A DNA stretch of 64,000 nt from an uncultured Verrucomicrobiales bacterium (GTDB lineage: Bacteria > Verrucomicrobiota > Verrucomicrobiia > Verrucomicrobiales > DEV007), in assembly GCA_937891465.1 (NCBI GenBank), contig CALAHF010000163.1, positions 1-64,000 on the forward strand, read 5' to 3'. A model generated the notes under the pieces. The model did no database searches. It was not told the origin of the DNA and saw only the letters and a program-made list of their open reading frames with translations. The number at the start of each line of letters is the position of its first letter. Position 1 is the first letter of the stretch. The position numbers and the translations under genes were made by a program. Of this stretch, positions 1-64,000 are shown piece by piece.

Positions 1-198
1 CTTCGATACTTGAAGCCTGCTCTGACCCGCCAAAAGGTTCCGCAGATGTGAAAGAAGAGCCAAACTTTTTGGGTCATTGCGGTTTCGATGCTGTTCCGTC
101 CTAACCAAAATATCGTTAGTAACTCCAATGTACACTACCGAACGAGACTTGTTCGACATGATATAAACAAAGAAATAGCGTTTTACATAAGGTGACAT
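1..198 (-). CDS. GIY-YIG domain nuclease family protein, 3' end outside window
   Basis: This reading frame starts at an ATG at 198 and stays open to the window edge, giving 66 codons. It carries the GIY-YIG core as F-F-V-Y-I followed by V-V-Y-I-G-V-T-N-D (residues 9-29) and an E-Q-H stretch at 35-37, the start of small UvrC-like endonuclease domains. After the H the sequence departs from the family: the usual G-F-T-x-x-Y segment about seven residues on is not in this frame, although a G-F-K-Y-R string appears in another frame nearby, so the gene may be frameshifted or simply divergent. No clear ribosome binding site is visible. Such proteins are nuclease-like; the substrate of this one is unknown. 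Confidence 0.65.
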   Translation of the reverse strand, partial: MSPYVKRYFFVYIMSNKSRSVVYIGVTNDILVRTEQHRNRNDPKSLALLSHLRNLLAGQSRLQVSK

Positions 199-315
199 CA
201 CAAAATGAACACTGCACAAAAAAACAGTTCCGAGCAATCTTAAATAATCAAAAACACTTCATTTTTCTGACCCGCCACGAATTGAACGCCGCTCTCCCCT
301 CACCAAAAAATAAAA

Positions 316-548
316 TCACCGTCATCCTGAGGCGGAGGCACGACGCCTAAGGACCTCAGTTGGAATTTACAATTTTTGAAAAAATAAATCCGCCAAGCTG
401 ATTCCCCACGCCTGCGAAAGCACTGCCCGAAACTTCCGCCCAAAGCTACCGCAGGCTGTCCGGCCATCTGGAAATTTTGGAATTGGGAAAACCGTCTACT
501 CCGACAGGGGTCCTTCGGCGTCGTGCCTCCTTCTCAGGATGACGGTGA
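316..548. repeat. 233-nt element bounded by 40-nt inverted repeats
   Basis: The ends 316-355 and 509-548 are reverse complements of each other at 37 of 40 positions; both outer ends begin TCACCGTCATCCTGAG. The 153 nt between them is AT-richer and shows no coding signal. The element fills most of the gene-free stretch from 199 to 589; outside it I see nothing recognisable. The layout resembles a miniature inverted-repeat element or a large hairpin. It is the only copy in this window. Confidence 0.6.
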
Positions 549-589
549 TGATAGTGGTGAGCTATTTAGAGAACGATCAATTTAACGGC

Positions 590-1528
590 CTACGATTGCT
601 CATCCGCAAAATATTTCAAAGACTCCCGAATCCCATCAGGAATCGTCGTCCGCGGCATATCGGGAAAAGCTGCCAGAATCTTCGCATCATCCAAATCACA
701 GACAAACGGGGCTTTGAACGCATCTTCGGCGGTTGTGATTTCGCACACTGGCAATTCCAATTCGGCGGCGGCGGTGTTGATTTCGGCAAGGAATCCGGTG
801 GTTTCCATCGTGATGCCCCGAAGATTGAATTCGTCGTAGCCATCTGAAAAATCGGCCATCGCTGACATGGCAAATCCGGCTCCGACGTCTTCGACAAAAT
901 GATAGTGCTCGCGGCCGATGTAGGGCATGGCGAATTCGCCACCGCTCGCTGCGGTTTTTAAGGCGGTCGTGGGGGCACTGGTCAGGCCCGCGTCGCGCCC
1001 GGGGCCGAATGTAGTCGCCAATCGAAGTGAGATCGAGGGAACGTCGGTTTCCATGTGAAACGCCTGCGCGGTGCCTTCGCCGGAGACTTTCCAGTGACCA
1101 TACAGATTGGGAGGCTGCAGGCCGCTGTCTTCGGTGACGGTTTCAGCCGGATACAACGAGCGCGGGCCGTAAACAGCGGCAGAGCTGGCGAAAACGAAGC
1201 GCTGCAAATGCCCTTCGCTGAGCGCGGCGGCAGCTTGAAACAGATAATTGGTGCCGTGAACATTGATCTCCATTCCACGAAAAGGCTGGGATTGGCAATC
1301 GGGCGTTTGAAACGCGGCGAGATGAATGATTCGCGTTGGGTTGACTTTCCAGACGGCTTTTTCAACAGTAGATCGATCGGAGATATCTCCCGCAATCGCA
1401 TCGGTCGTGTCTGATTTCCCCGTTCGGGTGAAGGCGACGATGTTGTCAAACCCGTTGGATTTTAGCCACGCGACGGTGGCAGAACCGATGCAACCGGTCG
1501 CGCCGGTAATCAAAATTCGCTCAGACAT
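590..1528 (-). CDS. NAD(P)-dependent epimerase/dehydratase (extended SDR)
   Basis: A 312-residue extended short-chain dehydrogenase, close to the usual length for nucleotide-sugar epimerases. The N-terminal dinucleotide-binding motif G-A-T-G-C-I-G lies at residues 9-15. The catalytic set is visible as S-S at 115-116 and Y-x-x-x-K at 143-147 (Y-G-H-W-K). A conserved H-L-A-A follows the third strand at 69-72. Family members interconvert or dehydrate sugar nucleotides in the cytoplasm using tightly bound NAD; the substrate cannot be read from sequence. The gene follows the TonB-like/PA14 gene by 35 nt on the same strand, so the two may be cotranscribed. Confidence 0.88.
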   Translation of the reverse strand: MSERILITGATGCIGSATVAWLKSNGFDNIVAFTRTGKSDTTDAIAGDISDRSTVEKAVWKVNPTRIIHLAAFQTPDCQSQPFRGMEINVHGTNYLFQAAAALSEGHLQRFVFASSAAVYGPRSLYPAETVTEDSGLQPPNLYGHWKVSGEGTAQAFHMETDVPSISLRLATTFGPGRDAGLTSAPTTALKTAASGGEFAMPYIGREHYHFVEDVGAGFAMSAMADFSDGYDEFNLRGITMETTGFLAEINTAAAELELPVCEITTAEDAFKAPFVCDLDDAKILAAFPDMPRTTIPDGIRESLKYFADEQS

Positions 1529-1563
1529 GATGGGCGAATCTTACACTGAAAACGCCGTCCGCA

Positions 1564-2700
1564 CTAAAATCCCATGCGCACTTTCCCCGGCGTGAAAATC
1601 AGCGGGTTGCGATCGTACTCGTAACCAGTCTGGTTGATCAGATCCCATTCTTTATCCCGAAGCTTCGTCGTCGTGAAGAGCGGTAGAATGGGAGATCCAT
1701 TGGAGCGTTTGTTATACTTGGCTCCTTTTTGTTCGACCATCAGAGTGCCGCCCAAACGGCCACCGGGGCGCTCACCGACGAGAATGGTGATCTCTGTTCC
1801 GCGTTTGATGGTGACCCATTTTCCCTGCCACGTTGGCTTACCAGACATGAAGGTGGGCTGGCTGCTTTGCTCGCGCAGTGACGACTCATTCAAACAATCA
1901 GCCCAACAGGCATCGAGCACGGGTTTGCCATTCACGAGGACAATTAGCAAATCGTCAAACATACCGTGGAATCGATACATGCCCTCTTCCGGCGGATCCA
2001 TTTTCCCAGAGTAATGAACGAACCATCCGCGAGGCTGAATTTCTTTCTCAGCTTGAAATGCCTTTGGCCCTTCGTTCGCGTCCATATTCGGAATCGCTAA
2101 AAAGGTGAAGCCCAGTTTCACGCTCGCGAGATAGTAATCATCGAGCATCTTATCTGAGAATTTCCGATCGATTAATTTAGAAATTACCGGATAGAAATCT
2201 TGATCCTGATTGTAGGCTCTCGGTCCTTTTTCGCGATTCTGCTTTAGATCGAAAAGCCGTCCGGTCAATCCGCCACCACTTCCGGCGCTGCCGAACATGG
2301 TGGTTCCAGATCCCATTCCATTTCCGCTCCCGGAACCAAATCCATCGCCAAAATCACCTTCTCCCAATCCAAGGGGACCATCGGTAACGCGTTCAACTTT
2401 GGGAGCCACAATTCGCGCCGTGGTATTAGCGCGGAGCATTTTTGCAATCGGTGACGCAGCAGAGGCCGAAGCGGCCTGCTTGACCTGCTTCATCACCGTC
2501 TTTTTCTGCATTTTCGGCTGCTCCTCTTTGGAGATTGCGGTCACTTTCGCGATCAATTCAGGCTCTTCTCTATTGTTGTTGATGATTTTCACCAACATGA
2601 AAATCAGGAACAAAATGACGTGAGCCACCACAGCAACGGTTATCGCGACGGTCTTTTTACCGCCATTTTTTTCTACAGCTGAAAGTTCTGTGAGTAGCAT
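1564..2700 (-). CDS. TonB-like membrane-anchored protein with PA14-like domain
   Basis: A 378-residue protein of no assigned function. It has a short cytoplasmic N terminus, one membrane segment at about 17-40, a charged and Ala-rich linker (50-90), and a Gly-rich, probably disordered stretch at about 109-147. The C-terminal part, about 195-325, resembles a PA14 domain: a W-F-V-H-Y-S-G strand, a G-M-Y-R-F-H strand, then D-D-L-L-I-V-L-V-N-G-K, the typical display of a ligand-binding beta barrel. The anchor plus flexible linker is laid out like TonB-type or cell-envelope proteins, so an envelope carbohydrate-binding role is plausible but inferred. Confidence 0.7.
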   Translation of the reverse strand: MLLTELSAVEKNGGKKTVAITVAVVAHVILFLIFMLVKIINNNREEPELIAKVTAISKEEQPKMQKKTVMKQVKQAASASAASPIAKMLRANTTARIVAPKVERVTDGPLGLGEGDFGDGFGSGSGNGMGSGTTMFGSAGSGGGLTGRLFDLKQNREKGPRAYNQDQDFYPVISKLIDRKFSDKMLDDYYLASVKLGFTFLAIPNMDANEGPKAFQAEKEIQPRGWFVHYSGKMDPPEEGMYRFHGMFDDLLIVLVNGKPVLDACWADCLNESSLREQSSQPTFMSGKPTWQGKWVTIKRGTEITILVGERPGGRLGGTLMVEQKGAKYNKRSNGSPILPLFTTTKLRDKEWDLINQTGYEYDRNPLIFTPGKVRMGF

Positions 2701-2749
2701 AACTGATCGAGTTTACACCGAATTTCCGCGTCCAGTAAAGCACTCTGTG

Positions 2750-3766
2750 TCATGGAATCATAATGGCCTTTGGAGTCGATTTATCGAAGCTCGCCTCGAA
2801 AGCAGCGATGGCATCATCGAGCGCAAACGTCTCGATCAGATCATCTACTGGAATCACGCCGTCGCGCAGGTGTTTCATGGCGGCTTCGAAGTCGTCCCAC
2901 GCAGCGGCCATACACGGGTGAATTTTTTGCTCGCGGCGCACTATGTTAGTCGCCGTCCAATCGACATTAAAACCGTAAGTCGCGATGATTCCGATGAGAC
3001 CGCCCCATTTCACAGAATCACTCGCCGCAGCCAATGCCTGCGGCGCGCCGGAAGCCTCAATGAAACGATCTACCGGGGCAGGGAGTTGCGCAGAAAGCGG
3101 ATTTTCGTCCGAGACAACACGGGTTTGAAATCCCAAATCGCGCGCCTTTTGCAAACGAACTTCTTCGTCCCATTCGGCGCCGGTAACGGTGACATTTCCG
3201 CCGGCAGCACGAGCCAACAGCGCACAGAGCAGCCCGATAATTCCACAGCCTGAAACAATCACGTCATGGCCAGGTTTGATTTCGCACATTTTCAAAACAC
3301 AACGACTCGCAACCGCCAACGCCTCTACCAACGCGCCTTCGATGAAATTCAAATTATACCGCAGCGGCATGACATAACGCTCGTGAACGCAGACAAAATC
3401 GGCCATGGCACCACTCATGTGAAAGCCGAGAATCTGGCGTTCTTCGCAAATTTGGGTGTTTCCCGCGCGGCAGTTATCGCAGGTATGGCAGCTGTGAATC
3501 GCGATGGCACAGACGGGATCGCCGACTTTCCAACCGGTCACATTTTCTCCGAGCGCATCGATGGTGGCGGAAAATTCATGGCCAAGAATGCGGGGGCGTT
3601 TCACAAAATCAAAATTTGGTTTGCCCAACGCTGCACTGACGTCTGACCCGCAAATTCCGACAGCTTCGACTTTTAAACGAATCTCATTCGGTTTCGGCTC
3701 CGGCGCAGGCGCATCAATGAGAGCAAGATCTTTGGGAGTATTGGACTGAAGACAGAGGGCGCGCAT
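2750..3766 (-). CDS. zinc-dependent alcohol/polyol dehydrogenase (MDR family)
   Basis: A 338-residue medium-chain dehydrogenase. Catalytic zinc ligands are visible as G-I-C-G-S-D (C39) and G-H-E (H63, E64); four cysteines at 93, 96, 99 and 107 form the structural zinc lobe. A Rossmann motif follows mid-protein (V-S-G-C-G-I-I-G-L). The layout fits the sorbitol, threonine and galactitol dehydrogenase group, which oxidise a secondary alcohol with NAD; the exact substrate is unclear. I chose the ATG at 3766; the open frame reaches a GTG at 3784, but the homologous N terminus begins at M-R-A-L. The gene is divergent from the sulfatase gene, with a 43-nt repeat in the shared upstream region. Confidence 0.88.
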   Translation of the reverse strand: MRALCLQSNTPKDLALIDAPAPEPKPNEIRLKVEAVGICGSDVSAALGKPNFDFVKRPRILGHEFSATIDALGENVTGWKVGDPVCAIAIHSCHTCDNCRAGNTQICEERQILGFHMSGAMADFVCVHERYVMPLRYNLNFIEGALVEALAVASRCVLKMCEIKPGHDVIVSGCGIIGLLCALLARAAGGNVTVTGAEWDEEVRLQKARDLGFQTRVVSDENPLSAQLPAPVDRFIEASGAPQALAAASDSVKWGGLIGIIATYGFNVDWTATNIVRREQKIHPCMAAAWDDFEAAMKHLRDGVIPVDDLIETFALDDAIAAFEASFDKSTPKAIMIP

Positions 3767-3800
3767 TGGGCAGCTATAAATCACAAATGTAGAGTTTTCA

Positions 3801-3843
3801 CGATCGAATAGGGTCTGTTCGTCGAACGAACCCTATTGGATCG
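3801..3843. repeat. 43-nt intergenic palindromic element, copy 1
   Basis: Arms are CGATCGAATAGGGT (3801-3814) and ACCCTATTGGATCG (3830-3843), complementary at 13 of 14 positions, around a 15-nt centre that contains GTTCGTCGAAC. It lies in the divergent region between the dehydrogenase and the sulfatase. Of all copies it has one of the best-matched stems, together with the AATAGGGT/ACCCTATT version of the core. Confidence 0.85.
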
Positions 3844-3935
3844 GATCGGCGCAATCAGGTGAACCGTTCGGTTTTGCTTGGCTCCCGTTCTAAAAAATGG
3901 GACACTTAAAAGGCAAAATTAAGGCGCCTTCCATT

Positions 3936-5420
3936 ATGTTTTCTCGACTCCATCTCCTCTTGTTTTTATTCACCATCGGCGGGCTGTCAGCTTACGGTCA
4001 GGGTAATAAAAAGCTGAATGTTCTCTTCATTCTCGCAGACGATTTGGGATACATGGATGTTGGGTTCAACAATCCCGCGACGTTCTATGAAACACCGAAT
4101 TTGGATGCGCTTGCAAAATCAGGAATGGTCTTCACCGACTTTTATGCGGCGTGTCAGGTTTGCTCTCCGACACGGGCCAGTATCTTGACGGGGAAGTATC
4201 CGGCGCGTGAAAACACAACGAATTATTTCAGCGGAAAACGGAGCGGAAAATTCGAGCCGGCGGTTTTGGTGGATGAAATGTCGACCGACGAAGTGACTCT
4301 CGCCGAAACGTTGAAAGAGGGCGGATACCGCACCTTTTTTGCCGGAAAATGGCATTTGGGCCGCGAAGGAAGCTGGCCAACTGATCATGGGTTCGACATC
4401 AATAAGGGCGGCGGATCAAACGGATTGCCACGCAGTTATTTTTCACCGTATAAGAATGTAGAAAACTTGGCACCGGGACCTCAGGGAGAATATCTCACGA
4501 CCCGACTGGCCAGCGAATCCATTCAATTCCTCAACGACAGTGCAAAAACCGAAGATCCGTTTTTTCTATATCTCTCGTTTTACTCGGTTCACACACCGTT
4601 GCAAGCGCCGAGAGATCTGGTCCAAAAATACAAATCGAAAGCTGAGAAACTGGGAATCGATATCAAAGTTGGCAATATTGACGCTGGTCGCGAACGCCAA
4701 GTGTTACCAGACGTAAAAGGCAAGCGGGCCGTCCGCATTCGGCAGGATCATGCGGTTTACGCGGCGATGGTTGAAAGCATGGACACTGCTGTGGGGCGGA
4801 TTTTACAACGAATCGAAGAGCTGGATCTGAAAGAAGAAACGGCGGTCTTTTTCATGTCGGATAACGGTGGACTTTCAACTTCAGAAGGCCTTCCGACATC
4901 GAATTTACCACTTCGCGGCGGCAAAGGCTGGATGTACGAAGGCGGCATTCGTGAGCCTGTCGTGATCCGCTGGCCGGGAGTGACCGCTCCAGGAACGCGC
5001 TGCCAAATTCCGGCCGTGAGCACTGACTTTTATCCAACGATTTTGGAAATGACGGGCCTTTCAGGAAAACCCGAGCAACACGAAGACGGCGTCAGTTTGG
5101 TTCCGGCTTTGAAAAACGCGTTCACTAAATTTAATCGCGGTCCGATCTTTTTTCACTACCCGCACTATTCAAATCAGGGCGGATTTCCGGCGAGTGCGGT
5201 TCGCATTGGCGATTTGAAATTGATTCAGGATTTAGAGGACGGCGCTTACGAACTCTACGACCTGAATGACGACATTGCGGAGCATAACAACCTCGAGCAG
5301 TTGGAAGCTGAAAAGGTCAAAGAAATGGGGGACATACTCAATGCGTGGCGACGTGAAGTCGATGCGCAACCACTTCGCCCAAATTCGAAGACCGGCGCAA
5401 AACCACCAAAATTGTGGTGA
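3936..5420 (+). CDS. secreted sulfatase (formylglycine-dependent)
   Basis: A type I sulfatase of 494 residues that hydrolyses sulfate esters, probably of sulfated polysaccharides. The metal-binding L-A-D-D-L-G-Y near the N terminus and the activation motif C-S-P-T-R (residues 76-80) are present; the cysteine is converted to formylglycine. G-K-W-H-L-G and a later F-M-S-D-N-G-G are further family signatures. I chose the ATG at 3936 because it begins a good signal peptide (F-S-R-L-H-L-L-L-F-L-F); the frame is also open from an ATG at 3897, which adds 13 basic residues. Export to the periplasm or outside is inferred. The MidA-like methyltransferase gene starts two nucleotides after the stop codon. 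Confidence 0.92.
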   Translation: MFSRLHLLLFLFTIGGLSAYGQGNKKLNVLFILADDLGYMDVGFNNPATFYETPNLDALAKSGMVFTDFYAACQVCSPTRASILTGKYPARENTTNYFSGKRSGKFEPAVLVDEMSTDEVTLAETLKEGGYRTFFAGKWHLGREGSWPTDHGFDINKGGGSNGLPRSYFSPYKNVENLAPGPQGEYLTTRLASESIQFLNDSAKTEDPFFLYLSFYSVHTPLQAPRDLVQKYKSKAEKLGIDIKVGNIDAGRERQVLPDVKGKRAVRIRQDHAVYAAMVESMDTAVGRILQRIEELDLKEETAVFFMSDNGGLSTSEGLPTSNLPLRGGKGWMYEGGIREPVVIRWPGVTAPGTRCQIPAVSTDFYPTILEMTGLSGKPEQHEDGVSLVPALKNAFTKFNRGPIFFHYPHYSNQGGFPASAVRIGDLKLIQDLEDGAYELYDLNDDIAEHNNLEQLEAEKVKEMGDILNAWRREVDAQPLRPNSKTGAKPPKLW

Positions 5421-5421
5421 A

Positions 5422-6405
5422 GTGAGTGACGTTCTTGCTCATCTCGACCGACTTTTTGCAGACGGACCGATTCCATTCGAACGGTTCATGGAATCGGCGT
5501 TGTACGATCCGGAATTCGGCTACTACACGGCGAACATCGCAACCGTCGGCGGACGTTCGGCTGACTTTGCGACGACTGCGACCCTTTCGAAAAAGCTCGG
5601 AAAAGCCATCGCGGGCTGGATCCAACAACAGTTTGATGAGTGTAATTTTCGAACCGTCATCGAAGTCGGCGGTGGCGACGGCTCGCTTGCAAAACAGGTT
5701 TTGAAATCGGTGGGGTTCTTCCTTCGACGAGGCATTGATTACCGAATCGTTGAAATTTCTCCGATTCTTCAGGCAACTCAAAAAAAATTACTCGGAAATA
5801 AAGCGAGCTGGTTCTCTACAATTGATGAAGCGATTTCAGATATCGATGACGCGATTGTTTTCTCAAATGAACTGGTAGACGCCTTTCCCGCTCGCTGGCT
5901 GCGTTGGAATGAAGGGTGGGAAGAAATCTACGTGAATTTCGACCGGAAAAACGGACTTTCCGAGCAGTTCCGCCTCGTTTCCGGTGTTCAGGTTCCTGAA
6001 TCTTTAGAACGGACCAATCAACGAATTGAAGTTCACGATTCGTATCGTCAGTGGATTCGTGATTGGATGCCACGCTTAACCGTCGCCTCGGTTTTGACGA
6101 TCGATTACGGCGGTACCGCGAAGGAAATCTACGAACGCCGGCTCGCTGGAACGATGCGCGGCTATTTCAAGCACGAGCGAATCGAAGCAGGCGGAATTTA
6201 CAGCCGATTCGGAAAACAGGATCTCACAGCAGATGTTAATTTTGATGACCTCAAAAAATGGGGAATCGAACATGATTTCAACCCAACACGATACGAAACC
6301 CAGGGGCAGTTTATAGAGCGAATGGGAATCAGAAATGATCCGCTCTCGGAGGCAAACGAAGCATTTCAAGTCTTGGAGCAGGTAAAACGATCCGATAATA
6401 TCTAA
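5422..6405 (+). CDS. MidA-family class I SAM-dependent methyltransferase
   Basis: A 327-residue protein of the MidA/NDUFAF7 (DUF185) family. The N-terminal signature P-I-P-F-x-R-F-M and Y-Y-x-A-N is followed by the SAM-binding V-I-E-V-G-G-G-D-G-S at about 79-88. The mitochondrial relative methylates an arginine of a complex I subunit; targets of bacterial members are not generally known. I chose the GTG at 5422, directly after the sulfatase stop codon, because the family signature begins shortly after it. Longer versions starting at 5266, 5341 or 5362 would lie inside the sulfatase gene and add unrelated residues. The tight spacing suggests translational coupling. Confidence 0.82.
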   Translation: MSDVLAHLDRLFADGPIPFERFMESALYDPEFGYYTANIATVGGRSADFATTATLSKKLGKAIAGWIQQQFDECNFRTVIEVGGGDGSLAKQVLKSVGFFLRRGIDYRIVEISPILQATQKKLLGNKASWFSTIDEAISDIDDAIVFSNELVDAFPARWLRWNEGWEEIYVNFDRKNGLSEQFRLVSGVQVPESLERTNQRIEVHDSYRQWIRDWMPRLTVASVLTIDYGGTAKEIYERRLAGTMRGYFKHERIEAGGIYSRFGKQDLTADVNFDDLKKWGIEHDFNPTRYETQGQFIERMGIRNDPLSEANEAFQVLEQVKRSDNI

Positions 6406-6455
6406 TCGCCCCCTTCTGGTTGGTTCTAAAGAGACATCCATTTCTGTTGGATCGT

Positions 6456-6472
6456 CCCCCTGATTACGGGGG
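6456..6472 (+). terminator. possible short hairpin terminator
   Basis: CCCCC at 6456-6460 pairs with GGGGG at 6468-6472 across a 7-nt loop, 50 nt after the methyltransferase stop. The following bases (TAAGATTTTG) hold only a weak T run, so this may be a hairpin without terminator function. Confidence 0.3.
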
Positions 6473-6515
6473 TAAGATTTTGGGCGAAATGACCATAAGA
6501 TATGACTGAAACAAG

Positions 6516-9500
6516 ATGAAACGGGTTCTAACAATTTTTGGCTTCTTATGCCTCGCGACGGGATCATTCGCGGAGGAAAAAATCGACTTCAACCGCGACA
6601 TTCGCCCGCTTTTGTCGAATCGATGCTTCGCCTGTCACGGGCCGGATCAAGACGAGCGGAAGGCAGACTTGCGCTTGGACACTCGGGAAGGAGCCATGAT
6701 GGATCTCGGCGATTACAAAGCGCTGGAGCCCGGTGATGCTGAAAAGAGCGAGTTGTATTATCGAATCACTTTGGAGGCGGACGATGATGATTTGATGCCA
6801 CCAACCGGCAAAGGCTCAAAATTCAATAAAGAAGAGTTGGCGTTGATTAAACAATGGATCGAGCAAGATGCGCCGTATGCCCAACACTGGGCTTACGAAA
6901 AATCGCAGCCTCCAGAGGTGCCAAAGGGGAAAAAGTCGGATTGGCCGGAAAATGAAATCGACCATTTTGTTTTGGCTCGACTGGAAAGCGAAGGGCTGAC
7001 ACCGTCACCGAAGGCCGACCGCTATTCGTTGGGGCGGCGGGTTGCGATGGACCTCAACGGGATTCCGCCGACGTGGGACGAAGTGAAAGCATTCGCTGAC
7101 GACAAAGGCGAAGGTGCTTATGAAAAATTTGTAGATGCCCAAATTTCCAAGCCGACATTCGGCGAGCGCTGGGGCAGAGTTTGGCTGGATCTGGCGAGAT
7201 ACGCAGACTCTGCCGGTTACGCAGATGATCCAAGCCGCACCATCTGGAAGTATCGGGACTACGTCATCAAATCGCTGAACGAAAATAAACCGTTTGATCA
7301 ATTTACGATTGAACAAATCGCGGGCGACCTTCTGGAAAATCCGACTCAGGATCAACTCATTGCGACGGCGTTTCATCGGAACACGATGACGAACAGTGAG
7401 GGCGGAACGAATGATGAAGAATTTCGAAACGTCGCCGTTGTCGACCGCGTGAATACTACGATGGCGGTTTGGATGGGCACGACGATCGATTGCGCCCAGT
7501 GTCATACCCACAAATACGATCCCCTGACCCATCACGAATATTACCAAATGTTCGATTTTTTTAATCAGTCAGAGGACACCGATAAAAAAGATGAGCGCCC
7601 GTTTCTGGCACTGTGGGAGCCGGAACAGGAAACACAAAAAGCGGATTGGAGTGCTCGAATTTCTGAGCTCAAAGACATTCTAAAGACGCCAACCCCGGCG
7701 TTAGAAACTGAACAGGAATCGTGGCTCAAAGGAATTCGAAAAGAACCTGAGTGGACGGCTTTAAAGCCACTCATCGCAAATGGAAAATCGACGGAATTGG
7801 AAATCTCGAAAGCGGGATCGGTTGTCGCTTCAGGAAAAGAAAAAGCAGCGAATGACACCTATTCAGTAACTCTAGCTGCTCCTGAAAAGCCCACCGAATT
7901 GACTGCACTGCGTTTAGAAATTGCCGCCGAGCAAACGGATAATTTTGTCCTGTCTCAAATTTCGGCACGCTGGATCCCTGATGAGAAAACATCGCCTAAA
8001 GCACAATTCCTCCGTGTTTCACTGCCAGGAAAAGGGAAAATGATTCACCTTGCCGAAGTGCAGATTTTTTCTGGAAAAGAAAACGTTGCGCTGAAAGGAA
8101 CGGCGAAACAAAGCTCAACGTATGTGGACGCTGCCGCCAAGCGGGCAATCGATGGGAACACAGATGGCGACTACGCAAAGGGCTCTGTTTCGCATACCGG
8201 AACAAACGACACCAATCCGTGGCTGGAAATCGATTTGGGAGCCGAAAAAGCGATCGATAAAATTACGCTTTGGAATCGAACGGAAAGCACCTCGCTTGAA
8301 CAACGACTGGCGGGTTACGAAATTTCTCTGCTCAGCTCGAAGCGCGAAGTGATTTGGAAACAGACTCCGAAAGATGTTCCGCAGCCCAATTCAGAATTTT
8401 CACCGAGTGGAGAGCGCGATCTCAATTTCACGGTGGCAACGGCAACCCACGAGCAAGATGGATTTCCGGCATCTGCTGTTCTGACAGCGAAAGCAGATAA
8501 AAAGAAAGGCTGGGCCATTGGCGGTGGAACCGGATATCGGCAGGAATTGAGTCTAGTCACCAAATCCCCGGTAAAAATGGACGGAGGTAAAATCGTGGTG
8601 ACGTTGCCTCAAACCTCCGAACACAAATCGCATTTGCTCACTCATTTTTCATTCTGCGTTGCGAGCGATTCGAATGTGTTGGAATGGGCAAAAATGCCTG
8701 TCAGCATTCGGAATACGGTCAAGCGCGACTCCAGCAAATTGACGCCAAAGGAACAGCTCAAACTCGCCGATTACTTTCGAACCATTGCCCCGTCCCTAAA
8801 TCCACAGCGAACCGAACTCGCAAAAGTCGAGAAGCAACTCACTGCCGCGAAGCCACGAACGACCATTCCGGTGATGCGTCAGTTACCTGCCGACATGCAT
8901 CGCGAAACTCACGTCCACCTTCGGGGGAGCTACGCAAGCCCGGGCGATAAAGTGACCGCTGGAGTTCCTGCCGTTTTTCATCCGCTTGAGGAAGGAGCGA
9001 AACCTGACCGGTTGGCTCTCGCAAAATGGCTGGTCGATCCTGAAAACCCACTGACCGCACGCGTCGTCGCTAACCGTCATTGGGAACACATTTTTGGAAT
9101 CGGCATTGTCGAAACCAGTGAAGAATTTGGTTCGCAAGGCGAAATCCCTTCGCACCCGGAATTGCTCGACTGGCTTGCGATCGACCTTCAAACAAACGGC
9201 TGGGACCTGAAACATTTCATCAAGCAACTGGTGATGTCTGCGACCTACCAACAGTCTTCGAAAACAAATCCGAAACTGGAAGAACGCGATCCCTACAACC
9301 GAGTTCTCGCTCGCGGTCCACGTGTGCGGGTCACGGCCGAGATGGTTCGTGATCAGGCACTCGCTGTAAGTGGCTTGCTGAGCGGAAAAATGTTTGGCCC
9401 ACCGGTAAATCCCCCACAGCCTAACATGGGGCTGAAAGCAGCCTTCGGCAGTGCCACCGATTGGAAAACCAGCATCGGCGATGACAAATATCGGCGAGGG

Positions 9501-9947
9501 CTATACACCACCTGGCGGCGCTCAAACCCGTATCCATCCATGGCGACATTCGATGCGCCAAACCGTGAAATTTGCACCGTGCGCCGAAGCCGAACCAACA
9601 CGCCGCTGCAAGCTCTCGTGACGCTGAACGATCCCGTTTACGTTGAGGCAGCCCAGGCGCTGGCAAGAAAAATCACTGCTGAAGGCGGCGATTCAATCGA
9701 AGACAAGGCGACCTTTGCGATCCGAACCGCGTTGCTTCGCGAACCCGGTGACAAAGAAATCGAGCGCCTCTCCGCTTTTTATAAGATGGCTCTGGAAGAC
9801 TATTCAGCCATTCCCGAAGAAGCAAAGAAGATGGCCGAAAAACCGCTCGGGGAATTGCCGAAAGGAGCCAACATTCCCGAACATGCAGCCTGGACTGTCG
9901 TCTCAAACGTCATTCTCAATCTCGACGAAATTTTCATGAAACGGTGA
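6516..9947 (+). CDS. PSCyt1-DUF1549-discoidin-DUF1553 secreted protein
   Basis: A 1143-residue exported protein. A signal peptide (residues 1-20) leads into a Planctomycete-type cytochrome c domain with haem motif C-F-A-C-H at 37-41. DUF1549 follows at about 130-350, including F-G-E-R-W and the [10 protein letters not shown] signature, then a spacer holding a discoidin-like (F5/8 type C) domain at about 500-640, marked by L-K-G-T-A-K-Q-S-S and W-L-E-I-D-L-G. DUF1553 closes the protein at about 800-1090. Such proteins sit next to DUF1501 genes and are thought to act on polysaccharides or as periplasmic redox proteins; the reaction is not established. The DUF1501 partner starts 36 nt downstream. 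Confidence 0.92.
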
Positions 9948-9982
9948 TCTATCACTGAAAATTCAAACTCCCCTTTCACCTG

Positions 9983-11428
9983 ATGAACCCACTTCTCGAA
10001 AGTCTCCAGCTTAAAACTCGCCGCCACTTCTTGCGGCAATCGACCGCCGGCATCGGCGGCATTGCCCTGAATGCTTTTCTCGCCGAGGAAAAAGCTCGTG
10101 GCGAAACGCCCAATCCACTCGCACCAAAACAGCCGCATTTCCCAGCCAAAGCGAAGCGTGTGATCTACCTTCACATGACCGGGTCCCCTCCGAATCTGGA
10201 TATGTTTGATCACAAGCCGGAACTGGTGAAACGCACCGATCAGGAATGCCCGGATGAATTTTTAGAAGGCCGCACATTCGCTTTCACCTCCGGCACGCCA
10301 AAGCTCATGGGTTCTCCGCGTGAATGGTCGCAACATGGCAACAACGGAATCTGGATGTCCGACGCGATCCCAAATTTTCACAAGCACGCCGACGATATGT
10401 GCCTCGTGCATTCCATGCACACCGATCAGTTCAATCATGCTCCAGCTGAGCTGCTTGTTTATACGGGGTCGCCACGTTCCGGTCGCCCATCGATGGGAGC
10501 CTGGACGACTTACGGGTTGGGTTCAGAAAACGAGGACCTTCCCGGTTTTGTCGTTCTTATTTCCAGCGGTGTTCAACCCAATGGTGGAAAAAATTCGTTC
10601 GGCTCAGGTTTTCTGCCGTCCGTTTATCAGGGAGTTCAGTGCCGTTCAAAAGGTGATCCGGTTCTGTATTCTTCCGATCCTGCAGGAATGGATCGTACGA
10701 TGCGCCGTAAAACACTCGATGCCATTCGTGACCTAAACGAAATTCAGGGCGAAGAAATGGGGCATCCTGAAACGCAAACTCGCATTTCACAGTATGAACT
10801 GGCTTATCGAATGCAGACGGCTGTTCCCGAGGTGATGGATATTTCGAAGGAGAAAAAATCCACGCTCGAAGCTTACGGAGCAGAGCCTGGTGGAGCGAGC
10901 TTTGCCAACAACTGTCTCCTCGCGCGGCGGCTTGCCGAGTCAGGCGTTCGCTTTGTTCAGTTATTTGATTGGGGCTGGGATTTCCACGGAACCGGTGTTG
11001 GTACCGGCCTTCAAAAGGGACTCACCGACAAATGCGCCACGATGGACAAACCCATTTCCGCACTGATCGATGATCTGAAAGAACGCGGACTTTTCGAAGA
11101 CACGCTGATCGTTTGGGGCGGCGAATTTGGACGCACGCCATTCCGCGAAGGTCGCACCGCCAAATCGAAAGTCCTCGGCCGCGATCACTATCCTGACGCA
11201 TTCACCATGTGGATGGCTGGAGGCGGAATCAAAGGCGGCTACGAACACGGAAATTCCGACGAGCTCGGATTCAATGTCGCCGAAAAACCAGTGCATGTTC
11301 ACGACTTACAGGCAACGATCATGAACCAGCTTGGATTCGACCACGAGCAACTCACGTATCGTTTTCAAGGCCGCGATTATCGCCTCACCGATGTTCACGG
11401 ACATGTCGTTAAGGATCTGATCGCCTAA
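9983..11428 (+). CDS. DUF1501 protein, Tat-exported
   Basis: A 481-residue DUF1501 protein with a Tat signal (T-R-R-H-F-L-R at residues 12-18 followed by a Gly/Ala-rich segment). DUF1501 has an alkaline-phosphatase/sulfatase-like fold; characteristic stretches here are H-M-T-G-S-P-P-N-L-D, N-H-A-P-A-E and W-G-G-E-F-G-R-T-P. The C terminus ends in the family pattern L-T-D-V-H-G-H-V-V-K. It is paired with the preceding PSCyt1 gene, the commonest arrangement in this phylum. The biochemical activity is unproven. Confidence 0.92.
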   Translation: MNPLLESLQLKTRRHFLRQSTAGIGGIALNAFLAEEKARGETPNPLAPKQPHFPAKAKRVIYLHMTGSPPNLDMFDHKPELVKRTDQECPDEFLEGRTFAFTSGTPKLMGSPREWSQHGNNGIWMSDAIPNFHKHADDMCLVHSMHTDQFNHAPAELLVYTGSPRSGRPSMGAWTTYGLGSENEDLPGFVVLISSGVQPNGGKNSFGSGFLPSVYQGVQCRSKGDPVLYSSDPAGMDRTMRRKTLDAIRDLNEIQGEEMGHPETQTRISQYELAYRMQTAVPEVMDISKEKKSTLEAYGAEPGGASFANNCLLARRLAESGVRFVQLFDWGWDFHGTGVGTGLQKGLTDKCATMDKPISALIDDLKERGLFEDTLIVWGGEFGRTPFREGRTAKSKVLGRDHYPDAFTMWMAGGGIKGGYEHGNSDELGFNVAEKPVHVHDLQATIMNQLGFDHEQLTYRFQGRDYRLTDVHGHVVKDLIA

Positions 11429-11438
11429 TCGGTTTTAA

Positions 11439-11481
11439 CGATCCAACAGGGTTGCCTCATCGAACATACCCTATTTGATCG
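11439..11481. repeat. 43-nt intergenic palindromic element, copy 2
   Basis: Arms CGATCCAACAGGGT (11439-11452) and ACCCTATTTGATCG (11468-11481) flank a 15-nt centre with CATCGAAC. It lies 10 nt after the DUF1501 stop codon and 27 nt before the Zur-like start codon, so it falls inside the region where the zur promoter is expected. Confidence 0.85.
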
Positions 11482-11508
11482 TGGCGACGGAATACGCTAT
11501 GTTCAGCA

Positions 11509-11982
11509 ATGTCCGAGCACTCCCACGATTGCCACATTCCCGAAGAAGAATCTGAATCGATAATTGATAACATTATCGAACGGCTCAGGAAGACCGGCAT
11601 GCGCAAAACGGAAGCGCTTGAGGAATTGTTGCAGACGATGTTGACGCATCACCGTCCGTTCCTGCTGACCGAACTGGCTGAGGTGCCAGGACTCGAAGAT
11701 CGCGATCAGGCGACGGTTTATCGACTGATCATGAAGCTGAAAGATGCCGGGGTGGTTCGACAGTTGAGCCTGGGCGAAAAGGGCAATTACTTTCAACTGA
11801 ACCTCGCCAATCATCATCACGATTATTTACTATGCAGAGAATGCGGAACCGTTACCGAAGTTCCCGTCGAGTGCATCTTGAAATCGGTTGAAGAAAAGCT
11901 CTCAGCTCAACACGGCTGGAAACATTTGACTCACTCCCTCGCGTTTCAGGGAACGTGTCCTGATTGCCTTGCGACAGCTTGA
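11509..11982 (+). CDS. Fur-family regulator, probably zinc-responsive (Zur-like)
   Basis: A 157-residue Fur-family repressor: winged helix at about 25-90 with D-Q-A-T-V-Y-R-L (residues 66-73) as the recognition region, then a dimerisation domain. Metal sites are visible as H-H-H-D at 102-105, C-R-E-C at 109-112 and C-P-D-C at 150-153. The N terminus also carries H and C residues (H-S-H-D-C-H). Fur, Zur and PerR cannot be separated by motif alone; the zinc assignment rests on the zinc-importer genes that follow on the same strand. It would bind DNA when zinc is plentiful and shut off the importer. Confidence 0.85.
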   Translation: MSEHSHDCHIPEEESESIIDNIIERLRKTGMRKTEALEELLQTMLTHHRPFLLTELAEVPGLEDRDQATVYRLIMKLKDAGVVRQLSLGEKGNYFQLNLANHHHDYLLCRECGTVTEVPVECILKSVEEKLSAQHGWKHLTHSLAFQGTCPDCLATA

Positions 11983-12003
11983 CGCGCGTATGCCGGTTGA
12001 ATT

Positions 12004-12036
12004 CCTTTTCAAACGCAAGTAATATGCATTAAAAGG
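12004..12036. promoter_or_regulatory. candidate metal-regulator operator before znuC
   Basis: The 89-nt gap between the Zur-like gene and znuC holds CCTTTT (12004-12009) and AAAAGG (12031-12036) as an inverted pair, with TAAT-ATGC-ATTA at 12020-12031 inside. Fur-family boxes are AT-rich palindromes of about 19-21 bp, so this is the best local candidate, but it does not match a known consensus closely. Confidence 0.3.
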
Positions 12037-12071
12037 TTGTTTCTGATCATCACTTCCTGTTAATTCGTACC

Positions 12072-12866
12072 GTGCCCCCTGCTTTAAAAGAGCCTCTTCC
12101 CGCTTGTGAAACAATTGTGGAATGCAGTAACCTGTCCTTTCGCTACGGTAAAACGTGGGTATTGGAAGATGTGTCATTTTCAGTTCCCAAAGGTGAATCG
12201 CTCTGCGTGATCGGGCCGAACGGCGGAGGTAAATCCACTCTCTTAAAACTGCTCCTTGGCTTGGAGGAAGCGGAACGCGGTTCGCTGAAGATTCTGGGAA
12301 AGTCACCCGAAAAAGCGCGATCAAAAATCGGCTATGTCCCTCAGGCAATGCGATTCGATCCGCTCTTTCCTATCACCGCGCTCGACATCGTTTTGATGGG
12401 GAGACTCGATCGATTGCGCATCGGCGGATTTTCAAAAAATTGCAAAGCCATCGCTCTCGAAGCGCTTGCTGAAGTTGAAATGGCCGATACAGCCAAACGA
12501 GCCTTTGCTGATTTGTCCGGAGGCCAACGCCAGCGGGTCATGATTGCCCGAGCCCTCGCCTGTGAGCCGGAACTGCTCTTGCTCGATGAACCAACCGCAA
12601 ACATCGATCTGTCGATCGAAGAGCAATTTATCGAAACGCTTCAGAAGCTCCGCAAGAAAATGACCATCATGATGGTGACGCACGATTTGGATTTGGTCTC
12701 GCTCCTGGGCGATTCCGTCCTGTGCGTGAACCGTCGGATTCATCGCCATTCGTTACCACTCAGCGGCGACACGATTCGCGAAATTTACAGCGGCGGTCGG
12801 CGTATCGAGCACGACCAACGTGCCCGTCACAACCACGGAGACCACTCTGCCTGCGATCATGACTGA
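12072..12866 (+). CDS. znuC: zinc/manganese ABC transporter ATP-binding protein
   Basis: A 264-residue ABC ATPase. Walker A is G-P-N-G-G-G-K-S-T (48-56), the signature is L-S-G-G-Q-R-Q-R, Walker B is L-L-L-L-D-E-P-T and the switch histidine follows in M-V-T-H-D. The subfamily is that of metal importers (ZnuC, MntB, TroB). The C terminus ends in a run with several His, Asp and Cys residues (H-N-H-G-D-H-S-A-C-D-H-D), which could bind zinc. The start is a GTG at 12072, the only start codon ahead of the conserved N terminus. The permease start codon overlaps its stop by 8 nt, so the two are translationally coupled. Confidence 0.9.
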   Translation: MPPALKEPLPACETIVECSNLSFRYGKTWVLEDVSFSVPKGESLCVIGPNGGGKSTLLKLLLGLEEAERGSLKILGKSPEKARSKIGYVPQAMRFDPLFPITALDIVLMGRLDRLRIGGFSKNCKAIALEALAEVEMADTAKRAFADLSGGQRQRVMIARALACEPELLLLDEPTANIDLSIEEQFIETLQKLRKKMTIMMVTHDLDLVSLLGDSVLCVNRRIHRHSLPLSGDTIREIYSGGRRIEHDQRARHNHGDHSACDHD

Positions 12867-13695
12867 ACTTTTTGATGCCCTCGAAAATTTTTCGTTCATG
12901 CGCTATGCGTTGTTCGTCGGGATTCTCTCGAGCTTCACGTTCGGTGTGGTGGGAACGTTTATCGTGACTCGCCGGATCAGTTACATCGCAGCTGCGATTT
13001 CTCACAGCATTCTCGGTGGAATCGGTGCATCAATCTATTTCAATCGCGTTTATGGACTGGAATGGCTCACTCCCATGCTCGGAGCCATCGCCGCTGCTCT
13101 GATTTCAGCCGGGGTGATCGGGTGGGTCACCCTGAAGTTTAAGGAACGGGAAGATACCATTATTGCTGCGATATGGACCTGCGGGATGACTGCCGGCCTC
13201 CTGTTTATCCACTATGCACCGGGACAAGCGGTCAATCTCGAGAGTTATATTTTCGGGGACATCCTTCTCACTTCCTGGTCTGACGTCATTGCCACCGTCG
13301 TTCTTGCTGTTCTCGTCCTCGGACTGGTTGGCCTCTTTTACCACAAACTGGTCGCTGTTTGTTTCGATGAAGAATTCACCAGTTTACGGGGCGTCTCTTC
13401 AAAACTGTATTATTTCCTCCTTCTCGGGATCGTCGGCATTTGCATGGTTTTGTTAGTCAGAGTTGCGGGAATTGTTTTATCAATTGCCTTGATCGTTCTT
13501 CCTGCGGCAACGGCGAGTCGATTTGCCAACCGGTTGTGGTCGATCATGATCCTCGCCGTCATCTTATCCGTGATTTACAACATCGGCGGATTGGCATTCA
13601 GCTTTCAAATGAGTGTTCCGACGGGTTTCTTTATCGTCGTCACTGCAGGCGTGGTCTATGCGCTTTCGTTTTGTTTCAAGCGGAGAAAGAACTGA
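12859..13695 (+). CDS. znuB: zinc/manganese ABC transporter permease
   Basis: A 278-residue polytopic membrane protein of the ABC-3 permease family, with about eight hydrophobic segments. The family start F-M-R-Y-A-L-F-V-G-I-L and the I-S-H-S-I-L-G-G-I-G-A stretch are visible. I chose the ATG at 12859, which overlaps the ATPase gene by 8 nt; an upstream in-frame start at 12820 would add 13 residues unlike the family. It forms the membrane channel for ZnuC. No substrate-binding protein gene (znuA) is next to it. Confidence 0.9.
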   Translation: MTELFDALENFSFMRYALFVGILSSFTFGVVGTFIVTRRISYIAAAISHSILGGIGASIYFNRVYGLEWLTPMLGAIAAALISAGVIGWVTLKFKEREDTIIAAIWTCGMTAGLLFIHYAPGQAVNLESYIFGDILLTSWSDVIATVVLAVLVLGLVGLFYHKLVAVCFDEEFTSLRGVSSKLYYFLLLGIVGICMVLLVRVAGIVLSIALIVLPAATASRFANRLWSIMILAVILSVIYNIGGLAFSFQMSVPTGFFIVVTAGVVYALSFCFKRRKN

Positions 13696-13704
13696 TCTCT
13701 GAAT

Positions 13705-14421
13705 TCAGGATCGCTTGTGCTTCAGCAGCCAGTCGATCGCCTCGTTCGATTCAAAAGTCTGCGTCCAGACATCATGACTCGCTTCGGGATGAATGGTCAG
13801 TTTTACCTTCCGCCCTTTCTTTCTCAAAACGGCTTCCATTTCGATAGATTCTGAAACAGGAATTACGGGATCTTTCCTGCCATGAATCAACCAAATCGGA
13901 ACATCACCAAGCCATTGCGCATATGGAGTCGGAGCTGCAGCACACAGAATGAGCATTGCGGCAAAACGATCCGGATTTTCCATTGCCAGCCGATACGATC
14001 CGTAGCCGCCTCGACTCATGCCGGCGAGGTACACCCGATTTTCGTCATGGCCGAGGTCTTTGGTGACTGCATCCATAAACCGTGCGAGCCGGTCTTCATC
14101 CCAGAAACCTCTGATCTCCGGATTCAGCGGGGAAATCACAATCATTGGAAAGTCCCGCCCCTTCTCAATTTCCTTCGGAGGACCATGCGTTTTCACCTTT
14201 TCAAGGTCATCCCCGCCTTCGCCGCCACCATGTAAAAACAGCAGCAACGGCAACTTCGCAGACTCCGCGTCGACCGTTGGCTGGTATAACAGATAGTCCA
14301 CCACCTCGCCCGTTGAGAGCTTTATTTGACGGGACTGCTGAAGCGACTTCGCATCCTGAGCAACTCCCTGAACCGCGAGAAGAAACGAGAGCGTTAACCA
14401 AACAAGAGGTTTCATATTCAC
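13705..14421 (-). CDS. exported alpha/beta hydrolase (phospholipase/carboxylesterase type)
   Basis: A 238-residue esterase-like protein with a signal peptide (about 1-22). H-G-G-G-E-G-G-D forms the oxyanion region and G-M-S-R-G-G-Y-G-S the nucleophile elbow with catalytic Ser. An Asp (G-R-K-D-P-V-I-P) and a His (E-A-S-H-D-V-W) complete the triad. It is a paralogue of the gene ending at 20598, with the same order of motifs. It ends 9 nt from the end of the convergent znuB gene. Substrate unknown; acyl or acetyl esters of polysaccharide are one possibility. Confidence 0.85.
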   Translation of the reverse strand: MNMKPLVWLTLSFLLAVQGVAQDAKSLQQSRQIKLSTGEVVDYLLYQPTVDAESAKLPLLLFLHGGGEGGDDLEKVKTHGPPKEIEKGRDFPMIVISPLNPEIRGFWDEDRLARFMDAVTKDLGHDENRVYLAGMSRGGYGSYRLAMENPDRFAAMLILCAAAPTPYAQWLGDVPIWLIHGRKDPVIPVSESIEMEAVLRKKGRKVKLTIHPEASHDVWTQTFESNEAIDWLLKHKRS

Positions 14422-14458
14422 ATTTCAATCTGAACTCAGTTCTGAAAAACGTCGACGA

Positions 14459-14911
14459 TCATTCACGGTTTTTTGTATCGATCCAAATCGTCACCGGTCC
14501 ATCATTGACCAGACCGACTTCCATCATCGCTCCAAATTCTCCGGTCCCGACAGCCTTGCCGAGAGCCTCAGATAGCGACGAAACAAATGCTTCATACATC
14601 GGAACGGCATGATCCGGCCGTGCTGCTTTATCAAAACTCGGCCGGTTCCCTTTCTTTACCCGCGCATGAAGCGTGAACTGACTGACCACCAGCGCATCAC
14701 CACCACAATCTTCAATCGAGAGATTCATTTTGCCCTCGCCGTCCTCAAAAATTCGGAGCGATACAATTTTTCGAACAAGCCACCCGATGTCTTCTTTCGT
14801 ATCCGCAGCTTCCACTCCGAGCAAAACAAGCATTCCCGCGCCGATTTCACTTTTGATCGTTCCTGAAATTGTCACCGAAGCCTGGCTGACACGTTGAATT
14901 AGAGCTCGCAT
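14459..14911 (-). CDS. dtd: D-aminoacyl-tRNA deacylase
   Basis: A 150-residue DTD-family protein that removes D-amino acids (and glycine mischarged on tRNA-Ala) from tRNA in the cytoplasm. The S-Q-F-T-L motif and the C-terminal N-D-G-P-V-T-I-W motif, which form the cross-subunit active site, are both present. I chose the ATG at 14911, since M-R-A-L-I-Q-R-V is the usual N terminus; a start at 14926 would add five residues. It lies upstream of and in the same direction as the hydrolase gene, and is divergent from the next gene. Confidence 0.95.
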   Translation of the reverse strand: MRALIQRVSQASVTISGTIKSEIGAGMLVLLGVEAADTKEDIGWLVRKIVSLRIFEDGEGKMNLSIEDCGGDALVVSQFTLHARVKKGNRPSFDKAARPDHAVPMYEAFVSSLSEALGKAVGTGEFGAMMEVGLVNDGPVTIWIDTKNRE

Positions 14912-14974
14912 AATGGCATATTTCACTCCTTCCCTTTTCGATTTCCACTGCTAATTTCAAGCAATCCGATTACT

Positions 14975-15016
14975 CGAAAACGCAGGGGCGTTCGGAGAAC
15001 ACTCCCTGTTGGATCG
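14975..15016. repeat. 43-nt-family element, copy 3 (42 nt)
   Basis: Left arm CGAAAACGCAGGGG (14975-14988), 14-nt centre CGTTCGGAGAACAC, right arm TCCCTGTTGGATCG (15003-15016). The stem is less perfect than in other copies and the centre is one base shorter. It sits in the divergent region between dtd and the next membrane-protein gene, ending 11 nt before the latter's start. Confidence 0.7.
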
Positions 15017-15027
15017 TAAACCCCATC

Positions 15028-15846
15028 ATGTCACAAATTCTCATCGTATTGGCGGTCATCATTGCAGCCATCGCGTTTCGCAGCTTTCAAAATCCAATCA
15101 TCCGAAAATGCGGAGCGATCGGGATTCTCGTAGCGAGCTACCTGACAGCTTACTTCCTCACCGACAGCCACATTGCAGGCATCGGAGGAGCCCTGATCTG
15201 GTTTCTGCTTCCCTGGATCGAACTACTGACTCGCATTCGAAAAATGCGTCTTCCCTTTCACAAGTCGCTCGAAAAACAGCCTCCGCCAAACTCGCGCCGT
15301 TTTCCCACACTGGAGGAAATTACCGATGAAATCGAAGCGGAAGGTTTTGAATACGTTTCGGACTCCGGCTGGAATTGGGAACATGTCAGCCAGTTTTACC
15401 GAATTTTCTATCGGGCAACCGACAAAATGCAGGCCACAATTTGCTTCACCGAACAGGATTCTGTCGCTTATGCCTACATCACACTCAATTCGCGAACTGC
15501 ATCGGGACGAATTTACCGAACGTGGAATTTCCCTTTCAGCAACACCATGAAACTGGCACCTGAGGTAAAACTCAATCGATCGGCCGTCGCCTCTTCGTTT
15601 AGTGATCTGTTGGAAAACCACCGCCAGTTTTTAGATGGCATTTCCGTTTCGCAAGATGAACTGACTGATAACGACCCCGAACTGATTCCTCAGCTGATCG
15701 AAAAAGAGACCGGCCAGCAGATTCGTCACAACCTGGATCACGGATTGATCGAACTGGCGGAACAGCCCGACATGTTTCGCTATTCGTGGCGCGGGCTGTT
15801 TTTTCTCTACGGCCAATTGGTAAAAGATTTAGTAAAACTCAGTTAA
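15028..15846 (+). CDS. membrane-anchored protein of unknown function
   Basis: A 272-residue protein I do not recognise. Two to three hydrophobic segments occupy residues 1-70, followed by a basic stretch (R-I-R-K-M-R-L-P-F-H-K) and a soluble domain of about 190 residues. The soluble part is rich in aromatic residues and acidic loops and has no catalytic motif I can name. The basic residues after the last membrane segment place the soluble domain in the cytoplasm. The OsmC gene starts 13 nt downstream, so the two are probably cotranscribed. Confidence 0.75.
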   Translation: MSQILIVLAVIIAAIAFRSFQNPIIRKCGAIGILVASYLTAYFLTDSHIAGIGGALIWFLLPWIELLTRIRKMRLPFHKSLEKQPPPNSRRFPTLEEITDEIEAEGFEYVSDSGWNWEHVSQFYRIFYRATDKMQATICFTEQDSVAYAYITLNSRTASGRIYRTWNFPFSNTMKLAPEVKLNRSAVASSFSDLLENHRQFLDGISVSQDELTDNDPELIPQLIEKETGQQIRHNLDHGLIELAEQPDMFRYSWRGLFFLYGQLVKDLVKLS

Positions 15847-15859
15847 ACCGGAATCAAAT

Positions 15860-16273
15860 ATGGAAGTCGAAGTTACAGCTATTTACGAAGGGAATCTGCG
15901 GACAACCACCACTCACGGGCCTTCTCAGTCGTCATTTGAAACCGATGCACCGGTCGACAATTGCGGCAAAGGCGAGCGCTTTTCACCGACTGATCTTGTT
16001 GGCACGGCAATGGGAACCTGCATGCTGACGATCATGGGGATTTATGCCCGGAATCATGACATCGACATCAAAGGCACAACCGTTCGCGTTTTGAAAACGA
16101 TGACTGCTGACCTTCCGCGGATGATCGCGAAGATCACTACTGAAATCACGGTTCCCCTTCCGGCAGATCACGCAAACCGGCCGGGGATGGAAAAGGCGGC
16201 GCTCGGTTGTCCTGTGCATCGAAGTCTGCACCCCGACGTCGAAAAACCAGTCGTTTTCGATTGGGTGGGGTGA
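15860..16273 (+). CDS. OsmC/Ohr family peroxidase-like protein
   Basis: A 137-residue OsmC-family protein. The two redox cysteines are at C54 (G-T-C-M-L-T) and C117 (L-G-C-P-V-H), with the family's S-P-T-D-L-V ahead of the first. Family members reduce organic hydroperoxides by a Cys-Cys mechanism. The sequence is nearer the YhfA/OsmC branch than Ohr. It converges on the DUF1080 gene; the two stop codons lie inside the 13-nt palindrome GTGATC-A-GATCAC (16270-16282). Confidence 0.88.
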   Translation: MEVEVTAIYEGNLRTTTTHGPSQSSFETDAPVDNCGKGERFSPTDLVGTAMGTCMLTIMGIYARNHDIDIKGTTVRVLKTMTADLPRMIAKITTEITVPLPADHANRPGMEKAALGCPVHRSLHPDVEKPVVFDWVG

Positions 16274-16278
16274 TCAGA

Positions 16279-17250
16279 TCACTTCTCCACAATCCAAATA
16301 TTTCGGTAAAACACGGGATTACCGTGTCCCTGAAGAAAAATCGGGCCGGGTTCTGATGTCTCAGGCTTCCCGCCTCCGGTCGACTTGGGGATCTCAACAT
16401 CATCGTGAATAAGGAAGCCATTCAGCTTCACAGTCATTCGGGCGCTCGCTGTTTTCTTCCCTTCTGCATTCCATTTCGCTGCGGTGAAATCGACGTCGTA
16501 CGTTTGCCATTCAAGCGGAGGAAGACACATGTTTACAATCGGCTTGGCCGTTTTGTAAATGCCACCGGTTTCATTGTCTTCTCCCTCCAATCCAAATGCG
16601 TCGAGCACTTGCGTCTCGTATCGATGTTGGTGATAAACGCCGGAATTTCCGCGTCCCTGGCCCCGCGCGAAAGGCTTGAACGGTGTGCGAAATTCGAGGT
16701 GGAGGTGGTAATCTTTAAATTTTTGATTGGTGGCGATGTCGGTATTTTTCAAAAGGCCGTTAGCAATGAGATCGTCCTTGTTCCAGGCCTCATCAGAAGT
16801 TCCATCGAAGAGAATTACCGCTCCTTCGGGTGCTTTTTCACCAATCGTATCGCTGCCACGTTTTACTTTGGACAGCGCGATCCATGGCTTGCCGTCCTTA
16901 TCCACCGAGATCTTTCCGTCAGCAATTTTTCCAACCATCTTTCCATCCGCTGATTTTAAAGCAGCCGCGGTGCCTGAAATTTTGCTTTTAGATTTCTCCC
17001 TCGTGTAACCAAGGCCGGGAAATCCACCTTCGAGAATATAGACATCGAATTTTCCATCTCCGAGCGCCACCGCCTGTACTGCCCATTTTTGTCCTTTTTC
17101 TGCAACACCGTATTCTCCTTGAATCAAAAAATCGGGATTTTCCTCTGCCGTTTTTGCAGGATCGATCCACGTGTCCTTTTTCTTTTGTCCGAATGCAGCC
17201 GAACAGACAAACAACGAAGCCGCGGTAATGAGGTGTATGGGGCGTTTCAT
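16279..17250 (-). CDS. exported DUF1080 (3-keto-disaccharide hydrolase-like) protein
   Basis: A 323-residue protein with a signal peptide (about 1-21) and a DUF1080 domain in the C-terminal half, about 140-322, marked by V-I-L-F-D-G-T, L-H-L-E-F-R-T-P-F and G-N-S-G-V-Y. The domain is a concanavalin-like beta sandwich; some members cleave 3-keto-glycosides, and many stand beside Gfo/Idh/MocA oxidoreductases. The first 130 residues hold a separate, unrecognised repeated beta region. Periplasmic carbohydrate breakdown is the likely role. Confidence 0.85.
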   Translation of the reverse strand: MKRPIHLITAASLFVCSAAFGQKKKDTWIDPAKTAEENPDFLIQGEYGVAEKGQKWAVQAVALGDGKFDVYILEGGFPGLGYTREKSKSKISGTAAALKSADGKMVGKIADGKISVDKDGKPWIALSKVKRGSDTIGEKAPEGAVILFDGTSDEAWNKDDLIANGLLKNTDIATNQKFKDYHLHLEFRTPFKPFARGQGRGNSGVYHQHRYETQVLDAFGLEGEDNETGGIYKTAKPIVNMCLPPLEWQTYDVDFTAAKWNAEGKKTASARMTVKLNGFLIHDDVEIPKSTGGGKPETSEPGPIFLQGHGNPVFYRNIWIVEK

Positions 17251-17281
17251 AAAAGTAGATTGCCAGATTCGCGGCGATCTT

Positions 17282-17521
17282 TCAATACGTAAACAGATCA
17301 GATTCCGCCAACTCTTTCCCAGTCGAAGAGATAACAGCCCGGGTAATTTTACCTTTCATATTTGGAGTGAGCATGCGGCCCTTCCGCGCTCGCTGAACTT
17401 GCTTGTGAGTTAACTGCTCGGAACTGGCAGCAACCACCGCGTGATTGTCGATCCCTGCCTCGCTCAAAATTCCATCCACCGGCTGAATGCCAAGATCCCG
17501 TATTTCTGTGTTGTCGCTCAT
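17282..17521 (-). CDS. small helix-rich protein of unknown function
   Basis: A 79-residue protein. The middle, L-T-H-K-Q-V-Q-R-A-R-K-G-R-x-L-T-P, followed by K-G-K-I-T-R-A, reads like a short helix-turn-helix in which the second helix contacts DNA, so a DNA-binding role is possible but unproven. The start is the ATG at 17521, just after an in-frame GTG. It is divergent from the hydroxyacid dehydrogenase gene with only 28 nt between start codons, so the promoters must overlap the coding ends, and it may regulate that neighbour. Confidence 0.65.
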   Translation of the reverse strand: MSDNTEIRDLGIQPVDGILSEAGIDNHAVVAASSEQLTHKQVQRARKGRMLTPNMKGKITRAVISSTGKELAESDLFTY

Positions 17522-17549
17522 CACATTTTCGCTAATCGTTTACCAAAAT

Positions 17550-18512
17550 ATGACAACCCGAATTCTTCTCACTACCACCAGCTATCAAGACACTCCTGGA
17601 CCCCACCACAACTTACTTGAGTCGTCGGCATACGAAGTCGTTCGCGAGCGAGGCCCTCTTCCCGAGGAAAAAATGCTGGAGCTCGCTGGAGAATTTGATG
17701 CCTTTCTCTGCGGTGACGATGCGATCTCACAAGCCGTTATCGAAAAATCGCTGCCACGTCTCAAAGTCATTTCAAAATACGGAATTGGCCTCGACAAAAT
17801 CGACATGGAGTTTGCCACGGCTCAAAAAATCCCGGTGCTAAACACCCCGGGCGTAAATCATACCACGGTCGCTGAACACACGTTTGGACTCCTTCTCTGC
17901 CTTTCAAAACAACTGGTGGAAGTTGCCGGGGCCGCTCGCAACGGGGAATGGAGACGCCTCACCGGGCACGAAATCATGGGGAAAAAAATGGGGATCATCG
18001 GCCTCGGTCGCATCGGCAAAGAAGTCGCCATTCGCGCCAATGCCTTTGCCATGCCAGTGATGGCTTACGACCCCTATTGGGATGAGGCTTTCGCAACGGA
18101 ACACAATGTCACTCGTTGTGAATCGATGGACGAAGTGCTCACTAGCGCGGACGTGATTAGTCTTCACTGCTTCCTAGACAAAAACACCCACGGCATGATC
18201 AACGCCATTAAAATCGAAGAGATGCAAGACGGTGCGATCATTCTGAATTGCGCCCGCGGTGAGCTTGTCGAAACTGACGGTGTTGTTGAAGCCCTGAAAT
18301 CAGGCAAACTCGGCGGATACGGAGCTGATGTTTTAGATGAAGAACCGCCACCAGCAGACCACCCACTTCTGACGGCACCCAATTGCGTTATCACCAGTCA
18401 CATTGGTTCCCGGACATACGAAAGCGTCGAGCGCCAGGCAATGCGGGCGACGAACAATTTGATCAACTTCATAAACGGAGATCCCGATTTCATTCAGGCA
18501 AACAAGTTCTAA
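17550..18512 (+). CDS. D-2-hydroxyacid dehydrogenase (phosphoglycerate dehydrogenase-like)
   Basis: A 320-residue D-isomer-specific 2-hydroxyacid dehydrogenase. The NAD motif G-L-G-R-I-G-K-E follows V-A-E-H-T; the catalytic Arg (N-C-A-R-G), Glu (D-E-E-P) and His (S-H-I-G) are present. It lacks the C-terminal ACT domains of full-length SerA, so it may be a short 3-phosphoglycerate dehydrogenase or act on another 2-hydroxyacid. I chose the ATG at 17550; the open frame reaches back to 17487 but that extension overlaps the divergent gene. Confidence 0.88.
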   Translation: MTTRILLTTTSYQDTPGPHHNLLESSAYEVVRERGPLPEEKMLELAGEFDAFLCGDDAISQAVIEKSLPRLKVISKYGIGLDKIDMEFATAQKIPVLNTPGVNHTTVAEHTFGLLLCLSKQLVEVAGAARNGEWRRLTGHEIMGKKMGIIGLGRIGKEVAIRANAFAMPVMAYDPYWDEAFATEHNVTRCESMDEVLTSADVISLHCFLDKNTHGMINAIKIEEMQDGAIILNCARGELVETDGVVEALKSGKLGGYGADVLDEEPPPADHPLLTAPNCVITSHIGSRTYESVERQAMRATNNLINFINGDPDFIQANKF

Positions 18513-18528
18513 CAAAGCCACTTTTTAT

Positions 18529-18573
18529 GTTCCAACCCTGTTGAGTCGTCGAATACACATTGTTCGATCATCG
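18529..18573. repeat. 43-nt-family element, copy 4 (degenerate)
   Basis: The order GTTCCAAC, CTGTTG, GTCGTCGAAT and TTCGATCATCG follows the family layout, but the core pentamer of the left arm is flipped (CCTGT in place of CAGGG) and pairing is poor. It lies 17 nt after the hydroxyacid dehydrogenase stop codon. Confidence 0.5.
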
Positions 18574-18670
18574 CATCTGAAACTTTTCTTACGCTACGAA
18601 AGAACGTTAAATTTTTCGCTTCGAAATTATTTAAGAACGCTGTAACTTCACTACTTCTACCCATAAACCT

Positions 18671-19702
18671 ATGAGCACTAAGAAAACTGCAAAAAAGAAA
18701 TCCGTGAAGCGCCCCAGCGCTAAAAAAATCGCATTCGTTGGCGTTGGCCGGATGGGCGCAAACATGGCGCGTCACTTGAATGATTTGAATTACAACGTCA
18801 CCGCCATTTTCGATGTGAATCGCAATGTAGCAACCGCATTGGCTGAAGAGCTTGGTGCCACCGCCTATACAAAACTCGCTGAAGTCACCGCAAACGCAGA
18901 CATCATTTTCACCGTGGTCACGAACGACGCCGCGATGAAAAAAATCTTCCTTGGCAAAAAGGATAGCCTTCTGACTGCTGCCGCAGGTAAAACCTTCATT
19001 AACTGCGCGACGCTTTCGCCGGGAATTCAGAAAGAGATTTCCACTGCAGCAAAACGCCGCAAAGCCGCGACGATTGAAGCCTGCATGGCAAGTTCGATCA
19101 GTCAGGCACGCACCGGTAAGCTTTACCTCATGATCGGCGCTGACGACGACGTTTATAAGAAGAACAAAGCGCTTCTCGAAGATCTCAGCATCAACCTTCG
19201 TCACATTGGCAAGATTGGAAAAGCTGCGGAAGTAAAAGCGCTCGTTAACATGGTGATGAACATCAACACCGCAGGCCTTGCTGAAGGACTTGGTTTGGCA
19301 AAAGCATTGGGACATGATTTAAAAATGGTCTGCGAAGTGTTTTCTCAAACAGGTGCGAACTCACGGGTTCTCGAAACCGATGCCGAAGACATGCTGGATC
19401 GAGATCACGAGTGCTGGTTTTCCGCTTCCCACGCAGCAAAAGACTCAGGCATTGCTGGTGGTCTTGCCCGCGAGAAGAAGCTCAATCTTCCGCTCAATAC
19501 CGCAACGAAAGCTCAATATGACAAAATGGTGACACTCGGAATTGGTGAACTCGACAAATCGGGTATCGCTGAACTGACCTTCCCAAATCGTGCTGGAACT
19601 AGGAAAAAGGCCGCTAAAAAGAAAGCTCCAGCCAAGAAAAAAGCGGCAACTAAAAAGAACGCACCGGCTAAGAAAAAGACTCCTGCCAAAAAGAAAAAGT
19701 GA
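18671..19702 (+). CDS. beta-hydroxyacid dehydrogenase with histone H1-like tails
   Basis: A 343-residue enzyme of the 3-hydroxyisobutyrate/6-phosphogluconate dehydrogenase family. The cofactor motif is G-V-G-R-M-G-A-N-M-A (24-33) and the catalytic lysine segment is E-V-K-A-L-V-N. Unusually, the enzyme core is flanked by two basic tails. The N-terminal 20 residues hold eight Lys. The last 34 residues (310-343) hold 17 Lys plus Ala and Pro in the order K-K-A-P-A-K-K-K, like the C-terminal tail of histone H1 or bacterial H1-like proteins. Such tails bind DNA or RNA. A dehydrogenase held on the nucleoid is the direct inference. The gene is single, between a degenerate repeat and a strong terminator. 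Confidence 0.88.
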   Translation: MSTKKTAKKKSVKRPSAKKIAFVGVGRMGANMARHLNDLNYNVTAIFDVNRNVATALAEELGATAYTKLAEVTANADIIFTVVTNDAAMKKIFLGKKDSLLTAAAGKTFINCATLSPGIQKEISTAAKRRKAATIEACMASSISQARTGKLYLMIGADDDVYKKNKALLEDLSINLRHIGKIGKAAEVKALVNMVMNINTAGLAEGLGLAKALGHDLKMVCEVFSQTGANSRVLETDAEDMLDRDHECWFSASHAAKDSGIAGGLAREKKLNLPLNTATKAQYDKMVTLGIGELDKSGIAELTFPNRAGTRKKAAKKKAPAKKKAATKKNAPAKKKTPAKKKK

Positions 19703-19730
19703 GTCTGACTTAGTTGAACGACTTTAACAG

Positions 19731-19765
19731 AAAGCGCCGTCGGTTGAAAAACCACGGCGCTTTTT
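19731..19765 (+). terminator. rho-independent terminator
   Basis: AAAGCGCCGT (19731-19740) pairs with ACGGCGCTTT (19754-19763), a 10-bp stem followed by further T residues, 29 nt after the dehydrogenase stop. The facing gene ends at 19785, so the hairpin lies between convergent genes. Confidence 0.88.
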
Positions 19766-19784
19766 CGTATCCGCCGGAAAAGAC

Positions 19785-20588
19785 TCAGGAATTAAAAGAA
19801 TATTCCTTCACTTGCGTTGCCCCGCGTTCAGAAATCGAAATGTGATTGAAACAAACGGGTACATCCGGAAGAAATCCACAGCCCTCTTCATCCGGCCCCG
19901 CCGTGAACTGACACGCCGGACTCGAGACCGCGGAGTAAAGAATCCCCTCATCGTAAATCTGCATTCCCCGATGAAGGTGACCAAAAAACATACCCAAAAA
20001 TTTATTCTTTGGTGCTGATTTTAATATCGAATGAAGCGCATCTCCATTTTTGACGGGGAGGTTCTCATCAATCCACTTGGCCCCGATCGGACGCGCTGGA
20101 AAATGGATGAACACCGCAAAAGGCCGATCACTCCCGGCAATTGACGTTGAGAGGGCGTCCAACTGATTCTGAGGCAAAAACCCATGCGGCCCTTCTTCCG
20201 GGGGCACTTTTGCGTCCAGCACGATGGCTTCGATCGCTCCGATTTGAGCACGATAACAAAGACGGTGTTCACTTTCCGGAACCAGCAAATCCAATGCACC
20301 GAAATCCAAATGTTCCCGCATCATCATTACGTCATCGTGATTTCCCGTTGCGTAATAAACCGGAACCGATAAATCAGAGAAGACGTCTTTCGCAATTTTG
20401 TATGCAGCCTCATCCGGATCATTAACCACATCACCTGTGTGAACAATCGCATCCGGCGTAAACGGAAGCGCATTAATTTCGGTAACCAAACGCTGTGAAC
20501 GCTCCAGGACTGGCGCCCCGCGAACCGTGAATTCCCTTTCAGGTCCAAAGTGCGTGTCACTGATATGGATAATGTGAGTCGCCTTCAT
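19785..20588 (-). CDS. calcineurin-like metallophosphoesterase
   Basis: A 267-residue phosphoesterase of the Icc/CpdA group. All metal-binding blocks are present in order: D-T-H (11-13), G-D-V-V-N, G-N-H-D-D, a single H in F-I-H-F and G-H-L-H-R. Relatives hydrolyse cyclic nucleotides or other phosphodiesters; the length and motif spacing fit a cAMP-phosphodiesterase-like enzyme, but the substrate is inferred. It begins 9 nt after the upstream hydrolase gene ends, so the pair is probably one operon. Confidence 0.88.
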   Translation of the reverse strand: MKATHIIHISDTHFGPEREFTVRGAPVLERSQRLVTEINALPFTPDAIVHTGDVVNDPDEAAYKIAKDVFSDLSVPVYYATGNHDDVMMMREHLDFGALDLLVPESEHRLCYRAQIGAIEAIVLDAKVPPEEGPHGFLPQNQLDALSTSIAGSDRPFAVFIHFPARPIGAKWIDENLPVKNGDALHSILKSAPKNKFLGMFFGHLHRGMQIYDEGILYSAVSSPACQFTAGPDEEGCGFLPDVPVCFNHISISERGATQVKEYSFNS

Positions 20589-20597
20589 CTCGGTAGC

Positions 20598-21341
20598 TCA
20601 TTTTACGATCCGACGCTGTGAAAGCAGCCATTCGTAAAGCTCATCCGTGTTGTAAGCCGCTGTCCAGGAATCGTGATTTGCTTCGGGGTAGACGGTTAGC
20701 TTTGCGTTTTCATTTCCGTTTGATTCAATGACTTTGATCAGCCTTTCGGACTCATTCAGGGGAACTACCGAATCTTTAGCCCCATGGAATGCCCATACCG
20801 GCATCGACTTCAGACTCCGTGTCAGATAGGGAACTCCACCTCCACAAACAGGCGCGACGGCTGCGAATCGCCCGGGTGCTTTTGCCGAGAAATGCCACGT
20901 CCCGTAACCGCCCATACTCAGGCCTGTCAGATAGATTCGATCTGCATCAACCCGGTACCCTTTTTCCAAATCATCCAACAATTCCAAAACCGGCTGTTCA
21001 GTCCACCAGCCATTTTTAGGACATTGTGGAGAAACGAGAATGAAAGGAAATTTGCGCCCTGCTTCAACCAACTTGGGCGGCCCGTGTTTCTTCACCACAT
21101 CAAGATTGTCCCCGCGCTCGCCCGCTCCATGAAGAAAAATCACCAGCGGCCATTTTGTTGCTTTGTCAGTATTTTCGTATCCTTCGGGCAACGACAGTAG
21201 ATAATTAAGCTTCAGCGTCGTCTCGATTGGTTTTTCAAAAGCCTCCGCAGTCTGCTTGGCTTGGCCAAAAACACCGCCGGCAATCGACGTGAGGACTAGA
21301 AGATAAAAAACAGGGAGGCGAAACATTGATAAATATAACAT
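20598..21341 (-). CDS. exported alpha/beta hydrolase, paralogue of 13705-14421
   Basis: A 247-residue phospholipase/carboxylesterase-like protein with a signal peptide. H-G-A-G-E-R-G-D-N gives the oxyanion region, G-L-S-M-G-G-Y-G-T the nucleophile Ser, K-D-S-V-V-P the Asp and E-A-N-H-D-S-W the His. It aligns along its length with the hydrolase at 13705. An alternative start at 21326 would give a more typical signal peptide (M-F-R-L-P-V). It lies between a DUF1501 gene and a phosphoesterase gene on the same strand. Confidence 0.86.
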   Translation of the reverse strand: MLYLSMFRLPVFYLLVLTSIAGGVFGQAKQTAEAFEKPIETTLKLNYLLSLPEGYENTDKATKWPLVIFLHGAGERGDNLDVVKKHGPPKLVEAGRKFPFILVSPQCPKNGWWTEQPVLELLDDLEKGYRVDADRIYLTGLSMGGYGTWHFSAKAPGRFAAVAPVCGGGVPYLTRSLKSMPVWAFHGAKDSVVPLNESERLIKVIESNGNENAKLTVYPEANHDSWTAAYNTDELYEWLLSQRRIVK

Positions 21342-21392
21342 CAGTTCAAAGACGTTTCATCCTGATCTTGCCACGAACTCTTTTGCTCCAAT

Positions 21393-22829
21393 TCATGCAA
21401 TAATCTCCTTCACAACATTACCATGAACATCGGTGAGGCGAAATTGCCGGCCCTGATACCTGAACGTCAGACGCTCGTGATCAATTCCCATCAGATGCAG
21501 AATCGTTGCGTTAAAATCATGAACATGTACGCCGTTCTCCGCCACCTCGTAACCAAATTCATCCGTCGCACCGTGAGTGTAGCCGCCTTTCGTTCCACCC
21601 CCGGCCATCCACACGGTGAACGCGTCTTTATGGTGATCCCGGCCCGCTTTTGAAATTTTGTCCGTCGCGTTACCGCCCTGTGCCATTGGGGTTCGCCCGA
21701 ATTCTGCTGACCAGACAATCAAGGTATCGTCTAACATGCCCCGCATTTTCAAATCTTTGATCAGAGCTGCGATCGGCTGATCCACCTGCTTTGCCTTTTT
21801 GGGAAGACTCCCGAAAACATTTCCGTGATGATCCCAGCCTTGATCAAACAGCTGAACAAATCGAACGCCTCGCTCCACCAAACGACGAGCGAGAAGACAG
21901 TTGTTCGCGAAACTGGTTTGGCCGGGTTCCGTTCCGTAAAGTTCGTGAATTTCTTTCGGCTCCGACTTGATATCCATCAGCTCCGGAACCGAACTCTGCA
22001 TCCTGTAAGCCATTTCATATTGTGAAATGCGAGTCGCGATTTCCGGATCCCCCACACTGGCCAGCCGCATTTTGTTCAGCGCATTCACCGAATCCACCGA
22101 GAATTTTCGATCCGCATCGGACACCCCTTTCGGATTCGACAAAAACAACACGGGATCGCCCTGGCTCCGAAACTCAATCCCCTGATGCACCGTCGGCAAA
22201 AATCCGCTACCCCACGCCGAGTTTCCCGCACCGAGAACCTGCCCCGTCACCATCACGACAAAATTCGGCAAGTTTTCGTTGGCACTTCCAATGCCATAAC
22301 TTGACCACGAGCCCAAGCTCGGCCGACCAAATCGCGAGAAACCCGTCTGCAGAAACATTTGAGCGGGCGCATGATTAAACTGCTCCGTGTGAAGCGTTTT
22401 GATGAAGCACAAATCATCCGAAACCGTCTGCAAATGCGGCATCAAATTCGAAATCATCGCCCCCGATTGCCCCTGCGGAGAAAATTCATAGCGCGCATCC
22501 TTTGGCGTCCCCAGCAACGAAGGGCGACTGCGAATAAATGCCAGCCGCTTCCCTTCAAACATATGTTCGGGACACAACTCCCCGTTTCGCTTCTGCAACT
22601 CAGGCTTAAATTCAAACAGATCCAAATGCGACGGCGCGCCAACCATGTGAATGTAAATCACCGATTTCGCCTTCGCCGCGTGATGAAAACCTCGCTTCGA
22701 AAACCCCGAATCCAAATCCTCCGCTCCCAACATTGAAGCCAGAGCAGCGGCACCGATCCCACTGCCGGCTTTCTGAAAAAGCTGTCGCCGTGAAAGCAGA
22801 GAGTTTTCGTTCCAAGAGGGTTCGTTCAT
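21393..22829 (-). CDS. DUF1501 protein, Tat-exported, without DUF1549 partner
   Basis: A 478-residue DUF1501 protein. The Tat motif S-R-R-Q-L-F-Q lies near the N terminus; the family marks [16 protein letters not shown] and W-S-A-E-F-G-R-T-P follow. I chose the ATG at 22829, since the preceding 23 codons from 22898 are unlike the family. That ATG lies in the centre of a 43-nt repeat, which therefore encodes the first residues (M-N-E-P-S-W-N-E). Unlike the three other DUF1501 genes here, no PSCyt1/DUF1549 gene is adjacent. Confidence 0.88.
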
Positions 22830-22850
22830 CAATCTAATACTATTGGATCG
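22808..22850. repeat. 43-nt palindromic element overlapping a start codon, copy 5
   Basis: Left arm CGTTCCAAGAGGGT (22808-22821), centre TCGTTCATCAATCTA, right arm ATACTATTGGATCG (22837-22850). Arm and centre lengths match the family exactly. The CAT of the centre (22827-22829) is the reverse complement of the start codon of the DUF1501 gene. Confidence 0.78.
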
Positions 22851-22951
22851 TATTTTCCAAAAATGCTCAAGTCCACGAACGAGGGTTAGAACCCACATTT
22901 CTCATGGATTTTTGAAGCGAGACGCAATTAAAAACCTGTGAGAATTGTGGA

Positions 22952-23356
22952 TTAAAACCAGGTGCCGCTTCCACCTTCGCGAACAAAGGTGCCGTGATAC
23001 GTGTCACAAACCCGCTCGCAAACCTGAAGAAAATCATTGAAGTGATCCATATTTGGATAAGGATCGGCACTTTGAATTTTTACCCGGCGCGAACATGCCG
23101 CCAAATCCAACTCGAGCGGCATCGGCTTGCGATGGTTGAGAATCAATTGATCACTCGCCGAGTCCGGAGCCTGATCAAACTCCGAAATATTCAAAAACCA
23201 ACTCCCGAAATTGACCTGCACATTATGGTCGTCCCTCACCACCGTGGCATCGTCTCCTCGCTCATAATTAGCCTGAAGACTTTCAAAGATCCCATCAATC
23301 GAGAATTCTGAATTCTCGGCCAGGAAAGCCGTTCCACTGTAATTTGGGTCAACCAT
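22952..23356 (-). CDS. hypothetical protein, 134 residues
   Basis: An uncharacterised protein with protein-like composition: acidic, aromatic, three Cys near the C-terminal half, no signal peptide or membrane segment. Motif-like stretches include N-V-Q-V-N-F-G-S-W and P-Y-P-N-M-D-H-F-N-D-F. I chose the ATG at 23356, 37 nt after the end of the SGNH-DUF1080 gene. The frame is open further upstream but that part overlaps the preceding gene. The 122 nt from here to the DUF1501 start contain a repeat and nothing else I recognise. Confidence 0.6.
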   Translation of the reverse strand: MVDPNYSGTAFLAENSEFSIDGIFESLQANYERGDDATVVRDDHNVQVNFGSWFLNISEFDQAPDSASDQLILNHRKPMPLELDLAACSRRVKIQSADPYPNMDHFNDFLQVCERVCDTYHGTFVREGGSGTWF

Positions 23357-23393
23357 GGAAGGGGGGAGCTTCGGCGGCCACAATCGCCGAAAA

Positions 23394-24722
23394 TCACAGT
23401 TCCCGCACCCGAATTCTCCGATATTCCATCTGCCCGCGATCTCCCTCAAGCCCGATTGGTCCTGTCTCGGGAAGTTCGAAAGCAGCTTCCAAAACCTCGC
23501 CATTACACGTGCAATGCGCGACTTGGCCTTTCACCGTGATGACGACTTCATTCCAATCCTGCTTCTTATAATTTTTCAACTCTGTGTAGGGCCCCGCCAG
23601 CGGGTAATCGCGGCATTGCAACTGAGGTTTGCGAATGAAAATCCCGCTGTCCGCATTTGGAGTCGCCCGAAATTCGAGTTTCAAAACAAAATCCTTTGGA
23701 AATTCACGAGTCGTCCAGATTTGCTGAGCACGGCGTCCTTCCGGTGGAGTTGTCACAATCAACTTTCCATTTTTCGCGAGATAACGGCCATCATTGCTCA
23801 CCGTTTTTCCATCAAAAACGATGTCCTTGTCCACGAATGGACGACCGGGCTTGCGGCGCTTTTCAGGCGTCGCGTGAAAGCCCCAGCCCGTGAGATCTTT
23901 CCCGTTAAAAATCATTTCAAACCCTTCTTCAGGCGTAAATTCCTCGGTCTCGTTTTCCATGAAGCCGAGAGTCGCCAACACGGGTGTGATCCCTGCCGCC
24001 CACATTTTGTAGCCCGCTGCATTTGGGTGAAGCAGATCCGGAAACTCAGCCTTTTTCGCATCTCCGTTTTCATCAGCAAAAAGCGTCCACGTATCGACCA
24101 CTGTGATTTGCGGATCGCCTTTCACAGCTGCTTTGAAACCATCGTTCACCGCTTTGATTTTATCTGCTGGACGTTTTTTCGTCGCCGAACTCGGCATCAC
24201 TTCGCATACGATAATCGGCATCTTCGCATTGTGCTTTTTCAGCGCATCGATGATCAATTTGAAATTCGCCGCAATCACATCCGGCTCGGCCATTTCCTCC
24301 AAATCATTCGTGCCCATCAACATGACCACCCCGCTTGGATTCAGCGACAGCACATCCTCCTGCAGACGAATCAACATCCCACGTGTCGTATCGCCGCTGA
24401 TGCCGCGATTCGCGACTTTTACGCCGGGAAAAGAACCTTTCATCTGCGGTCCCCATCCCTGAGTGATCGAATCCCCCAGAAAAACCAACGCACCTTGGTC
24501 TTTTGCGACATCCTTCGCCCACGCACCCCGCTTCTTTTCCCAAAGCTTCGAAAACCATTCGTAACGACGAATCGGGCCTTCTCCAGGTAATCCATCATCC
24601 GTTGCTGGAATAGCAAGAGGTGATGCTTTTTGCTGCGCGACTGCGGAAGGTTGAGCGATCGGAAGCGTGACAGAAAATACAATTGCCACAGCCAGAATGG
24701 AACGAGAAAATGGGGATTTCAT
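23394..24722 (-). CDS. exported SGNH hydrolase fused to DUF1080 domain
   Basis: A 442-residue two-domain protein with a signal peptide (about 1-29). The N-terminal domain is an SGNH esterase: G-D-S-I-T-Q-G-W (block I), G-I-S-G-D-T (II), M-G-T-N-D (III) and D-L-L-H-P-N (V). The C-terminal half, from about 255, is DUF1080 (F-N-G-K-D-L-T-G-W, then L-E-F-R-A and N-S/D-S-G-I-F). The pairing suggests deacylation plus glycoside-type recognition of one polysaccharide. I chose the ATG at 24722 because it opens the signal peptide; the frame is open to 24833. Confidence 0.88.
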   Translation of the reverse strand: MKSPFSRSILAVAIVFSVTLPIAQPSAVAQQKASPLAIPATDDGLPGEGPIRRYEWFSKLWEKKRGAWAKDVAKDQGALVFLGDSITQGWGPQMKGSFPGVKVANRGISGDTTRGMLIRLQEDVLSLNPSGVVMLMGTNDLEEMAEPDVIAANFKLIIDALKKHNAKMPIIVCEVMPSSATKKRPADKIKAVNDGFKAAVKGDPQITVVDTWTLFADENGDAKKAEFPDLLHPNAAGYKMWAAGITPVLATLGFMENETEEFTPEEGFEMIFNGKDLTGWGFHATPEKRRKPGRPFVDKDIVFDGKTVSNDGRYLAKNGKLIVTTPPEGRRAQQIWTTREFPKDFVLKLEFRATPNADSGIFIRKPQLQCRDYPLAGPYTELKNYKKQDWNEVVITVKGQVAHCTCNGEVLEAAFELPETGPIGLEGDRGQMEYRRIRVREL

Positions 24723-24915
24723 GACGCGGATTATGTGTGGAATCGACGGCGCAAGCAATAGCGAAATGATGTGTGAGCACTCTGTTTTTATTAAAACTTC
24801 GATGCGGCAGAAAAAATATCCACCTCCCTTCAAATTGGAGATTCACTTAAAATACTGATCACTTCTAGCGTAACGGTTGGGAATGTATTGACAGTATGAA
24901 TAAAAACCGTAAAAA

Positions 24916-25332
24916 ATGAATATCGCCTTTTGCGATCCAATGAAAAAAGCTTCAGTGGTAGTTAGCATTATTGTCGCAGCTTCTCTGTTAGCTGCCCTAA
25001 TTCTGAAAGCTCAAAGAACTGAGAAGATCCCAGATGATTCAGTGCTATCATTTTTTGCGACCGAATACATCACAAGATCAAAATCAATCGCGTTTAATGA
25101 TGTTGTGGTTCTTGGTGGGGGTAGAGACTTGAAGGTGGATTTCGGCTATGAAATCTATTTGAGGAACAGCTTCTTAGCTGAGGGACTCTTAAATGATTTC
25201 AATGAGCAGAGGGTTACTATTCCCTCATCGCACCTAGCTAAACTGGGAGTCGATTTTTTTTGTGAAAGACAAATCCAACGGGAAGCTCCTCAGGCGGCAC
25301 CCAAATCAAGAATATTTAATAATTTGGCGTAA
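24916..25332 (+). CDS. single-pass membrane protein of unknown function
   Basis: A 138-residue protein with one membrane segment at about residues 12-27 and a soluble remainder of no recognised family. It may start instead at the ATG at 24940 (M-K-K-A-S-V-V-V), which makes a compact membrane anchor. Base composition is clearly more AT-rich than its neighbours, and it stands alone between two opposite-strand genes, so transfer or a recent origin is possible. The gaps on either side (24723-24915 and 25333-25476) hold nothing I recognise. Confidence 0.5.
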   Translation: MNIAFCDPMKKASVVVSIIVAASLLAALILKAQRTEKIPDDSVLSFFATEYITRSKSIAFNDVVVLGGGRDLKVDFGYEIYLRNSFLAEGLLNDFNEQRVTIPSSHLAKLGVDFFCERQIQREAPQAAPKSRIFNNLA

Positions 25333-25476
25333 AAACGCACCCTATACCTTAAAAACCACAACCTTTGACAAGTGAGAATTGATTCACCTCAAGAGAAACT
25401 GCCAAATCTTCGAGGATTTTGGTGAAATCTTGTAAAATCACACCCGTGCTTAGGTAGCGCTACATTGCATCTAAAA

Positions 25477-26214
25477 TCACGTAATTCGAAAATTTCCAAA
25501 ATTCTCCGCGATCTGAGCTTCAAACTCCGGCAATTTCATCTCTCTCAACTCTGCCGCGAATTCATAGATCGGAGCAATATTTGCCGGATCATTGGGAATT
25601 TCATCCCCTGGCATCGGCATGTCGGGCGCATCCGTTTCGACGAGAAGCCGCTCGATAGGAATCGTTCGAAAAATCTCGCGGGCTGCCGCTTTTCGTTCGT
25701 GCATGAAATAGCCGGAGATCGAGAAATACGCGCCTAGTTTTAGAAAATCCTCCACCAACTCGGCGGGGCCTGAGTAGGAATGCAACAGAAATCCAGCCTG
25801 TGGCAGCGGATTGCGGTCGAGAATTTCTTTGAGCCGCCCAAAAGCCCGTAAACAGTGAATCGTCAGCGGAATTTCGCGCTCAGCAGCGATGCAAATTTGG
25901 GTTTCAAAAATAGGCTGCTGAACGGTGATGTAGTGATCGCGAACCCATTTATCGATGCCGACTTCGCCGACACCAGCGTTCGGAAACAGGTCTAGAAATT
26001 TGTTTAGCATCGCTTCCCAGTTTTCCGTCCGCTCATTCACGAACCACGGATGAAGCCCGAAATTCGGAATGACTTCGTCGGGGAATTTTTCCGCCAATTC
26101 TGCTACGTGCTTCCAATCGTCTTCGCACGTGCCGTTCACCATCGATGTGGTGAAAACCTTGTTGGGAAATGAATCCAGCCGCTTGTCTTGCAGATGATTG
26201 TGCGCGTCAATCAT
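25477..26214 (-). CDS. TatD-family metal-dependent hydrolase
   Basis: A 245-residue TatD-like TIM-barrel hydrolase. Metal ligands are visible as D-A-H-N-H (3-7), G-E-V-G-I-D, a His in T-I-H-C, a His in L-H-S-Y-S-G and Asp in E-T-D-A-P-D. TatD relatives are Mg-dependent DNases; the activity of this member is inferred. It is the last of three genes on one strand (ndk, sufE, tatD-like) with gaps of 2 and 13 nt. Confidence 0.9.
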   Translation of the reverse strand: MIDAHNHLQDKRLDSFPNKVFTTSMVNGTCEDDWKHVAELAEKFPDEVIPNFGLHPWFVNERTENWEAMLNKFLDLFPNAGVGEVGIDKWVRDHYITVQQPIFETQICIAAEREIPLTIHCLRAFGRLKEILDRNPLPQAGFLLHSYSGPAELVEDFLKLGAYFSISGYFMHERKAAAREIFRTIPIERLLVETDAPDMPMPGDEIPNDPANIAPIYEFAAELREMKLPEFEAQIAENFGNFRIT

Positions 26215-26227
26215 CTTTGCTTCGAGA

Positions 26228-26638
26228 TCAGGACTCCGATGCTATTTCGACAATCCGCTGACGGATGTGACGAAGGCCGTTCAAGCGTGTCGGTGTGAGG
26301 TTCCGATCAATTTTTAACGCTTCGATGACGTCCGGCTCGGTCGCAATGATTTCATCGGCTTTTTCGCCGGAATACATGCCGCACATTAAAACCGCGACGC
26401 CTTTGATCCCGGGCGCGTCCGCATCGATCTGAAAATGGACGCAATTTTCAGCGTCAGTTTTCCCGATCAGCCACACCTGCGAGGTGCAGCCTTGAACAAG
26501 ATTTTCCTCGAGTCGCTGATCGTCAGGAAAGTCCTGATTTTTGCGACCGAGAGCCACAATCGCCGCAAAACGCTCCATCGGATCCTCGATGATCGAGTAA
26601 TCGTCGATGAGCGTCTGCTGCTTTTCGGCGAGAGCCAT
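26228..26638 (-). CDS. sufE: SufE-family sulfur acceptor
   Basis: A 136-residue SufE protein, which takes persulfide sulfur from a cysteine desulfurase for Fe-S cluster assembly. The acceptor cysteine lies in V-Q-G-C-T-S-Q-V-W (C51). The N-terminal helix with a Y-S-I-I-E-D-P-M-E-R-F pattern and C-terminal L-N-G-L-R-H are typical. The rest of the suf operon is not in the window. Confidence 0.94.
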   Translation of the reverse strand: MALAEKQQTLIDDYSIIEDPMERFAAIVALGRKNQDFPDDQRLEENLVQGCTSQVWLIGKTDAENCVHFQIDADAPGIKGVAVLMCGMYSGEKADEIIATEPDVIEALKIDRNLTPTRLNGLRHIRQRIVEIASES

Positions 26639-26640
26639 TT

Positions 26641-27066
26641 TTAGTAATCAAAAATTTCGCTTTCGTCGAAAAAGCGAGCCACTTCGATTTCGCCGTTCTC
26701 AGGAGAATCGGAGGCGTGACAGATGTTTACCATCATGTCCGTTCCGAAATCGCCGCGAATCGTTCCCGCTTCAGCTTCAGCCGAATTGGTCGGTCCGAGC
26801 ATTCCGCGAACTTTGCTGACCACGTCATCTGCTTCGAGGATCACAGCGATCACAGGAGCGGACTGCATGAATTCAACGATGCTTGGGAAGAACGGTTGAT
26901 CAGCCACGTGGCTGTAGTGGTCTTTCAGCTTTTCGTCGGAAAGACGAATCATTTTGGTGCCGCGGATGGTGAATCCAGCTTTCTCAAAACGATCGAGAAC
27001 TGCGCCGCAGTGTTTTTTCTGCACGCAATCTGGTTTGAGGAGGATGAGTGAGCGTTCGGTAGCCAT
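26641..27066 (-). CDS. ndk: nucleoside diphosphate kinase
   Basis: A 141-residue NDP kinase, which moves the gamma phosphate from ATP to NDPs through a phosphohistidine. The active-site stretch N-I-C-H-A-S-D-S carries the catalytic His; R-S-L-I-L-L-K-P-D and G-P-T-N-S-A-E-A are the other family blocks. The sufE start codon follows its stop after 2 nt. Confidence 0.96.
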   Translation of the reverse strand: MATERSLILLKPDCVQKKHCGAVLDRFEKAGFTIRGTKMIRLSDEKLKDHYSHVADQPFFPSIVEFMQSAPVIAVILEADDVVSKVRGMLGPTNSAEAEAGTIRGDFGTDMMVNICHASDSPENGEIEVARFFDESEIFDY

Positions 27067-27168
27067 GATATGTTATTTTTTGTCAGTAAAATTTTTGCTG
27101 GGAGACGGTATTTGTAGCGTCCTTTAGCTCGTTTTAAAGCGGAAATTCTATGCCGCACCCTCGTACCA

Positions 27169-27211
27169 CGAACAAACAGGGTCTGTTCGATGAACCAACC
27201 CTATTGATTCG
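27169..27211. repeat. 43-nt intergenic palindromic element, copy 6
   Basis: Arms CGAACAAACAGGGT (27169-27182) and ACCCTATTGATTCG (27198-27211) around CTGTTCGATGAACCA. It lies between ndk and the lipoprotein gene on the same strand, upstream of ndk by about 100 nt. The outer bases are CGAA/TTCG, complementary to each other. Confidence 0.85.
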
Positions 27212-27223
27212 AAAATTGCCTTT

Positions 27224-28078
27224 TCAGATTCCCTTTTTGTAAGTCTCGCAACGATTCATCCATCCCCTGAGCCAGCGGGATTCGCCACGTTCTGGCGGAG
27301 AATTCTTGATGCGGCGCTGAAGAACGCGTTTGGCTGCCTCGCTGTATTCATTAGCAGCCGCGCGGCCTCCGGCGGTATCACGCATTTCGAGAAGCACGTC
27401 GCGCATCCCCCAGCCAACACCCTTGTAGCGCTCTTCTTTTTTGATACCCTCACCTTTGAAATTCACGTAATCAATCAGCGCATAAACTCCCGTGCCGCTC
27501 TCAGCGACTTTATAAAAATTGGCCTGCAAGCGGGCTTTGTCCTTCGCTCCGCTGGTTTGAGCCAGCATTTTTGGCATCGCGTTTTCAAGCCGGAACACAA
27601 TGAAATCGGTCTGATGTTGAACGGTGTTGGCCAAGAAATTACGCAGTTCTTTCATCTGCGGTGAATTCTGCGCCGCGAGAAATTGGTTCCGACTTGTCCA
27701 AGGGCTGCCATTTGCATTTAACAACCACCCCGGCATCGGAACGCGGCGGGTTTTCATAAACGCGATCAGTTTAGGGAAACTCTCATCGAATGGAGCTGGC
27801 CGCCCTTTCACATACCAAATGAAGTGGCCGATGCCGAGCGACGGGAAATCCTCGCCTTTATTCCAACTGGTGAGTCCTTCAATGGTTCCACTGCATTCGT
27901 TTTGCCAGATTTTGCGACCAATCGCAGTGGATTCAGAAGGACTGAGCTGAATTCCCCCCTTCGTGATTGCGGGAGTCGGAGCTGGGCCACCGTTCCGTCC
28001 GCCACTGGAAGTGCAGCTGATTAAAGGGCTGCTAATAAGAAGGACTGCACAAAAAGCGGAAATGAAATGCCTTTTCAT
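27224..28078 (-). CDS. lipoprotein of a conserved uncharacterised family
   Basis: A 284-residue protein with a lipoprotein signal: hydrophobic segment then L-I-S-C (Cys about 22). The mature part contains N-E-C-S-G-T-I-E-G-L-T-S-W-N, G-E-D-F-P-S-L-G-I-G-H-F-I-W-Y, a pattern that recurs in conserved uncharacterised secreted proteins of other bacteria. The G-E-D-F/G-I-G-H-F spacing is reminiscent of lysozyme-like folds, but no activity is known. It would be anchored in the envelope. Confidence 0.78.
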   Translation of the reverse strand: MKRHFISAFCAVLLISSPLISCTSSGGRNGGPAPTPAITKGGIQLSPSESTAIGRKIWQNECSGTIEGLTSWNKGEDFPSLGIGHFIWYVKGRPAPFDESFPKLIAFMKTRRVPMPGWLLNANGSPWTSRNQFLAAQNSPQMKELRNFLANTVQHQTDFIVFRLENAMPKMLAQTSGAKDKARLQANFYKVAESGTGVYALIDYVNFKGEGIKKEERYKGVGWGMRDVLLEMRDTAGGRAAANEYSEAAKRVLQRRIKNSPPERGESRWLRGWMNRCETYKKGI

Positions 28079-28179
28079 AAGAATTCGGAGGTTGGCGTGA
28101 AATCGGATCGCGAATTTATAGAATAATCCTTACAAACAGTTAAGAAACTTAAAATATTAACGAAAACAGTGAATCCTAG

Positions 28180-28207
28180 TTGAAATTTTATCAAAATATT
28201 ATAAATA
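28180..28207 (+). promoter_or_regulatory. candidate promoter of the zinc-ribbon protein operon
   Basis: The 169-nt gap before the 850-residue gene is strongly AT-rich. TTGAAA (28180-28185) and TAAATA (28202-28207) are spaced by 16 nt and would give a leader of about 35 nt. In such AT-rich DNA a match of this quality can occur by chance. Confidence 0.35.
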
Positions 28208-28247
28208 TAAGAAATATAACGTAAGAGTCGTAAAAATTTGAGCCGTC

Positions 28248-30800
28248 ATGGACAGTCAACAAAACACACCCAATGTCACCAAAACCACTGAGTTGACGGA
28301 TTTGGAAGATCGCTCGCGGTTTTTGAAGTCATTGGGTTTTGCCCGTGACCAAATGACGCAGGCAGATCTTTCCGCTCAAAACGCCGGTTCCGATAATATC
28401 GAAGACGACGGCGTAATGTTGTCGTCGAATTTCGAAGACGATTTGGAGCTACCGGGCGCACCCATGCTGATGGAGCCAACCCGGAGCCTTTCGGAACTTT
28501 TTGGATTGGGGGAACTTGATCTCGAAGAAAGTCCTTCTGATGAGATTGTTCCAGAAATCCCGACACGGTTCACCGAAGAATCTTCATTCGATCTTTCCGG
28601 TGTCGACGACGCAACCTGGAATGCAATAGAAGGCCGCCTCCGCCCCGAGCCAGCAAACTGGAAAAACGCTGAGGCCGACCTCGAAGCGAATCTCAAAAAA
28701 AAAACAATTTCGCCAGCGATAGCTGAATCTGTGGTGAATTCGAAATCTGAGGCTCAAAATAGCCCGCAACCACCACCTTTGGAAGACGACGACGATCTTT
28801 CCGAAGTCCTCAACAATTCTGCACTCGATCTTGAAGTCGAAAAGGCGGTTGAGCCGCCATCCAATGATGACGAGCCTCCACATGATGAATCTCTGACGGT
28901 GAATTGTCCGTCATGCGAACGGGGACTGACCTTGCAGCCTGAACATCTCGGAATTCCGGGAAGTTGCGTTTGGTGCGAGACCCCAATCATTGCCGTAATT
29001 TCCGGAGTTGATCACTCGGTCGGTGTTTTTAGACTCGCTGTTGAAGAACCGGAAACAATTGAAACTTCGGATTCACCAGAGAAACCCGCGGCTGAAATTG
29101 AGCACAGTAAGTTAGCTGATCTTCCAGTTCCAAAAACTGAAACACCCGAAGCTACTGAACCGAAATCTAAGGAGAAAGAGGAAGTAGCGGATTCACCTGT
29201 GGTTGATGATTCTAAAGAAGAAGTCGAACCTGTCGCTACCGAAAGCCAGTTGGAATCTGAAACTGAACCGGATCAGTCCACTGAGGAGAGCAACCCGACT
29301 GATATTTCCGATGCTGACACTCCTGAGGCAGTCGAAGCAATTTCAGAAACCAAAAATAATTTCCCGTGGAATTCTCCGACAGGATCCAAAAATAAGGGAT
29401 CTACTCCGCACGACGTCCCGACTCCAATCGAAGTGGACTCGAAATTGTTACTCGATGAAATAACAGACCCGGAATCTGTGGTGGAAACTTCTGACGCCTC
29501 ATTAGCAGTGGCTCCTCCATTTGAGGTTCTGCCTGATCCCAATAAAGCCGAAAAAACTGAGGTAAAAGATTCGTCTTCAGAAGTCACTTCTGTGCCACCA
29601 GAGTTGGACGACCCGAACTTGAATTCAAAGACGGCGACTGAAGATTCTCAGCAAAACACAGAGGCTCCAGCACCCGTCAAACAGGCGGCCTCACCCTTTT
29701 TTGATCCTCCTCAGGCGCAAGCAGATAAGCCGGAGCAAAACGGGCCTGAAGCCGAGCCGATCAGTGCGGCCTCGCCTTTAGCGCCTCCTACTGAGAAGAA
29801 TGAAACGCCGACGCAACCAGCAGAGCCTGCGAGCGGGCCGGTCGATGAAGCATCTCCCGTTGCTCCAAAAGCGACGCAAAATCAAACCAGCGAAACGGAA
29901 ACGCAGTTCAAGGCAGTATCTCCGTTTGATACTCTGCCAGAGACTGATGAAGTTGCAGCCACGGACGCAACCAATCCTCCGCCTATTCCTGCGACATCTC
30001 CTTTCGGTTCGACTGAAACAACCCCGGTAGAAGATGGTGTGGCCCCACCCATCAAGTCGGTTTCGCCTTTCGATTTGCCGATTGAAGAAACCCCGGCAGA
30101 AGATGATGCGGCCCCACCCATCAAGTCAACGTCACCTTTCGATTTGCCGACTGCTGAAACTATCACTCCCCTTTCCGACTCTAAGGATCCGCTGCCTGAG
30201 CTGGCAATGGCGGCAGTAATTGATTCAGCGGCACCTCCGGCAAAAGTTGCACCTGCAAAAGATGCACCTCCGGCAAAACCGCTTCCCTGGGATCTTAAAG
30301 AAAAGTCATCCCCCCCAGCAGCGGACTTACCGGCAGCCAAAATCGACTCTGTCGAAGCAATTGAACCGTTTCCGGCCCTCGGAACCGAAGAGGCGCTGCC
30401 ACCGGTGAATGACGCTCCCGAAGTCGATGCAAAGAAGGCTCCCGCTTCAGATTCGGCTCCTGTCAAAAAAAACCGTCTTCGGAAAAAGAAATCGAGTTCA
30501 AAACGTTCCGGCACAGCCATCACAATCGCCCTGCTCGGTTTGATTTCCGGTGCCGGTATCGCCTCATTTTTCCTTCCCGTTGGTGGATATATCGAAAATG
30601 CCAAGTCCTCATGGACCGAATGGCTTGATACCAAAATTGAAGTCGAAAACAAGCAGGAACTAGAAGCGCTGCCAACTCCCGCGAATGAACCAGTCGCCAT
30701 CCCCGCCCCTGCCCCGACGTCAGCACCCAAACCTCAAGTTCAAACCACTTCCGGCGACGAACCCGATCCGTTCCGGCCCGACAAAGTCCCCGGATCGTAA
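28248..30800 (+). CDS. acidic disordered protein with zinc ribbon and C-terminal membrane segment
   Basis: An 850-residue protein of unknown function. About 80 percent is low-complexity sequence rich in Glu, Asp, Pro, Ser and Ala. At about residues 223-250 it has a zinc-ribbon-like unit, C-P-S-C ... C-V-W-C, with G-L-T-L-Q-P-E-H-L-G-I between. Near residues 590-630 an S-P-F-D-L-P repeat with P-P-I-K-S occurs. A basic patch (K-K-N-R-L-R-K-K-K) precedes one membrane segment close to the C terminus, so most of the chain would be cytoplasmic. The next gene has the same architecture, 27 nt downstream. Confidence 0.8.
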   Translation: MDSQQNTPNVTKTTELTDLEDRSRFLKSLGFARDQMTQADLSAQNAGSDNIEDDGVMLSSNFEDDLELPGAPMLMEPTRSLSELFGLGELDLEESPSDEIVPEIPTRFTEESSFDLSGVDDATWNAIEGRLRPEPANWKNAEADLEANLKKKTISPAIAESVVNSKSEAQNSPQPPPLEDDDDLSEVLNNSALDLEVEKAVEPPSNDDEPPHDESLTVNCPSCERGLTLQPEHLGIPGSCVWCETPIIAVISGVDHSVGVFRLAVEEPETIETSDSPEKPAAEIEHSKLADLPVPKTETPEATEPKSKEKEEVADSPVVDDSKEEVEPVATESQLESETEPDQSTEESNPTDISDADTPEAVEAISETKNNFPWNSPTGSKNKGSTPHDVPTPIEVDSKLLLDEITDPESVVETSDASLAVAPPFEVLPDPNKAEKTEVKDSSSEVTSVPPELDDPNLNSKTATEDSQQNTEAPAPVKQAASPFFDPPQAQADKPEQNGPEAEPISAASPLAPPTEKNETPTQPAEPASGPVDEASPVAPKATQNQTSETETQFKAVSPFDTLPETDEVAATDATNPPPIPATSPFGSTETTPVEDGVAPPIKSVSPFDLPIEETPAEDDAAPPIKSTSPFDLPTAETITPLSDSKDPLPELAMAAVIDSAAPPAKVAPAKDAPPAKPLPWDLKEKSSPPAADLPAAKIDSVEAIEPFPALGTEEALPPVNDAPEVDAKKAPASDSAPVKKNRLRKKKSSSKRSGTAITIALLGLISGAGIASFFLPVGGYIENAKSSWTEWLDTKIEVENKQELEALPTPANEPVAIPAPAPTSAPKPQVQTTSGDEPDPFRPDKVPGS

Positions 30801-30827
30801 TATCAAGATTTTCAGAGAAGTGAGCCT

Positions 30828-32420
30828 ATGAACCCGCGCGCACCTCAACAACTCGGCACGCAGCCTCAACTAGAACCCGACCGCCCCAATCCATGGGGAG
30901 GCGCGGTTGCGGCGACTCCAATGCCAAGTTCACCACCGCCTGCACAAACTCCACCTCCTGCGGCTCAAACGTCGAACGCAAGCGCCATTCACCAACTTCA
31001 GTGCCCCCATTGCCGGGCAGGATTAACCCTGAGGCATGAACACATCGGGATCAACGGAAGCTGCGTTCACTGCAATTCTCCAATCCGGGCAGTCGCCTAC
31101 CAGGACGGTCAGGTAGCAATCGAGCTCATTGAAGCAGCTGCTCCTCAGGAAATTCCCGTTGAAGTGGCGGAAGTCACCGTTGAACTAAACCCAACAGTTC
31201 CGGCATCACCTGCTCATCAGGAAGTGGCTGAACAGACTGCGCCCTCGCCCTCACTGTGGCAAAGTCATCCAGAACCTAAACTGCAAGCTCCTGAGCAGCC
31301 CCTTGCTACCCAGCAAAATCACGCAGCACCACCTCCTCAAGAAAATGCAGCGGTAGCATGGTCGCAACCGCAACTGCAACCATCAACGATGTCTCAAACG
31401 GAATCTGCGCCGACTCCAAATCCAACTCAGCAGCCGCACCCCGTACCGGCAGCACCCACCGCGGCGCCTGCCTTTCCATCGTTAAATGGAGCAATGCCAT
31501 GGAACAACGCCACATCGCAGCCACCTGTTGTGGAGCAGGAAAATTTCGAATCGTTTCAAGCTGCAAGCCCGTTCACCAACCCGCCTCATTTGCAGGAAGA
31601 AGCGCAAGCCGCACCGCAACCTCAACCTGAGGTTGCCCCGAATAATGTAGTTTCCGCTTCTGGAAAACGGCTGAGAAAAACCAACCGCAAACCGTACCTG
31701 GGATTCTTGAAATCCGCAGCCACGCTGATCATTCTCGGTGGCCTCGGATATGCAGCCTACGTTTTCGCCCCGAAAGAAAAAGTAAATCAGGCCAAACTCT
31801 GGGTTGGTGAATTTGTGAAGCCCGCCTTGGAAGTTTTCAACGGCGAAAGCAATGCTGATTATTCACCGGACGCCACAACAGCGCCGGCCGCTCCAGACAC
31901 CCCGATTTCTCCACTAAGCCCTGCTACAACCATCCCGACGGCGCCAGCATCGTCAATCACACCGGAACCGGCAACACCAGAGCTCCCTGTTTCACCAACC
32001 GAGGTCGAGAATGACCCAACTCCACCGCAGGACCCCGTTTCCGAGCAATTGAGAGTCAACGTCGCCGGCACAACAGCAATCAAGCAGTTTTATGGCGCCC
32101 CGACCATCGAGGCGCGCTTGCCGTTTTTTGTGGCACCTGAAAAAAGTCGACTTCCCTTTGACGCCTACTCCGGCCGCTTTGCAGCCCTGCCGACACTGAA
32201 ATCCGTCGCCCTCCAAAAAGCTACTCTCGACGTCGCCACAGGGCGTTGGTATGGCATTTTTGAAGTCTCCGAAGTGGAAAACGAAAAGCTCCATCGTTGG
32301 ATCGTTATCGAAGATGAAGCTGGTGAATTTAAACTCGACTGGAACCTCTACGAACGGCTAATCAACGATTCGTTGCCTCGCTTTCTTGATGACCCAACTG
32401 CAGCCCCACGTGAATTCTGA
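30828..32420 (+). CDS. Pro/Gln-rich zinc-ribbon membrane protein, C-terminal domain cut by TGA
   Basis: A 530-residue protein parallel to its upstream neighbour: Pro/Gln-rich N terminus, zinc ribbon C-P-H-C ... C-V-H-C at about 63-84 with G-L-T-L-R-H-E-H-I-G-I between (closely matching the neighbour), a long disordered stretch, and one membrane segment at about 286-307. After a second Pro/Thr-rich linker comes a folded C-terminal domain from about 400. The frame ends at a TGA (32418-32420) but the same frame stays open for a further 91 codons with a matching continuation, so the C-terminal domain looks interrupted. Confidence 0.8.
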   Translation: MNPRAPQQLGTQPQLEPDRPNPWGGAVAATPMPSSPPPAQTPPPAAQTSNASAIHQLQCPHCRAGLTLRHEHIGINGSCVHCNSPIRAVAYQDGQVAIELIEAAAPQEIPVEVAEVTVELNPTVPASPAHQEVAEQTAPSPSLWQSHPEPKLQAPEQPLATQQNHAAPPPQENAAVAWSQPQLQPSTMSQTESAPTPNPTQQPHPVPAAPTAAPAFPSLNGAMPWNNATSQPPVVEQENFESFQAASPFTNPPHLQEEAQAAPQPQPEVAPNNVVSASGKRLRKTNRKPYLGFLKSAATLIILGGLGYAAYVFAPKEKVNQAKLWVGEFVKPALEVFNGESNADYSPDATTAPAAPDTPISPLSPATTIPTAPASSITPEPATPELPVSPTEVENDPTPPQDPVSEQLRVNVAGTTAIKQFYGAPTIEARLPFFVAPEKSRLPFDAYSGRFAALPTLKSVALQKATLDVATGRWYGIFEVSEVENEKLHRWIVIEDEAGEFKLDWNLYERLINDSLPRFLDDPTAAPREF

Positions 32421-32696
32421 TTGGCACTTCGAAAAGGCGAACCCGTCCCCGAAGAGAATAACCCCTGGAATTCAGAAGCCACGGGACTCAAGATTCAGAT
32501 TCCTTTCGACAGTCAGTCCGCCCGATTCATCGTTCTCAAAAAATCCGATTATGAATCACTTGGCTTATCCGAAAAAATCAATCCAACGTCACCCAAAGTC
32601 GCCAGGGTAGAAATGGCCTGGGTCCCCAGCGAATACGATCCGAACAGCCGCGTTCCAGTAATCACTCGACTGATCGGCTGGGGCGCATGGGGATAA
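32421..32696 (+). CDS. in-frame continuation after the TGA of the preceding gene
   Basis: Ninety-one codons follow the stop codon of the previous gene without a shift of frame. The product reads as the rest of that domain: G-L-K-I-Q-I-P-F-D, S-A-R-F-I-V-L-K-K, V-E-M-A-W-V-P-S-E-Y-D-P and an end at G-W-G-A-W-G. The first codon is TTG directly after the TGA, so reinitiation is possible; a nonsense mutation of CGA or TGG is equally plausible, as is readthrough. As an isolated peptide it would lack half of the fold. Confidence 0.6.
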   Translation: MALRKGEPVPEENNPWNSEATGLKIQIPFDSQSARFIVLKKSDYESLGLSEKINPTSPKVARVEMAWVPSEYDPNSRVPVITRLIGWGAWG

Positions 32697-32709
32697 AAAG
32701 AATTCACTT

Positions 32710-32752
32710 CGATCCAATAGGGCTCGATCAACGAATCAACTCTGTTTGGTCG
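32710..32752. repeat. 43-nt intergenic palindromic element, copy 7
   Basis: Arms CGATCCAATAGGGC (32710-32723) and ACTCTGTTTGGTCG (32739-32752) around TCGATCAACGAATCA. It sits between convergent genes, 13 nt after the zinc-ribbon continuation and 12 nt before the end of dxs. Confidence 0.78.
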
Positions 32753-32764
32753 AAAAAACGGAAC

Positions 32765-34699
32765 TCACGCCACCGCTTCGACAGCGTCTGAAATTTTCTC
32801 AGGCAGGTGTTTGCAGACTTTTTTTACGCAATCTTCGAAGGAAATGCCGTGCTTCTTGCGGAGGATATCAACGCCACCGTGCTCGACAAATTCATCGGGC
32901 CAACCAATTCGTTCGACGGGTGTTTTGATGCCGGCATCATTGAGATGCTCGATCACAGCCGCCCCAAAACCATTCATGATGGTGTGATCTTCAAGCGTGC
33001 AAATCACCGTGCACTGCTTCGCAAATTTTTCGATGCACTCGCCATCAAGTGGCTTAATCCAGCGCGGGTTGATCAATGAAACGCTGTAACCCGCAGCTTC
33101 GAGCTCTGCCTTCGCTGCAACCGCGATTTCGAAAAAATGACCTAAACCAAACAGCGCAACATCAGTGCCCTTTCCTTCGAGAACCTCGGCTTTTCCGATT
33201 TCAAGAAGCACCGGCTTGTCTTTCACCGTCGTCCCGATTCCAGCACCACGCGGGTAGCGGATCGCACTCGGTCCGCTGTCGTGATTCGCCATCGTCCAGA
33301 GCATGTCGGCGAACTCATCTTCGTCGCGAGGTGCCATGAAAATCCAGTTCGGAATATGACGCATGTAGCCAATATCGAACAAACCGTGGTGCGTCGGGCC
33401 ATCATCGCCACTCAAACCCGCGCGGTCCATGCACAAACGCACGGGCAGATTTTGAATGCCGATGTCGTGAACGGCCATGTCGTAGGCACGTTGGAAAAAG
33501 GTTGAATAAATCGTCAGGAACGGTTTTAACCCTTGCGCGGCATGGCCGCAAGCAAACAGCGCCGCGTGTTCCTCCGCGATACCTACGTCAAAATAGCGAT
33601 CCGGCACCACTTTTTGAAAACCAACCAAACCGGTTCCGCTCGGCATCGCCGCAGTGATCGCAGTGATCCTTTTGTCGGCTAAAGCAAATTCACCCAGTTT
33701 TTCTCCGTAGATTTGAGAGAATGTCGGAGATCCTCCAGGTGAAGTCTCGCCGGTTTCAGTCTTATAAGGCCCGAGACCATGAAATTTCATCGGGTTGGCT
33801 TTCGCCGGCTCATAACCACGACCTTTTTCAGTAATGATGTGAAGGATGACCGGTTCGTCCTGCTCCTTCAAAAACTCGAACGTTTTGACAAGTAATCCTA
33901 CATCATGCCCATCAATTGGGCCGTAGTAGCGAACGCCAAATTTTTCGAACAACACGTTGGGGAAAAGCAGGTTCTTCGCACCACGCTCGACTTTTGCAGC
34001 CAGCGAACGAAGACTTTTTCCAGCGAGTTTTTCGACAAAATCCGCCGCTTTTTCATGGATGTGCTCGTAAGTCGGGCTGGTTTGCAGCGCATGAAAATAC
34101 TTTGCGATCGCTCCGACGTTTCGATCGATCGACCACTCGTTATCATTGAGAACGAGGATGAATTTTTTCGTGGTCTGCTCAATGTTATTGAGCGCTTCAA
34201 AGGTAGGTCCACAGGTAAAAGCGGCGTCACCAGCGACAGCGACAACGTCTTCATCAGTGCCCTTTAAATCGCGAGCTGCCGCCATACCGAGTGCAGCTGA
34301 AACCGCAGTTCCCGCATGACCTGCGCCATAACAATCGTGTTCGCTCTCCGTCCGAAGACAAAATCCATTAAGGCCGTCGTACGTTCGGATCGTGTGAATT
34401 TCATCCCACCGACCGGTCAACATTTTGTGAACATAAGCCTGGTGACTTACATCGAAGAGAAACTTGTCTTTCGGCGTCGAAAACACCCGATGCATCGCAA
34501 TACTTAACTCGACGACTCCAAGGTTTGGTCCGAGATGTCCCCCCGTTTTTGAGAGGCTTTTGATCAGCGTCCGCCGAACATTTTCAGCAAGAAGCGGAAG
34601 CTGATCCAGCGGCAATGCCTTCAGGTCAGCTCCGTTATCGACCTTTGGCAAGTCCTCGGTCTCGATGTCGGGGTAGGGATTTTTAGAAGAGTTCTCCAT
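32765..34699 (-). CDS. dxs: 1-deoxy-D-xylulose-5-phosphate synthase
   Basis: A 644-residue Dxs, which condenses pyruvate and glyceraldehyde 3-phosphate with thiamine diphosphate in the first step of the MEP isoprenoid pathway. G-G-H-L-G-P-N-L-G, the substrate loop H-Q-A-Y-V-H-K and the thiamine motif ending in N-D-N-E-W-S-I are present, as are Y-G-P-I-D-G-H-D and D-R-A-G-L-S-G-D-D-G. The thiamine motif begins G-D-A where most Dxs have G-D-G. I chose the ATG at 34699, which overlaps the end of xseB by 17 nt; the frame is open further but inside xseB. Confidence 0.94.
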   Translation of the reverse strand: MENSSKNPYPDIETEDLPKVDNGADLKALPLDQLPLLAENVRRTLIKSLSKTGGHLGPNLGVVELSIAMHRVFSTPKDKFLFDVSHQAYVHKMLTGRWDEIHTIRTYDGLNGFCLRTESEHDCYGAGHAGTAVSAALGMAAARDLKGTDEDVVAVAGDAAFTCGPTFEALNNIEQTTKKFILVLNDNEWSIDRNVGAIAKYFHALQTSPTYEHIHEKAADFVEKLAGKSLRSLAAKVERGAKNLLFPNVLFEKFGVRYYGPIDGHDVGLLVKTFEFLKEQDEPVILHIITEKGRGYEPAKANPMKFHGLGPYKTETGETSPGGSPTFSQIYGEKLGEFALADKRITAITAAMPSGTGLVGFQKVVPDRYFDVGIAEEHAALFACGHAAQGLKPFLTIYSTFFQRAYDMAVHDIGIQNLPVRLCMDRAGLSGDDGPTHHGLFDIGYMRHIPNWIFMAPRDEDEFADMLWTMANHDSGPSAIRYPRGAGIGTTVKDKPVLLEIGKAEVLEGKGTDVALFGLGHFFEIAVAAKAELEAAGYSVSLINPRWIKPLDGECIEKFAKQCTVICTLEDHTIMNGFGAAVIEHLNDAGIKTPVERIGWPDEFVEHGGVDILRKKHGISFEDCVKKVCKHLPEKISDAVEAVA

Positions 34700-35054
34700 C
34701 CTGAAGATTGGGTGATTCGTCGGATTCACTCTCAGCCGATGCTGGAGCAATTTGAGTCTTTTTTTGTTGAGTCGTAGGCTGCGCTTCATTCCCGGCAGAT
34801 GCGCCAAAGGCTTCAAGCTCAGCCTCCTCGTCGTTACGTTTGCGGATTAGCTCGATACGTCCGCGGGCTTCATCGAGCCGTTTCACGCAAAGTTTATGCA
34901 ATTGGATTCCCTTTTCGTATCCCGTGATCATTTCGTTCAGCGGGATACGGTTGTGATCGACACCCCGAACCAACGATTCGAGCGCTTCCATCGCTTCTTC
35001 GAATGAAAGATCGTCGTAGTTTGGGGTTTCGTTCTGAGAAGCCGGTTTTGGCAT
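34683..35054 (-). CDS. xseB: exodeoxyribonuclease VII small subunit
   Basis: A 123-residue XseB protein: the family core D-L-S-F-E-E-A-M-E-A-L-E at 15-26 followed by a helical hairpin with L-N-E-M-I and Y-E-K-G-I, ending in L-C-V-K-R-L-D-E-A. The C-terminal 45 residues are an acidic, Ser/Gln-rich tail beyond the usual 60-80 residue length. It pairs with XseA (not in this window) to degrade single-stranded DNA. dxs overlaps its 3' end, so the two are coupled. Confidence 0.9.
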   Translation of the reverse strand: MPKPASQNETPNYDDLSFEEAMEALESLVRGVDHNRIPLNEMITGYEKGIQLHKLCVKRLDEARGRIELIRKRNDEEAELEAFGASAGNEAQPTTQQKKTQIAPASAESESDESPNLQDGELF

Positions 35055-35168
35055 AATTCGCAGATGTTACTTCGGGTTGAATCCCGCGAAGTTCAAGCGT
35101 TTTGAGCACCGATTTATGAACCTTTGACGTTCTTCGGCAAGCATTTTAGCAAAGTTTCGCACCGCAAG

Positions 35169-37033
35169 TCACTTTTTCGAGATTGGGCGAGGCGAGAAAA
35201 ACCACGATTCCTGATTTTTGCTCGCTGAAAGCCGTTTTCCGTATTGCATCGCCGACGGCATTCGATCATACATATTAATATCGACTGATGTTAATGGCCC
35301 CGCCAACAAGATTCGATTCCATGGCGCATAGTCCCCCGAAATCACACCTGAAGCCAGTGGTTGATCCAGCGTCTGCGGAGTGAGAAATACTCCAGCAACT
35401 CCTTCAGGCGTTTGATTTTCAATCTGTTCCGCAATCGCCTCCAACTGCTTCGGCGTCTCTGGAATCCACACAGAACTGCGGTCCGCATACCACGCCACCG
35501 CCCAGGGAACATCCGAGAAAACAACCTGATCATCCGTCGTCCATTTTTTTACAAACGTGATCGCTGCCGGATCATACGGTGGCCAGTTCACAATTCGATT
35601 TGAAAGATTAAATCCCAACGTCGCGCGGCCCGGCATATTAACCAGCATTGGCAGCCCCGTAATTACCGCAGCCGCAGCGAGATGCGCCCACTTCCACATC
35701 GACCATCGGTTTTGCGCAATCGGAAGGCGCGCCCAAAAAACGGTTAAAATAGCGAAACCGAACGTCGTCGCCAACGGCACAAACCAGAGATGGACCTGAT
35801 TCGCATCCATCAGCAAATCCGGCGTTCCGAACAGCATCGCACCGGCCCACATCATCGCCAGCCCATTCCGCAGCTGGATTGCTTCGGGATTTCGAAAAGG
35901 ATGCAGCATCGACAACCAGAACAATCCCGCTCCGACCGATCCACCGATCAGTAGCCAGAAATTCGAAAAATGCTGTTCCAGAACACGCCCCATTTTTTTG
36001 AAGAGAAAAAATCGCGGAAACGCCGCTTCAGTTCCCCGTTCAAAATTCCGCATAATCGGACTCCCTGCTGATTTTCCCCACGAATCCTGAATTTCAACAG
36101 CCCCGATTCCCAGAACTGAACCAGTTTCAGCCGCATTTTGAAGCATCCACGGCGTAAAAACAGTAGTCATCACCACTGCGAAAACGATTGGCAGAAGCAC
36201 TTTCTTTTTAAAAACCAAAAACACAAAAAACGCCGCCGCGAGGGAAACGCCCAATCCGATTGGCGATACCAATACTAGTAGCCCAAAAAACACTGCTGAA
36301 CTTGCCAACGGTAAAAGTGGAATCCGGGCGAGGCGCCACAATTTCAGGGCTCGCACAAGAAAACACAATCCCGCCATGAAAATGGACAGCCCCAGCATTT
36401 GCGGCAAACCGGATTGCGTGAACCGCCACATCATCTCGCACATCAGCATCGCTACAACCGAAAATGCCGCGAGAACGCCATCAAAAAGCCGCGACACCAG
36501 AACGAACAGCAATCCGAGCGATCCCAAAAAAGAGCAATCGCACCGGCAGCAATCACCCGATCAGGAAAGAAAATTCGGTATTGGAAATCCACATCGTAAT
36601 CCGTCCCCGAAATGGCCAGCAGACCCGCATTGAGAGGCGAATTCAACGGTCCGTGCGATGATGATTTGAGCGTCATTGGGATTTCACTCGACTCGGAGCT
36701 CTCCACTTTTTTCGCTAGTGAAATAGGTCGTAAAAACTGAGTCGACAGCCCGTCTCCCCGGGCAAAGGAACGCGCCACGTCCGCCTGCTCCATTCCTTCC
36801 GCAGTGGAAATCCCCTGAAAATCGACAAAGAGAAAAAAGATCGAAAGTCCCGCCACAAAAACCGAAAACGCCAAGGTTCGAAAAAACGGAAATGGCGCTT
36901 TTTTCATCTCTGGTACAGAAGCCGCTGCATGGTGAGGTATTGCCTGCTCAACAGTTTCTGGAGACTGGACCTGAGGCGGCTGTGTTTGCGATAACTGAAC
37001 CGAAGACGGTTCGCTGGGCGGCTGCGAAGACAC
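35169..37033 (-). pseudogene. GT-C-like polytopic membrane protein split by a frameshift at T6
   Basis: Two overlapping frames form one protein of about 621 residues. The N-terminal part (from the ATG at 37033) has a Pro/Gln-rich start, a membrane segment at about 51-72 and E-G-M-E-Q-A-D-V-A-R, the acidic loop usual in GT-C glycosyltransferases. At 36526-36531 the coding strand has six T; after F169 the correct frame is resumed by a slip of -1, giving L-G-S-L-G-L-L and then 450 residues with about eight membrane segments and a periplasmic C-terminal domain. The unshifted frame ends soon after in unrelated residues. A one-base loss, a sequencing error or programmed slippage would all look like this. 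A transferase of lipid-linked sugar is inferred. Confidence 0.7.
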
Positions 37034-37105
37034 AAATTAAGTAAACTTCACGTTTCCTGAATATCAATCTATTACAGGTTTGCACTCGCATCGAAGGTTT
37101 CAGGC

Positions 37106-37504
37106 TCACTCGATCCAGTTCCACTCCCAAGGATCTCCTGAAATCAGTTTTGCATCCTGTGTGGTTTTCCCGGCAAGCAGAATCAGGGGATCTTCAGGAT
37201 TTCCATCGCCACCCAAAAACAAGCAAATAATGTCAGCCTGTTCATTGATTTTCCAATCAGCGTATAGCCCCATAGGAGCCCGGTCTGGTGACTTTCTTGA
37301 ATACTCCCGTTCGACGTAGGATGGAGTTCCGTATCTCTCCGAAATTTTCTTGATGAGCCTTTCAAATTGATCTCGAAAATGATCCCGAACTATTTGAAAC
37401 TCATTGGGCCCCTTCCTCCAGTCGCCGCCGTCTTCGAATAGAAGCTGAAATGCAAGATGGCTTTCCTGCTCAATCAACTTGTCGATTTTTTCATCAAGCG
37501 TCAT
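37106..37504 (-). CDS. hypothetical protein, 132 residues
   Basis: An uncharacterised soluble protein. The N-terminal 60 residues are helical and charged (E-K-I-D-K-L-I-E-Q-E-S and F-E-R-L-I-K-K-I-S-E-R-Y), and the rest is beta-rich, ending W-E-W-N-W-I-E. I chose the ATG at 37504; an in-frame start at 37528 would overlap the SDR gene. It is 20 nt downstream of that gene on the same strand. Confidence 0.65.
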   Translation of the reverse strand: MTLDEKIDKLIEQESHLAFQLLFEDGGDWRKGPNEFQIVRDHFRDQFERLIKKISERYGTPSYVEREYSRKSPDRAPMGLYADWKINEQADIICLFLGGDGNPEDPLILLAGKTTQDAKLISGDPWEWNWIE

Positions 37505-37524
37505 TTGACTCCTCAATATTCCCC

Positions 37525-38313
37525 TCATCCAATCGTTTTCTCAGGATTCCGCCCAATGAACGGATGCTGCTCGACGTCGAGAACGCTACCGCTGACAGGA
37601 CCGCTTTCTTCGCTAAGAAAATAAACGGCGGCGGCTGCAATTTCCGCGGGATCGAATATTCGACCGCTCGGCGCAAATTGTTTGCCCAACATTTTAGGCC
37701 AATCTTCAGGCAAGCCCTGATCCTTTTTGCGCTTTTTCTCGTTCTCGGTCAGAATCCAACCGGGATTGATTTGATTCACCCGCACGCCGCAGTCGCGATG
37801 CAAGGTGTCGCCGAGATTTCGCGTCATCGTCTGCAACGCACCTTTGGAAATTGAATACGGCAGGAGATCCGGCTCGCCACAATAGGCATTGACCGATCCG
37901 ATGTTAAGCACGCTCCCTTTTGTTTTTGAAAGATGAACCAGCGCGTTTTTGATCAGAAAAAACGGGACTTTCGCATTCGTGGTCATGAAATGATCCCACT
38001 TCGCTTCATCAGTCGATTCAATCCGACCGGTTCCAACCGCAGCCGCGTTATTAACCAGCGCATCGATTTTTCCAAATCGCGAAATCGCCGTTTCGATGAG
38101 TTTTTTTGACGCAAAATGTTCGGTTAAATCGGACACGAGAAAATCGGTGCGCTGACGTTCGGGATCAAGCTCCGCCCGGGTTTCCTGAGCCAGTTCGAGT
38201 TCCAGCCCGTGCAAAAACACTTCAGCCCCTTCTTCGAGGCAGCGTTTGGCAATGGCTTTTCCAATGCCGGTTGTCGAACCGGTCACGATGATCGTTTTAT
38301 CTTTAAGACGCAT
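37525..38313 (-). CDS. short-chain dehydrogenase/reductase
   Basis: A 262-residue classical SDR. The cofactor motif T-G-S-T-T-G-I-G (about 11-18), N-N-A-A and Y-S-I-S-K (catalytic Y-x-x-x-K) are visible, with Ser in N-I-G-S-V. Substrate unknown; a sugar or fatty-acyl alcohol is likely for the subfamily. The ATG at 38313 was chosen because M-R-L-K-D-K-T-I-I-V-T-G is the family start; an in-frame start at 38370 adds 19 residues that overlap the dipeptidase gene end. Confidence 0.9.
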   Translation of the reverse strand: MRLKDKTIIVTGSTTGIGKAIAKRCLEEGAEVFLHGLELELAQETRAELDPERQRTDFLVSDLTEHFASKKLIETAISRFGKIDALVNNAAAVGTGRIESTDEAKWDHFMTTNAKVPFFLIKNALVHLSKTKGSVLNIGSVNAYCGEPDLLPYSISKGALQTMTRNLGDTLHRDCGVRVNQINPGWILTENEKKRKKDQGLPEDWPKMLGKQFAPSGRIFDPAEIAAAAVYFLSEESGPVSGSVLDVEQHPFIGRNPEKTIG

Positions 38314-38360
38314 GATTCTGGCAGGAAATTGTGTCTGGAATTGGGGGCAATACGAGTTTC

Positions 38361-39443
38361 TCAGGACCACGCTTCGCTTAAGACTCTGAGGAAGTTACCG
38401 CTAAAAATACCGGCAATATCTTCTGCGCTGTAACCGCGATTTACCAGAATGCTATCCAGTTTCTGCAAATCAGCGATCGTATCGAGATCCTGCGGCCCTT
38501 GTTCTTTGCCAAACCCGCCATCAAGATCACTCCCGATTCCGCAGTGCTTCGCATTTCCCGCCAGCTGACAAATGTGATCGATGTGATCAGCGGCATGCTC
38601 GATTTTTACACCAATCGACTCCGGCGTTGTCACACCCCGCTCCCAGCTGGGAATCAACATCCACGCATCAAACACCGCCCCGAGAACCGTTCCGCGTTCG
38701 ATCAGGGCTTTGATTTGCTCATCGGAAAACTGGCGGACATCGTCGACAACCGCCCGGCAATTCGAATGACTAGCCCAAACGGGACCGTTAAAAATTTCCA
38801 GCGCTTGCCAAAAACAATCGTCATTCAGATGCGTGACATCGAGAATCATCCCAAGCTCATCCATCTTTTTCAACAAATCCGGCCCACCTTCTCTCAATCC
38901 ACCAACCGCATCATGCCCCATTGCATAGCGACCTTCCCCATAGTGAGCTGGCCCCATCGCCCGCAAACCGTAATTCCATGCCGTTTCCAAATGGTCAAGC
39001 GTTACGATCGAGTCAGCTCCTTCGAGGCTTAAAATCAGGCCGATTGGTTCGTCATTTTCCGCCGCTTTTACCGGGTCAGCCCATTTTTCCAAATGCGCGT
39101 CCAAACCGGCGAGATCTTTGATTTGCACAATCTCTCCAGCCTTCTCCATCTCCTGATACCAAGCGAGTTGCCCCTGAGTCATTGCCCAGGCTTGTTGAGG
39201 AGACTCCCAGCACGCCACGAACGAACGTGGTTTCATGCACCCGCCGATTTGAGTCCCGACACACAGCCCAATTCCACCACGACGCATGTCAGGAAAGGTG
39301 ACGGTACCACACCCCTGCCCTTTGATGCGTTGCGGCAATTCGTTTTCAATCCCGCGAATTTGTTCGGTCGGCAACCTCAGGTCGCGATTCCATTCCAGCG
39401 CGTTCATGCTGAGGTCAAGGTGGACGTCAAAGATCAAATTCAT
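38361..39443 (-). CDS. membrane dipeptidase (renal dipeptidase family M19)
   Basis: A 360-residue zinc dipeptidase of peptidase family M19. The metal-binding H-L-D follows F-D-V near the N terminus (F-D-V-H-L-D), and E in S-L-E-G-A, H in V-T-H-L, H in A-S-H-S-N and D in G-S-D-L-D-G complete the site. Relatives cleave dipeptides including D-amino acid ones. I chose the ATG at 39443, which places H-x-D eight residues from the start; the frame is open to 39482. No signal peptide is seen, so the enzyme is probably cytoplasmic. Confidence 0.9.
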   Translation of the reverse strand: MNLIFDVHLDLSMNALEWNRDLRLPTEQIRGIENELPQRIKGQGCGTVTFPDMRRGGIGLCVGTQIGGCMKPRSFVACWESPQQAWAMTQGQLAWYQEMEKAGEIVQIKDLAGLDAHLEKWADPVKAAENDEPIGLILSLEGADSIVTLDHLETAWNYGLRAMGPAHYGEGRYAMGHDAVGGLREGGPDLLKKMDELGMILDVTHLNDDCFWQALEIFNGPVWASHSNCRAVVDDVRQFSDEQIKALIERGTVLGAVFDAWMLIPSWERGVTTPESIGVKIEHAADHIDHICQLAGNAKHCGIGSDLDGGFGKEQGPQDLDTIADLQKLDSILVNRGYSAEDIAGIFSGNFLRVLSEAWS

Positions 39444-39517
39444 CGCCGTGAGGATAGCAGTAAAATTCGCGGATCGGCGCACTATTTATACCGAGAACAG
39501 GCCAGTGGTTAAACGCC

Positions 39518-41233
39518 TTATTTTCCTTCCAACTCCCAGATAGGATCGAACTCTTCGATCTTCCCCTCCTGCCCGCGTAGCATCGCATCCACCACCCGCG
39601 ACATCAGCTGCAAGCTGGGACCGTCATCCGGAAATTTGACCAATACATCGCCGAGAATTGCGGACGCTCTTCGAAACTGGCATTTCTCAAAATGATCTAA
39701 CGCCGCTTCGTATTCGTCGCGCAAATTTTCCCAGTGCTCCACCGATCCACCAGGGGGCGCGATCTCGAATAACTCAACCGGTTCTCGAATATTATTCACC
39801 CGCACGCTACACAATCGGCGTGTGTTGAATCCCCAGCTGAGATGCTCGCGAGTATTACCGGTAACTAGCAACGGCGTTCTCAAATATTTCGTCGCTCCTT
39901 GAACCCGGCTCGCCAAATTTACGGTCGTCCCCAGCGGGCCGTATTTAAATTTTCGATACGTACCGATATTTCCCACGAGCGCTTGCCCTGTATTCACGCC
40001 GATGCCAATTGCGGTCTCAGCCTTCACAATCGGACGCCACTTTTCATTGAGCGCTTCGAGCTTTCCCGAGATTTCCAAAGCCGCGTTGCAGGCCTTTTCT
40101 GCGTGGTCAGGATCCTCATTCGGCGCGCCCCACAGAGCCAGCAGCTCGTCGCCAGTGTAATCCACTAACACACCGCCATTTTCGATCACAGAGGTGGAAA
40201 ACTCACCCATCACGCCACTCAACCAGCCAATAGTTTGCTCCGGCCCGAGTCGTTCGGAGATCGTGGAAAATTTACGGATGTCGCAAAATAGAACCGTCAC
40301 CTCCGCATTGCGGGCCTTCATTTTCATCGGGTCCGGATTCCGCGCCAACTCACGAGCCAATTCCGGTGTAAAATGTTGCTCGAACACTTTTTGGCGGAGC
40401 CGTTTTTTCTCCAAGCTCGCATTGAGCCGTGCCATCAGCAGCGCCGGCCGAATCGGGCGCGACAGGAAGTCTTCCGCGCCGATTTCGATACAACGCACCG
40501 CGTCACTTTCATCCTGCAACCCCGTCACCACAATCACCGGCGTCTGCCGCAAGTGTCCCGAATCGTGGAGAGATTCGAGCACTTCAAAACCATCTTTTCG
40601 CGGCATCTGAATATCCAGCAGAACCGCGTCATAATCATCCGCGCGAATTTTTTCGAGCGCATCCTCTCCATCTACCGCAAATGACAATTTGTGACCATAC
40701 GGTTCGAGCAAGCGTGCCATCAACTCCCGATTCTCCGGATCATCATCTGCTACCAACAATTTCCCAGGCCGATGTTCGTCATTCGAGCGGGAAAGCGGAC
40801 GAATCTCATCAGGCGCGGGTTCTGGCTTCTGAGCAACTTCAGCATCCGCCGTGGCGGTTGCGTTCCGGCCCGATTGATTAATCAATTTCAGGCAGATTTC
40901 CGCCGATTTTTCCACGTAAGCAATAATTTCGCTGAACTGCTCCGCATCTTTTTCAATCCCGATAAATTGGATGGGCAGGAGAATTTTGTTCAGCTGGTTT
41001 TTTGCATCATGCCGGGACGCTTTTAAAGCAGCTGCATCGCTCACCTCAAAAAACCACCTCTCGAGATTCTCCAAAAACAGCCCGCTCGCTTCCGTCAATT
41101 TCTCTGCATCCGGTAAAATAGGTGAGTCCTCTGCCAACTCTGCAACAATCCGCTTCTTTAAGATCGCGCACGACTCAAAGAGCTGCCTGGCATTCGGCTG
41201 CAAGGAATCAAAAAGTGAATTTTCGGCGGACAT
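39518..41233 (-). CDS. response regulator-adenylate/guanylate cyclase with orphan H-box helix
   Basis: A 571-residue signalling protein. The N-terminal 130 residues are helical and contain R-H-D-A-K-N-Q-L-N-K-I-L at about 74-85, which resembles the phosphoacceptor H-box of histidine kinases, but no ATPase domain follows. A receiver domain spans about 158-275 (D-D-D at 163-165, phosphorylation site D207 in L-L-D-I-Q-M-P). The class III cyclase domain follows, with metal Asp in F-C-D-I-R-K-F and Y-T-G-D-E-L-L. The C terminus holds a helical extension. Phosphorylation would control second-messenger synthesis. Confidence 0.9.
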   Translation of the reverse strand: MSAENSLFDSLQPNARQLFESCAILKKRIVAELAEDSPILPDAEKLTEASGLFLENLERWFFEVSDAAALKASRHDAKNQLNKILLPIQFIGIEKDAEQFSEIIAYVEKSAEICLKLINQSGRNATATADAEVAQKPEPAPDEIRPLSRSNDEHRPGKLLVADDDPENRELMARLLEPYGHKLSFAVDGEDALEKIRADDYDAVLLDIQMPRKDGFEVLESLHDSGHLRQTPVIVVTGLQDESDAVRCIEIGAEDFLSRPIRPALLMARLNASLEKKRLRQKVFEQHFTPELARELARNPDPMKMKARNAEVTVLFCDIRKFSTISERLGPEQTIGWLSGVMGEFSTSVIENGGVLVDYTGDELLALWGAPNEDPDHAEKACNAALEISGKLEALNEKWRPIVKAETAIGIGVNTGQALVGNIGTYRKFKYGPLGTTVNLASRVQGATKYLRTPLLVTGNTREHLSWGFNTRRLCSVRVNNIREPVELFEIAPPGGSVEHWENLRDEYEAALDHFEKCQFRRASAILGDVLVKFPDDGPSLQLMSRVVDAMLRGQEGKIEEFDPIWELEGK

Positions 41234-41332
41234 AAACAGTTCTGGAACATACTTCGTTTCTTTGCGATTTCACCTCATCGCGTTTCGAATCAGTTTTGAC
41301 CGTTTCATTTCAGCCTGTCACTCTTTTTAATC

Positions 41333-42661
41333 ATGAACCGCTCAAAATCCCGCCGCTCTTTCCTGAAAACCTCAGCTCTCGCTGCACCCTATATTGGTTG
41401 GAAAACCGCGGCGCATGGAGTTGGCCCAAACGATACTGTTCATCTCGCCAGCTTCGGAGGCGGTGGGCGCGCAGCTTCCGATCTCGCGGGTTTTGGCGGT
41501 ATAAAGGGCACTAAGATCGTTGCATTTTGTGATCTTGATCAGCGGCGCTCGGTTAAATCATTCCAGAAATTCCCCGACGCCAAATACTATTCTGACTGGC
41601 GGGAGATGCTGGAGAAAGAAGCCGATAACTTCGTGGGAACCGGTTGCGGCGTCCCCGATCACATGCACGCGCCGATGGCGCTCAGCGCGATGGAGCTTGG
41701 CAAACATGTTTACGTTCAAAAGCCCCTCACGCGCACACTTTACGAAGCACGGCGACTTCGCGATGTCGCGGCAGAAAAGAAGCTCGTGACGCAAATGGGA
41801 AATCAACACGGCTCAAAAAGCAGTAATTTGACCACCGTAAAAATTCTTCAGGAAGGCATCATTGGCACCGTAAAATCAATCCATTCCATCAATGCCAAAA
41901 AATGGGGCTCGATGGATGCTCTACCTGATCGCGACGATGCGATTCCGGCTGGCTTCGATTGGGATTCATGGGTGGGCGTTCAAGCCGACCGAAAATTTAT
42001 CAAGGGCGAATACCATCCTTCAAACTGGCGAAAGCGGCTTGATTTTGGAACGACCACGCTTGGCGACATGGGGTGCCACATTTTTCATCCCTGGTTCAAA
42101 GGCCTCGGTGATCCCACTCCGCTCAGCGTCATTTCCCACGGCCCCGGTCCGGTTGATGAACACAGCTGGCCAGTGAATTGCAGCGTTACTTGGAAATTTT
42201 CCGCCAAACAAGGCGACTTCGAAGCGACTTGGTATGACGGCGACGAAATCCCCTCCGACGAAATCGCCGCTGCGGTGGGTGGACGCGAGGACGTCACGAA
42301 AAACGGAAGCATCATCATCGGGACCAACGGCGCTTTGCTCGTCCCACACGCCAGCAAAAATCCACCGATGCTGTTCCGCGATGGCGTCGCCGTTCCCGAT
42401 GCCTTCGAAATCCTTCCCGATCACAATCATTTCCAAAATTGGATTGATGACATTCGAGCGGACGGAGCAAACGGAACCGTTTCCCAATTCTCCCATGCCG
42501 GCCCCGTCACCGAGGCTGTTTTGCTTGGCACAACAGCAATTCGCGTTCCCGGAGAAACCCTCGAATGGGATGCCGCGAAATGTCAGTTCAAAAATTCGGA
42601 AGCTGCCAATGCCCTCGTAAAACCAACCTATCGAAAAGGCTGGGAAATCCCCAATTTATGA
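41333..42661 (+). CDS. Gfo/Idh/MocA family oxidoreductase, Tat-exported
   Basis: A 442-residue oxidoreductase with a Tat signal S-R-R-S-F-L-K at about residues 6-12. A nucleotide-binding domain with G-G-G-G-R-A and F-C-D-L-D is followed by the conserved Y-V-Q-K-P-L-T (the lysine-proline pair that binds cofactor and substrate) and an alpha/beta substrate domain. Such exported members oxidise or isomerise sugars and often carry bound NADP. The stop codon overlaps a 43-nt repeat. The C-terminal fragment at 63570 belongs to the same broad family. Confidence 0.88.
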   Translation: MNRSKSRRSFLKTSALAAPYIGWKTAAHGVGPNDTVHLASFGGGGRAASDLAGFGGIKGTKIVAFCDLDQRRSVKSFQKFPDAKYYSDWREMLEKEADNFVGTGCGVPDHMHAPMALSAMELGKHVYVQKPLTRTLYEARRLRDVAAEKKLVTQMGNQHGSKSSNLTTVKILQEGIIGTVKSIHSINAKKWGSMDALPDRDDAIPAGFDWDSWVGVQADRKFIKGEYHPSNWRKRLDFGTTTLGDMGCHIFHPWFKGLGDPTPLSVISHGPGPVDEHSWPVNCSVTWKFSAKQGDFEATWYDGDEIPSDEIAAAVGGREDVTKNGSIIIGTNGALLVPHASKNPPMLFRDGVAVPDAFEILPDHNHFQNWIDDIRADGANGTVSQFSHAGPVTEAVLLGTTAIRVPGETLEWDAAKCQFKNSEAANALVKPTYRKGWEIPNL

Positions 42662-42701
42662 ACCAATAAGGTTCGTTCATCGAACAGACAGGGCACGTTC
42701 A
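42659..42701. repeat. 43-nt palindromic element overlapping a stop codon, copy 8
   Basis: Left arm TGAACCAATAAGGT (42659-42672), centre TCGTTCATCGAACAG (identical to that of the copy at 56906), right arm ACAGGGCACGTTCA (42688-42701). The right arm carries CAGGG where other copies have CCCTG, so it pairs poorly. The first three bases are the stop codon of the oxidoreductase. Confidence 0.68.
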
Positions 42702-42713
42702 AAACAGCTTTTT

Positions 42714-42755
42714 GATCCAACAGGGGTGCTTGGTCAAATCAACAGGGTTCGATCG
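42714..42755. repeat. 43-nt-family element, copy 9, in tandem with copy 8
   Basis: GATCCAACAGGGG at 42714-42726 and ACAGGGTTCGATCG at 42742-42755 mark the arms. As in the copy just upstream, the right arm has the core flipped. The outer GATC/GATC bases match other copies of the GATC subtype. The rest of the gap to the sigma factor gene (42756-42823) is AT-rich and shows no further repeat. Confidence 0.6.
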
Positions 42756-42823
42756 TGGACTTAAAAAACATTTAAAAAAATCGTAAGATAATCCAGAACC
42801 CAACATTTTAGGGAAACCCTGCA

Positions 42824-43375
42824 ATGTCTGCTTTGGCACAAAACGACGATTCCGAATTTCAAATGCTCATGAAAGAGCATCGCACCCAGATCCACGCCTA
42901 CTTAATTGCGATTCTCGGAAACACAGCAGATGCGGAAGACGTGTTGCAAGGTGCCATGATGCTCGTTTGGGACAAACGCTCCGACTTCGAAATCGGGACG
43001 AATTTTGGAGCATGGGCGAGAAAAGTTGCTTGGTTTCAGGCTCAAAATTTTATCCGAAAACGCACTGCGCGTGGGGAAACGCCACTGATCGACGAATCAA
43101 TGATAGTGGCTACGAACGAGCGGATCGACGAACGCGAACTGGAATTTACCCGTCATCGAAGAGCCCTGCGGTTGTGTCTCGAAAAATTACCAGATCGGCA
43201 ACGCGAAGTCGTGGAAGGCCGGTTTTTTGCCACAAAATCGGTCGAAGAAATCGCTGATGCTATGGGAATGAAAGCCAATGCTATTTCCCAACTGATCTTT
43301 CGAGCGAAGTCGAATCTGGTGGATTGCGTGAAGCGGGAATCGCGTTCCAACGCGGATAGTCTGAGAGAAATTTGA
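42824..43375 (+). CDS. ECF sigma factor (Rhodopirellula/Verrucomicrobium type)
   Basis: A 183-residue sigma-70 family factor with region 2 at about 15-85 (D-A-E-D-V-L-Q-G, V-W-D-K-R, F-G-A-W-A) and region 4 at about 120-170 (L-P-D-R-Q-R-E-V-V-E-G-R-F and S-V-E-E-I-A-D-A-M-G). It would guide RNA polymerase to a dedicated set of promoters under envelope stress or substrate signals. The next gene starts one nucleotide after the TGA (TGA-A-ATG) and begins with a domain that looks like its anti-sigma factor, so the two are expressed together. Confidence 0.92.
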   Translation: MSALAQNDDSEFQMLMKEHRTQIHAYLIAILGNTADAEDVLQGAMMLVWDKRSDFEIGTNFGAWARKVAWFQAQNFIRKRTARGETPLIDESMIVATNERIDERELEFTRHRRALRLCLEKLPDRQREVVEGRFFATKSVEEIADAMGMKANAISQLIFRAKSNLVDCVKRESRSNADSLREI

Positions 43376-43376
43376 A

Positions 43377-46301
43377 ATGAAAACGGACTCTGAAATTTTG
43401 GATCAAAACATCCAACAAGCTCTCGCTGGCGAATTGTCCGCTACTGAACGGGCGGCTTTAAAACAACTGCTCGCGGTTGATCCTGCAGCGATGGATCGCT
43501 ATTTGGAATTCTGCGAAATGGAAGCGTGGCTTTCAGCTCCCGCAGCTGAAAATGAAAATGTCGTGATCGAAATGCCGACAGCTGAGATGTCGCCAACTCA
43601 CAGCTCATCGATTCTAAAATGGGCAGGGCTCGCTGCTGCGATCGCAATGGGATTAGGCGTAGCCTTTTGGATTGGGAAAAAAGAAGCTCCTTCGAATTCT
43701 CCGCAAATTGCAGAAACAGAACCTCAGTCCCCAATAAAAAAACAACCCACGGCCTCAAAGCCGAACACCGAAAAGGTGATTCCAATCTATGCACAAAGTC
43801 TGAAACACCCTGCGGGCAAAGGTAAACTCCAGGGCGGCGTGCCGGATGGTGAACTTGTCGAAAAGATCCCCGAAACCATTTCGTTCAACCGTCACGTTCG
43901 CGGAATTCTTTCGGAAAATTGCTTTCACTGCCACGGCCCTGATGCAAACAAACGAAAAGCCGAATTGCGTTTGGATGAACGCGAGGCGGCCGTCGATTCG
44001 CTGTCTCCTGGTAACTCGGCAACGAGTGAGTTGGTGGCACGACTTTTTTCCGATGATGCGGATGAATTGATGCCGCCGCCGGAATCGAACCGACACCTCA
44101 CGCAAGGCCAGCGGGAGATTTTAAAACGATGGATTGAACAAGGCGCGAAGTATGAAGGCCACTGGGCTTATGAGCCTCCGGCTCGAACATCGAACATCGA
44201 ACTTCCAACGCCGAACATCAGACGGGAAAACGCGATCGACTTTTTTGTGAAGCTTCGACTGGATGAGGAAGCGTTGGGTTTTTCTGAAGAGGCAGATCGG
44301 CGGACGTTGATCCGGAGGTTGTCACTAGACCTGATCGGGCTGCCGCCAACGGTTGCTGAACTTGATGCGTTTCTCACAGATGAATCAGCGGATGCTTATG
44401 AAAAAGTGGTCGACCGCTTGATGGCATCGCCGCACTACGGAGAGCGAATGGTGCTGCCGTGGCTGGACGCGGCGCGGTATGCGGACTCAAACGGATTTCA
44501 GGGCGATGGTGATCGTCACCAATATATTTGGCGAGACTGGGTCGTAAATGCGATGAACTCCAACATGCCGTTTGATCAATTTACGGTCGAACAAATTGCG
44601 GGTGATCTGTTTCCAAATCCAACGCAGGATCAACTTATCGCGACGGGATTTAATAGAAACCACGTGATCAACGGAGAAGGCGGCGCGATTGCCGAAGAGC
44701 AACGAAACAACACGGTTTTTGATCGCGTGGATACAACGGCGACTACTTTTCTAGGGCTGACGCTTGCCTGCGCACAATGCCACGATCACAAATACGATGC
44801 GCTGAGTCAGGTCGACTATTACCGGTTCTTCGCCTACTTCAATCAGCTTCCAGAAAGCGGAAAAGTAGATCGCCGACTGGGCCGCGTCATGGTCGGCAAT
44901 CCAGCGATCGACATTGCAACCGATGAACAACTCGTGCATCGAAAAGCTTTGGACAAAACGATCTCTGCTTCAAAAAAAGCGATCCGCGACAATCAAACGG
45001 CGATCGATGTCGAGGTCACAAAATGGTGGAAGTCGTTGCCGAAAGATAAAGTTCCAGAGAAATTGAAACCAGTGATCGGCCGCGAGTTCGCAACGTTTGA
45101 TGGATACAATCAGGGCTACGCTCGTGAAGGGTATTTGCGGAGTTCGTCCAATCCCGAATGGAAAAAATGGCAACGTGATTTGGATCAATCGACGAAGGGG
45201 CGCGATGCGCTGATGAAGCAAATGAAAGTCGTCATGGTGATGGGCGAACTGGAAGGCGATAAGAAGCGAAAGACTCATTTATTCCTCCGCGGCGACTACG
45301 AATCGCACGGCGAAGAAGTTCAGCCGGGAGTTCCTGAAGCGCTTCATAATTTGCCGAGTGACGCCCCTGCAAACCGAATGGCGTTGGCAAAATGGCTCGT
45401 GTCCGAAGAAAATCCGCTAACCTCGCGCGTCATTGTAAATCGTTATTGGCAGCATTATTTCGGAATCGGCTTGGTAAAAACCTCGGAGGATTTTGGCGTG
45501 CAAGGTGAGCAGCCATCGCATCCGGAATTGCTCGATTGGCTGGCCGTAGAATTCCGTGAAAGCGGCTGGAACGTGAAGCACATGCACAAGCTGATCGTGA
45601 TGAGCCGAACCTATCGACAGAGTTCAAACGTTCCGTCAGAGATGCTGGATCGCGATCCCGAAAATCGGTTACTTTCTCGCGCAACACGCTTTCGATTACC
45701 ATCCATGTTGCTGCGAGATCAGGCGCTGCAATTGAGCGGACTGTTAAAAGACGAAGTCGGAGGAGCGCCCGTTTATCCGTATCAGCCCGAAGGCTTGTGG
45801 CATGAATTCAGTTACGAAAAATTCAAATACACGCCGGATCATGGTGACAAATTATATCGTCGAAGTCTCTACACATTTTGGCGTAGAACAATCGGCCCAC
45901 CGAATATTTTCGACGCCGCAAACCGTCAGGTTTGTATGGTCAAGCCATCGCGAACAAACACACCGCTGCACGCACTCACGACGCTGAATGACCCAACCTA
46001 TGTCGAAGCTGCTCGGGTTTGGGCAGAAAAAATGGCGAAAACAGGCGACGCCGAAAAAGGAATTCGAGATGCCTTCCTGAAAGCAACGGGACGCGAGATC
46101 CTAGACAACGAGCTGGCAATTCTAAAACGGACCCTGACAAAAGCCCGCGACAATTTCGGAAGCAACGAAGCCGCCGCAAAAGAGCTTCTAACCGTTGGCG
46201 AAATGAAAGCCGATGGCGCGATCGACGCCGCAGAACTCGCTAGCTTTGCGCAAGTCGCACAGCTGATTTTAAATTTGGATGAAGTTTTAAATCGCGAATA
46301 G
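43377..46301 (+). CDS. anti-sigma-like domain fused through a membrane segment to PSCyt1-DUF1549-DUF1553
   Basis: A 974-residue fusion. Residues 1-60 are a helical, acidic domain ([26 protein letters not shown]) of the type found in cytoplasmic anti-sigma factors of this phylum. One membrane segment follows at about 79-100. The periplasmic part begins with a cytochrome c domain, haem motif C-F-H-C-H at 182-186, then DUF1549 (about 265-500) and DUF1553 (about 640-940), as in the free-standing protein at 6516 but without a discoidin domain. The preceding ECF sigma gene and the following DUF1501 gene complete the operon. A sensor that signals from the periplasmic enzyme to the sigma factor is the direct inference. 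Confidence 0.88.
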
Positions 46302-46304
46302 AAA

Positions 46305-47747
46305 ATGAACGACTCTCCTCACTTTTTAAAAAACCGCCGTGATTTCATCAAATCGTCAATTCCGGCTTCCGCAGCACTCGCGTCACTCTTGAACGGCGAT
46401 TCGACGCAAGCGGCAGCGGAAGACAAACTTCTCTCTCAGGCTCAGCATTTTGCTCCGAAAGCGAAACGCATCATCCTGCTAATGCAGGGGGGCGCGCCGT
46501 CCCATGTGGATTTGTTAGACTGGAAGCCGGGGCTTTACGATATGTATGGTCAGAACCTTCCGGATTCGGTTCGGAATGGTCAGCGGCTCACGACGATGAC
46601 GGCGAATCAAAAGGAATTGCCGATGCTGCCGGCCATCAAAAAATTTGAAAGCTACGGAAAATGCGGACGAATGATGTCTCCACTTCTGCGTCACACTGGA
46701 GAAATCGCGGATGACATTTGCGTGATCAATTCGATGCACACCGAAGCGATCAATCACGCGCCAGGGGTCACGTTCCAACTTACCGGCGCACAGATTCCCG
46801 GTCGACCGAGCCTTGGTGCGTGGCTCAGTTATGGCCTCGGATCGAGTTCCGAAAATCTCCCCGCATTCGTCGTGATGACGTCGCGCGACCGCGAAAATTC
46901 CTGCGGTCAGTTGTTCTTTGATTACTACTGGGGCAGCGGATTTATCCCGTCGAAACATCAGGGTGTTCAGTTTCGTGGCACGGGCGATCCCGTGATGTAT
47001 CTCTCAAATCCGAAAGGTGTGAGTCGCGACATGCGGCGCTCCGTTCTCGATGATTTGAAAGCGATGAATGAGATCAAACACGAGGAAGTGGGCGATCCTG
47101 AAATTCAAACGAGGATCTCTCAGTACGAAATGGCTTTCCGCATGCAGATGTCCGTTCCGGAACTGACCGACATCACCACCGAGCCGCAGCACATTCTCGA
47201 TATGTACGGCCCAGACGTTGAACGCAAAGGCTCCTTTGCGAGGAATTGCCTCATTGCGCGCCGTCTCGCCGAGCGCGGGACACGTTGCATTCAGCTAATG
47301 CATGCGGGTTGGGATCAGCACAACAACCTCCCGACTCAGTTAGAAATTCAGTGCCGCGACACCGATCAGCCAAGCGCGGCATTGGTTCGTGATTTAAAAC
47401 AGCGAGGGATGCTTGAAGACACCCTCGTCATTTGGGGCGGTGAATTTGGACGGACGCCCTTTGGTCAGGGCGACATCAAAAATGTAAAGAAACATGGCCG
47501 CGATCATCACGGCCGTTGTTTCTCAATCTGGATGGCAGGCGCCGGCGTGAAGCCTGGAATCCAATACGGAAAGACCGACGACCACGCCTTCAACGTTGCC
47601 GAGAATCCAGTTCACGTTCACGATTTTCAAGCCACGATTTTGCACTTGTTAGGGATCGATCACGAAAAGCTGACCTATAGATTCCAGGGCCGGAGATTTC
47701 GACTGACCGATGTTCATGGTCATGTGGTTAAGGATATTTTGGCGTGA
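46305..47747 (+). CDS. DUF1501 protein, Tat-exported
   Basis: A 480-residue DUF1501 protein with a Tat signal (N-R-R-D-F-I-K at about 10-16). Family blocks include M-Q-G-G-A-P-S-H-V-D, N-H-A-P-G-V and W-G-G-E-F-G-R-T-P, ending L-T-D-V-H-G-H-V-V-K. It starts 3 nt after the fusion gene ends and belongs to the sigma factor operon. Confidence 0.92.
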   Translation: MNDSPHFLKNRRDFIKSSIPASAALASLLNGDSTQAAAEDKLLSQAQHFAPKAKRIILLMQGGAPSHVDLLDWKPGLYDMYGQNLPDSVRNGQRLTTMTANQKELPMLPAIKKFESYGKCGRMMSPLLRHTGEIADDICVINSMHTEAINHAPGVTFQLTGAQIPGRPSLGAWLSYGLGSSSENLPAFVVMTSRDRENSCGQLFFDYYWGSGFIPSKHQGVQFRGTGDPVMYLSNPKGVSRDMRRSVLDDLKAMNEIKHEEVGDPEIQTRISQYEMAFRMQMSVPELTDITTEPQHILDMYGPDVERKGSFARNCLIARRLAERGTRCIQLMHAGWDQHNNLPTQLEIQCRDTDQPSAALVRDLKQRGMLEDTLVIWGGEFGRTPFGQGDIKNVKKHGRDHHGRCFSIWMAGAGVKPGIQYGKTDDHAFNVAENPVHVHDFQATILHLLGIDHEKLTYRFQGRRFRLTDVHGHVVKDILA

Positions 47748-48073
47748 TGGAAATGGACGTGAAAAAAGGTGAACGTGTTGAAATCGAATTTCCCAAGGAA
47801 TTCGTAAAATTGACACGGCACTTCGAAATATACTGTGACGCTGGGTGTTGTGGCCTTGATGCATTTGATTTTTGCAACCAAGACGCCAAGAAATTGGCAG
47901 TAAAAGAGCTCGGTAATCGAGAAATCTCAACGGTTTGCGGCGAGGCGATAGAATTTGATAAAGACCCGCGGGAGTTTTGGTCAAATCAGAACGAATTTGC
48001 GCACACATGGGAAAATGGGGCGGCGCTCCATCTATGGGTCAATAATATCGCGGCGGAAATCCTGATGGATTGA
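47747..48073 (+). CDS. small cysteine-containing protein of unknown function
   Basis: A 108-residue protein whose ATG overlaps the DUF1501 stop (TGATG). The stretch C-D-A-G-C-C-G-L-D-A-F-D-F at about 30-42 is distinctive; a possible match to DUF6331-like proteins comes to mind but I cannot confirm it. The protein is acidic, has no signal or membrane segment, and ends L-H-L-W-V-N-N-I. Its coupling to the operon suggests a joint role. An alternative ATG lies two codons in at 47753. Confidence 0.68.
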   Translation: MEMDVKKGERVEIEFPKEFVKLTRHFEIYCDAGCCGLDAFDFCNQDAKKLAVKELGNREISTVCGEAIEFDKDPREFWSNQNEFAHTWENGAALHLWVNNIAAEILMD

Positions 48074-48079
48074 TCTAAA

Positions 48080-48122
48080 CGAAGCAACCCTATCTGTTCG
48101 CCAAACCAACCCTGTTGTTTCG
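48080..48122. repeat. 43-nt intergenic palindromic element, copy 10
   Basis: Left arm CGAAGCAACCCTAT (48080-48093), centre CTGTTCGCCAAACCA, right arm ACCCTGTTGTTTCG (48109-48122). The left core reads CCCTAT, so here it is the left arm that carries the flipped core, while the outer CGAA/TTCG bases still pair. It lies 7 nt after the small cysteine protein gene. Confidence 0.75.
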
Positions 48123-48190
48123 TTAAAATTTGAAAATTTCGTCACAAGATTTTGAAATGTGAACGCAACATTTGCGTTTATGTTTCTACC

Positions 48191-49123
48191 ATGAATCAAC
48201 TTGAAAGCCTGAAGCAGTTTACCACGGTCGTCGCTGATACCGGAAGTTTTGAAACGATGCGGGAATACGAGCCGCAGGATGCGACGACGAACCCAAGTTT
48301 GATTTTAAAGGCGGTTCAGCAAGACGATTACGCTCCGATGATCGACGAGGTGCGCAAAGAAGCGGGCGATGGCGCTTCCACGGAAGCCATCATTGATCGG
48401 CTTCTCGTTTTGTTTGGAATGAAAATTCTCGAAATCGTTCCTGGCCGGGTTTCGACGGAAGTGGATGCGCGGCTCTCTTTCGACACTGAAGGAACGATCG
48501 TAAAGGCTAAAGAGCTGATCGCATTTTATGAAGCGAAAGATGCCTCGCGTGATCGTATTTTGATCAAGATCGCTTCGACTTGGGAAGGAATTCGTGCGGC
48601 GGAGGCTTTGGAAAAAGAGGGTATTCACTGCAACCTCACACTTCTCTTTTCGAAAGTTCAGGCAATTGCCTGTGCCGAAGCGGGCATCACCCTCATCTCT
48701 CCTTTTGTTGGTCGAATTCTCGACTGGCACAAGAAGGCAACGGGCAATGATTTTACCGGTGCTGATGATCCCGGCGTGCAGTCGGTCACTGAGATTTTCA
48801 ACTACTACAAAAAATTCGGCTACAAGACGGAAGTCATGGGAGCGAGTTTTCGAAATACCGGCGAGATCGTTGAGCTGGCTGGTTGCGACCTTCTTACGAT
48901 TGGGCCGAATTTACTGGAAGAATTGCAAAACACCGATGGCGAACTGACGCTGAAACTCGACGCTGACAAAGCGGCTGATCTCGATTTAGAGAAAATCGAA
49001 CTGGACGAAAATACGTTCCGCTTTGAATTCAACGAAGATGCCATGGCGACGGAGAAGACTGCTGAAGGCATCCGTAATTTCTCGGCGGATATCGTGAAGC
49101 TTGAGAAATTGATCGAAGGTTAA
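48191..49123 (+). CDS. tal: transaldolase
   Basis: A 310-residue TalB-type transaldolase, which moves a dihydroxyacetone unit between sugar phosphates in the non-oxidative pentose phosphate pathway. The Schiff-base lysine lies in [12 protein letters not shown], and D-A-T-T-N-P-S near the N terminus and N-L-T-L-L-F-S are family blocks. I chose the ATG at 48191, the usual start M-N-Q-L-E-S-L; the frame is open to 48152. The last 4 nt overlap the end of the convergent cutA gene. Confidence 0.95.
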
Positions 49124-49443
49124 TTCGTCACATCACGAACCCACTTCACATAATCCTCGGCACCGGAATCGACCGGCAGCACGAGGAATTCGGGCACATC
49201 ATACGGATGCAGCTCGATCAGTTCCGCTTCCAGTTTTGAAATGAGAAGTTCGCGCGTTTTGAAAATCGCGAGGACTTCGGAGTCTCGTTGTGTTTCTCCG
49301 TTCCATTGATAAATCGACTCAACCTGCGGGACCAAATTGACGCAGGCAACGAGTTGCGATTCGACCAGCTGTGTGCCAATTTGACGCGCCTTTTCAAGGT
49401 TGGGGAATGTGCATAAAACAATGCGGATATCTTCGGTCTTCAT
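49120..49443 (-). CDS. cutA: divalent-cation tolerance protein CutA
   Basis: A 107-residue CutA1 protein that forms a PII-like trimer. The family marks A-C-V-N-L-V-P, I-Y-Q-W-N-G and E-L-H-P-Y-D-V-P-E are all present. Cellular role is debated; copper tolerance in some bacteria. It converges on tal and is divergent from the histidine kinase gene, 14 nt away. Confidence 0.93.
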
Positions 49444-49457
49444 GAGGCATTTACTTT

Positions 49458-50663
49458 ATGAAATCTGGATTCATCGACAAGCTGATTGATCGCGTTGACC
49501 GGATGGACGCTGAGCAAATTCAGCGCGCCGTCCTAAAAATCGCGCAGGAGAAAGGCTCGCTCGAAAAAGTCTTCGATGCGCTTCGTGATGGCGTCATCGT
49601 CACCGGCGTGCGGGGAAATGTTCATTCGATCAATCGGGCTGCGTGTGAATTTCTCGGCGTTTTAAAAAGTGAGACGATTGGAAAAATGCTGGCGAAATGG
49701 ATGCCAGGGTTGGAGTGGGATTCGCTCACCAAATCCGGCCGCGTCGTGAATCGTGACCTTGAAGTTTTCTATCCCGAGCATCGCTACTTAAATTTTTACG
49801 TGTCACCGCTCGAATCGGAAGACGACGAAAACACGCCTGCAGGTTTTGCTTTAATTCTCCGGGACACCACAAAATCCCGTGAGAGTTTGCAGGAAGAAAT
49901 TGAGTCCGAAAAAATCAACGCGCTCACGATGTTGGCCGCGAGCGTCGCTCACGAGATCGGAAATCCGCTGAACTCGTTGAACATTCACCTCCAGCTGGTC
50001 GAGCGAAAACTGAAGCAGAAAGCGGAACCCGAGCTGGCTGAGGAGCTCACGAAATCGCTGGAAGTTGCCCGAGGCGAAATCAAGCGACTCGATTTCATCG
50101 TTGAGAAATTCCTTTCGGCCGTTCGCCCGACTCGCCCAATGACCGAGCTGACCAAGCTCAATGAAGTCGTCCGAGAATCCGTTGAATTTCTCGCGCCCGA
50201 AATTCAGGATCGCGGAATCAAAACCATTCTCCAACTGAACGGAGATTTGCCAACACTTCAGTTGGATCGCGATCAATTTAAGCAGTCGTTTTACAATCTC
50301 ATTCGCAACGCAGGTCAGGCCATCGGATCTGATGGCGCTCTGACTATTCGAACTGATTTCGATGGCTACAATGTGAGCGTTAGTTTTGCAGATACTGGCT
50401 CTGGCATCGCCGGTGAAAAAGTTGGGCAAGTCTTCGATCCCTATTTCACCACCAAAGAAACGGGCTCTGGTTTAGGGCTTTTAATTGTTCATCGGATTGT
50501 CCGCGAACACGGCGGCGAGCTCGAATTTGACAGCAAAGAAGGAGAAGGGACAACCGTGACGATCCACCTTCCTCGGGTGGATAAACGGATGCGATTTTTG
50601 GGAAGTGGTGATGAAGCTGCTGCCAATGACGTAATCGATATCGAGGCATTCAGTGACCAATAG
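49458..50663 (+). CDS. PAS-containing histidine kinase (NtrB-like)
   Basis: A 401-residue soluble sensor kinase. A PAS domain at about 36-140 precedes the H-box (A-H-E-I-G-N-P-L-N-S-L, about 165-175) and an ATPase domain with N box (N-L-I-R-N-A), D-T-G-S-G-I and G-S-G-L-G-L. No membrane segment is seen, so it senses a cytoplasmic signal, as NtrB does. The response regulator follows 12 nt downstream and is the likely partner. The signal is not known from sequence. Confidence 0.93.
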   Translation: MKSGFIDKLIDRVDRMDAEQIQRAVLKIAQEKGSLEKVFDALRDGVIVTGVRGNVHSINRAACEFLGVLKSETIGKMLAKWMPGLEWDSLTKSGRVVNRDLEVFYPEHRYLNFYVSPLESEDDENTPAGFALILRDTTKSRESLQEEIESEKINALTMLAASVAHEIGNPLNSLNIHLQLVERKLKQKAEPELAEELTKSLEVARGEIKRLDFIVEKFLSAVRPTRPMTELTKLNEVVRESVEFLAPEIQDRGIKTILQLNGDLPTLQLDRDQFKQSFYNLIRNAGQAIGSDGALTIRTDFDGYNVSVSFADTGSGIAGEKVGQVFDPYFTTKETGSGLGLLIVHRIVREHGGELEFDSKEGEGTTVTIHLPRVDKRMRFLGSGDEAAANDVIDIEAFSDQ

Positions 50664-50675
50664 AAAATTTTCAAC

Positions 50676-52055
50676 ATGATAGATTTCACCGAAATAACCG
50701 TTCTCATCGTCGATGATGAAAAGAACACGCGCGACGGTTTGCGAATGTCTTTTGAAGACGAATTCGATGTCTACGTGGCGGCGAACATGGCAGAAGCCCA
50801 CGAGGTTTTAAAAAGCGAATTGGTCGATGTGATGGTGACGGATTTGCGACTCGGCGGCGAAGACGGGATGGAACTGATCGATCAGGCATTGAAAATCCCC
50901 AAGCCACCGATTTGTATTTTGATGACGGCGTATGGCTCGGTCGATCTTGCGGTCGAGGCCATGAAACGTGGCGCTTACGATTACGTTGGCAAGCCTCTCA
51001 ACATTGATGAGCTAGAACTGATCATAAAGCGGGCCGTGCGAACGCGGACGGTTGAAACTGAAAACGTTGCCCTGAAACAACAGGTCGAAAAGCGTTTCAA
51101 CCTGAACAATGTCATTGGCGAATCCCGCGCGATGCAGCCTGTTTTTGAAACGGTCCAGCAGGTTGCCCCCACTCGTGCGACCGTTTTGATCGAGGGCGAA
51201 AGCGGAACTGGCAAGGAACTGATCGGCCATGCCATTCACAATCTGAGCGGTCGCCCAAAATCAAAACTGGTCATCGTTCATTGCGCCGCGCTCAGCGAGC
51301 AGTTGTTGGAAAGCGAATTGTTTGGTCATGAAAAAGGCGCGTTCACCGGAGCGACTGAACGCCGTAAAGGACGGTTTGAAGAAGCTGATGGCGGCACGCT
51401 TTTCCTCGATGAAATCGGCGAAATTGATTCGAGCATTCAGGTGAAATTGCTGCGTGCTCTCGGCGAGCGAACTTTTGAACGGCTCGGCAGTAACAAGCCG
51501 ATTAAAGTTGATGTGCGAGTTGTTGCCGCCACGAATAAAAACCTCGAGGAACTCGTCGAGAAAGGTGAATTCCGCGACGATCTGTTTTTCCGCCTCAACG
51601 TGGTGAAAGTCACGATGCCTCCGCTACGAGAACGTCGCGAAGATATTGTTTTGTTAGCCAATGCCTTCCTCAAAGAATTTGCTGAAGAGAACAACAAGCC
51701 CATTCGCGAGCTTACAAACGACGCGATGCAACGACTCATCAGTTACGAATGGCCGGGAAATGTCCGTGAACTTCGAACGGCAATCGAACATGGCGTCGTG
51801 ATGTGCAACGCCGCAAAAATTGCGCTAAAACATCTGCCAGTTTTTCTGCAAGCCGGTCGCGAGTTGGCTTTTTATAAAGGAACTGCCGCGACGGATTCCC
51901 CCGCAGCAATCGAACCAGAAGATTTAAACTTAGAAAATATGGAGAAGCGCATGATCGACGTGGCTCTCGGTCAGACGGGCGGAAACCGAACCGAGGCTGC
52001 GAAGTTGCTTGGTATTTCGCGCCGGACATTGCAGCGAAAATTGAAGGAGGATTGA
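50676..52055 (+). CDS. sigma-54-dependent response regulator (NtrC family)
   Basis: A 459-residue activator. Receiver at 1-120 with phosphorylation site D56 (V-M-V-T-D-L-R-L), AAA+ domain at about 140-370 with Walker A G-E-S-G-T-G-K-E and the sigma-54 contact loop G-A-F-T-G-A, and a Fis-type helix-turn-helix at the C terminus ([16 protein letters not shown]). It would activate sigma-54 promoters when phosphorylated by the preceding kinase. A 43-nt repeat follows 11 nt after the stop. Confidence 0.95.
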
Positions 52056-52066
52056 AGTGCTTTCCA

Positions 52067-52109
52067 CGAAGCAATAGGCTTGGTTCATCGAACGCACCCT
52101 GTTGGTTCG
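52067..52109. repeat. 43-nt intergenic palindromic element, copy 11
   Basis: Arms CGAAGCAATAGGCT (52067-52080) and ACCCTGTTGGTTCG (52096-52109) around TGGTTCATCGAACGC. The centre contains the inner palindrome GTTC-ATC-GAAC exactly. Confidence 0.85.
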
Positions 52110-52158
52110 TGAACCAATTTTTGCGTCACAGATTCTCACTCCACTGTCAATATCTGAC

Positions 52159-52581
52159 ATGAGAACTGTGAACGTCGTCGAGTTAAATCAACCTGCTAGG
52201 TCTTTAAAAATTGGGCCGACTCGTGGGATTATTGTCAGCCTGTTCGTTGCGGCTTGCTTGCATTCGGCCATTCTTTTTTCGTTTCAATGCGTTGCGCTCG
52301 CCGAGCCACAATTCAATGAACCAATGTTTAGATGCGTCTTTCTAGATCTCGAACACACATGCTCAATTCCAGGGTTAGTTCGTCCCGTCATTTCGGCAAA
52401 ACTAAGGCCGTCTCGATCGCCCGAAAGGGTGCCGATTATCGATCTAACTTACTTACCTTCCGGGCACATCAAGTTTGACGATCAATTCGAATCGACTCTT
52501 GATGCCGATCTCTTTTCCAGTTCGTTTGCACCTAGCATGAGCTTCGTGGATCTGAATGATGATGACGAACTGTCGCGATGA
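52159..52581 (+). CDS. single-pass membrane protein of unknown function
   Basis: A 140-residue protein with one membrane segment at about 24-44 and a soluble tail with P-I-I-D-L-T-Y-L-P and an acidic end (D-L-N-D-D-D-E-L). I chose the ATG at 52159; an in-frame GTG at 52102 lies in the repeat and adds 19 residues of poor composition. It ends directly against the convergent ArsR-methyltransferase gene (52581/52582). Confidence 0.55.
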   Translation: MRTVNVVELNQPARSLKIGPTRGIIVSLFVAACLHSAILFSFQCVALAEPQFNEPMFRCVFLDLEHTCSIPGLVRPVISAKLRPSRSPERVPIIDLTYLPSGHIKFDDQFESTLDADLFSSSFAPSMSFVDLNDDDELSR

Positions 52582-53502
52582 TCACTTTTCGCAAACGGCC
52601 ATGAGCGTTTGAAAATGCGGTGACTCACTTTCGCGATCGACCACCGCGATGTCCGGGTTCTTCTCAAAACCTGCGTTCGTCAGAAATTCCGAAATTTCCA
52701 ATTCAGAGAATCCAAGCCATTCGTCGGCGTAAAGTTCACGAGCATCTTCGAACGTGTGTTTCAACAAATCGAGAATCACGATCTTGCCGCCTGGCTTTAG
52801 GATACGATGCCCTGCCGTGATCGCTGCCTGTGGATTCGCCGCGTGATGAAGCGCCTGGCTGAAAAATGCAATATCGATCGTACCGTCATCAATCGGCGGA
52901 TTTTCGATATCTCCCACACGGAATTCCAGATTCTTGAATCCGTTATCTTTTGCCGTTTCGGAGGCGAACTGGACCATTTTCTCCGAATTATCGATCGCGA
53001 TGACACGTTCTGCTTTTTGGGCAAGCAACTGGGAAAAAGTCCCCTCACCCGCTCCGAGATCGGCAATAATCATCGGAGGCATCAGTTTGAGAAGTGTCTC
53101 GGCGAGCCCCTTCCAAGAACGGCCGGGGCAATAGGTTTTGCCAAATTTTCCGGCGAGGGCATCGAAATAAGCGCGAGCTTTGTCTTTTCGTTTATTTAAA
53201 ATCAGGCGGAGCGCCGCGGAATCTGTGGTGGTTTCGTCGACTTCCGTCGCTGCTAGGTTGATGGCTGAAACGAGATCAGCATCGAGTTCACCGAAGCTGT
53301 AGATTACGTTTTTTCCAGATCGGCGATCAACCACGAGACCTTCGGCTTTGAGCTGTGAAAGTTGCGTCGAAATCCGAGATTGCCCCATCGCGAGGATTTC
53401 CTGCAGTTCAACAACCGATAAATCTTCCTGACGGAGCAACGATAAAATCCGTAACCGTGTGGAATCAGCAATCAGCCGAAGACTTTTTAAAATGGACGCC
53501 AT
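52582..53502 (-). CDS. ArsR-family regulator fused to a SAM-dependent methyltransferase
   Basis: A 306-residue two-domain protein. The N-terminal 90 residues are an ArsR winged helix (D-S-T-R-L-R-I-L-S-L-L, S-R-I-S-T-Q-L-S-Q-L as recognition helix) without obvious metal-binding cysteines. From about 125 a class I methyltransferase domain follows, with SAM-binding D-L-G-A-G-E-G-T-F. ArsR-type regulators that control the S-adenosylmethionine cycle (SahR) are known in proteobacteria, and here metK and ahcY lie 2 kb away; the promoter regions of this gene and metK share a 29-nt motif. Binding of SAM or S-adenosylhomocysteine in the methyltransferase fold as a signal is the inference. Confidence 0.9.
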   Translation of the reverse strand: MASILKSLRLIADSTRLRILSLLRQEDLSVVELQEILAMGQSRISTQLSQLKAEGLVVDRRSGKNVIYSFGELDADLVSAINLAATEVDETTTDSAALRLILNKRKDKARAYFDALAGKFGKTYCPGRSWKGLAETLLKLMPPMIIADLGAGEGTFSQLLAQKAERVIAIDNSEKMVQFASETAKDNGFKNLEFRVGDIENPPIDDGTIDIAFFSQALHHAANPQAAITAGHRILKPGGKIVILDLLKHTFEDARELYADEWLGFSELEISEFLTNAGFEKNPDIAVVDRESESPHFQTLMAVCEK

Positions 53503-53518
53503 GTTTCGCTATCACGGT

Positions 53519-53547
53519 ATCAAGACATCCAGATTTGTAAATGCGAA
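53519..53547. promoter_or_regulatory. candidate operator upstream of the ArsR-methyltransferase gene
   Basis: This 29-nt stretch matches 55673-55701 upstream of metK at 24 of 29 positions; the shared core is AGATTTGTAAAT flanked by ATCAA on the left and CGAA on the right. It lies 16 nt upstream of the start codon at 53502, within the expected promoter, which fits autoregulation. Relative to its gene it is in the opposite orientation to the metK copy. Confidence 0.65.
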
Positions 53548-53604
53548 CTGACAGCCTCGGTCGAGTAATAGAAATTAGTCGAGACTTTAAAGCTGATTGA
53601 TAGG

Positions 53605-54648
53605 TTACGACGAAGATGGGTCACCAATATCAATGTCTTCAAATTCAACGAGCACCTCAAGGGCATCTTCAATAGTGGCTCGCGCGTGCGCTGTCATCAT
53701 ATGGAGGTAAGCATGAATTTTAGCATCGGCCGTGTTTCGGTTTTCACATTGCGCGCTGTATTCTTCAAAACCGTTTAAAGCCTTCAGCAGAGCGGCGAGG
53801 TGATTCGGACACTCGCAGTCTACAGCAGAAGAAATGTTAGAAGCCTTTGCAATCTGGGAGTTGCTATACTTTCGCTTCCGAATACCCCCTTTGTGATCTT
53901 TGGGCTTAGGCGCCTCATCAATAATCGCTGACGCAGACCTTCCAGCCAGTGCAATGTCGGTTTCACAGGCCTCGCGCAGTTCTGAAAGTGAGACAGGCGC
54001 CCTGATGGCAGATATCAATCCACTATCATCACTGATCTTTTCAAGAGTGCGCTCCTGAGCATAGGCATATACCAGAATGGCTCTTAAGGCACGGAAACGA
54101 CTGATAATTCGCCGAACCCGATTCACCTCCTCGTCAAAGAGCGCCGAAATTTCGACAAACACAAGATCAGCTTCGAATCCTGTATCACAAGACTCTGCGT
54201 CCTCCAGCGTTTTGAATTCCGTGATCGTCGCTTCATCATCAACAAATGCGCTACCAATATTAACGGTCGTAACCAAATGCTCCCCGATCACTGCGATTCG
54301 GCATCGGCGAACTTTATCATTCTCTTTCCAACCTTTAACCGATGCGTCGCTTGAAGAAACTTTAGAGCACTCCTCAAGACGCCTTTCAAGTTCCACGATG
54401 GGAAGCCCAACCAGCGTGCGAATCCCATGTCCGCGGTCAGAAAGGGCCTTCAGCAGGGTCAGTCTCTGAACCTCCCTCCTTGAATACTGCCGATGCCCTC
54501 CCTTTGTCCGGCCCGGATTGACGGCCTGATGGCGCTTCTCCCACATCCGTAGACCGGGCGCGGTCAACCCGGTGAGGCGGCAAACGGCCGCAATGTCGTA
54601 AACGTCGTCGGCTGAGGGTTTACTGGCTTTCACTTCCGTTTCAGGCAT
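53605..54648 (-). CDS. MerR-family regulator with central receiver-like region
   Basis: A 347-residue regulator. The N-terminal MerR helix-turn-helix spans about 15-90 (Y-D-I-A-A-V-C-R-L-T-G-L, R-M-W-E-K-R-H, G-G-H-R-Q-Y-S). A central alpha/beta region at about 115-225 contains L-V-F-V-E-I and resembles a receiver or B12-binding fold lacking their key residues. The C-terminal 80 residues carry C-E-C-P-N-H-L-A-A-L-L and C-E-N-R. The domain order is like LitR/CarH relatives. Two small genes lie upstream, 54685-54861 directly before it, and a repeat array further up. Confidence 0.82.
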   Translation of the reverse strand: MPETEVKASKPSADDVYDIAAVCRLTGLTAPGLRMWEKRHQAVNPGRTKGGHRQYSRREVQRLTLLKALSDRGHGIRTLVGLPIVELERRLEECSKVSSSDASVKGWKENDKVRRCRIAVIGEHLVTTVNIGSAFVDDEATITEFKTLEDAESCDTGFEADLVFVEISALFDEEVNRVRRIISRFRALRAILVYAYAQERTLEKISDDSGLISAIRAPVSLSELREACETDIALAGRSASAIIDEAPKPKDHKGGIRKRKYSNSQIAKASNISSAVDCECPNHLAALLKALNGFEEYSAQCENRNTADAKIHAYLHMMTAHARATIEDALEVLVEFEDIDIGDPSSS

Positions 54649-54684
54649 GAGATTTAAAGGTGGGTTCGAAATTTCTAAGGGCCG

Positions 54685-54861
54685 CTAATTAGAGGCGAGC
54701 TCGGTCTTCTTCGGCCGGGCCGCAAGCAAGGATGCTAGGATCACCTCTTCAGGAGCTTCCAAGATAGCTGATGCAATTCGCACGAAAGCTTTGTCTTCAA
54801 ACGAGAGTTCTGGGCGATGCAAACTAGGGCGGGGCTTTCCGAGTGAGATTTGAGTGTTCAT
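54685..54861 (-). CDS. 58-residue protein of unknown function
   Basis: A short frame starting at the ATG at 54861. It reads as a helical polar protein: F-E-D-K-A-F-V-R-I-A, S-A-I-L-E-A-P-E-E-V-I-L, ending K-K-T-E-L-A-S-N. It ends 36 nt before the MerR-type regulator gene, so it is probably in the same operon. The start is not backed by a clear ribosome binding site. Confidence 0.5.
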   Translation of the reverse strand: MNTQISLGKPRPSLHRPELSFEDKAFVRIASAILEAPEEVILASLLAARPKKTELASN

Positions 54862-54973
54862 TTTGATATGTTTTAGATGTTTGTTTGTGGGAGCGGAATA
54901 TTTCAGAATGCGATCAGTTGCTCTTGCAGATTTTTGCCAGCGCGACAGCCTCTTTCCGGGCAGTAAACTCTTC

Positions 54974-55072
54974 CTAACGAGCCTTTTGACACATGAGTAG
55001 GAACTTTAGGACCACGCCAATCAGCGCGAAAACGAATGGAAAACACAGGATAAGGGCAGCTTGATCAGTCAT
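54974..55072 (-). CDS. 32-residue single-pass membrane peptide
   Basis: An ATG at 55072 opens a 32-codon frame, nearly all of it one membrane segment (A-L-I-L-C-F-P-F-V-F-A-L-I-G-V-V) with a basic C terminus (C-Q-K-A-R). Small hydrophobic peptides are common but hard to confirm; no ribosome binding site is visible. The 112 nt between this and the next small gene (54862-54973) show no other signal. Confidence 0.4.
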   Translation of the reverse strand: MTDQAALILCFPFVFALIGVVLKFLLMCQKAR

Positions 55073-55155
55073 TGTTTGTTTTTTGTTTAATTACCTCTAC
55101 TAAATGATGAAACGTTTTAAACAAAAATCCGGATGCTTCCTATTTTGTTTATTTA

Positions 55156-55184
55156 TTGATTAACAATTGATCAAATGTTGATTA
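55156..55184. repeat. three TTGATYA repeats at 11-bp spacing
   Basis: TTGATTA at 55156-55162, TTGATCA at 55167-55173 and TTGATTA at 55178-55184 start exactly 11 bp apart, so they lie on one face of the helix. They are in the gene-free stretch 55073-55317, upstream of the two small genes and the MerR-type regulator on the minus strand. The rest of this stretch is AT-rich near the repeats and otherwise unremarkable. A cooperative operator is the simplest reading. Confidence 0.6.
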
Positions 55185-55317
55185 GCTTGCAAAAAAGCCA
55201 CTTCAGGAAAGATCCCCACCGACTCCATTCCAACCGATGCCAGTCTTCCGCGGAGCTGCGAAGACCTCAGGGATTCCATGCTTTGCAAATTCAAGACACG
55301 GCGCTCAGGAATTCGAA

Positions 55318-55554
55318 TCACTCTATCCCGAACTTTTCTTTGAAACTCTGAATCTCGCTCCAGACTGAATCCATCACTTTTTTTGAGACGCGCGTAAAAA
55401 TCGAAGCAAGGACCTCCCCACCCTCGTCTACAACACCATTTTCCAGCGCCAGTCGCTTGAGCATCGCAAGTTCATCTGCGGCGATCGTGTCGCCATTTCC
55501 GAAAATAACGAGAAAAGAGTATGCAATCGAACGGCGAGAATTTTCATCAACCAT
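55318..55554 (-). CDS. hypothetical protein, 78 residues
   Basis: A small helical protein. The stretch D-T-I-A-A-D-E-L-A-M-L-K-R-L-A and V-D-E-G-G-E-V-L is reminiscent of TerB-like or tellurite-resistance helical bundles, but it is too short for a firm call. I chose the ATG at 55554; the frame is open to 55605. It is divergent from metK with about 160 nt between. Confidence 0.6.
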   Translation of the reverse strand: MVDENSRRSIAYSFLVIFGNGDTIAADELAMLKRLALENGVVDEGGEVLASIFTRVSKKVMDSVWSEIQSFKEKFGIE

Positions 55555-55644
55555 TTTGAAAAATAGGTGAATTTTCAAATGACCGAATTTCGAATTTTGC
55601 GACATTCATCCTCGCTTTTGCTACCCATTTTGCTTCTAAAAAAA

Positions 55645-55673
55645 TTGACGAACGCAATCCACAAGCGTATGAA
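55645..55673 (+). promoter_or_regulatory. metK promoter
   Basis: TTGACG (55645-55650) and TATGAA (55668-55673) are spaced by 17 nt, a strong sigma-70-type match. Transcription would begin near 55680, leaving a leader of about 33 nt, too short for a SAM riboswitch. The shared 29-nt motif begins at the end of the -10 box. Confidence 0.72.
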
Positions 55674-55701
55674 TCAACGTATCTAGATTTGTAAATACGA
55701 A
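55673..55701. promoter_or_regulatory. candidate operator upstream of metK
   Basis: Same 29-nt motif as at 53519-53547. In this copy CGTAT (55678-55682) and ATACG (55695-55699) are inverted around CTAGATTTGTAA, so the site is partly palindromic. It covers the predicted transcription start, where a bound repressor would block metK-ahcY. Confidence 0.65.
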
Positions 55702-55712
55702 ACATTAAAATT

Positions 55713-56894
55713 ATGAGTAATTCCTATATTTTCTCTTCTGAGTCAGTCACCGAAGGGCACCCAGATAAGGTGAGCGACACTATTTCTGATGCTGTGGTCG
55801 ATGCGTGCTTTGAGCAGGACATCAATTCCCGCGTTGCCTGTGAAACAATGGTGAAAGACAACCTCGTCGTTCTCGGCGGTGAAGTCACCACTTCTTCGCA
55901 GTTCGATCACCGTGAAGTCGTTAAGAAAGCGATCGAAGGAATCGGTTACACCACGAAAGACTGTAAGTTTGATGCTTCAAACTTCCTTTTCATCAATGCA
56001 CTCGGACAGCAATCTCCGGATATCGCGCAAGGTGTTGATGCCGCTGGTGCTGCCGATAAGGGCCACGAAGAACAGGGTGCGGGTGATCAGGGCATCATGT
56101 TTGGCTATGCTTGCACCGAAACTGAATCGCTGATGCCTGCGCCGATCGCGTGGTCGCATCACCTCGGCAAAAAGCTGACGGATCTTCGCAAAAGCGGCGC
56201 TCACTCCTGGCTTCGTCCTGATTCTAAGACTCAGGTATCGATCGAGTATGTTGATGGAAAACCAAAACGCATCACGGCGGTTGTTATTTCAACTCAGCAC
56301 TCGGCAGATGTTACCACAGCTGAAATTCGTGAGGCGCTGAAGAAAGATCTCATCGACGTGGAGCTTCCTGAAGATCTTTTGACGGATGACACGGAAATCC
56401 TCATCAACCCAACCGGCCTCTTCATTATTGGCGGACCTGAAGGCGATTGCGGACTTACCGGACGGAAGATCATTGTTGATACCTACGGCGGCATGGGTCG
56501 TCACGGTGGTGGTGCTTTCTCCGGAAAAGATCCATCAAAGGTTGACCGTTCAGCTGCCTACATGGCGCGTTGGGTTGCGAAAAACGTTGTTGCTGCCGGC
56601 CTTGCTGAGAAGTGCGAACTCCAGCTTGCGTATGCAATTGGTCACCCACAGCCAGTTTCTGTTCACGTTGATACATTTGGCACAAACAAAGTCGACGATA
56701 CAAAAATCGTTGCGGCAGTGAAGGAAGTTTTCTCCTTCAAGCCAGCGGACATCATCACGCAGCTCGACTTGCTCCGCCCAATTTACAGCCACACCACCAA
56801 CTATGGTCACTTCGGTCGCGAAGATAATCTCGATGCATTGACTTGGGAGAAAACTGACAAGGTCGACGATCTGAAATCGGCGGCTGGTGCGTAA
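55713..56894 (+). CDS. metK: S-adenosylmethionine synthetase
   Basis: A 393-residue MetK that makes SAM from methionine and [11 protein letters not shown] near the N terminus, the ATP-binding [11 protein letters not shown] and [18 protein letters not shown] are present; length is as usual. ahcY follows 82 nt downstream with a 43-nt repeat in the gap, and the two form the SAM cycle unit. Confidence 0.97.
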
Positions 56895-56905
56895 ATCACT
56901 TTCTA

Positions 56906-56948
56906 CGAAGCAACAGGGTTCGTTCATCGAACAGACCCTGTTGGTTCG
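56906..56948. repeat. 43-nt intergenic palindromic element, copy 12
   Basis: Arms CGAAGCAACAGGGT (56906-56919) and ACCCTGTTGGTTCG (56935-56948), complementary at 13 of 14 positions, around TCGTTCATCGAACAG. It is the copy nearest the consensus and lies between metK and ahcY, so it would be part of their joint transcript. Confidence 0.9.
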
Positions 56949-56976
56949 TGAAACCTAAATTTCCAAAAAAAATAAC

Positions 56977-58389
56977 ATGAGTGAATTCACAGACTATAAA
57001 GTAGCGGACATCAGTCTCGCTGATTGGGGACGGAAGGAATTTTCCGTCGCAGAACACGAAATGCCGGGCCTGATGGCGACGCGCGAAAAGTATTCAGCTG
57101 AAAAGCCGCTTCAGGGTGTGCGCATCATGGGATCGCTTCACATGACGGTTCAGACGGCGGTTCTTATCGAAACGTTAGTAGAACTCGGCGCGGATGTTCG
57201 TTGGTGCTCGTGCAACATTTTCTCGACTCAGGATCACGCGGCAGCAGCGATTGCAGCAGCTGGCATTCCTGTTTTCGCCTGGAAAGGCGAGACGCTCGAA
57301 GAATACTGGGAGTGCACTATGTCTGCTCTGACATGGCCTGACGGCAGCGGTCCTGAGCTGATCGTTGACGACGGCGGTGACGCGACGCTTCTGATCCACA
57401 AAGGTGCTGAGCTCGAAGAAGGTGCTGATTGGGTCAATACGCCTTCCGAAAGTGAAGAAGAAGGCATCATCAAGGCGCTTTTGAAAAAGGTACACGCTGA
57501 ATCTCCCGGCAAGTGGACGAAGTATTTCGAAGACTGGAAAGGCGTTTCCGAGGAAACCACGACTGGTGTTCACCGTCTCTATCAGATGGCTGAGTCTGGT
57601 TCACTTCGCGTTCCTGCGATCAACGTGAATGATTCGGTAACGAAGTCGAAGTTCGATAACCTTTACGGTTGCCGCGAGTCTCTCGTGGACGGCATCAAGC
57701 GCGCTACTGACGTAATGATTTCCGGTAAAGTCGGCGTTGTCTGCGGTTATGGCGACGTTGGCAAAGGCTGTGCTCAAGCGCTTCGCGCGCAGGGTGCCCA
57801 GGTGGTTGTTACCGAGGTTGATCCAATTTGTGCGCTTCAGGCGGCGATGGAAGGCTTCCGTGTTTTGACGGTCGAAGACACGCTCGGTTGGGGTGATATT
57901 TACGTCACTACAACGGGCAACAAAGACATCATCCGCTTCGAGCACATGGAAAAGATGAAGGATCAGGCGATCGTTTGTAACATCGGCCACTTCGACAACG
58001 AGATCCAAGTTGCACCGCTCAACAATGCTGATGATGTCACTCGTGAAGAGATCAAACCACAGGTTGATCGCTACACATTTCCTGACGGAAAGCAGATTTT
58101 CATGCTGGCAGAAGGTCGCCTCGTCAACCTCGGTTGCGCGACAGGTCACCCAAGCTTCGTGATGTCGAACAGCTTCACCAACCAGACACTGGCGCAGATC
58201 GATTTGTGGAAAAACCGCGAGACGAACAAGCCAAGCGTGACGGTTCTTTCGAAAGAGCTTGATGAAGAAGTTGCACGTCTCCACCTCGAAAAAGTGGGCG
58301 CGAAACTGACGACGTTGACTACTGAGCAAGCTGATTACATCGGCGTTAAGCAAGGCGGCCCTTACAAGCCTGATACTTATCGTTATTAA
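56977..58389 (+). CDS. ahcY: S-adenosylhomocysteine hydrolase
   Basis: A 470-residue AhcY, which splits S-adenosylhomocysteine to homocysteine and adenosine using bound NAD. The NAD motif [24 protein letters not shown] and the C-terminal K-P-D-T-Y-R-Y are all present. It relieves product inhibition of methyltransferases. A strong terminator follows 40 nt after the stop. Confidence 0.97.
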
Positions 58390-58428
58390 TTTGATCGCCG
58401 TTTTCTAACGGCTTCAAATCCAAATTTG

Positions 58429-58461
58429 AAAGGCGACTGGGGAAACTCAGTCGCCTTTTTT
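58429..58461 (+). terminator. rho-independent terminator after ahcY
   Basis: AAAGGCGACTG (58429-58439) pairs with CAGTCGCCTTT (58448-58458) over 11 bp with an 8-nt loop and a six-T run (58456-58461). The convergent DUF1501 gene ends at 58490. Confidence 0.92.
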
Positions 58462-58489
58462 GTAGCTCCATTGACAGGCATGTCCAAAA

Positions 58490-59908
58490 TCACGCAATAA
58501 TCTCTTTCGCAACTTCGCCGTAGACGTCTGTGAGACGAAAATCACGGCCCGCATAGGGGTACGTCAATTTGGTGTGATCCAAACCGAGCAGATGAAGAAT
58601 TGTTGCGTGGAGATCGGGTGTTCCGAGTTTTCCCTCAACTGCGGATCCACCAATTTCATCGGTGGATCCGTAACGCATTCCGCCTTTCACACCGCCGCCA
58701 GCCATCCACATGCTGTAACCGCGGTTATTGTGGCGTCGTCCATCGCCGTCCGAGGCTTGCTCCTGAGGGGTTCTGCCGAATTCGCCGCCCCAAACAACCA
58801 GCGTATCTTTGAGCATGTCGCGATCTTTCAAATCAGAGAGCAACGCGGCGATTGGCTTATCGATGTCGTTGCAATTATTAGTTAAAGAGCCTTTCAGATT
58901 CTTGTGCTGATCCCAACCGCCTTTGCTGATTTGTATAAACCGGACGCCAGATTCAGCGAGCCGCCGCGCCATGAGGCACTGGGCACCAAATCCACCACCT
59001 TTCTTTTTGCCTTTACCTGCCTGACCACTACCACCGATTCCGTAGCGCTCTTTTGTAGCTGCGGATTCTTTTGAAAGATCGACCACATCCGGCACGGAGG
59101 TCTGCATCCGGTATGCCAATTCGTAGGATTGAATGACGCCTTCAAGCTCGCCGTTGCCCGGGTAGGACGTAATTAAATCACGATTCATGGCCTGAACGAG
59201 ATCAATTTGTTTTCGCTGCTCCGCGCCCGAAAGATGGGTGTTTCGGATATCAGGAATCCCCCCCGCAGCGGATTCAATACGCGTCCCCTGGAAGGACGCC
59301 GGCAGAAAAGAGGAGCCGTAATTCTGGGCTCCCCCAACATTGTTGACGGGATTGATCGTGACGAATCCGGGGAGATTTTCGTTGGTCGATCCCAATCCGT
59401 AGACAACCCAAGACCCGACTGACGGGCGCACAAAATTTACGCTCCCGGTATGCAGAGCAATCGACGCCTGAGGGTGGGCTGCGTTGGAAGTGTGCATTCC
59501 GTTTAGAAGACACATATCATCGGCGTGTTTGCTGAGTTCAGGGAAAAGCTCGCTGATCATCAACCCGCTTTTTCCCGATGGATTAAATTTGAACTGTGGC
59601 GCAAGCAACTTTCCACCTTTCTTGCCTCCCCCGTTGGAGGTTTTCCCGCCTGCCGCGGCCAGCTTAGGCTTCCAGTCGAAAGTGTCCAGATGACTGGGGC
59701 CGCCCTGCATAAAAAGAAAAATCACCCGCTTCGCTTTAGGCGCAAAGTGCGGTGATTTCGGTGCCAGAGGATTTGAAAAATTTGCTCCCGCCTGAGCAAT
59801 CCGGCCATTCAGTCCGGCAAAAGCCAACCAGCCAAAACCGGCCGCAGTGTGTTGCAGCATTCCCCGCCGCGTGATCGGAGTAAAAGTGTCGTTGCAGAGA
59901 TGATTCAT
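58490..59908 (-). CDS. DUF1501 protein, Tat-exported
   Basis: A 472-residue DUF1501 protein. The Tat motif T-R-R-G-M-L-Q lies near residue 13, and M-Q-G-G-P-S-H-L-D-T, W-G-G-E-F-G-R-T-P and L-T-D-V-Y-G-E-V-A-K are the family blocks. A Gly/Lys-rich loop (G-G-K-K-G-G-K) is an insertion. I chose the ATG at 59908, 19 nt after the partner gene ends; the longer frame to 59974 would overlap that gene. Confidence 0.92.
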   Translation of the reverse strand: MNHLCNDTFTPITRRGMLQHTAAGFGWLAFAGLNGRIAQAGANFSNPLAPKSPHFAPKAKRVIFLFMQGGPSHLDTFDWKPKLAAAGGKTSNGGGKKGGKLLAPQFKFNPSGKSGLMISELFPELSKHADDMCLLNGMHTSNAAHPQASIALHTGSVNFVRPSVGSWVVYGLGSTNENLPGFVTINPVNNVGGAQNYGSSFLPASFQGTRIESAAGGIPDIRNTHLSGAEQRKQIDLVQAMNRDLITSYPGNGELEGVIQSYELAYRMQTSVPDVVDLSKESAATKERYGIGGSGQAGKGKKKGGGFGAQCLMARRLAESGVRFIQISKGGWDQHKNLKGSLTNNCNDIDKPIAALLSDLKDRDMLKDTLVVWGGEFGRTPQEQASDGDGRRHNNRGYSMWMAGGGVKGGMRYGSTDEIGGSAVEGKLGTPDLHATILHLLGLDHTKLTYPYAGRDFRLTDVYGEVAKEIIA

Positions 59909-59927
59909 AGGATTGTGAAGGTCAGGA

Positions 59928-62435
59928 TCAGCGAATGTATCGAAATTCGGCCGTTGAATACAAAGCCTGAACAAAAGCAGGCCATTCGTCGTTCGTTTTT
60001 AAGAATTCCATCGCCCGGCTCAATTCCTCCGGTGCGGGATTCCGGCTCAATGTGTAGGCGTAGGCGTAGCGAATCCGGGCCGCTTTGTCGGGAAGTTCGA
60101 TTTTCTGAATCCGCTGGGCTGCCAGCTTTGCAGATTCGACGGCGAAGGAATTATTCAGCAAAAACAGAGCCTGAGGCGCAACTGTGGTGACATCCCGCTG
60201 GCCATTAACCATGGATGGCTCGGCAAAATCGAAAACCGTAAACATCCCCGGCAGCCGCGAACGCAAAACGGGAAGGTAAACACTCCGGATCGGCTGACTG
60301 AAAGCTTGATCACCCCCGCCAGTGATTCCGTTTTTCCCAATCCCGGCGAGTCCATTTTTGCCAAAAGGCGATCCTTCCGGCCGCTCGAGTTTTAACCGTC
60401 CCCCTGCAGCGAGAAGTGAATCGCGGATCGCTTCAGCTTCCATCCGCCGAAGGTTCATCCGCCAAAACAACTGATTACTTTCATCCGCCTCCGCGTTGGC
60501 GGGAATGTGATCACTGCTCATCCGGTAACTGCGACTCAGCATCACTTCGCGGATCATTTTTTTGATCGACCAGTCGTTTTCGACAAAGCGGACCGCCAGA
60601 TAATCGAGCAATTCCGGGTGAGACGGCGCTTCACCGGCGACGCCAAAATTATCCAACGTCGGAACGATGCCCCGACCGAAAAGATGCGCCCAGATTCGAT
60701 TTACCATGACCCGCGACGTGAGCGGATGGGCGGGATTGGTAAGCCAACGAGCCATTTCCAATCGACCACTGCTTTCCCCATCGATATCCGGAGTTGTCGA
60801 ATTCGAGCAAAGAATTTCCGGAAAACCGCGCGGAACTTTGTCACCTTTGATATCAGGTTCGCCCCGCACGCGGAGGGCCAAATCAGCAATTTTTCCATCC
60901 CGTGCGCTCATCGCAAGAGCAGCATTCGGATCGATCGCTCCACCTTCCTCTTTTCCTTTTTTCTTTACCTTCGAATTCGTGTTTCCGTTCTTTTCCAAAT
61001 TCGTAATTTGCTTTTTCACCTGAGCCAATTGCCCTTGAAGCGCTTTTCGTTTTTTAGCGTTCAAATCCGAGACTTTCAGTTGCCGTTGCACCTGAACTTG
61101 CCGTTTCTTTGCTTGAACCAATTTGGGATTATTTCCGCTGGTTCCACCTTGTTTAGTTTCCTTTTTTTCGGAATCTCCCGCCGCTTTCACCTCTCCCAAA
61201 GCCGCCAGCAAATTGGTGTTCGTGTAATTTCCGCCACCGCCTTTGTTGGCCTGACCACTGAGCGTTTGCGTGCTCGCGAAAATTCCGGCGAGTGCGTAGT
61301 AATCTTTTTGCGAGACGGGATCAAATTTGTGATCATGACACCGCGCACAACCTGCGGTGAGCGCCATCACGGATCGACCCAATGTGTCGACTTGATCATC
61401 CACCCGATCGAGTAAAAATTGTTCGTCATCCCGTTCGTTTAGATCCATCGACCCCAGTGCCAAAAAACCCGTCGCCGTTCGCATCTCATCCTGATGCTTT
61501 TGATTTTTCGATGGCATCAAATCGCCCGCGACCTGTTCGCCGATGAAAATGTGATACGGTTTGTCGCGATTGAACGAATCAAAAACATAATTCCGGTAAC
61601 GCCACGCGTAGGGAAAAGGGATATTTCTCGTGCGGCCCACTGAATCAGCATAGCGCGCCACATCCAGCCAGTGCCGCCCCCAGCGCTCACCGAATTGAGG
61701 CGACGCCAAAAGTCGGTCGACCACTTTTTCAAATGCCGCATCATCCGTCGCCAGATCTTTTACAAAAGCGGTCACCTCTTCAACCGTTGGAGGCAGGCCG
61801 ATGAGATCAAACGTCGCTCGACGAATCAAAGTGAACCGTGCGGCGTCGGGTGCGGGAGAAATTTTAGCTTTTTCGATTCCGACGAGAATAAAACGATCGA
61901 TATCTTTTTTTGGCCAGGATGTATTTTTCACCGGCGGGATCGCAGGCCTTTTTACCGGCTGAAAAGCCCAGTGGTCCTTCCCTTTTTCAGGATCCTCCGC
62001 CGACGTTATCGTTTCCGGCAAAGCACCATCACGCGGGTCGGGAGCTCCCATAGCAACCCACTTTTCTAAAATCCCGATTTCATTTTCTTTCAGCCGATAC
62101 TTTGGCGGCATTTGCAAATGGGGATCAGCGTAATTTACCGTCTCCATTAGAAGACTTTTGCCCGGATTTCCCGGGTCAATCACATCGCCCGAATCACCAC
62201 CAGCCTGCCAACCCTCGCGGGTATCGAGCAAGAGACCGCCCTTTATTTTTTCTGCCTTTTGCGAGTGACAATCATAGCAATGCTCAGCCAACAATGGCCG
62301 CACCTTGTTCTCAAAAAAGGCATTTTCCTCCGGCGATAATTCAGCGGCAAAGGCAATCGAAACAGCGAAGGGAATCTGAAATAGAGAAATTTTCAGCCAG
62401 CAGACCCTCGCAAAGTTCAGTTTCAATTTTTTCAT
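59928..62435 (-). CDS. PSCyt1-DUF1549-DUF1553 secreted protein
   Basis: An 835-residue protein with a signal peptide (about 1-31). The cytochrome c haem motif is C-Y-D-C-H, followed by DUF1549 (F-G-E-R-W-G-R-H-W-L-D-V-A-R-Y and C-A-R-C-H-D-H-K-F) and DUF1553 from about 560. A Lys/Gln-rich coiled-coil-like spacer (residues about 400-480) separates the two. The ATG at 62435 fits the signal peptide; the frame also opens at a TTG at 62447. It is the upstream partner of the DUF1501 gene. Confidence 0.92.
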   Translation of the reverse strand: MKKLKLNFARVCWLKISLFQIPFAVSIAFAAELSPEENAFFENKVRPLLAEHCYDCHSQKAEKIKGGLLLDTREGWQAGGDSGDVIDPGNPGKSLLMETVNYADPHLQMPPKYRLKENEIGILEKWVAMGAPDPRDGALPETITSAEDPEKGKDHWAFQPVKRPAIPPVKNTSWPKKDIDRFILVGIEKAKISPAPDAARFTLIRRATFDLIGLPPTVEEVTAFVKDLATDDAAFEKVVDRLLASPQFGERWGRHWLDVARYADSVGRTRNIPFPYAWRYRNYVFDSFNRDKPYHIFIGEQVAGDLMPSKNQKHQDEMRTATGFLALGSMDLNERDDEQFLLDRVDDQVDTLGRSVMALTAGCARCHDHKFDPVSQKDYYALAGIFASTQTLSGQANKGGGGNYTNTNLLAALGEVKAAGDSEKKETKQGGTSGNNPKLVQAKKRQVQVQRQLKVSDLNAKKRKALQGQLAQVKKQITNLEKNGNTNSKVKKKGKEEGGAIDPNAALAMSARDGKIADLALRVRGEPDIKGDKVPRGFPEILCSNSTTPDIDGESSGRLEMARWLTNPAHPLTSRVMVNRIWAHLFGRGIVPTLDNFGVAGEAPSHPELLDYLAVRFVENDWSIKKMIREVMLSRSYRMSSDHIPANAEADESNQLFWRMNLRRMEAEAIRDSLLAAGGRLKLERPEGSPFGKNGLAGIGKNGITGGGDQAFSQPIRSVYLPVLRSRLPGMFTVFDFAEPSMVNGQRDVTTVAPQALFLLNNSFAVESAKLAAQRIQKIELPDKAARIRYAYAYTLSRNPAPEELSRAMEFLKTNDEWPAFVQALYSTAEFRYIR

Positions 62436-62538
62436 CGTTTTCAACAAGAATCAGAATAGAGATTCCCACAGAAAAGCAACCCCGAAAATCATATTTCGAT
62501 TCGTGATAAATCACTATTATCCAGAAAGATAAAGACTA

Positions 62539-62581
62539 TGACCGAACAGGGTTGATTTGATGAATGAACGCTGTCATTTCA
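62539..62581. repeat. 43-nt-family element, copy 13 (degenerate)
   Basis: TGACCGAACAGGGT (62539-62552), TGATTTGATGAATGA, ACGCTGTCATTTCA (62568-62581). Arm and centre lengths match the family; the arms pair at about 8 of 14 positions. It lies between the PSCyt1 gene and the end of the PLP enzyme gene on the same strand. Confidence 0.55.
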
Positions 62582-62587
62582 TACATT

Positions 62588-63586
62588 TCATTTCCCGGAA
62601 TTTAACGCATTTTCAAACAGCGCAGAATCAATGTTACCGCCAGTGATGATGACAGCAGAATTCTGAAATAGTTGCTTCTCTGCATTTATCCACGCCGCAT
62701 AGCCAATTGCCCCAGCTCCTTCAATCCGGCGTCCGGTGATTTCAAAGAGCTCGCAGATAGCCTGTCTTATATCGATTTCAGGAACAATCACCACCTCATC
62801 GACATGTTTTCGAATAGCAGAGAACGCATCTTCATTTGGAATTCGCAACGCGACCCCGTCAGCAATCGTCTCTGGAATTTCTTCCGAAAAAACCACCTCC
62901 CCCGCCGCGAAAGAATGGGCGTAGGCAGGCGCTTCTTCGGCCACTACTCCGATGATTTTTGCTTTGCTACCGAGCGCATTACGGGCAGCAATCGTTCCGC
63001 AAACTCCCGAACCCAGACCAATGGGAACATAGACAACATCAACGTCAGGATTATCGCCGAACAATTCGTAGCCGTAAGTCGAGACACCGAGAACCAGCTT
63101 CCAATCGAAGGATTGAATGTAATGACCGCCTTCGGATTCCGCTTCGGCCTGGGCAAATTCCATCGCGTCCGCAAAGTCTCGTCCGTGCTCGATGACTTCT
63201 GCACCAAGCTGACGCATCGCTTCGTTCTTCGAAACCGAATTTTCCATCGGCACCACAATTTTTGCACTGATGCCCGCCTGCCCTGCAGAAAACGCAACGC
63301 TTTGCCCATGGTTGCCTCGCGTCGCAGCATAGACCGATTTGATCTCTGGATGCATCGCTTTTAGCCAATCGAAATAGACCAGCCCACCACGAACTTTGAA
63401 CGCGCCTGTAGGATTTTCGTCCTCGAATTTTGCGAGGATTTGATCACCGTTTGCACGGGTAATTTCTGACGTTGAGCTTGCCCCAACATGCGGATGAACT
63501 AGCTCTGCGGCTTCGCGAATACGATCACCCGTGATCGATTCACAAGAATCAATCGGCGTCGAGTTCCAATCAATACCAGATCTCAT
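62588..63586 (-). CDS. PLP-dependent threonine dehydratase-like enzyme
   Basis: A 332-residue fold-type II PLP enzyme. The Schiff-base lysine lies in G-A-F-K-V-R-G, followed by T-R-G-N-H-G-Q-S and the phosphate loop near G-L-G-S-G-V-C-G. Length and the lack of a regulatory ACT domain fit catabolic threonine dehydratase, serine racemase or threo-3-hydroxyaspartate ammonia-lyase; these cannot be told apart by eye. Its start codon overlaps the end of the upstream Gfo/Idh/MocA gene by 17 nt. Confidence 0.88.
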   Translation of the reverse strand: MRSGIDWNSTPIDSCESITGDRIREAAELVHPHVGASSTSEITRANGDQILAKFEDENPTGAFKVRGGLVYFDWLKAMHPEIKSVYAATRGNHGQSVAFSAGQAGISAKIVVPMENSVSKNEAMRQLGAEVIEHGRDFADAMEFAQAEAESEGGHYIQSFDWKLVLGVSTYGYELFGDNPDVDVVYVPIGLGSGVCGTIAARNALGSKAKIIGVVAEEAPAYAHSFAAGEVVFSEEIPETIADGVALRIPNEDAFSAIRKHVDEVVIVPEIDIRQAICELFEITGRRIEGAGAIGYAAWINAEKQLFQNSAVIITGGNIDSALFENALNSGK

Positions 63587-64000
63587 AAGGCTTGGTTACT
63601 CCCGGAACAGCCACGGGATAATACCCGTCAGCATTTGGTTTCAGCGGAGGTTCCGAATTAAAATCGACGAGATCGTCCGGCACAAGCCTTTGATCGCTTT
63701 CCATGGCCTTTTCCCACGTGACAGGCTGGCCGGAGTAATTCGACATGCGTCCCAAAATTGCAGTCATCGTCGCCGTCGCTCCGTGCTCTGCTTCGTTGTA
63801 CGGCGTGTCGTTTCGGATGGCATCAAACAACGGGAAATGTTCAAGCTGATGCCCGTTCTCACCTTTTCTGAGACGTTTTTCGAAAGAGTTTTTACCCGTG
63901 AGACTAAACTCACGCACATTGAAATTTGCTTCACCAAGTGTCCCCGTAAGATGCTCCGTGACACTTCGCCAGCATTCGGGAATTTGGCGCGACTGACTCC
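63570..64000 (-). CDS. Gfo/Idh/MocA family oxidoreductase, C-terminal part
   Basis: The frame is open to the window edge, giving 142 codons of the C-terminal end. N-E-A-E-H-G-A-T-A-T-M-T-A-I-L-G-R-M and S-G-Q-P-V-T-W-E-K-A are typical of the exported Gfo/Idh/MocA oxidoreductases that end in G-V-T-K-P. The N-terminal, nucleotide-binding half lies outside the window. The PLP enzyme overlaps its stop codon, so the two are coupled. Confidence 0.82.
   Translation of the reverse strand, partial: SQSRQIPECWRSVTEHLTGTLGEANFNVREFSLTGKNSFEKRLRKGENGHQLEHFPLFDAIRNDTPYNEAEHGATATMTAILGRMSNYSGQPVTWEKAMESDQRLVPDDLVDFNSEPPLKPNADGYYPVAVPGVTKPYEIWY

Follow-up and report, generated by a model that had tools for sequence, protein, structure and literature searches.

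Two arrays of 11-bp-phased repeats as probable self-operators of a CarH-related MerR regulator in an uncultured Verrucomicrobiales bacterium

In a 64,000-nucleotide stretch of DNA from an uncultured Verrucomicrobiales bacterium (hereafter the window), two arrays of direct repeats in 11-bp phase, designated O1 and O2, lie at the head of a minus-strand operon that ends in a gene for a MerR-type regulator (Table 1). Judged from sequence comparison, O1 and O2 are probably operators for this MerR protein itself, that is, autoregulatory sites of the CarH-like, head-to-tail kind. The protein's DNA-binding domains, which resemble that of CarH, would occupy the 11-bp direct repeats cooperatively, in head-to-tail order along one helix face, and the bound MerR would block the operon's promoter and start region, resulting in negative autoregulation. 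Release would follow from a signal—possibly light or oxidative stress—sensed via the receiver-like and CECPxH-containing C-terminus.

Table 1. Features of the putative autoregulated operon in the window
Feature	Positions	Strand	Description
MerR regulator	53605..54648	-	347 aa; DNA-binding domain resembling that of CarH (17-77), receiver-like domain (~112-240), helical C-terminal part containing CECPxH
Small ORF 2	54685..54861	-	58 aa, no Pfam match
Small ORF 1	54974..55072	-	32 codons, hydrophobic by eye
Array O2, candidate operator	55061..55089	-	three 11-bp-phased units: TAAACAA, CAAACAA, TGATCAA
AAAACGTT block	55111..55118	-	common to the window's promoter and that of the G076 orthologue; distance to the start codon, counted by hand, 46 bases in the window and 45 in G076
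Array O1, candidate operator	55145..55184	-	four 11-bp-phased units, coding strand 5'-TAATCAA, TGATCAA, TAATCAA, TAAACAA-3'

The initial annotation had described three TTGATYA repeats in exact 11-bp phase, ahead of two small genes and a MerR gene that form a minus-strand unit; direct reading of the sequence confirmed the repeats (TTGATTA, TTGATCA, and TTGATTA starting at 55156, 55167, and 55178; TTGATYA-N4-TTGATYA-N4-TTGATYA, 55156-55184), and the gene order was found to be as described. Two elements had not been reported there, namely a fourth in-phase unit, TTGTTTA (55145-55151), and the second array, O2, with units starting at 55061, 55072, and 55083, which spans the small ORF 1 start codon; nor had the likeness to CarH operators been noted. 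O2 thus touches the ATG of small ORF 1 and could be an A-rich translation-start context instead of an operator; O1 starts ~72 bp upstream of this first start codon. No sigma-70-like consensus promoter was found in 54600-55720, and no known RNA family reached its gathering score in the window.

With up to three mismatches allowed, the exact triple has four matches in the window, all within O1 and O2 and one being the 55156-55184 triple itself read on the minus strand, whereas shuffles lead one to expect 0.01. With up to two mismatches it is unique in the organism's own genome (5,967,073 bases, 95.6% complete), apart from an overlapping match at 55145. Taken alone, however, the triple is only moderately striking, and the case rests on comparison, because single TTGATYA heptamers occur in the window at about twice the expected frequency (46 versus 23.8) and a scan, at spacings of 8-15, for 7-mers in three copies that agree in 6 or more of their 7 positions returned two further, near-perfect loci with 9- and 14-bp spacing, where shuffles averaged 0.0-0.1 at each spacing. 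These other arrays lie at 28193 and 44184. Both observations would fit a chance product of AT-rich intergenic DNA, but this reading is very improbable and was rejected, given that O2 lies within the same 125 bp, neither array type recurs elsewhere in the organism's own genome, and an array is found at the orthologue. With respect to confinement, the exact motif TGWTYR-N5-TGWTYR-N5-TGWTYR has four matches in the own genome (G000) and the orthologue's genome (G076) combined—two overlapping in O1, one in O2, and one in the orthologous promoter—and reversed-pattern controls have none in either; the motif was derived from these very sites and G076 is 63% complete, so that the result shows confinement, not independent discovery.

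The orthologous MerR, 56% identical, was found in one of the 74 family genomes, that is, in G076, which represents another genus. A homologue at E <= 1e-20 is present in 51 of the 74, own genome included, the 56%-identical protein occurring in G076 only; among 386 genomes of the order, no further orthologue was found at E <= 1e-75, with only G000 and G076 matching. Ahead of the G076 gene lie two small genes like those of the window's operon, the counterpart of small ORF 2 being 67 aa long, and an array with 11-bp spacing that reads TAAACAT/TAAACAT/CAAACAA on the coding strand, against the four O1 units of the window (Table 1). When the promoters are aligned, the O1 unit TAAACAA falls on the first unit of the G076 array, and from this common unit the window array runs on upstream and the G076 array downstream. 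The two promoters also have TAAACnAAAnACAAACAATG in common at the start codon that O2 spans. The expectation that the array would be conserved upstream of orthologous MerR genes held for the sole orthologue found, where the 11-bp array and the three-gene order are kept; the exact heptamer is not. In the tree, the window copy and its G076 orthologue group together (100/99), apart from a clade comprising the paralogue of the own genome and most sigma-linked homologues (95/96). Three genes that encode the C-terminal two domains without the DNA-binding domain, L046 (5472-6227), L048 (9850-10599), and L050 (7683-8438), group beside the window copy; that of L050 adjoins what we take to be a sigma-like gene.

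The same gene order and 11-bp array at the orthologue bear out the preference, voiced in the initial annotation, for an operator over replication-type iterons. Iterons are likewise evenly spaced direct repeats in AT-rich DNA, but the array sits on a 154,147-base contig, and the five nearest minus-strand ORFs include, by Pfam, no replication initiator and instead the MerR and an ArsR-methyltransferase. The flanking plus-strand genes, named by eye, are metK and an ahcY-like gene, and in many genomes arrays of this type precede MerR homologues. The iteron reading, to which hardly any probability attaches, was rejected on account of these neighbors without an initiator and of the recurrence before MerR homologues.

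The gene that we take to be metK (plus strand, 55713-56894) is divergent from the operon and is followed by a presumed S-adenosylhomocysteinase-like (ahcY-like) gene (56977-58389, plus strand). Close to both, an ORF at 52582-53502 on the minus strand encodes a methyltransferase joined to an ArsR-type DNA-binding domain (Pfam), possibly a regulator of the SAM cycle. Within the operon, small ORF 1 carries an in-frame TAG, and its G076 orthologue is longer, at 57 aa. Past this TAG (54974-54976, minus strand), similarity to the longer orthologue continues in frame (EEFTARKEAVALAK versus EEFTARREAVAFAK), and the window copy may be truncated, read through, or an assembly variant.

CarH is a repressor that senses light, and its operators are described as tandem 11-bp repeats of the form nnnnTnnACAn, three to four or more in number, over promoter elements (PMC9304148). 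Upstream regions of the homologues contain TTGTCTA/TAGACAA or TGAACA repeats, with the TnnACA core of CarH operators, at exactly 11 bp. In 18 such regions, the window left out, 13 repeats of 6 bases were counted at lag 11 (shuffle mean 1.66, maximum 6), whereas each of the other lags between 7 and 30 gave 0-5; 11 of the 13 are, by eye, of the TGTC/GACA kind. This count omits L046, L048, L049, L050, and L051, and the region used there for the window is that before the MerR gene, without O1. Furthermore, two nnRACA units 11 bp apart, one or both beginning with T, are present in 37/43 verrucomicrobial upstream regions, a figure to be read with the expression having been picked after the sequences were seen and with the window scoring positive via O2, not O1. 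Other spacings from 8 to 15 gave 1-4 of 43, and controls gave 3/719 for windows from the same contigs and 1/146 for AT-rich windows. The six regions without such a pair are L032, L033, L047, L079, L092, and L094; omitted from the pair count are L049, L051, and L098 (truncated) and L046, L048, and L050 (no DNA-binding domain).

Three units of TGTNNA at 11 bp, matching in at least 11 of 12 letters, were found in 5/43 verrucomicrobial and 5/28 proteobacterial regions, and at other spacings from 8 to 14 in none except 1/28 at 9 bp; this count omits L049, L051, and L098, with L046, L048, and L050 counted apart (0/3). In both the pair and TGTNNA counts, the region taken lay upstream of the first operon gene for the window and its orthologue and upstream of the MerR gene for all others, and a single genus (g2) contributes many of the rows, which means that the homologue counts are not independent events. 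Most homologues have only two good units rather than three. Among the lags counted in 31 proteobacterial regions, 11 is commonest (15) and 21 next (13), some of the lag-11 repeats being of another motif; no 11-bp pair was found before the Burkholderia and Caballeronia plasmid homologues L192 and L193. Because the TGWTYR motif is confined to the arrays and the orthologous promoter, because RACA pairs recur in 37 of 43 regions, and because lag 11 stands out in Proteobacteria too, a self-operator is the most likely reading.

The letters of the arrays argue in part against a CarH-type reading: three of the four O1 units read TRATCAA, which departs from the CarH core TnnACA in one letter, and the exact core is found in one of the four O1 units and one of the three O2 units, compared with four exact units in the array of the paralogue. 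That array is the only exact three-unit TGTNNA match in the own genome, with four phased units before the paralogue (reversed control, 1). It lies at G000:C165:107015-107053 (in L029), and its four exact 11-bp TnnACA units are directly upstream of a divergent sigma-like gene. A wider regulon of the TTGTCTA type was not detected elsewhere in the own genome, where two-unit matches with up to two mismatches number 11, versus 31 for the reversed pattern, without excess. The main array O1 appears to have drifted, with TRATCAA for TnnACAA. Alternatively, O2 would be the site of the operon MerR and the TRATCAA units of O1 would serve a different regulator with the same 11-bp phase, since three of the four differ by one core letter from TAAACAA or TGAACAA. 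This division is unlikely, with all O1 units keeping the phase of the TAAACAA unit, the one aligned to the orthologue's array, O2 itself holding one TGATCAA unit, and no further three-unit array of the O1 or O2 type having been found in the own genome.

Classical MerR proteins activate transcription. The arrays may accordingly serve activation, with the MerR bound upstream of the promoter, and the beginning of O1 ~72 bp ahead of the first start codon fits the position of an upstream activator; O2, however, extends over the start codon, and the CarH operators in the literature overlap promoter elements (PMC9304148), leaving activation a lesser possibility than repression.

The regulator to which the self-operators are assigned is, by its sequence features, a little-studied relative of CarH and not CarH itself. 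Its DNA-binding domain matches Pfam MerR_1 (E 8.2e-15), and the best PDB match of this domain only is CarH 5c8d (E 5.3e-9 for the protein alone, 7.4e-17 for a profile); models of HspR and of CarH score equally high there (44.5 bits, with a cut-off of 105). The protein falls below the cut-offs of both the curated CarH family NF052513 (41 bits versus 400) and the BldC family NF033787 (18.3 bits versus 77). Beyond the DNA-binding domain, the rest of the 347-aa protein has no match at the Pfam cut-off, and 44 homologues gave, at Pfam E <= 0.01, helix-turn-helix families and one weak LEM match only, with no B12 family. In the AlphaFold model (mean pLDDT 86.0, pTM 0.46), the predicted middle domain (~112-240) matches receivers (3crn, VIA Z 13.9, 2.6 A over 123 residues), and the C-terminal part is modelled as helical. 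Full-length Foldseek matches are headed by CarH chains (best E 8.5e-6) with an rmsd of 16-21 over ~285 columns, indicating that the domains of the two proteins do not superpose together.

In 44 aligned sequences, C278, E279, C280, P281, H283, C301, and H312 are invariant. CECPxH is present in 46/49 homologue ORFs, the exceptions being L049 (a fragment), L051 (truncated), and L076. The B12 motif [DE]xHxxG (DxHxxG) was found in 0/49 homologue ORFs and 0/46 rows of a second set, the 49 including one 14-residue fragment and one truncated ORF and some loci being common to both sets. Because none of the homologues examined carries the motif, a sensor other than that of CarH is to be expected.

CarA of Myxococcus xanthus keeps a B12-binding-type domain. 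It is described as a B12-independent CarH paralogue that binds CarH's operator and is derepressed by CarS (PMC9304148), and the window MerR, with its predicted B12 independence, resembles it by description only. CarH, or class I LitR, proteins (Thermus thermophilus, Bacillus megaterium, Myxococcales) are like the window MerR in the DNA-binding domain of MerR type and the 11-bp repeat spacing, whereas the window protein has no [DE]xHxxG and instead a receiver-like domain and a CECPxH helical part, and its main array reads TRATCAA. Class II LitR proteins (Pseudomonas PmlR2/PplR) are thought not to bind B12 and belong to photolyase clusters, but differ in keeping a 4-helix bundle domain and in binding TGTACA-N12-TGTACA (PMC9758184). 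For class III LitR of Burkholderia multivorans, a C-terminus that resembles no functional domain and a light-dependent absorption change are reported (PMC9758184); the possible likeness is drawn from this description and from a Burkholderia anthina homologue with CECPRHL. Vibrio cholerae VCA0056, a MerR-like protein whose gene is predicted to form an operon with phr, is stated to be needed together with ChrR for the blue-light response, and is likewise similar by description only (PMC5241685). BldC is a MerR-like protein that binds head to tail on direct repeats, but consists of 68 residues, the DNA-binding domain only, with 9-bp sites (PMC5859096), as opposed to 347 aa and 11-bp spacing here; the likeness is in the direct-repeat arrangement.

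Genes for ECF sigma factors or for photolyases often lie next to the homologues. Among 126 ORFs near verrucomicrobial homologues (46 regions), 32 have sigma-70 region 2 and 9 are FAD amine-oxidase-like, but 14 are housekeeping LepA; some of the nine look like phytoene desaturases. Proteobacterial neighbors (103 ORFs, 28 regions) include 8 with a photolyase FAD domain and 4 with the photolyase-related DPRP domain, and the Burkholderia anthina plasmid homologue (CECPRHL) is located inside a sigma/SDR/FAD-oxidoreductase/photolyase cluster. These neighbors suggest a light or oxidative-stress role for the homologue family; beside the window's operon, no sigma, photolyase, or FAD-oxidase-like gene was found. 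In three genomes (G076, G009, and G020), what we assume to be an ADP-ribosylglycohydrolase-like gene lies near MerR homologues (L075, 11142-12164; L030; L051). A literature search found no work joining Verrucomicrobia, MerR, ECF sigma, carotenoid, and light.

Overall, it may tentatively be proposed that a MerR family widespread in Verrucomicrobia and Proteobacteria has had its B12 photosensor replaced by a pseudo-receiver and a helical domain with invariant Cys and His residues (CECPxH...C...H), which might sense light or oxidants via a bound metal or cofactor, with the 11-bp code of CarH kept. Its genes would often be divergent to an ECF sigma gene in Akkermansiaceae-like genomes, and the window copy would have split off, controlling its own small-protein operon only and with a shifted code. 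The paralogue with exact TnnACA, set against the window copy with TRATCAA, offers a natural test of a duplicated regulator changing its site, and the sequence-level operator code gives a testable regulon for a large unannotated LitR/CarH-like branch without the B12 motif.
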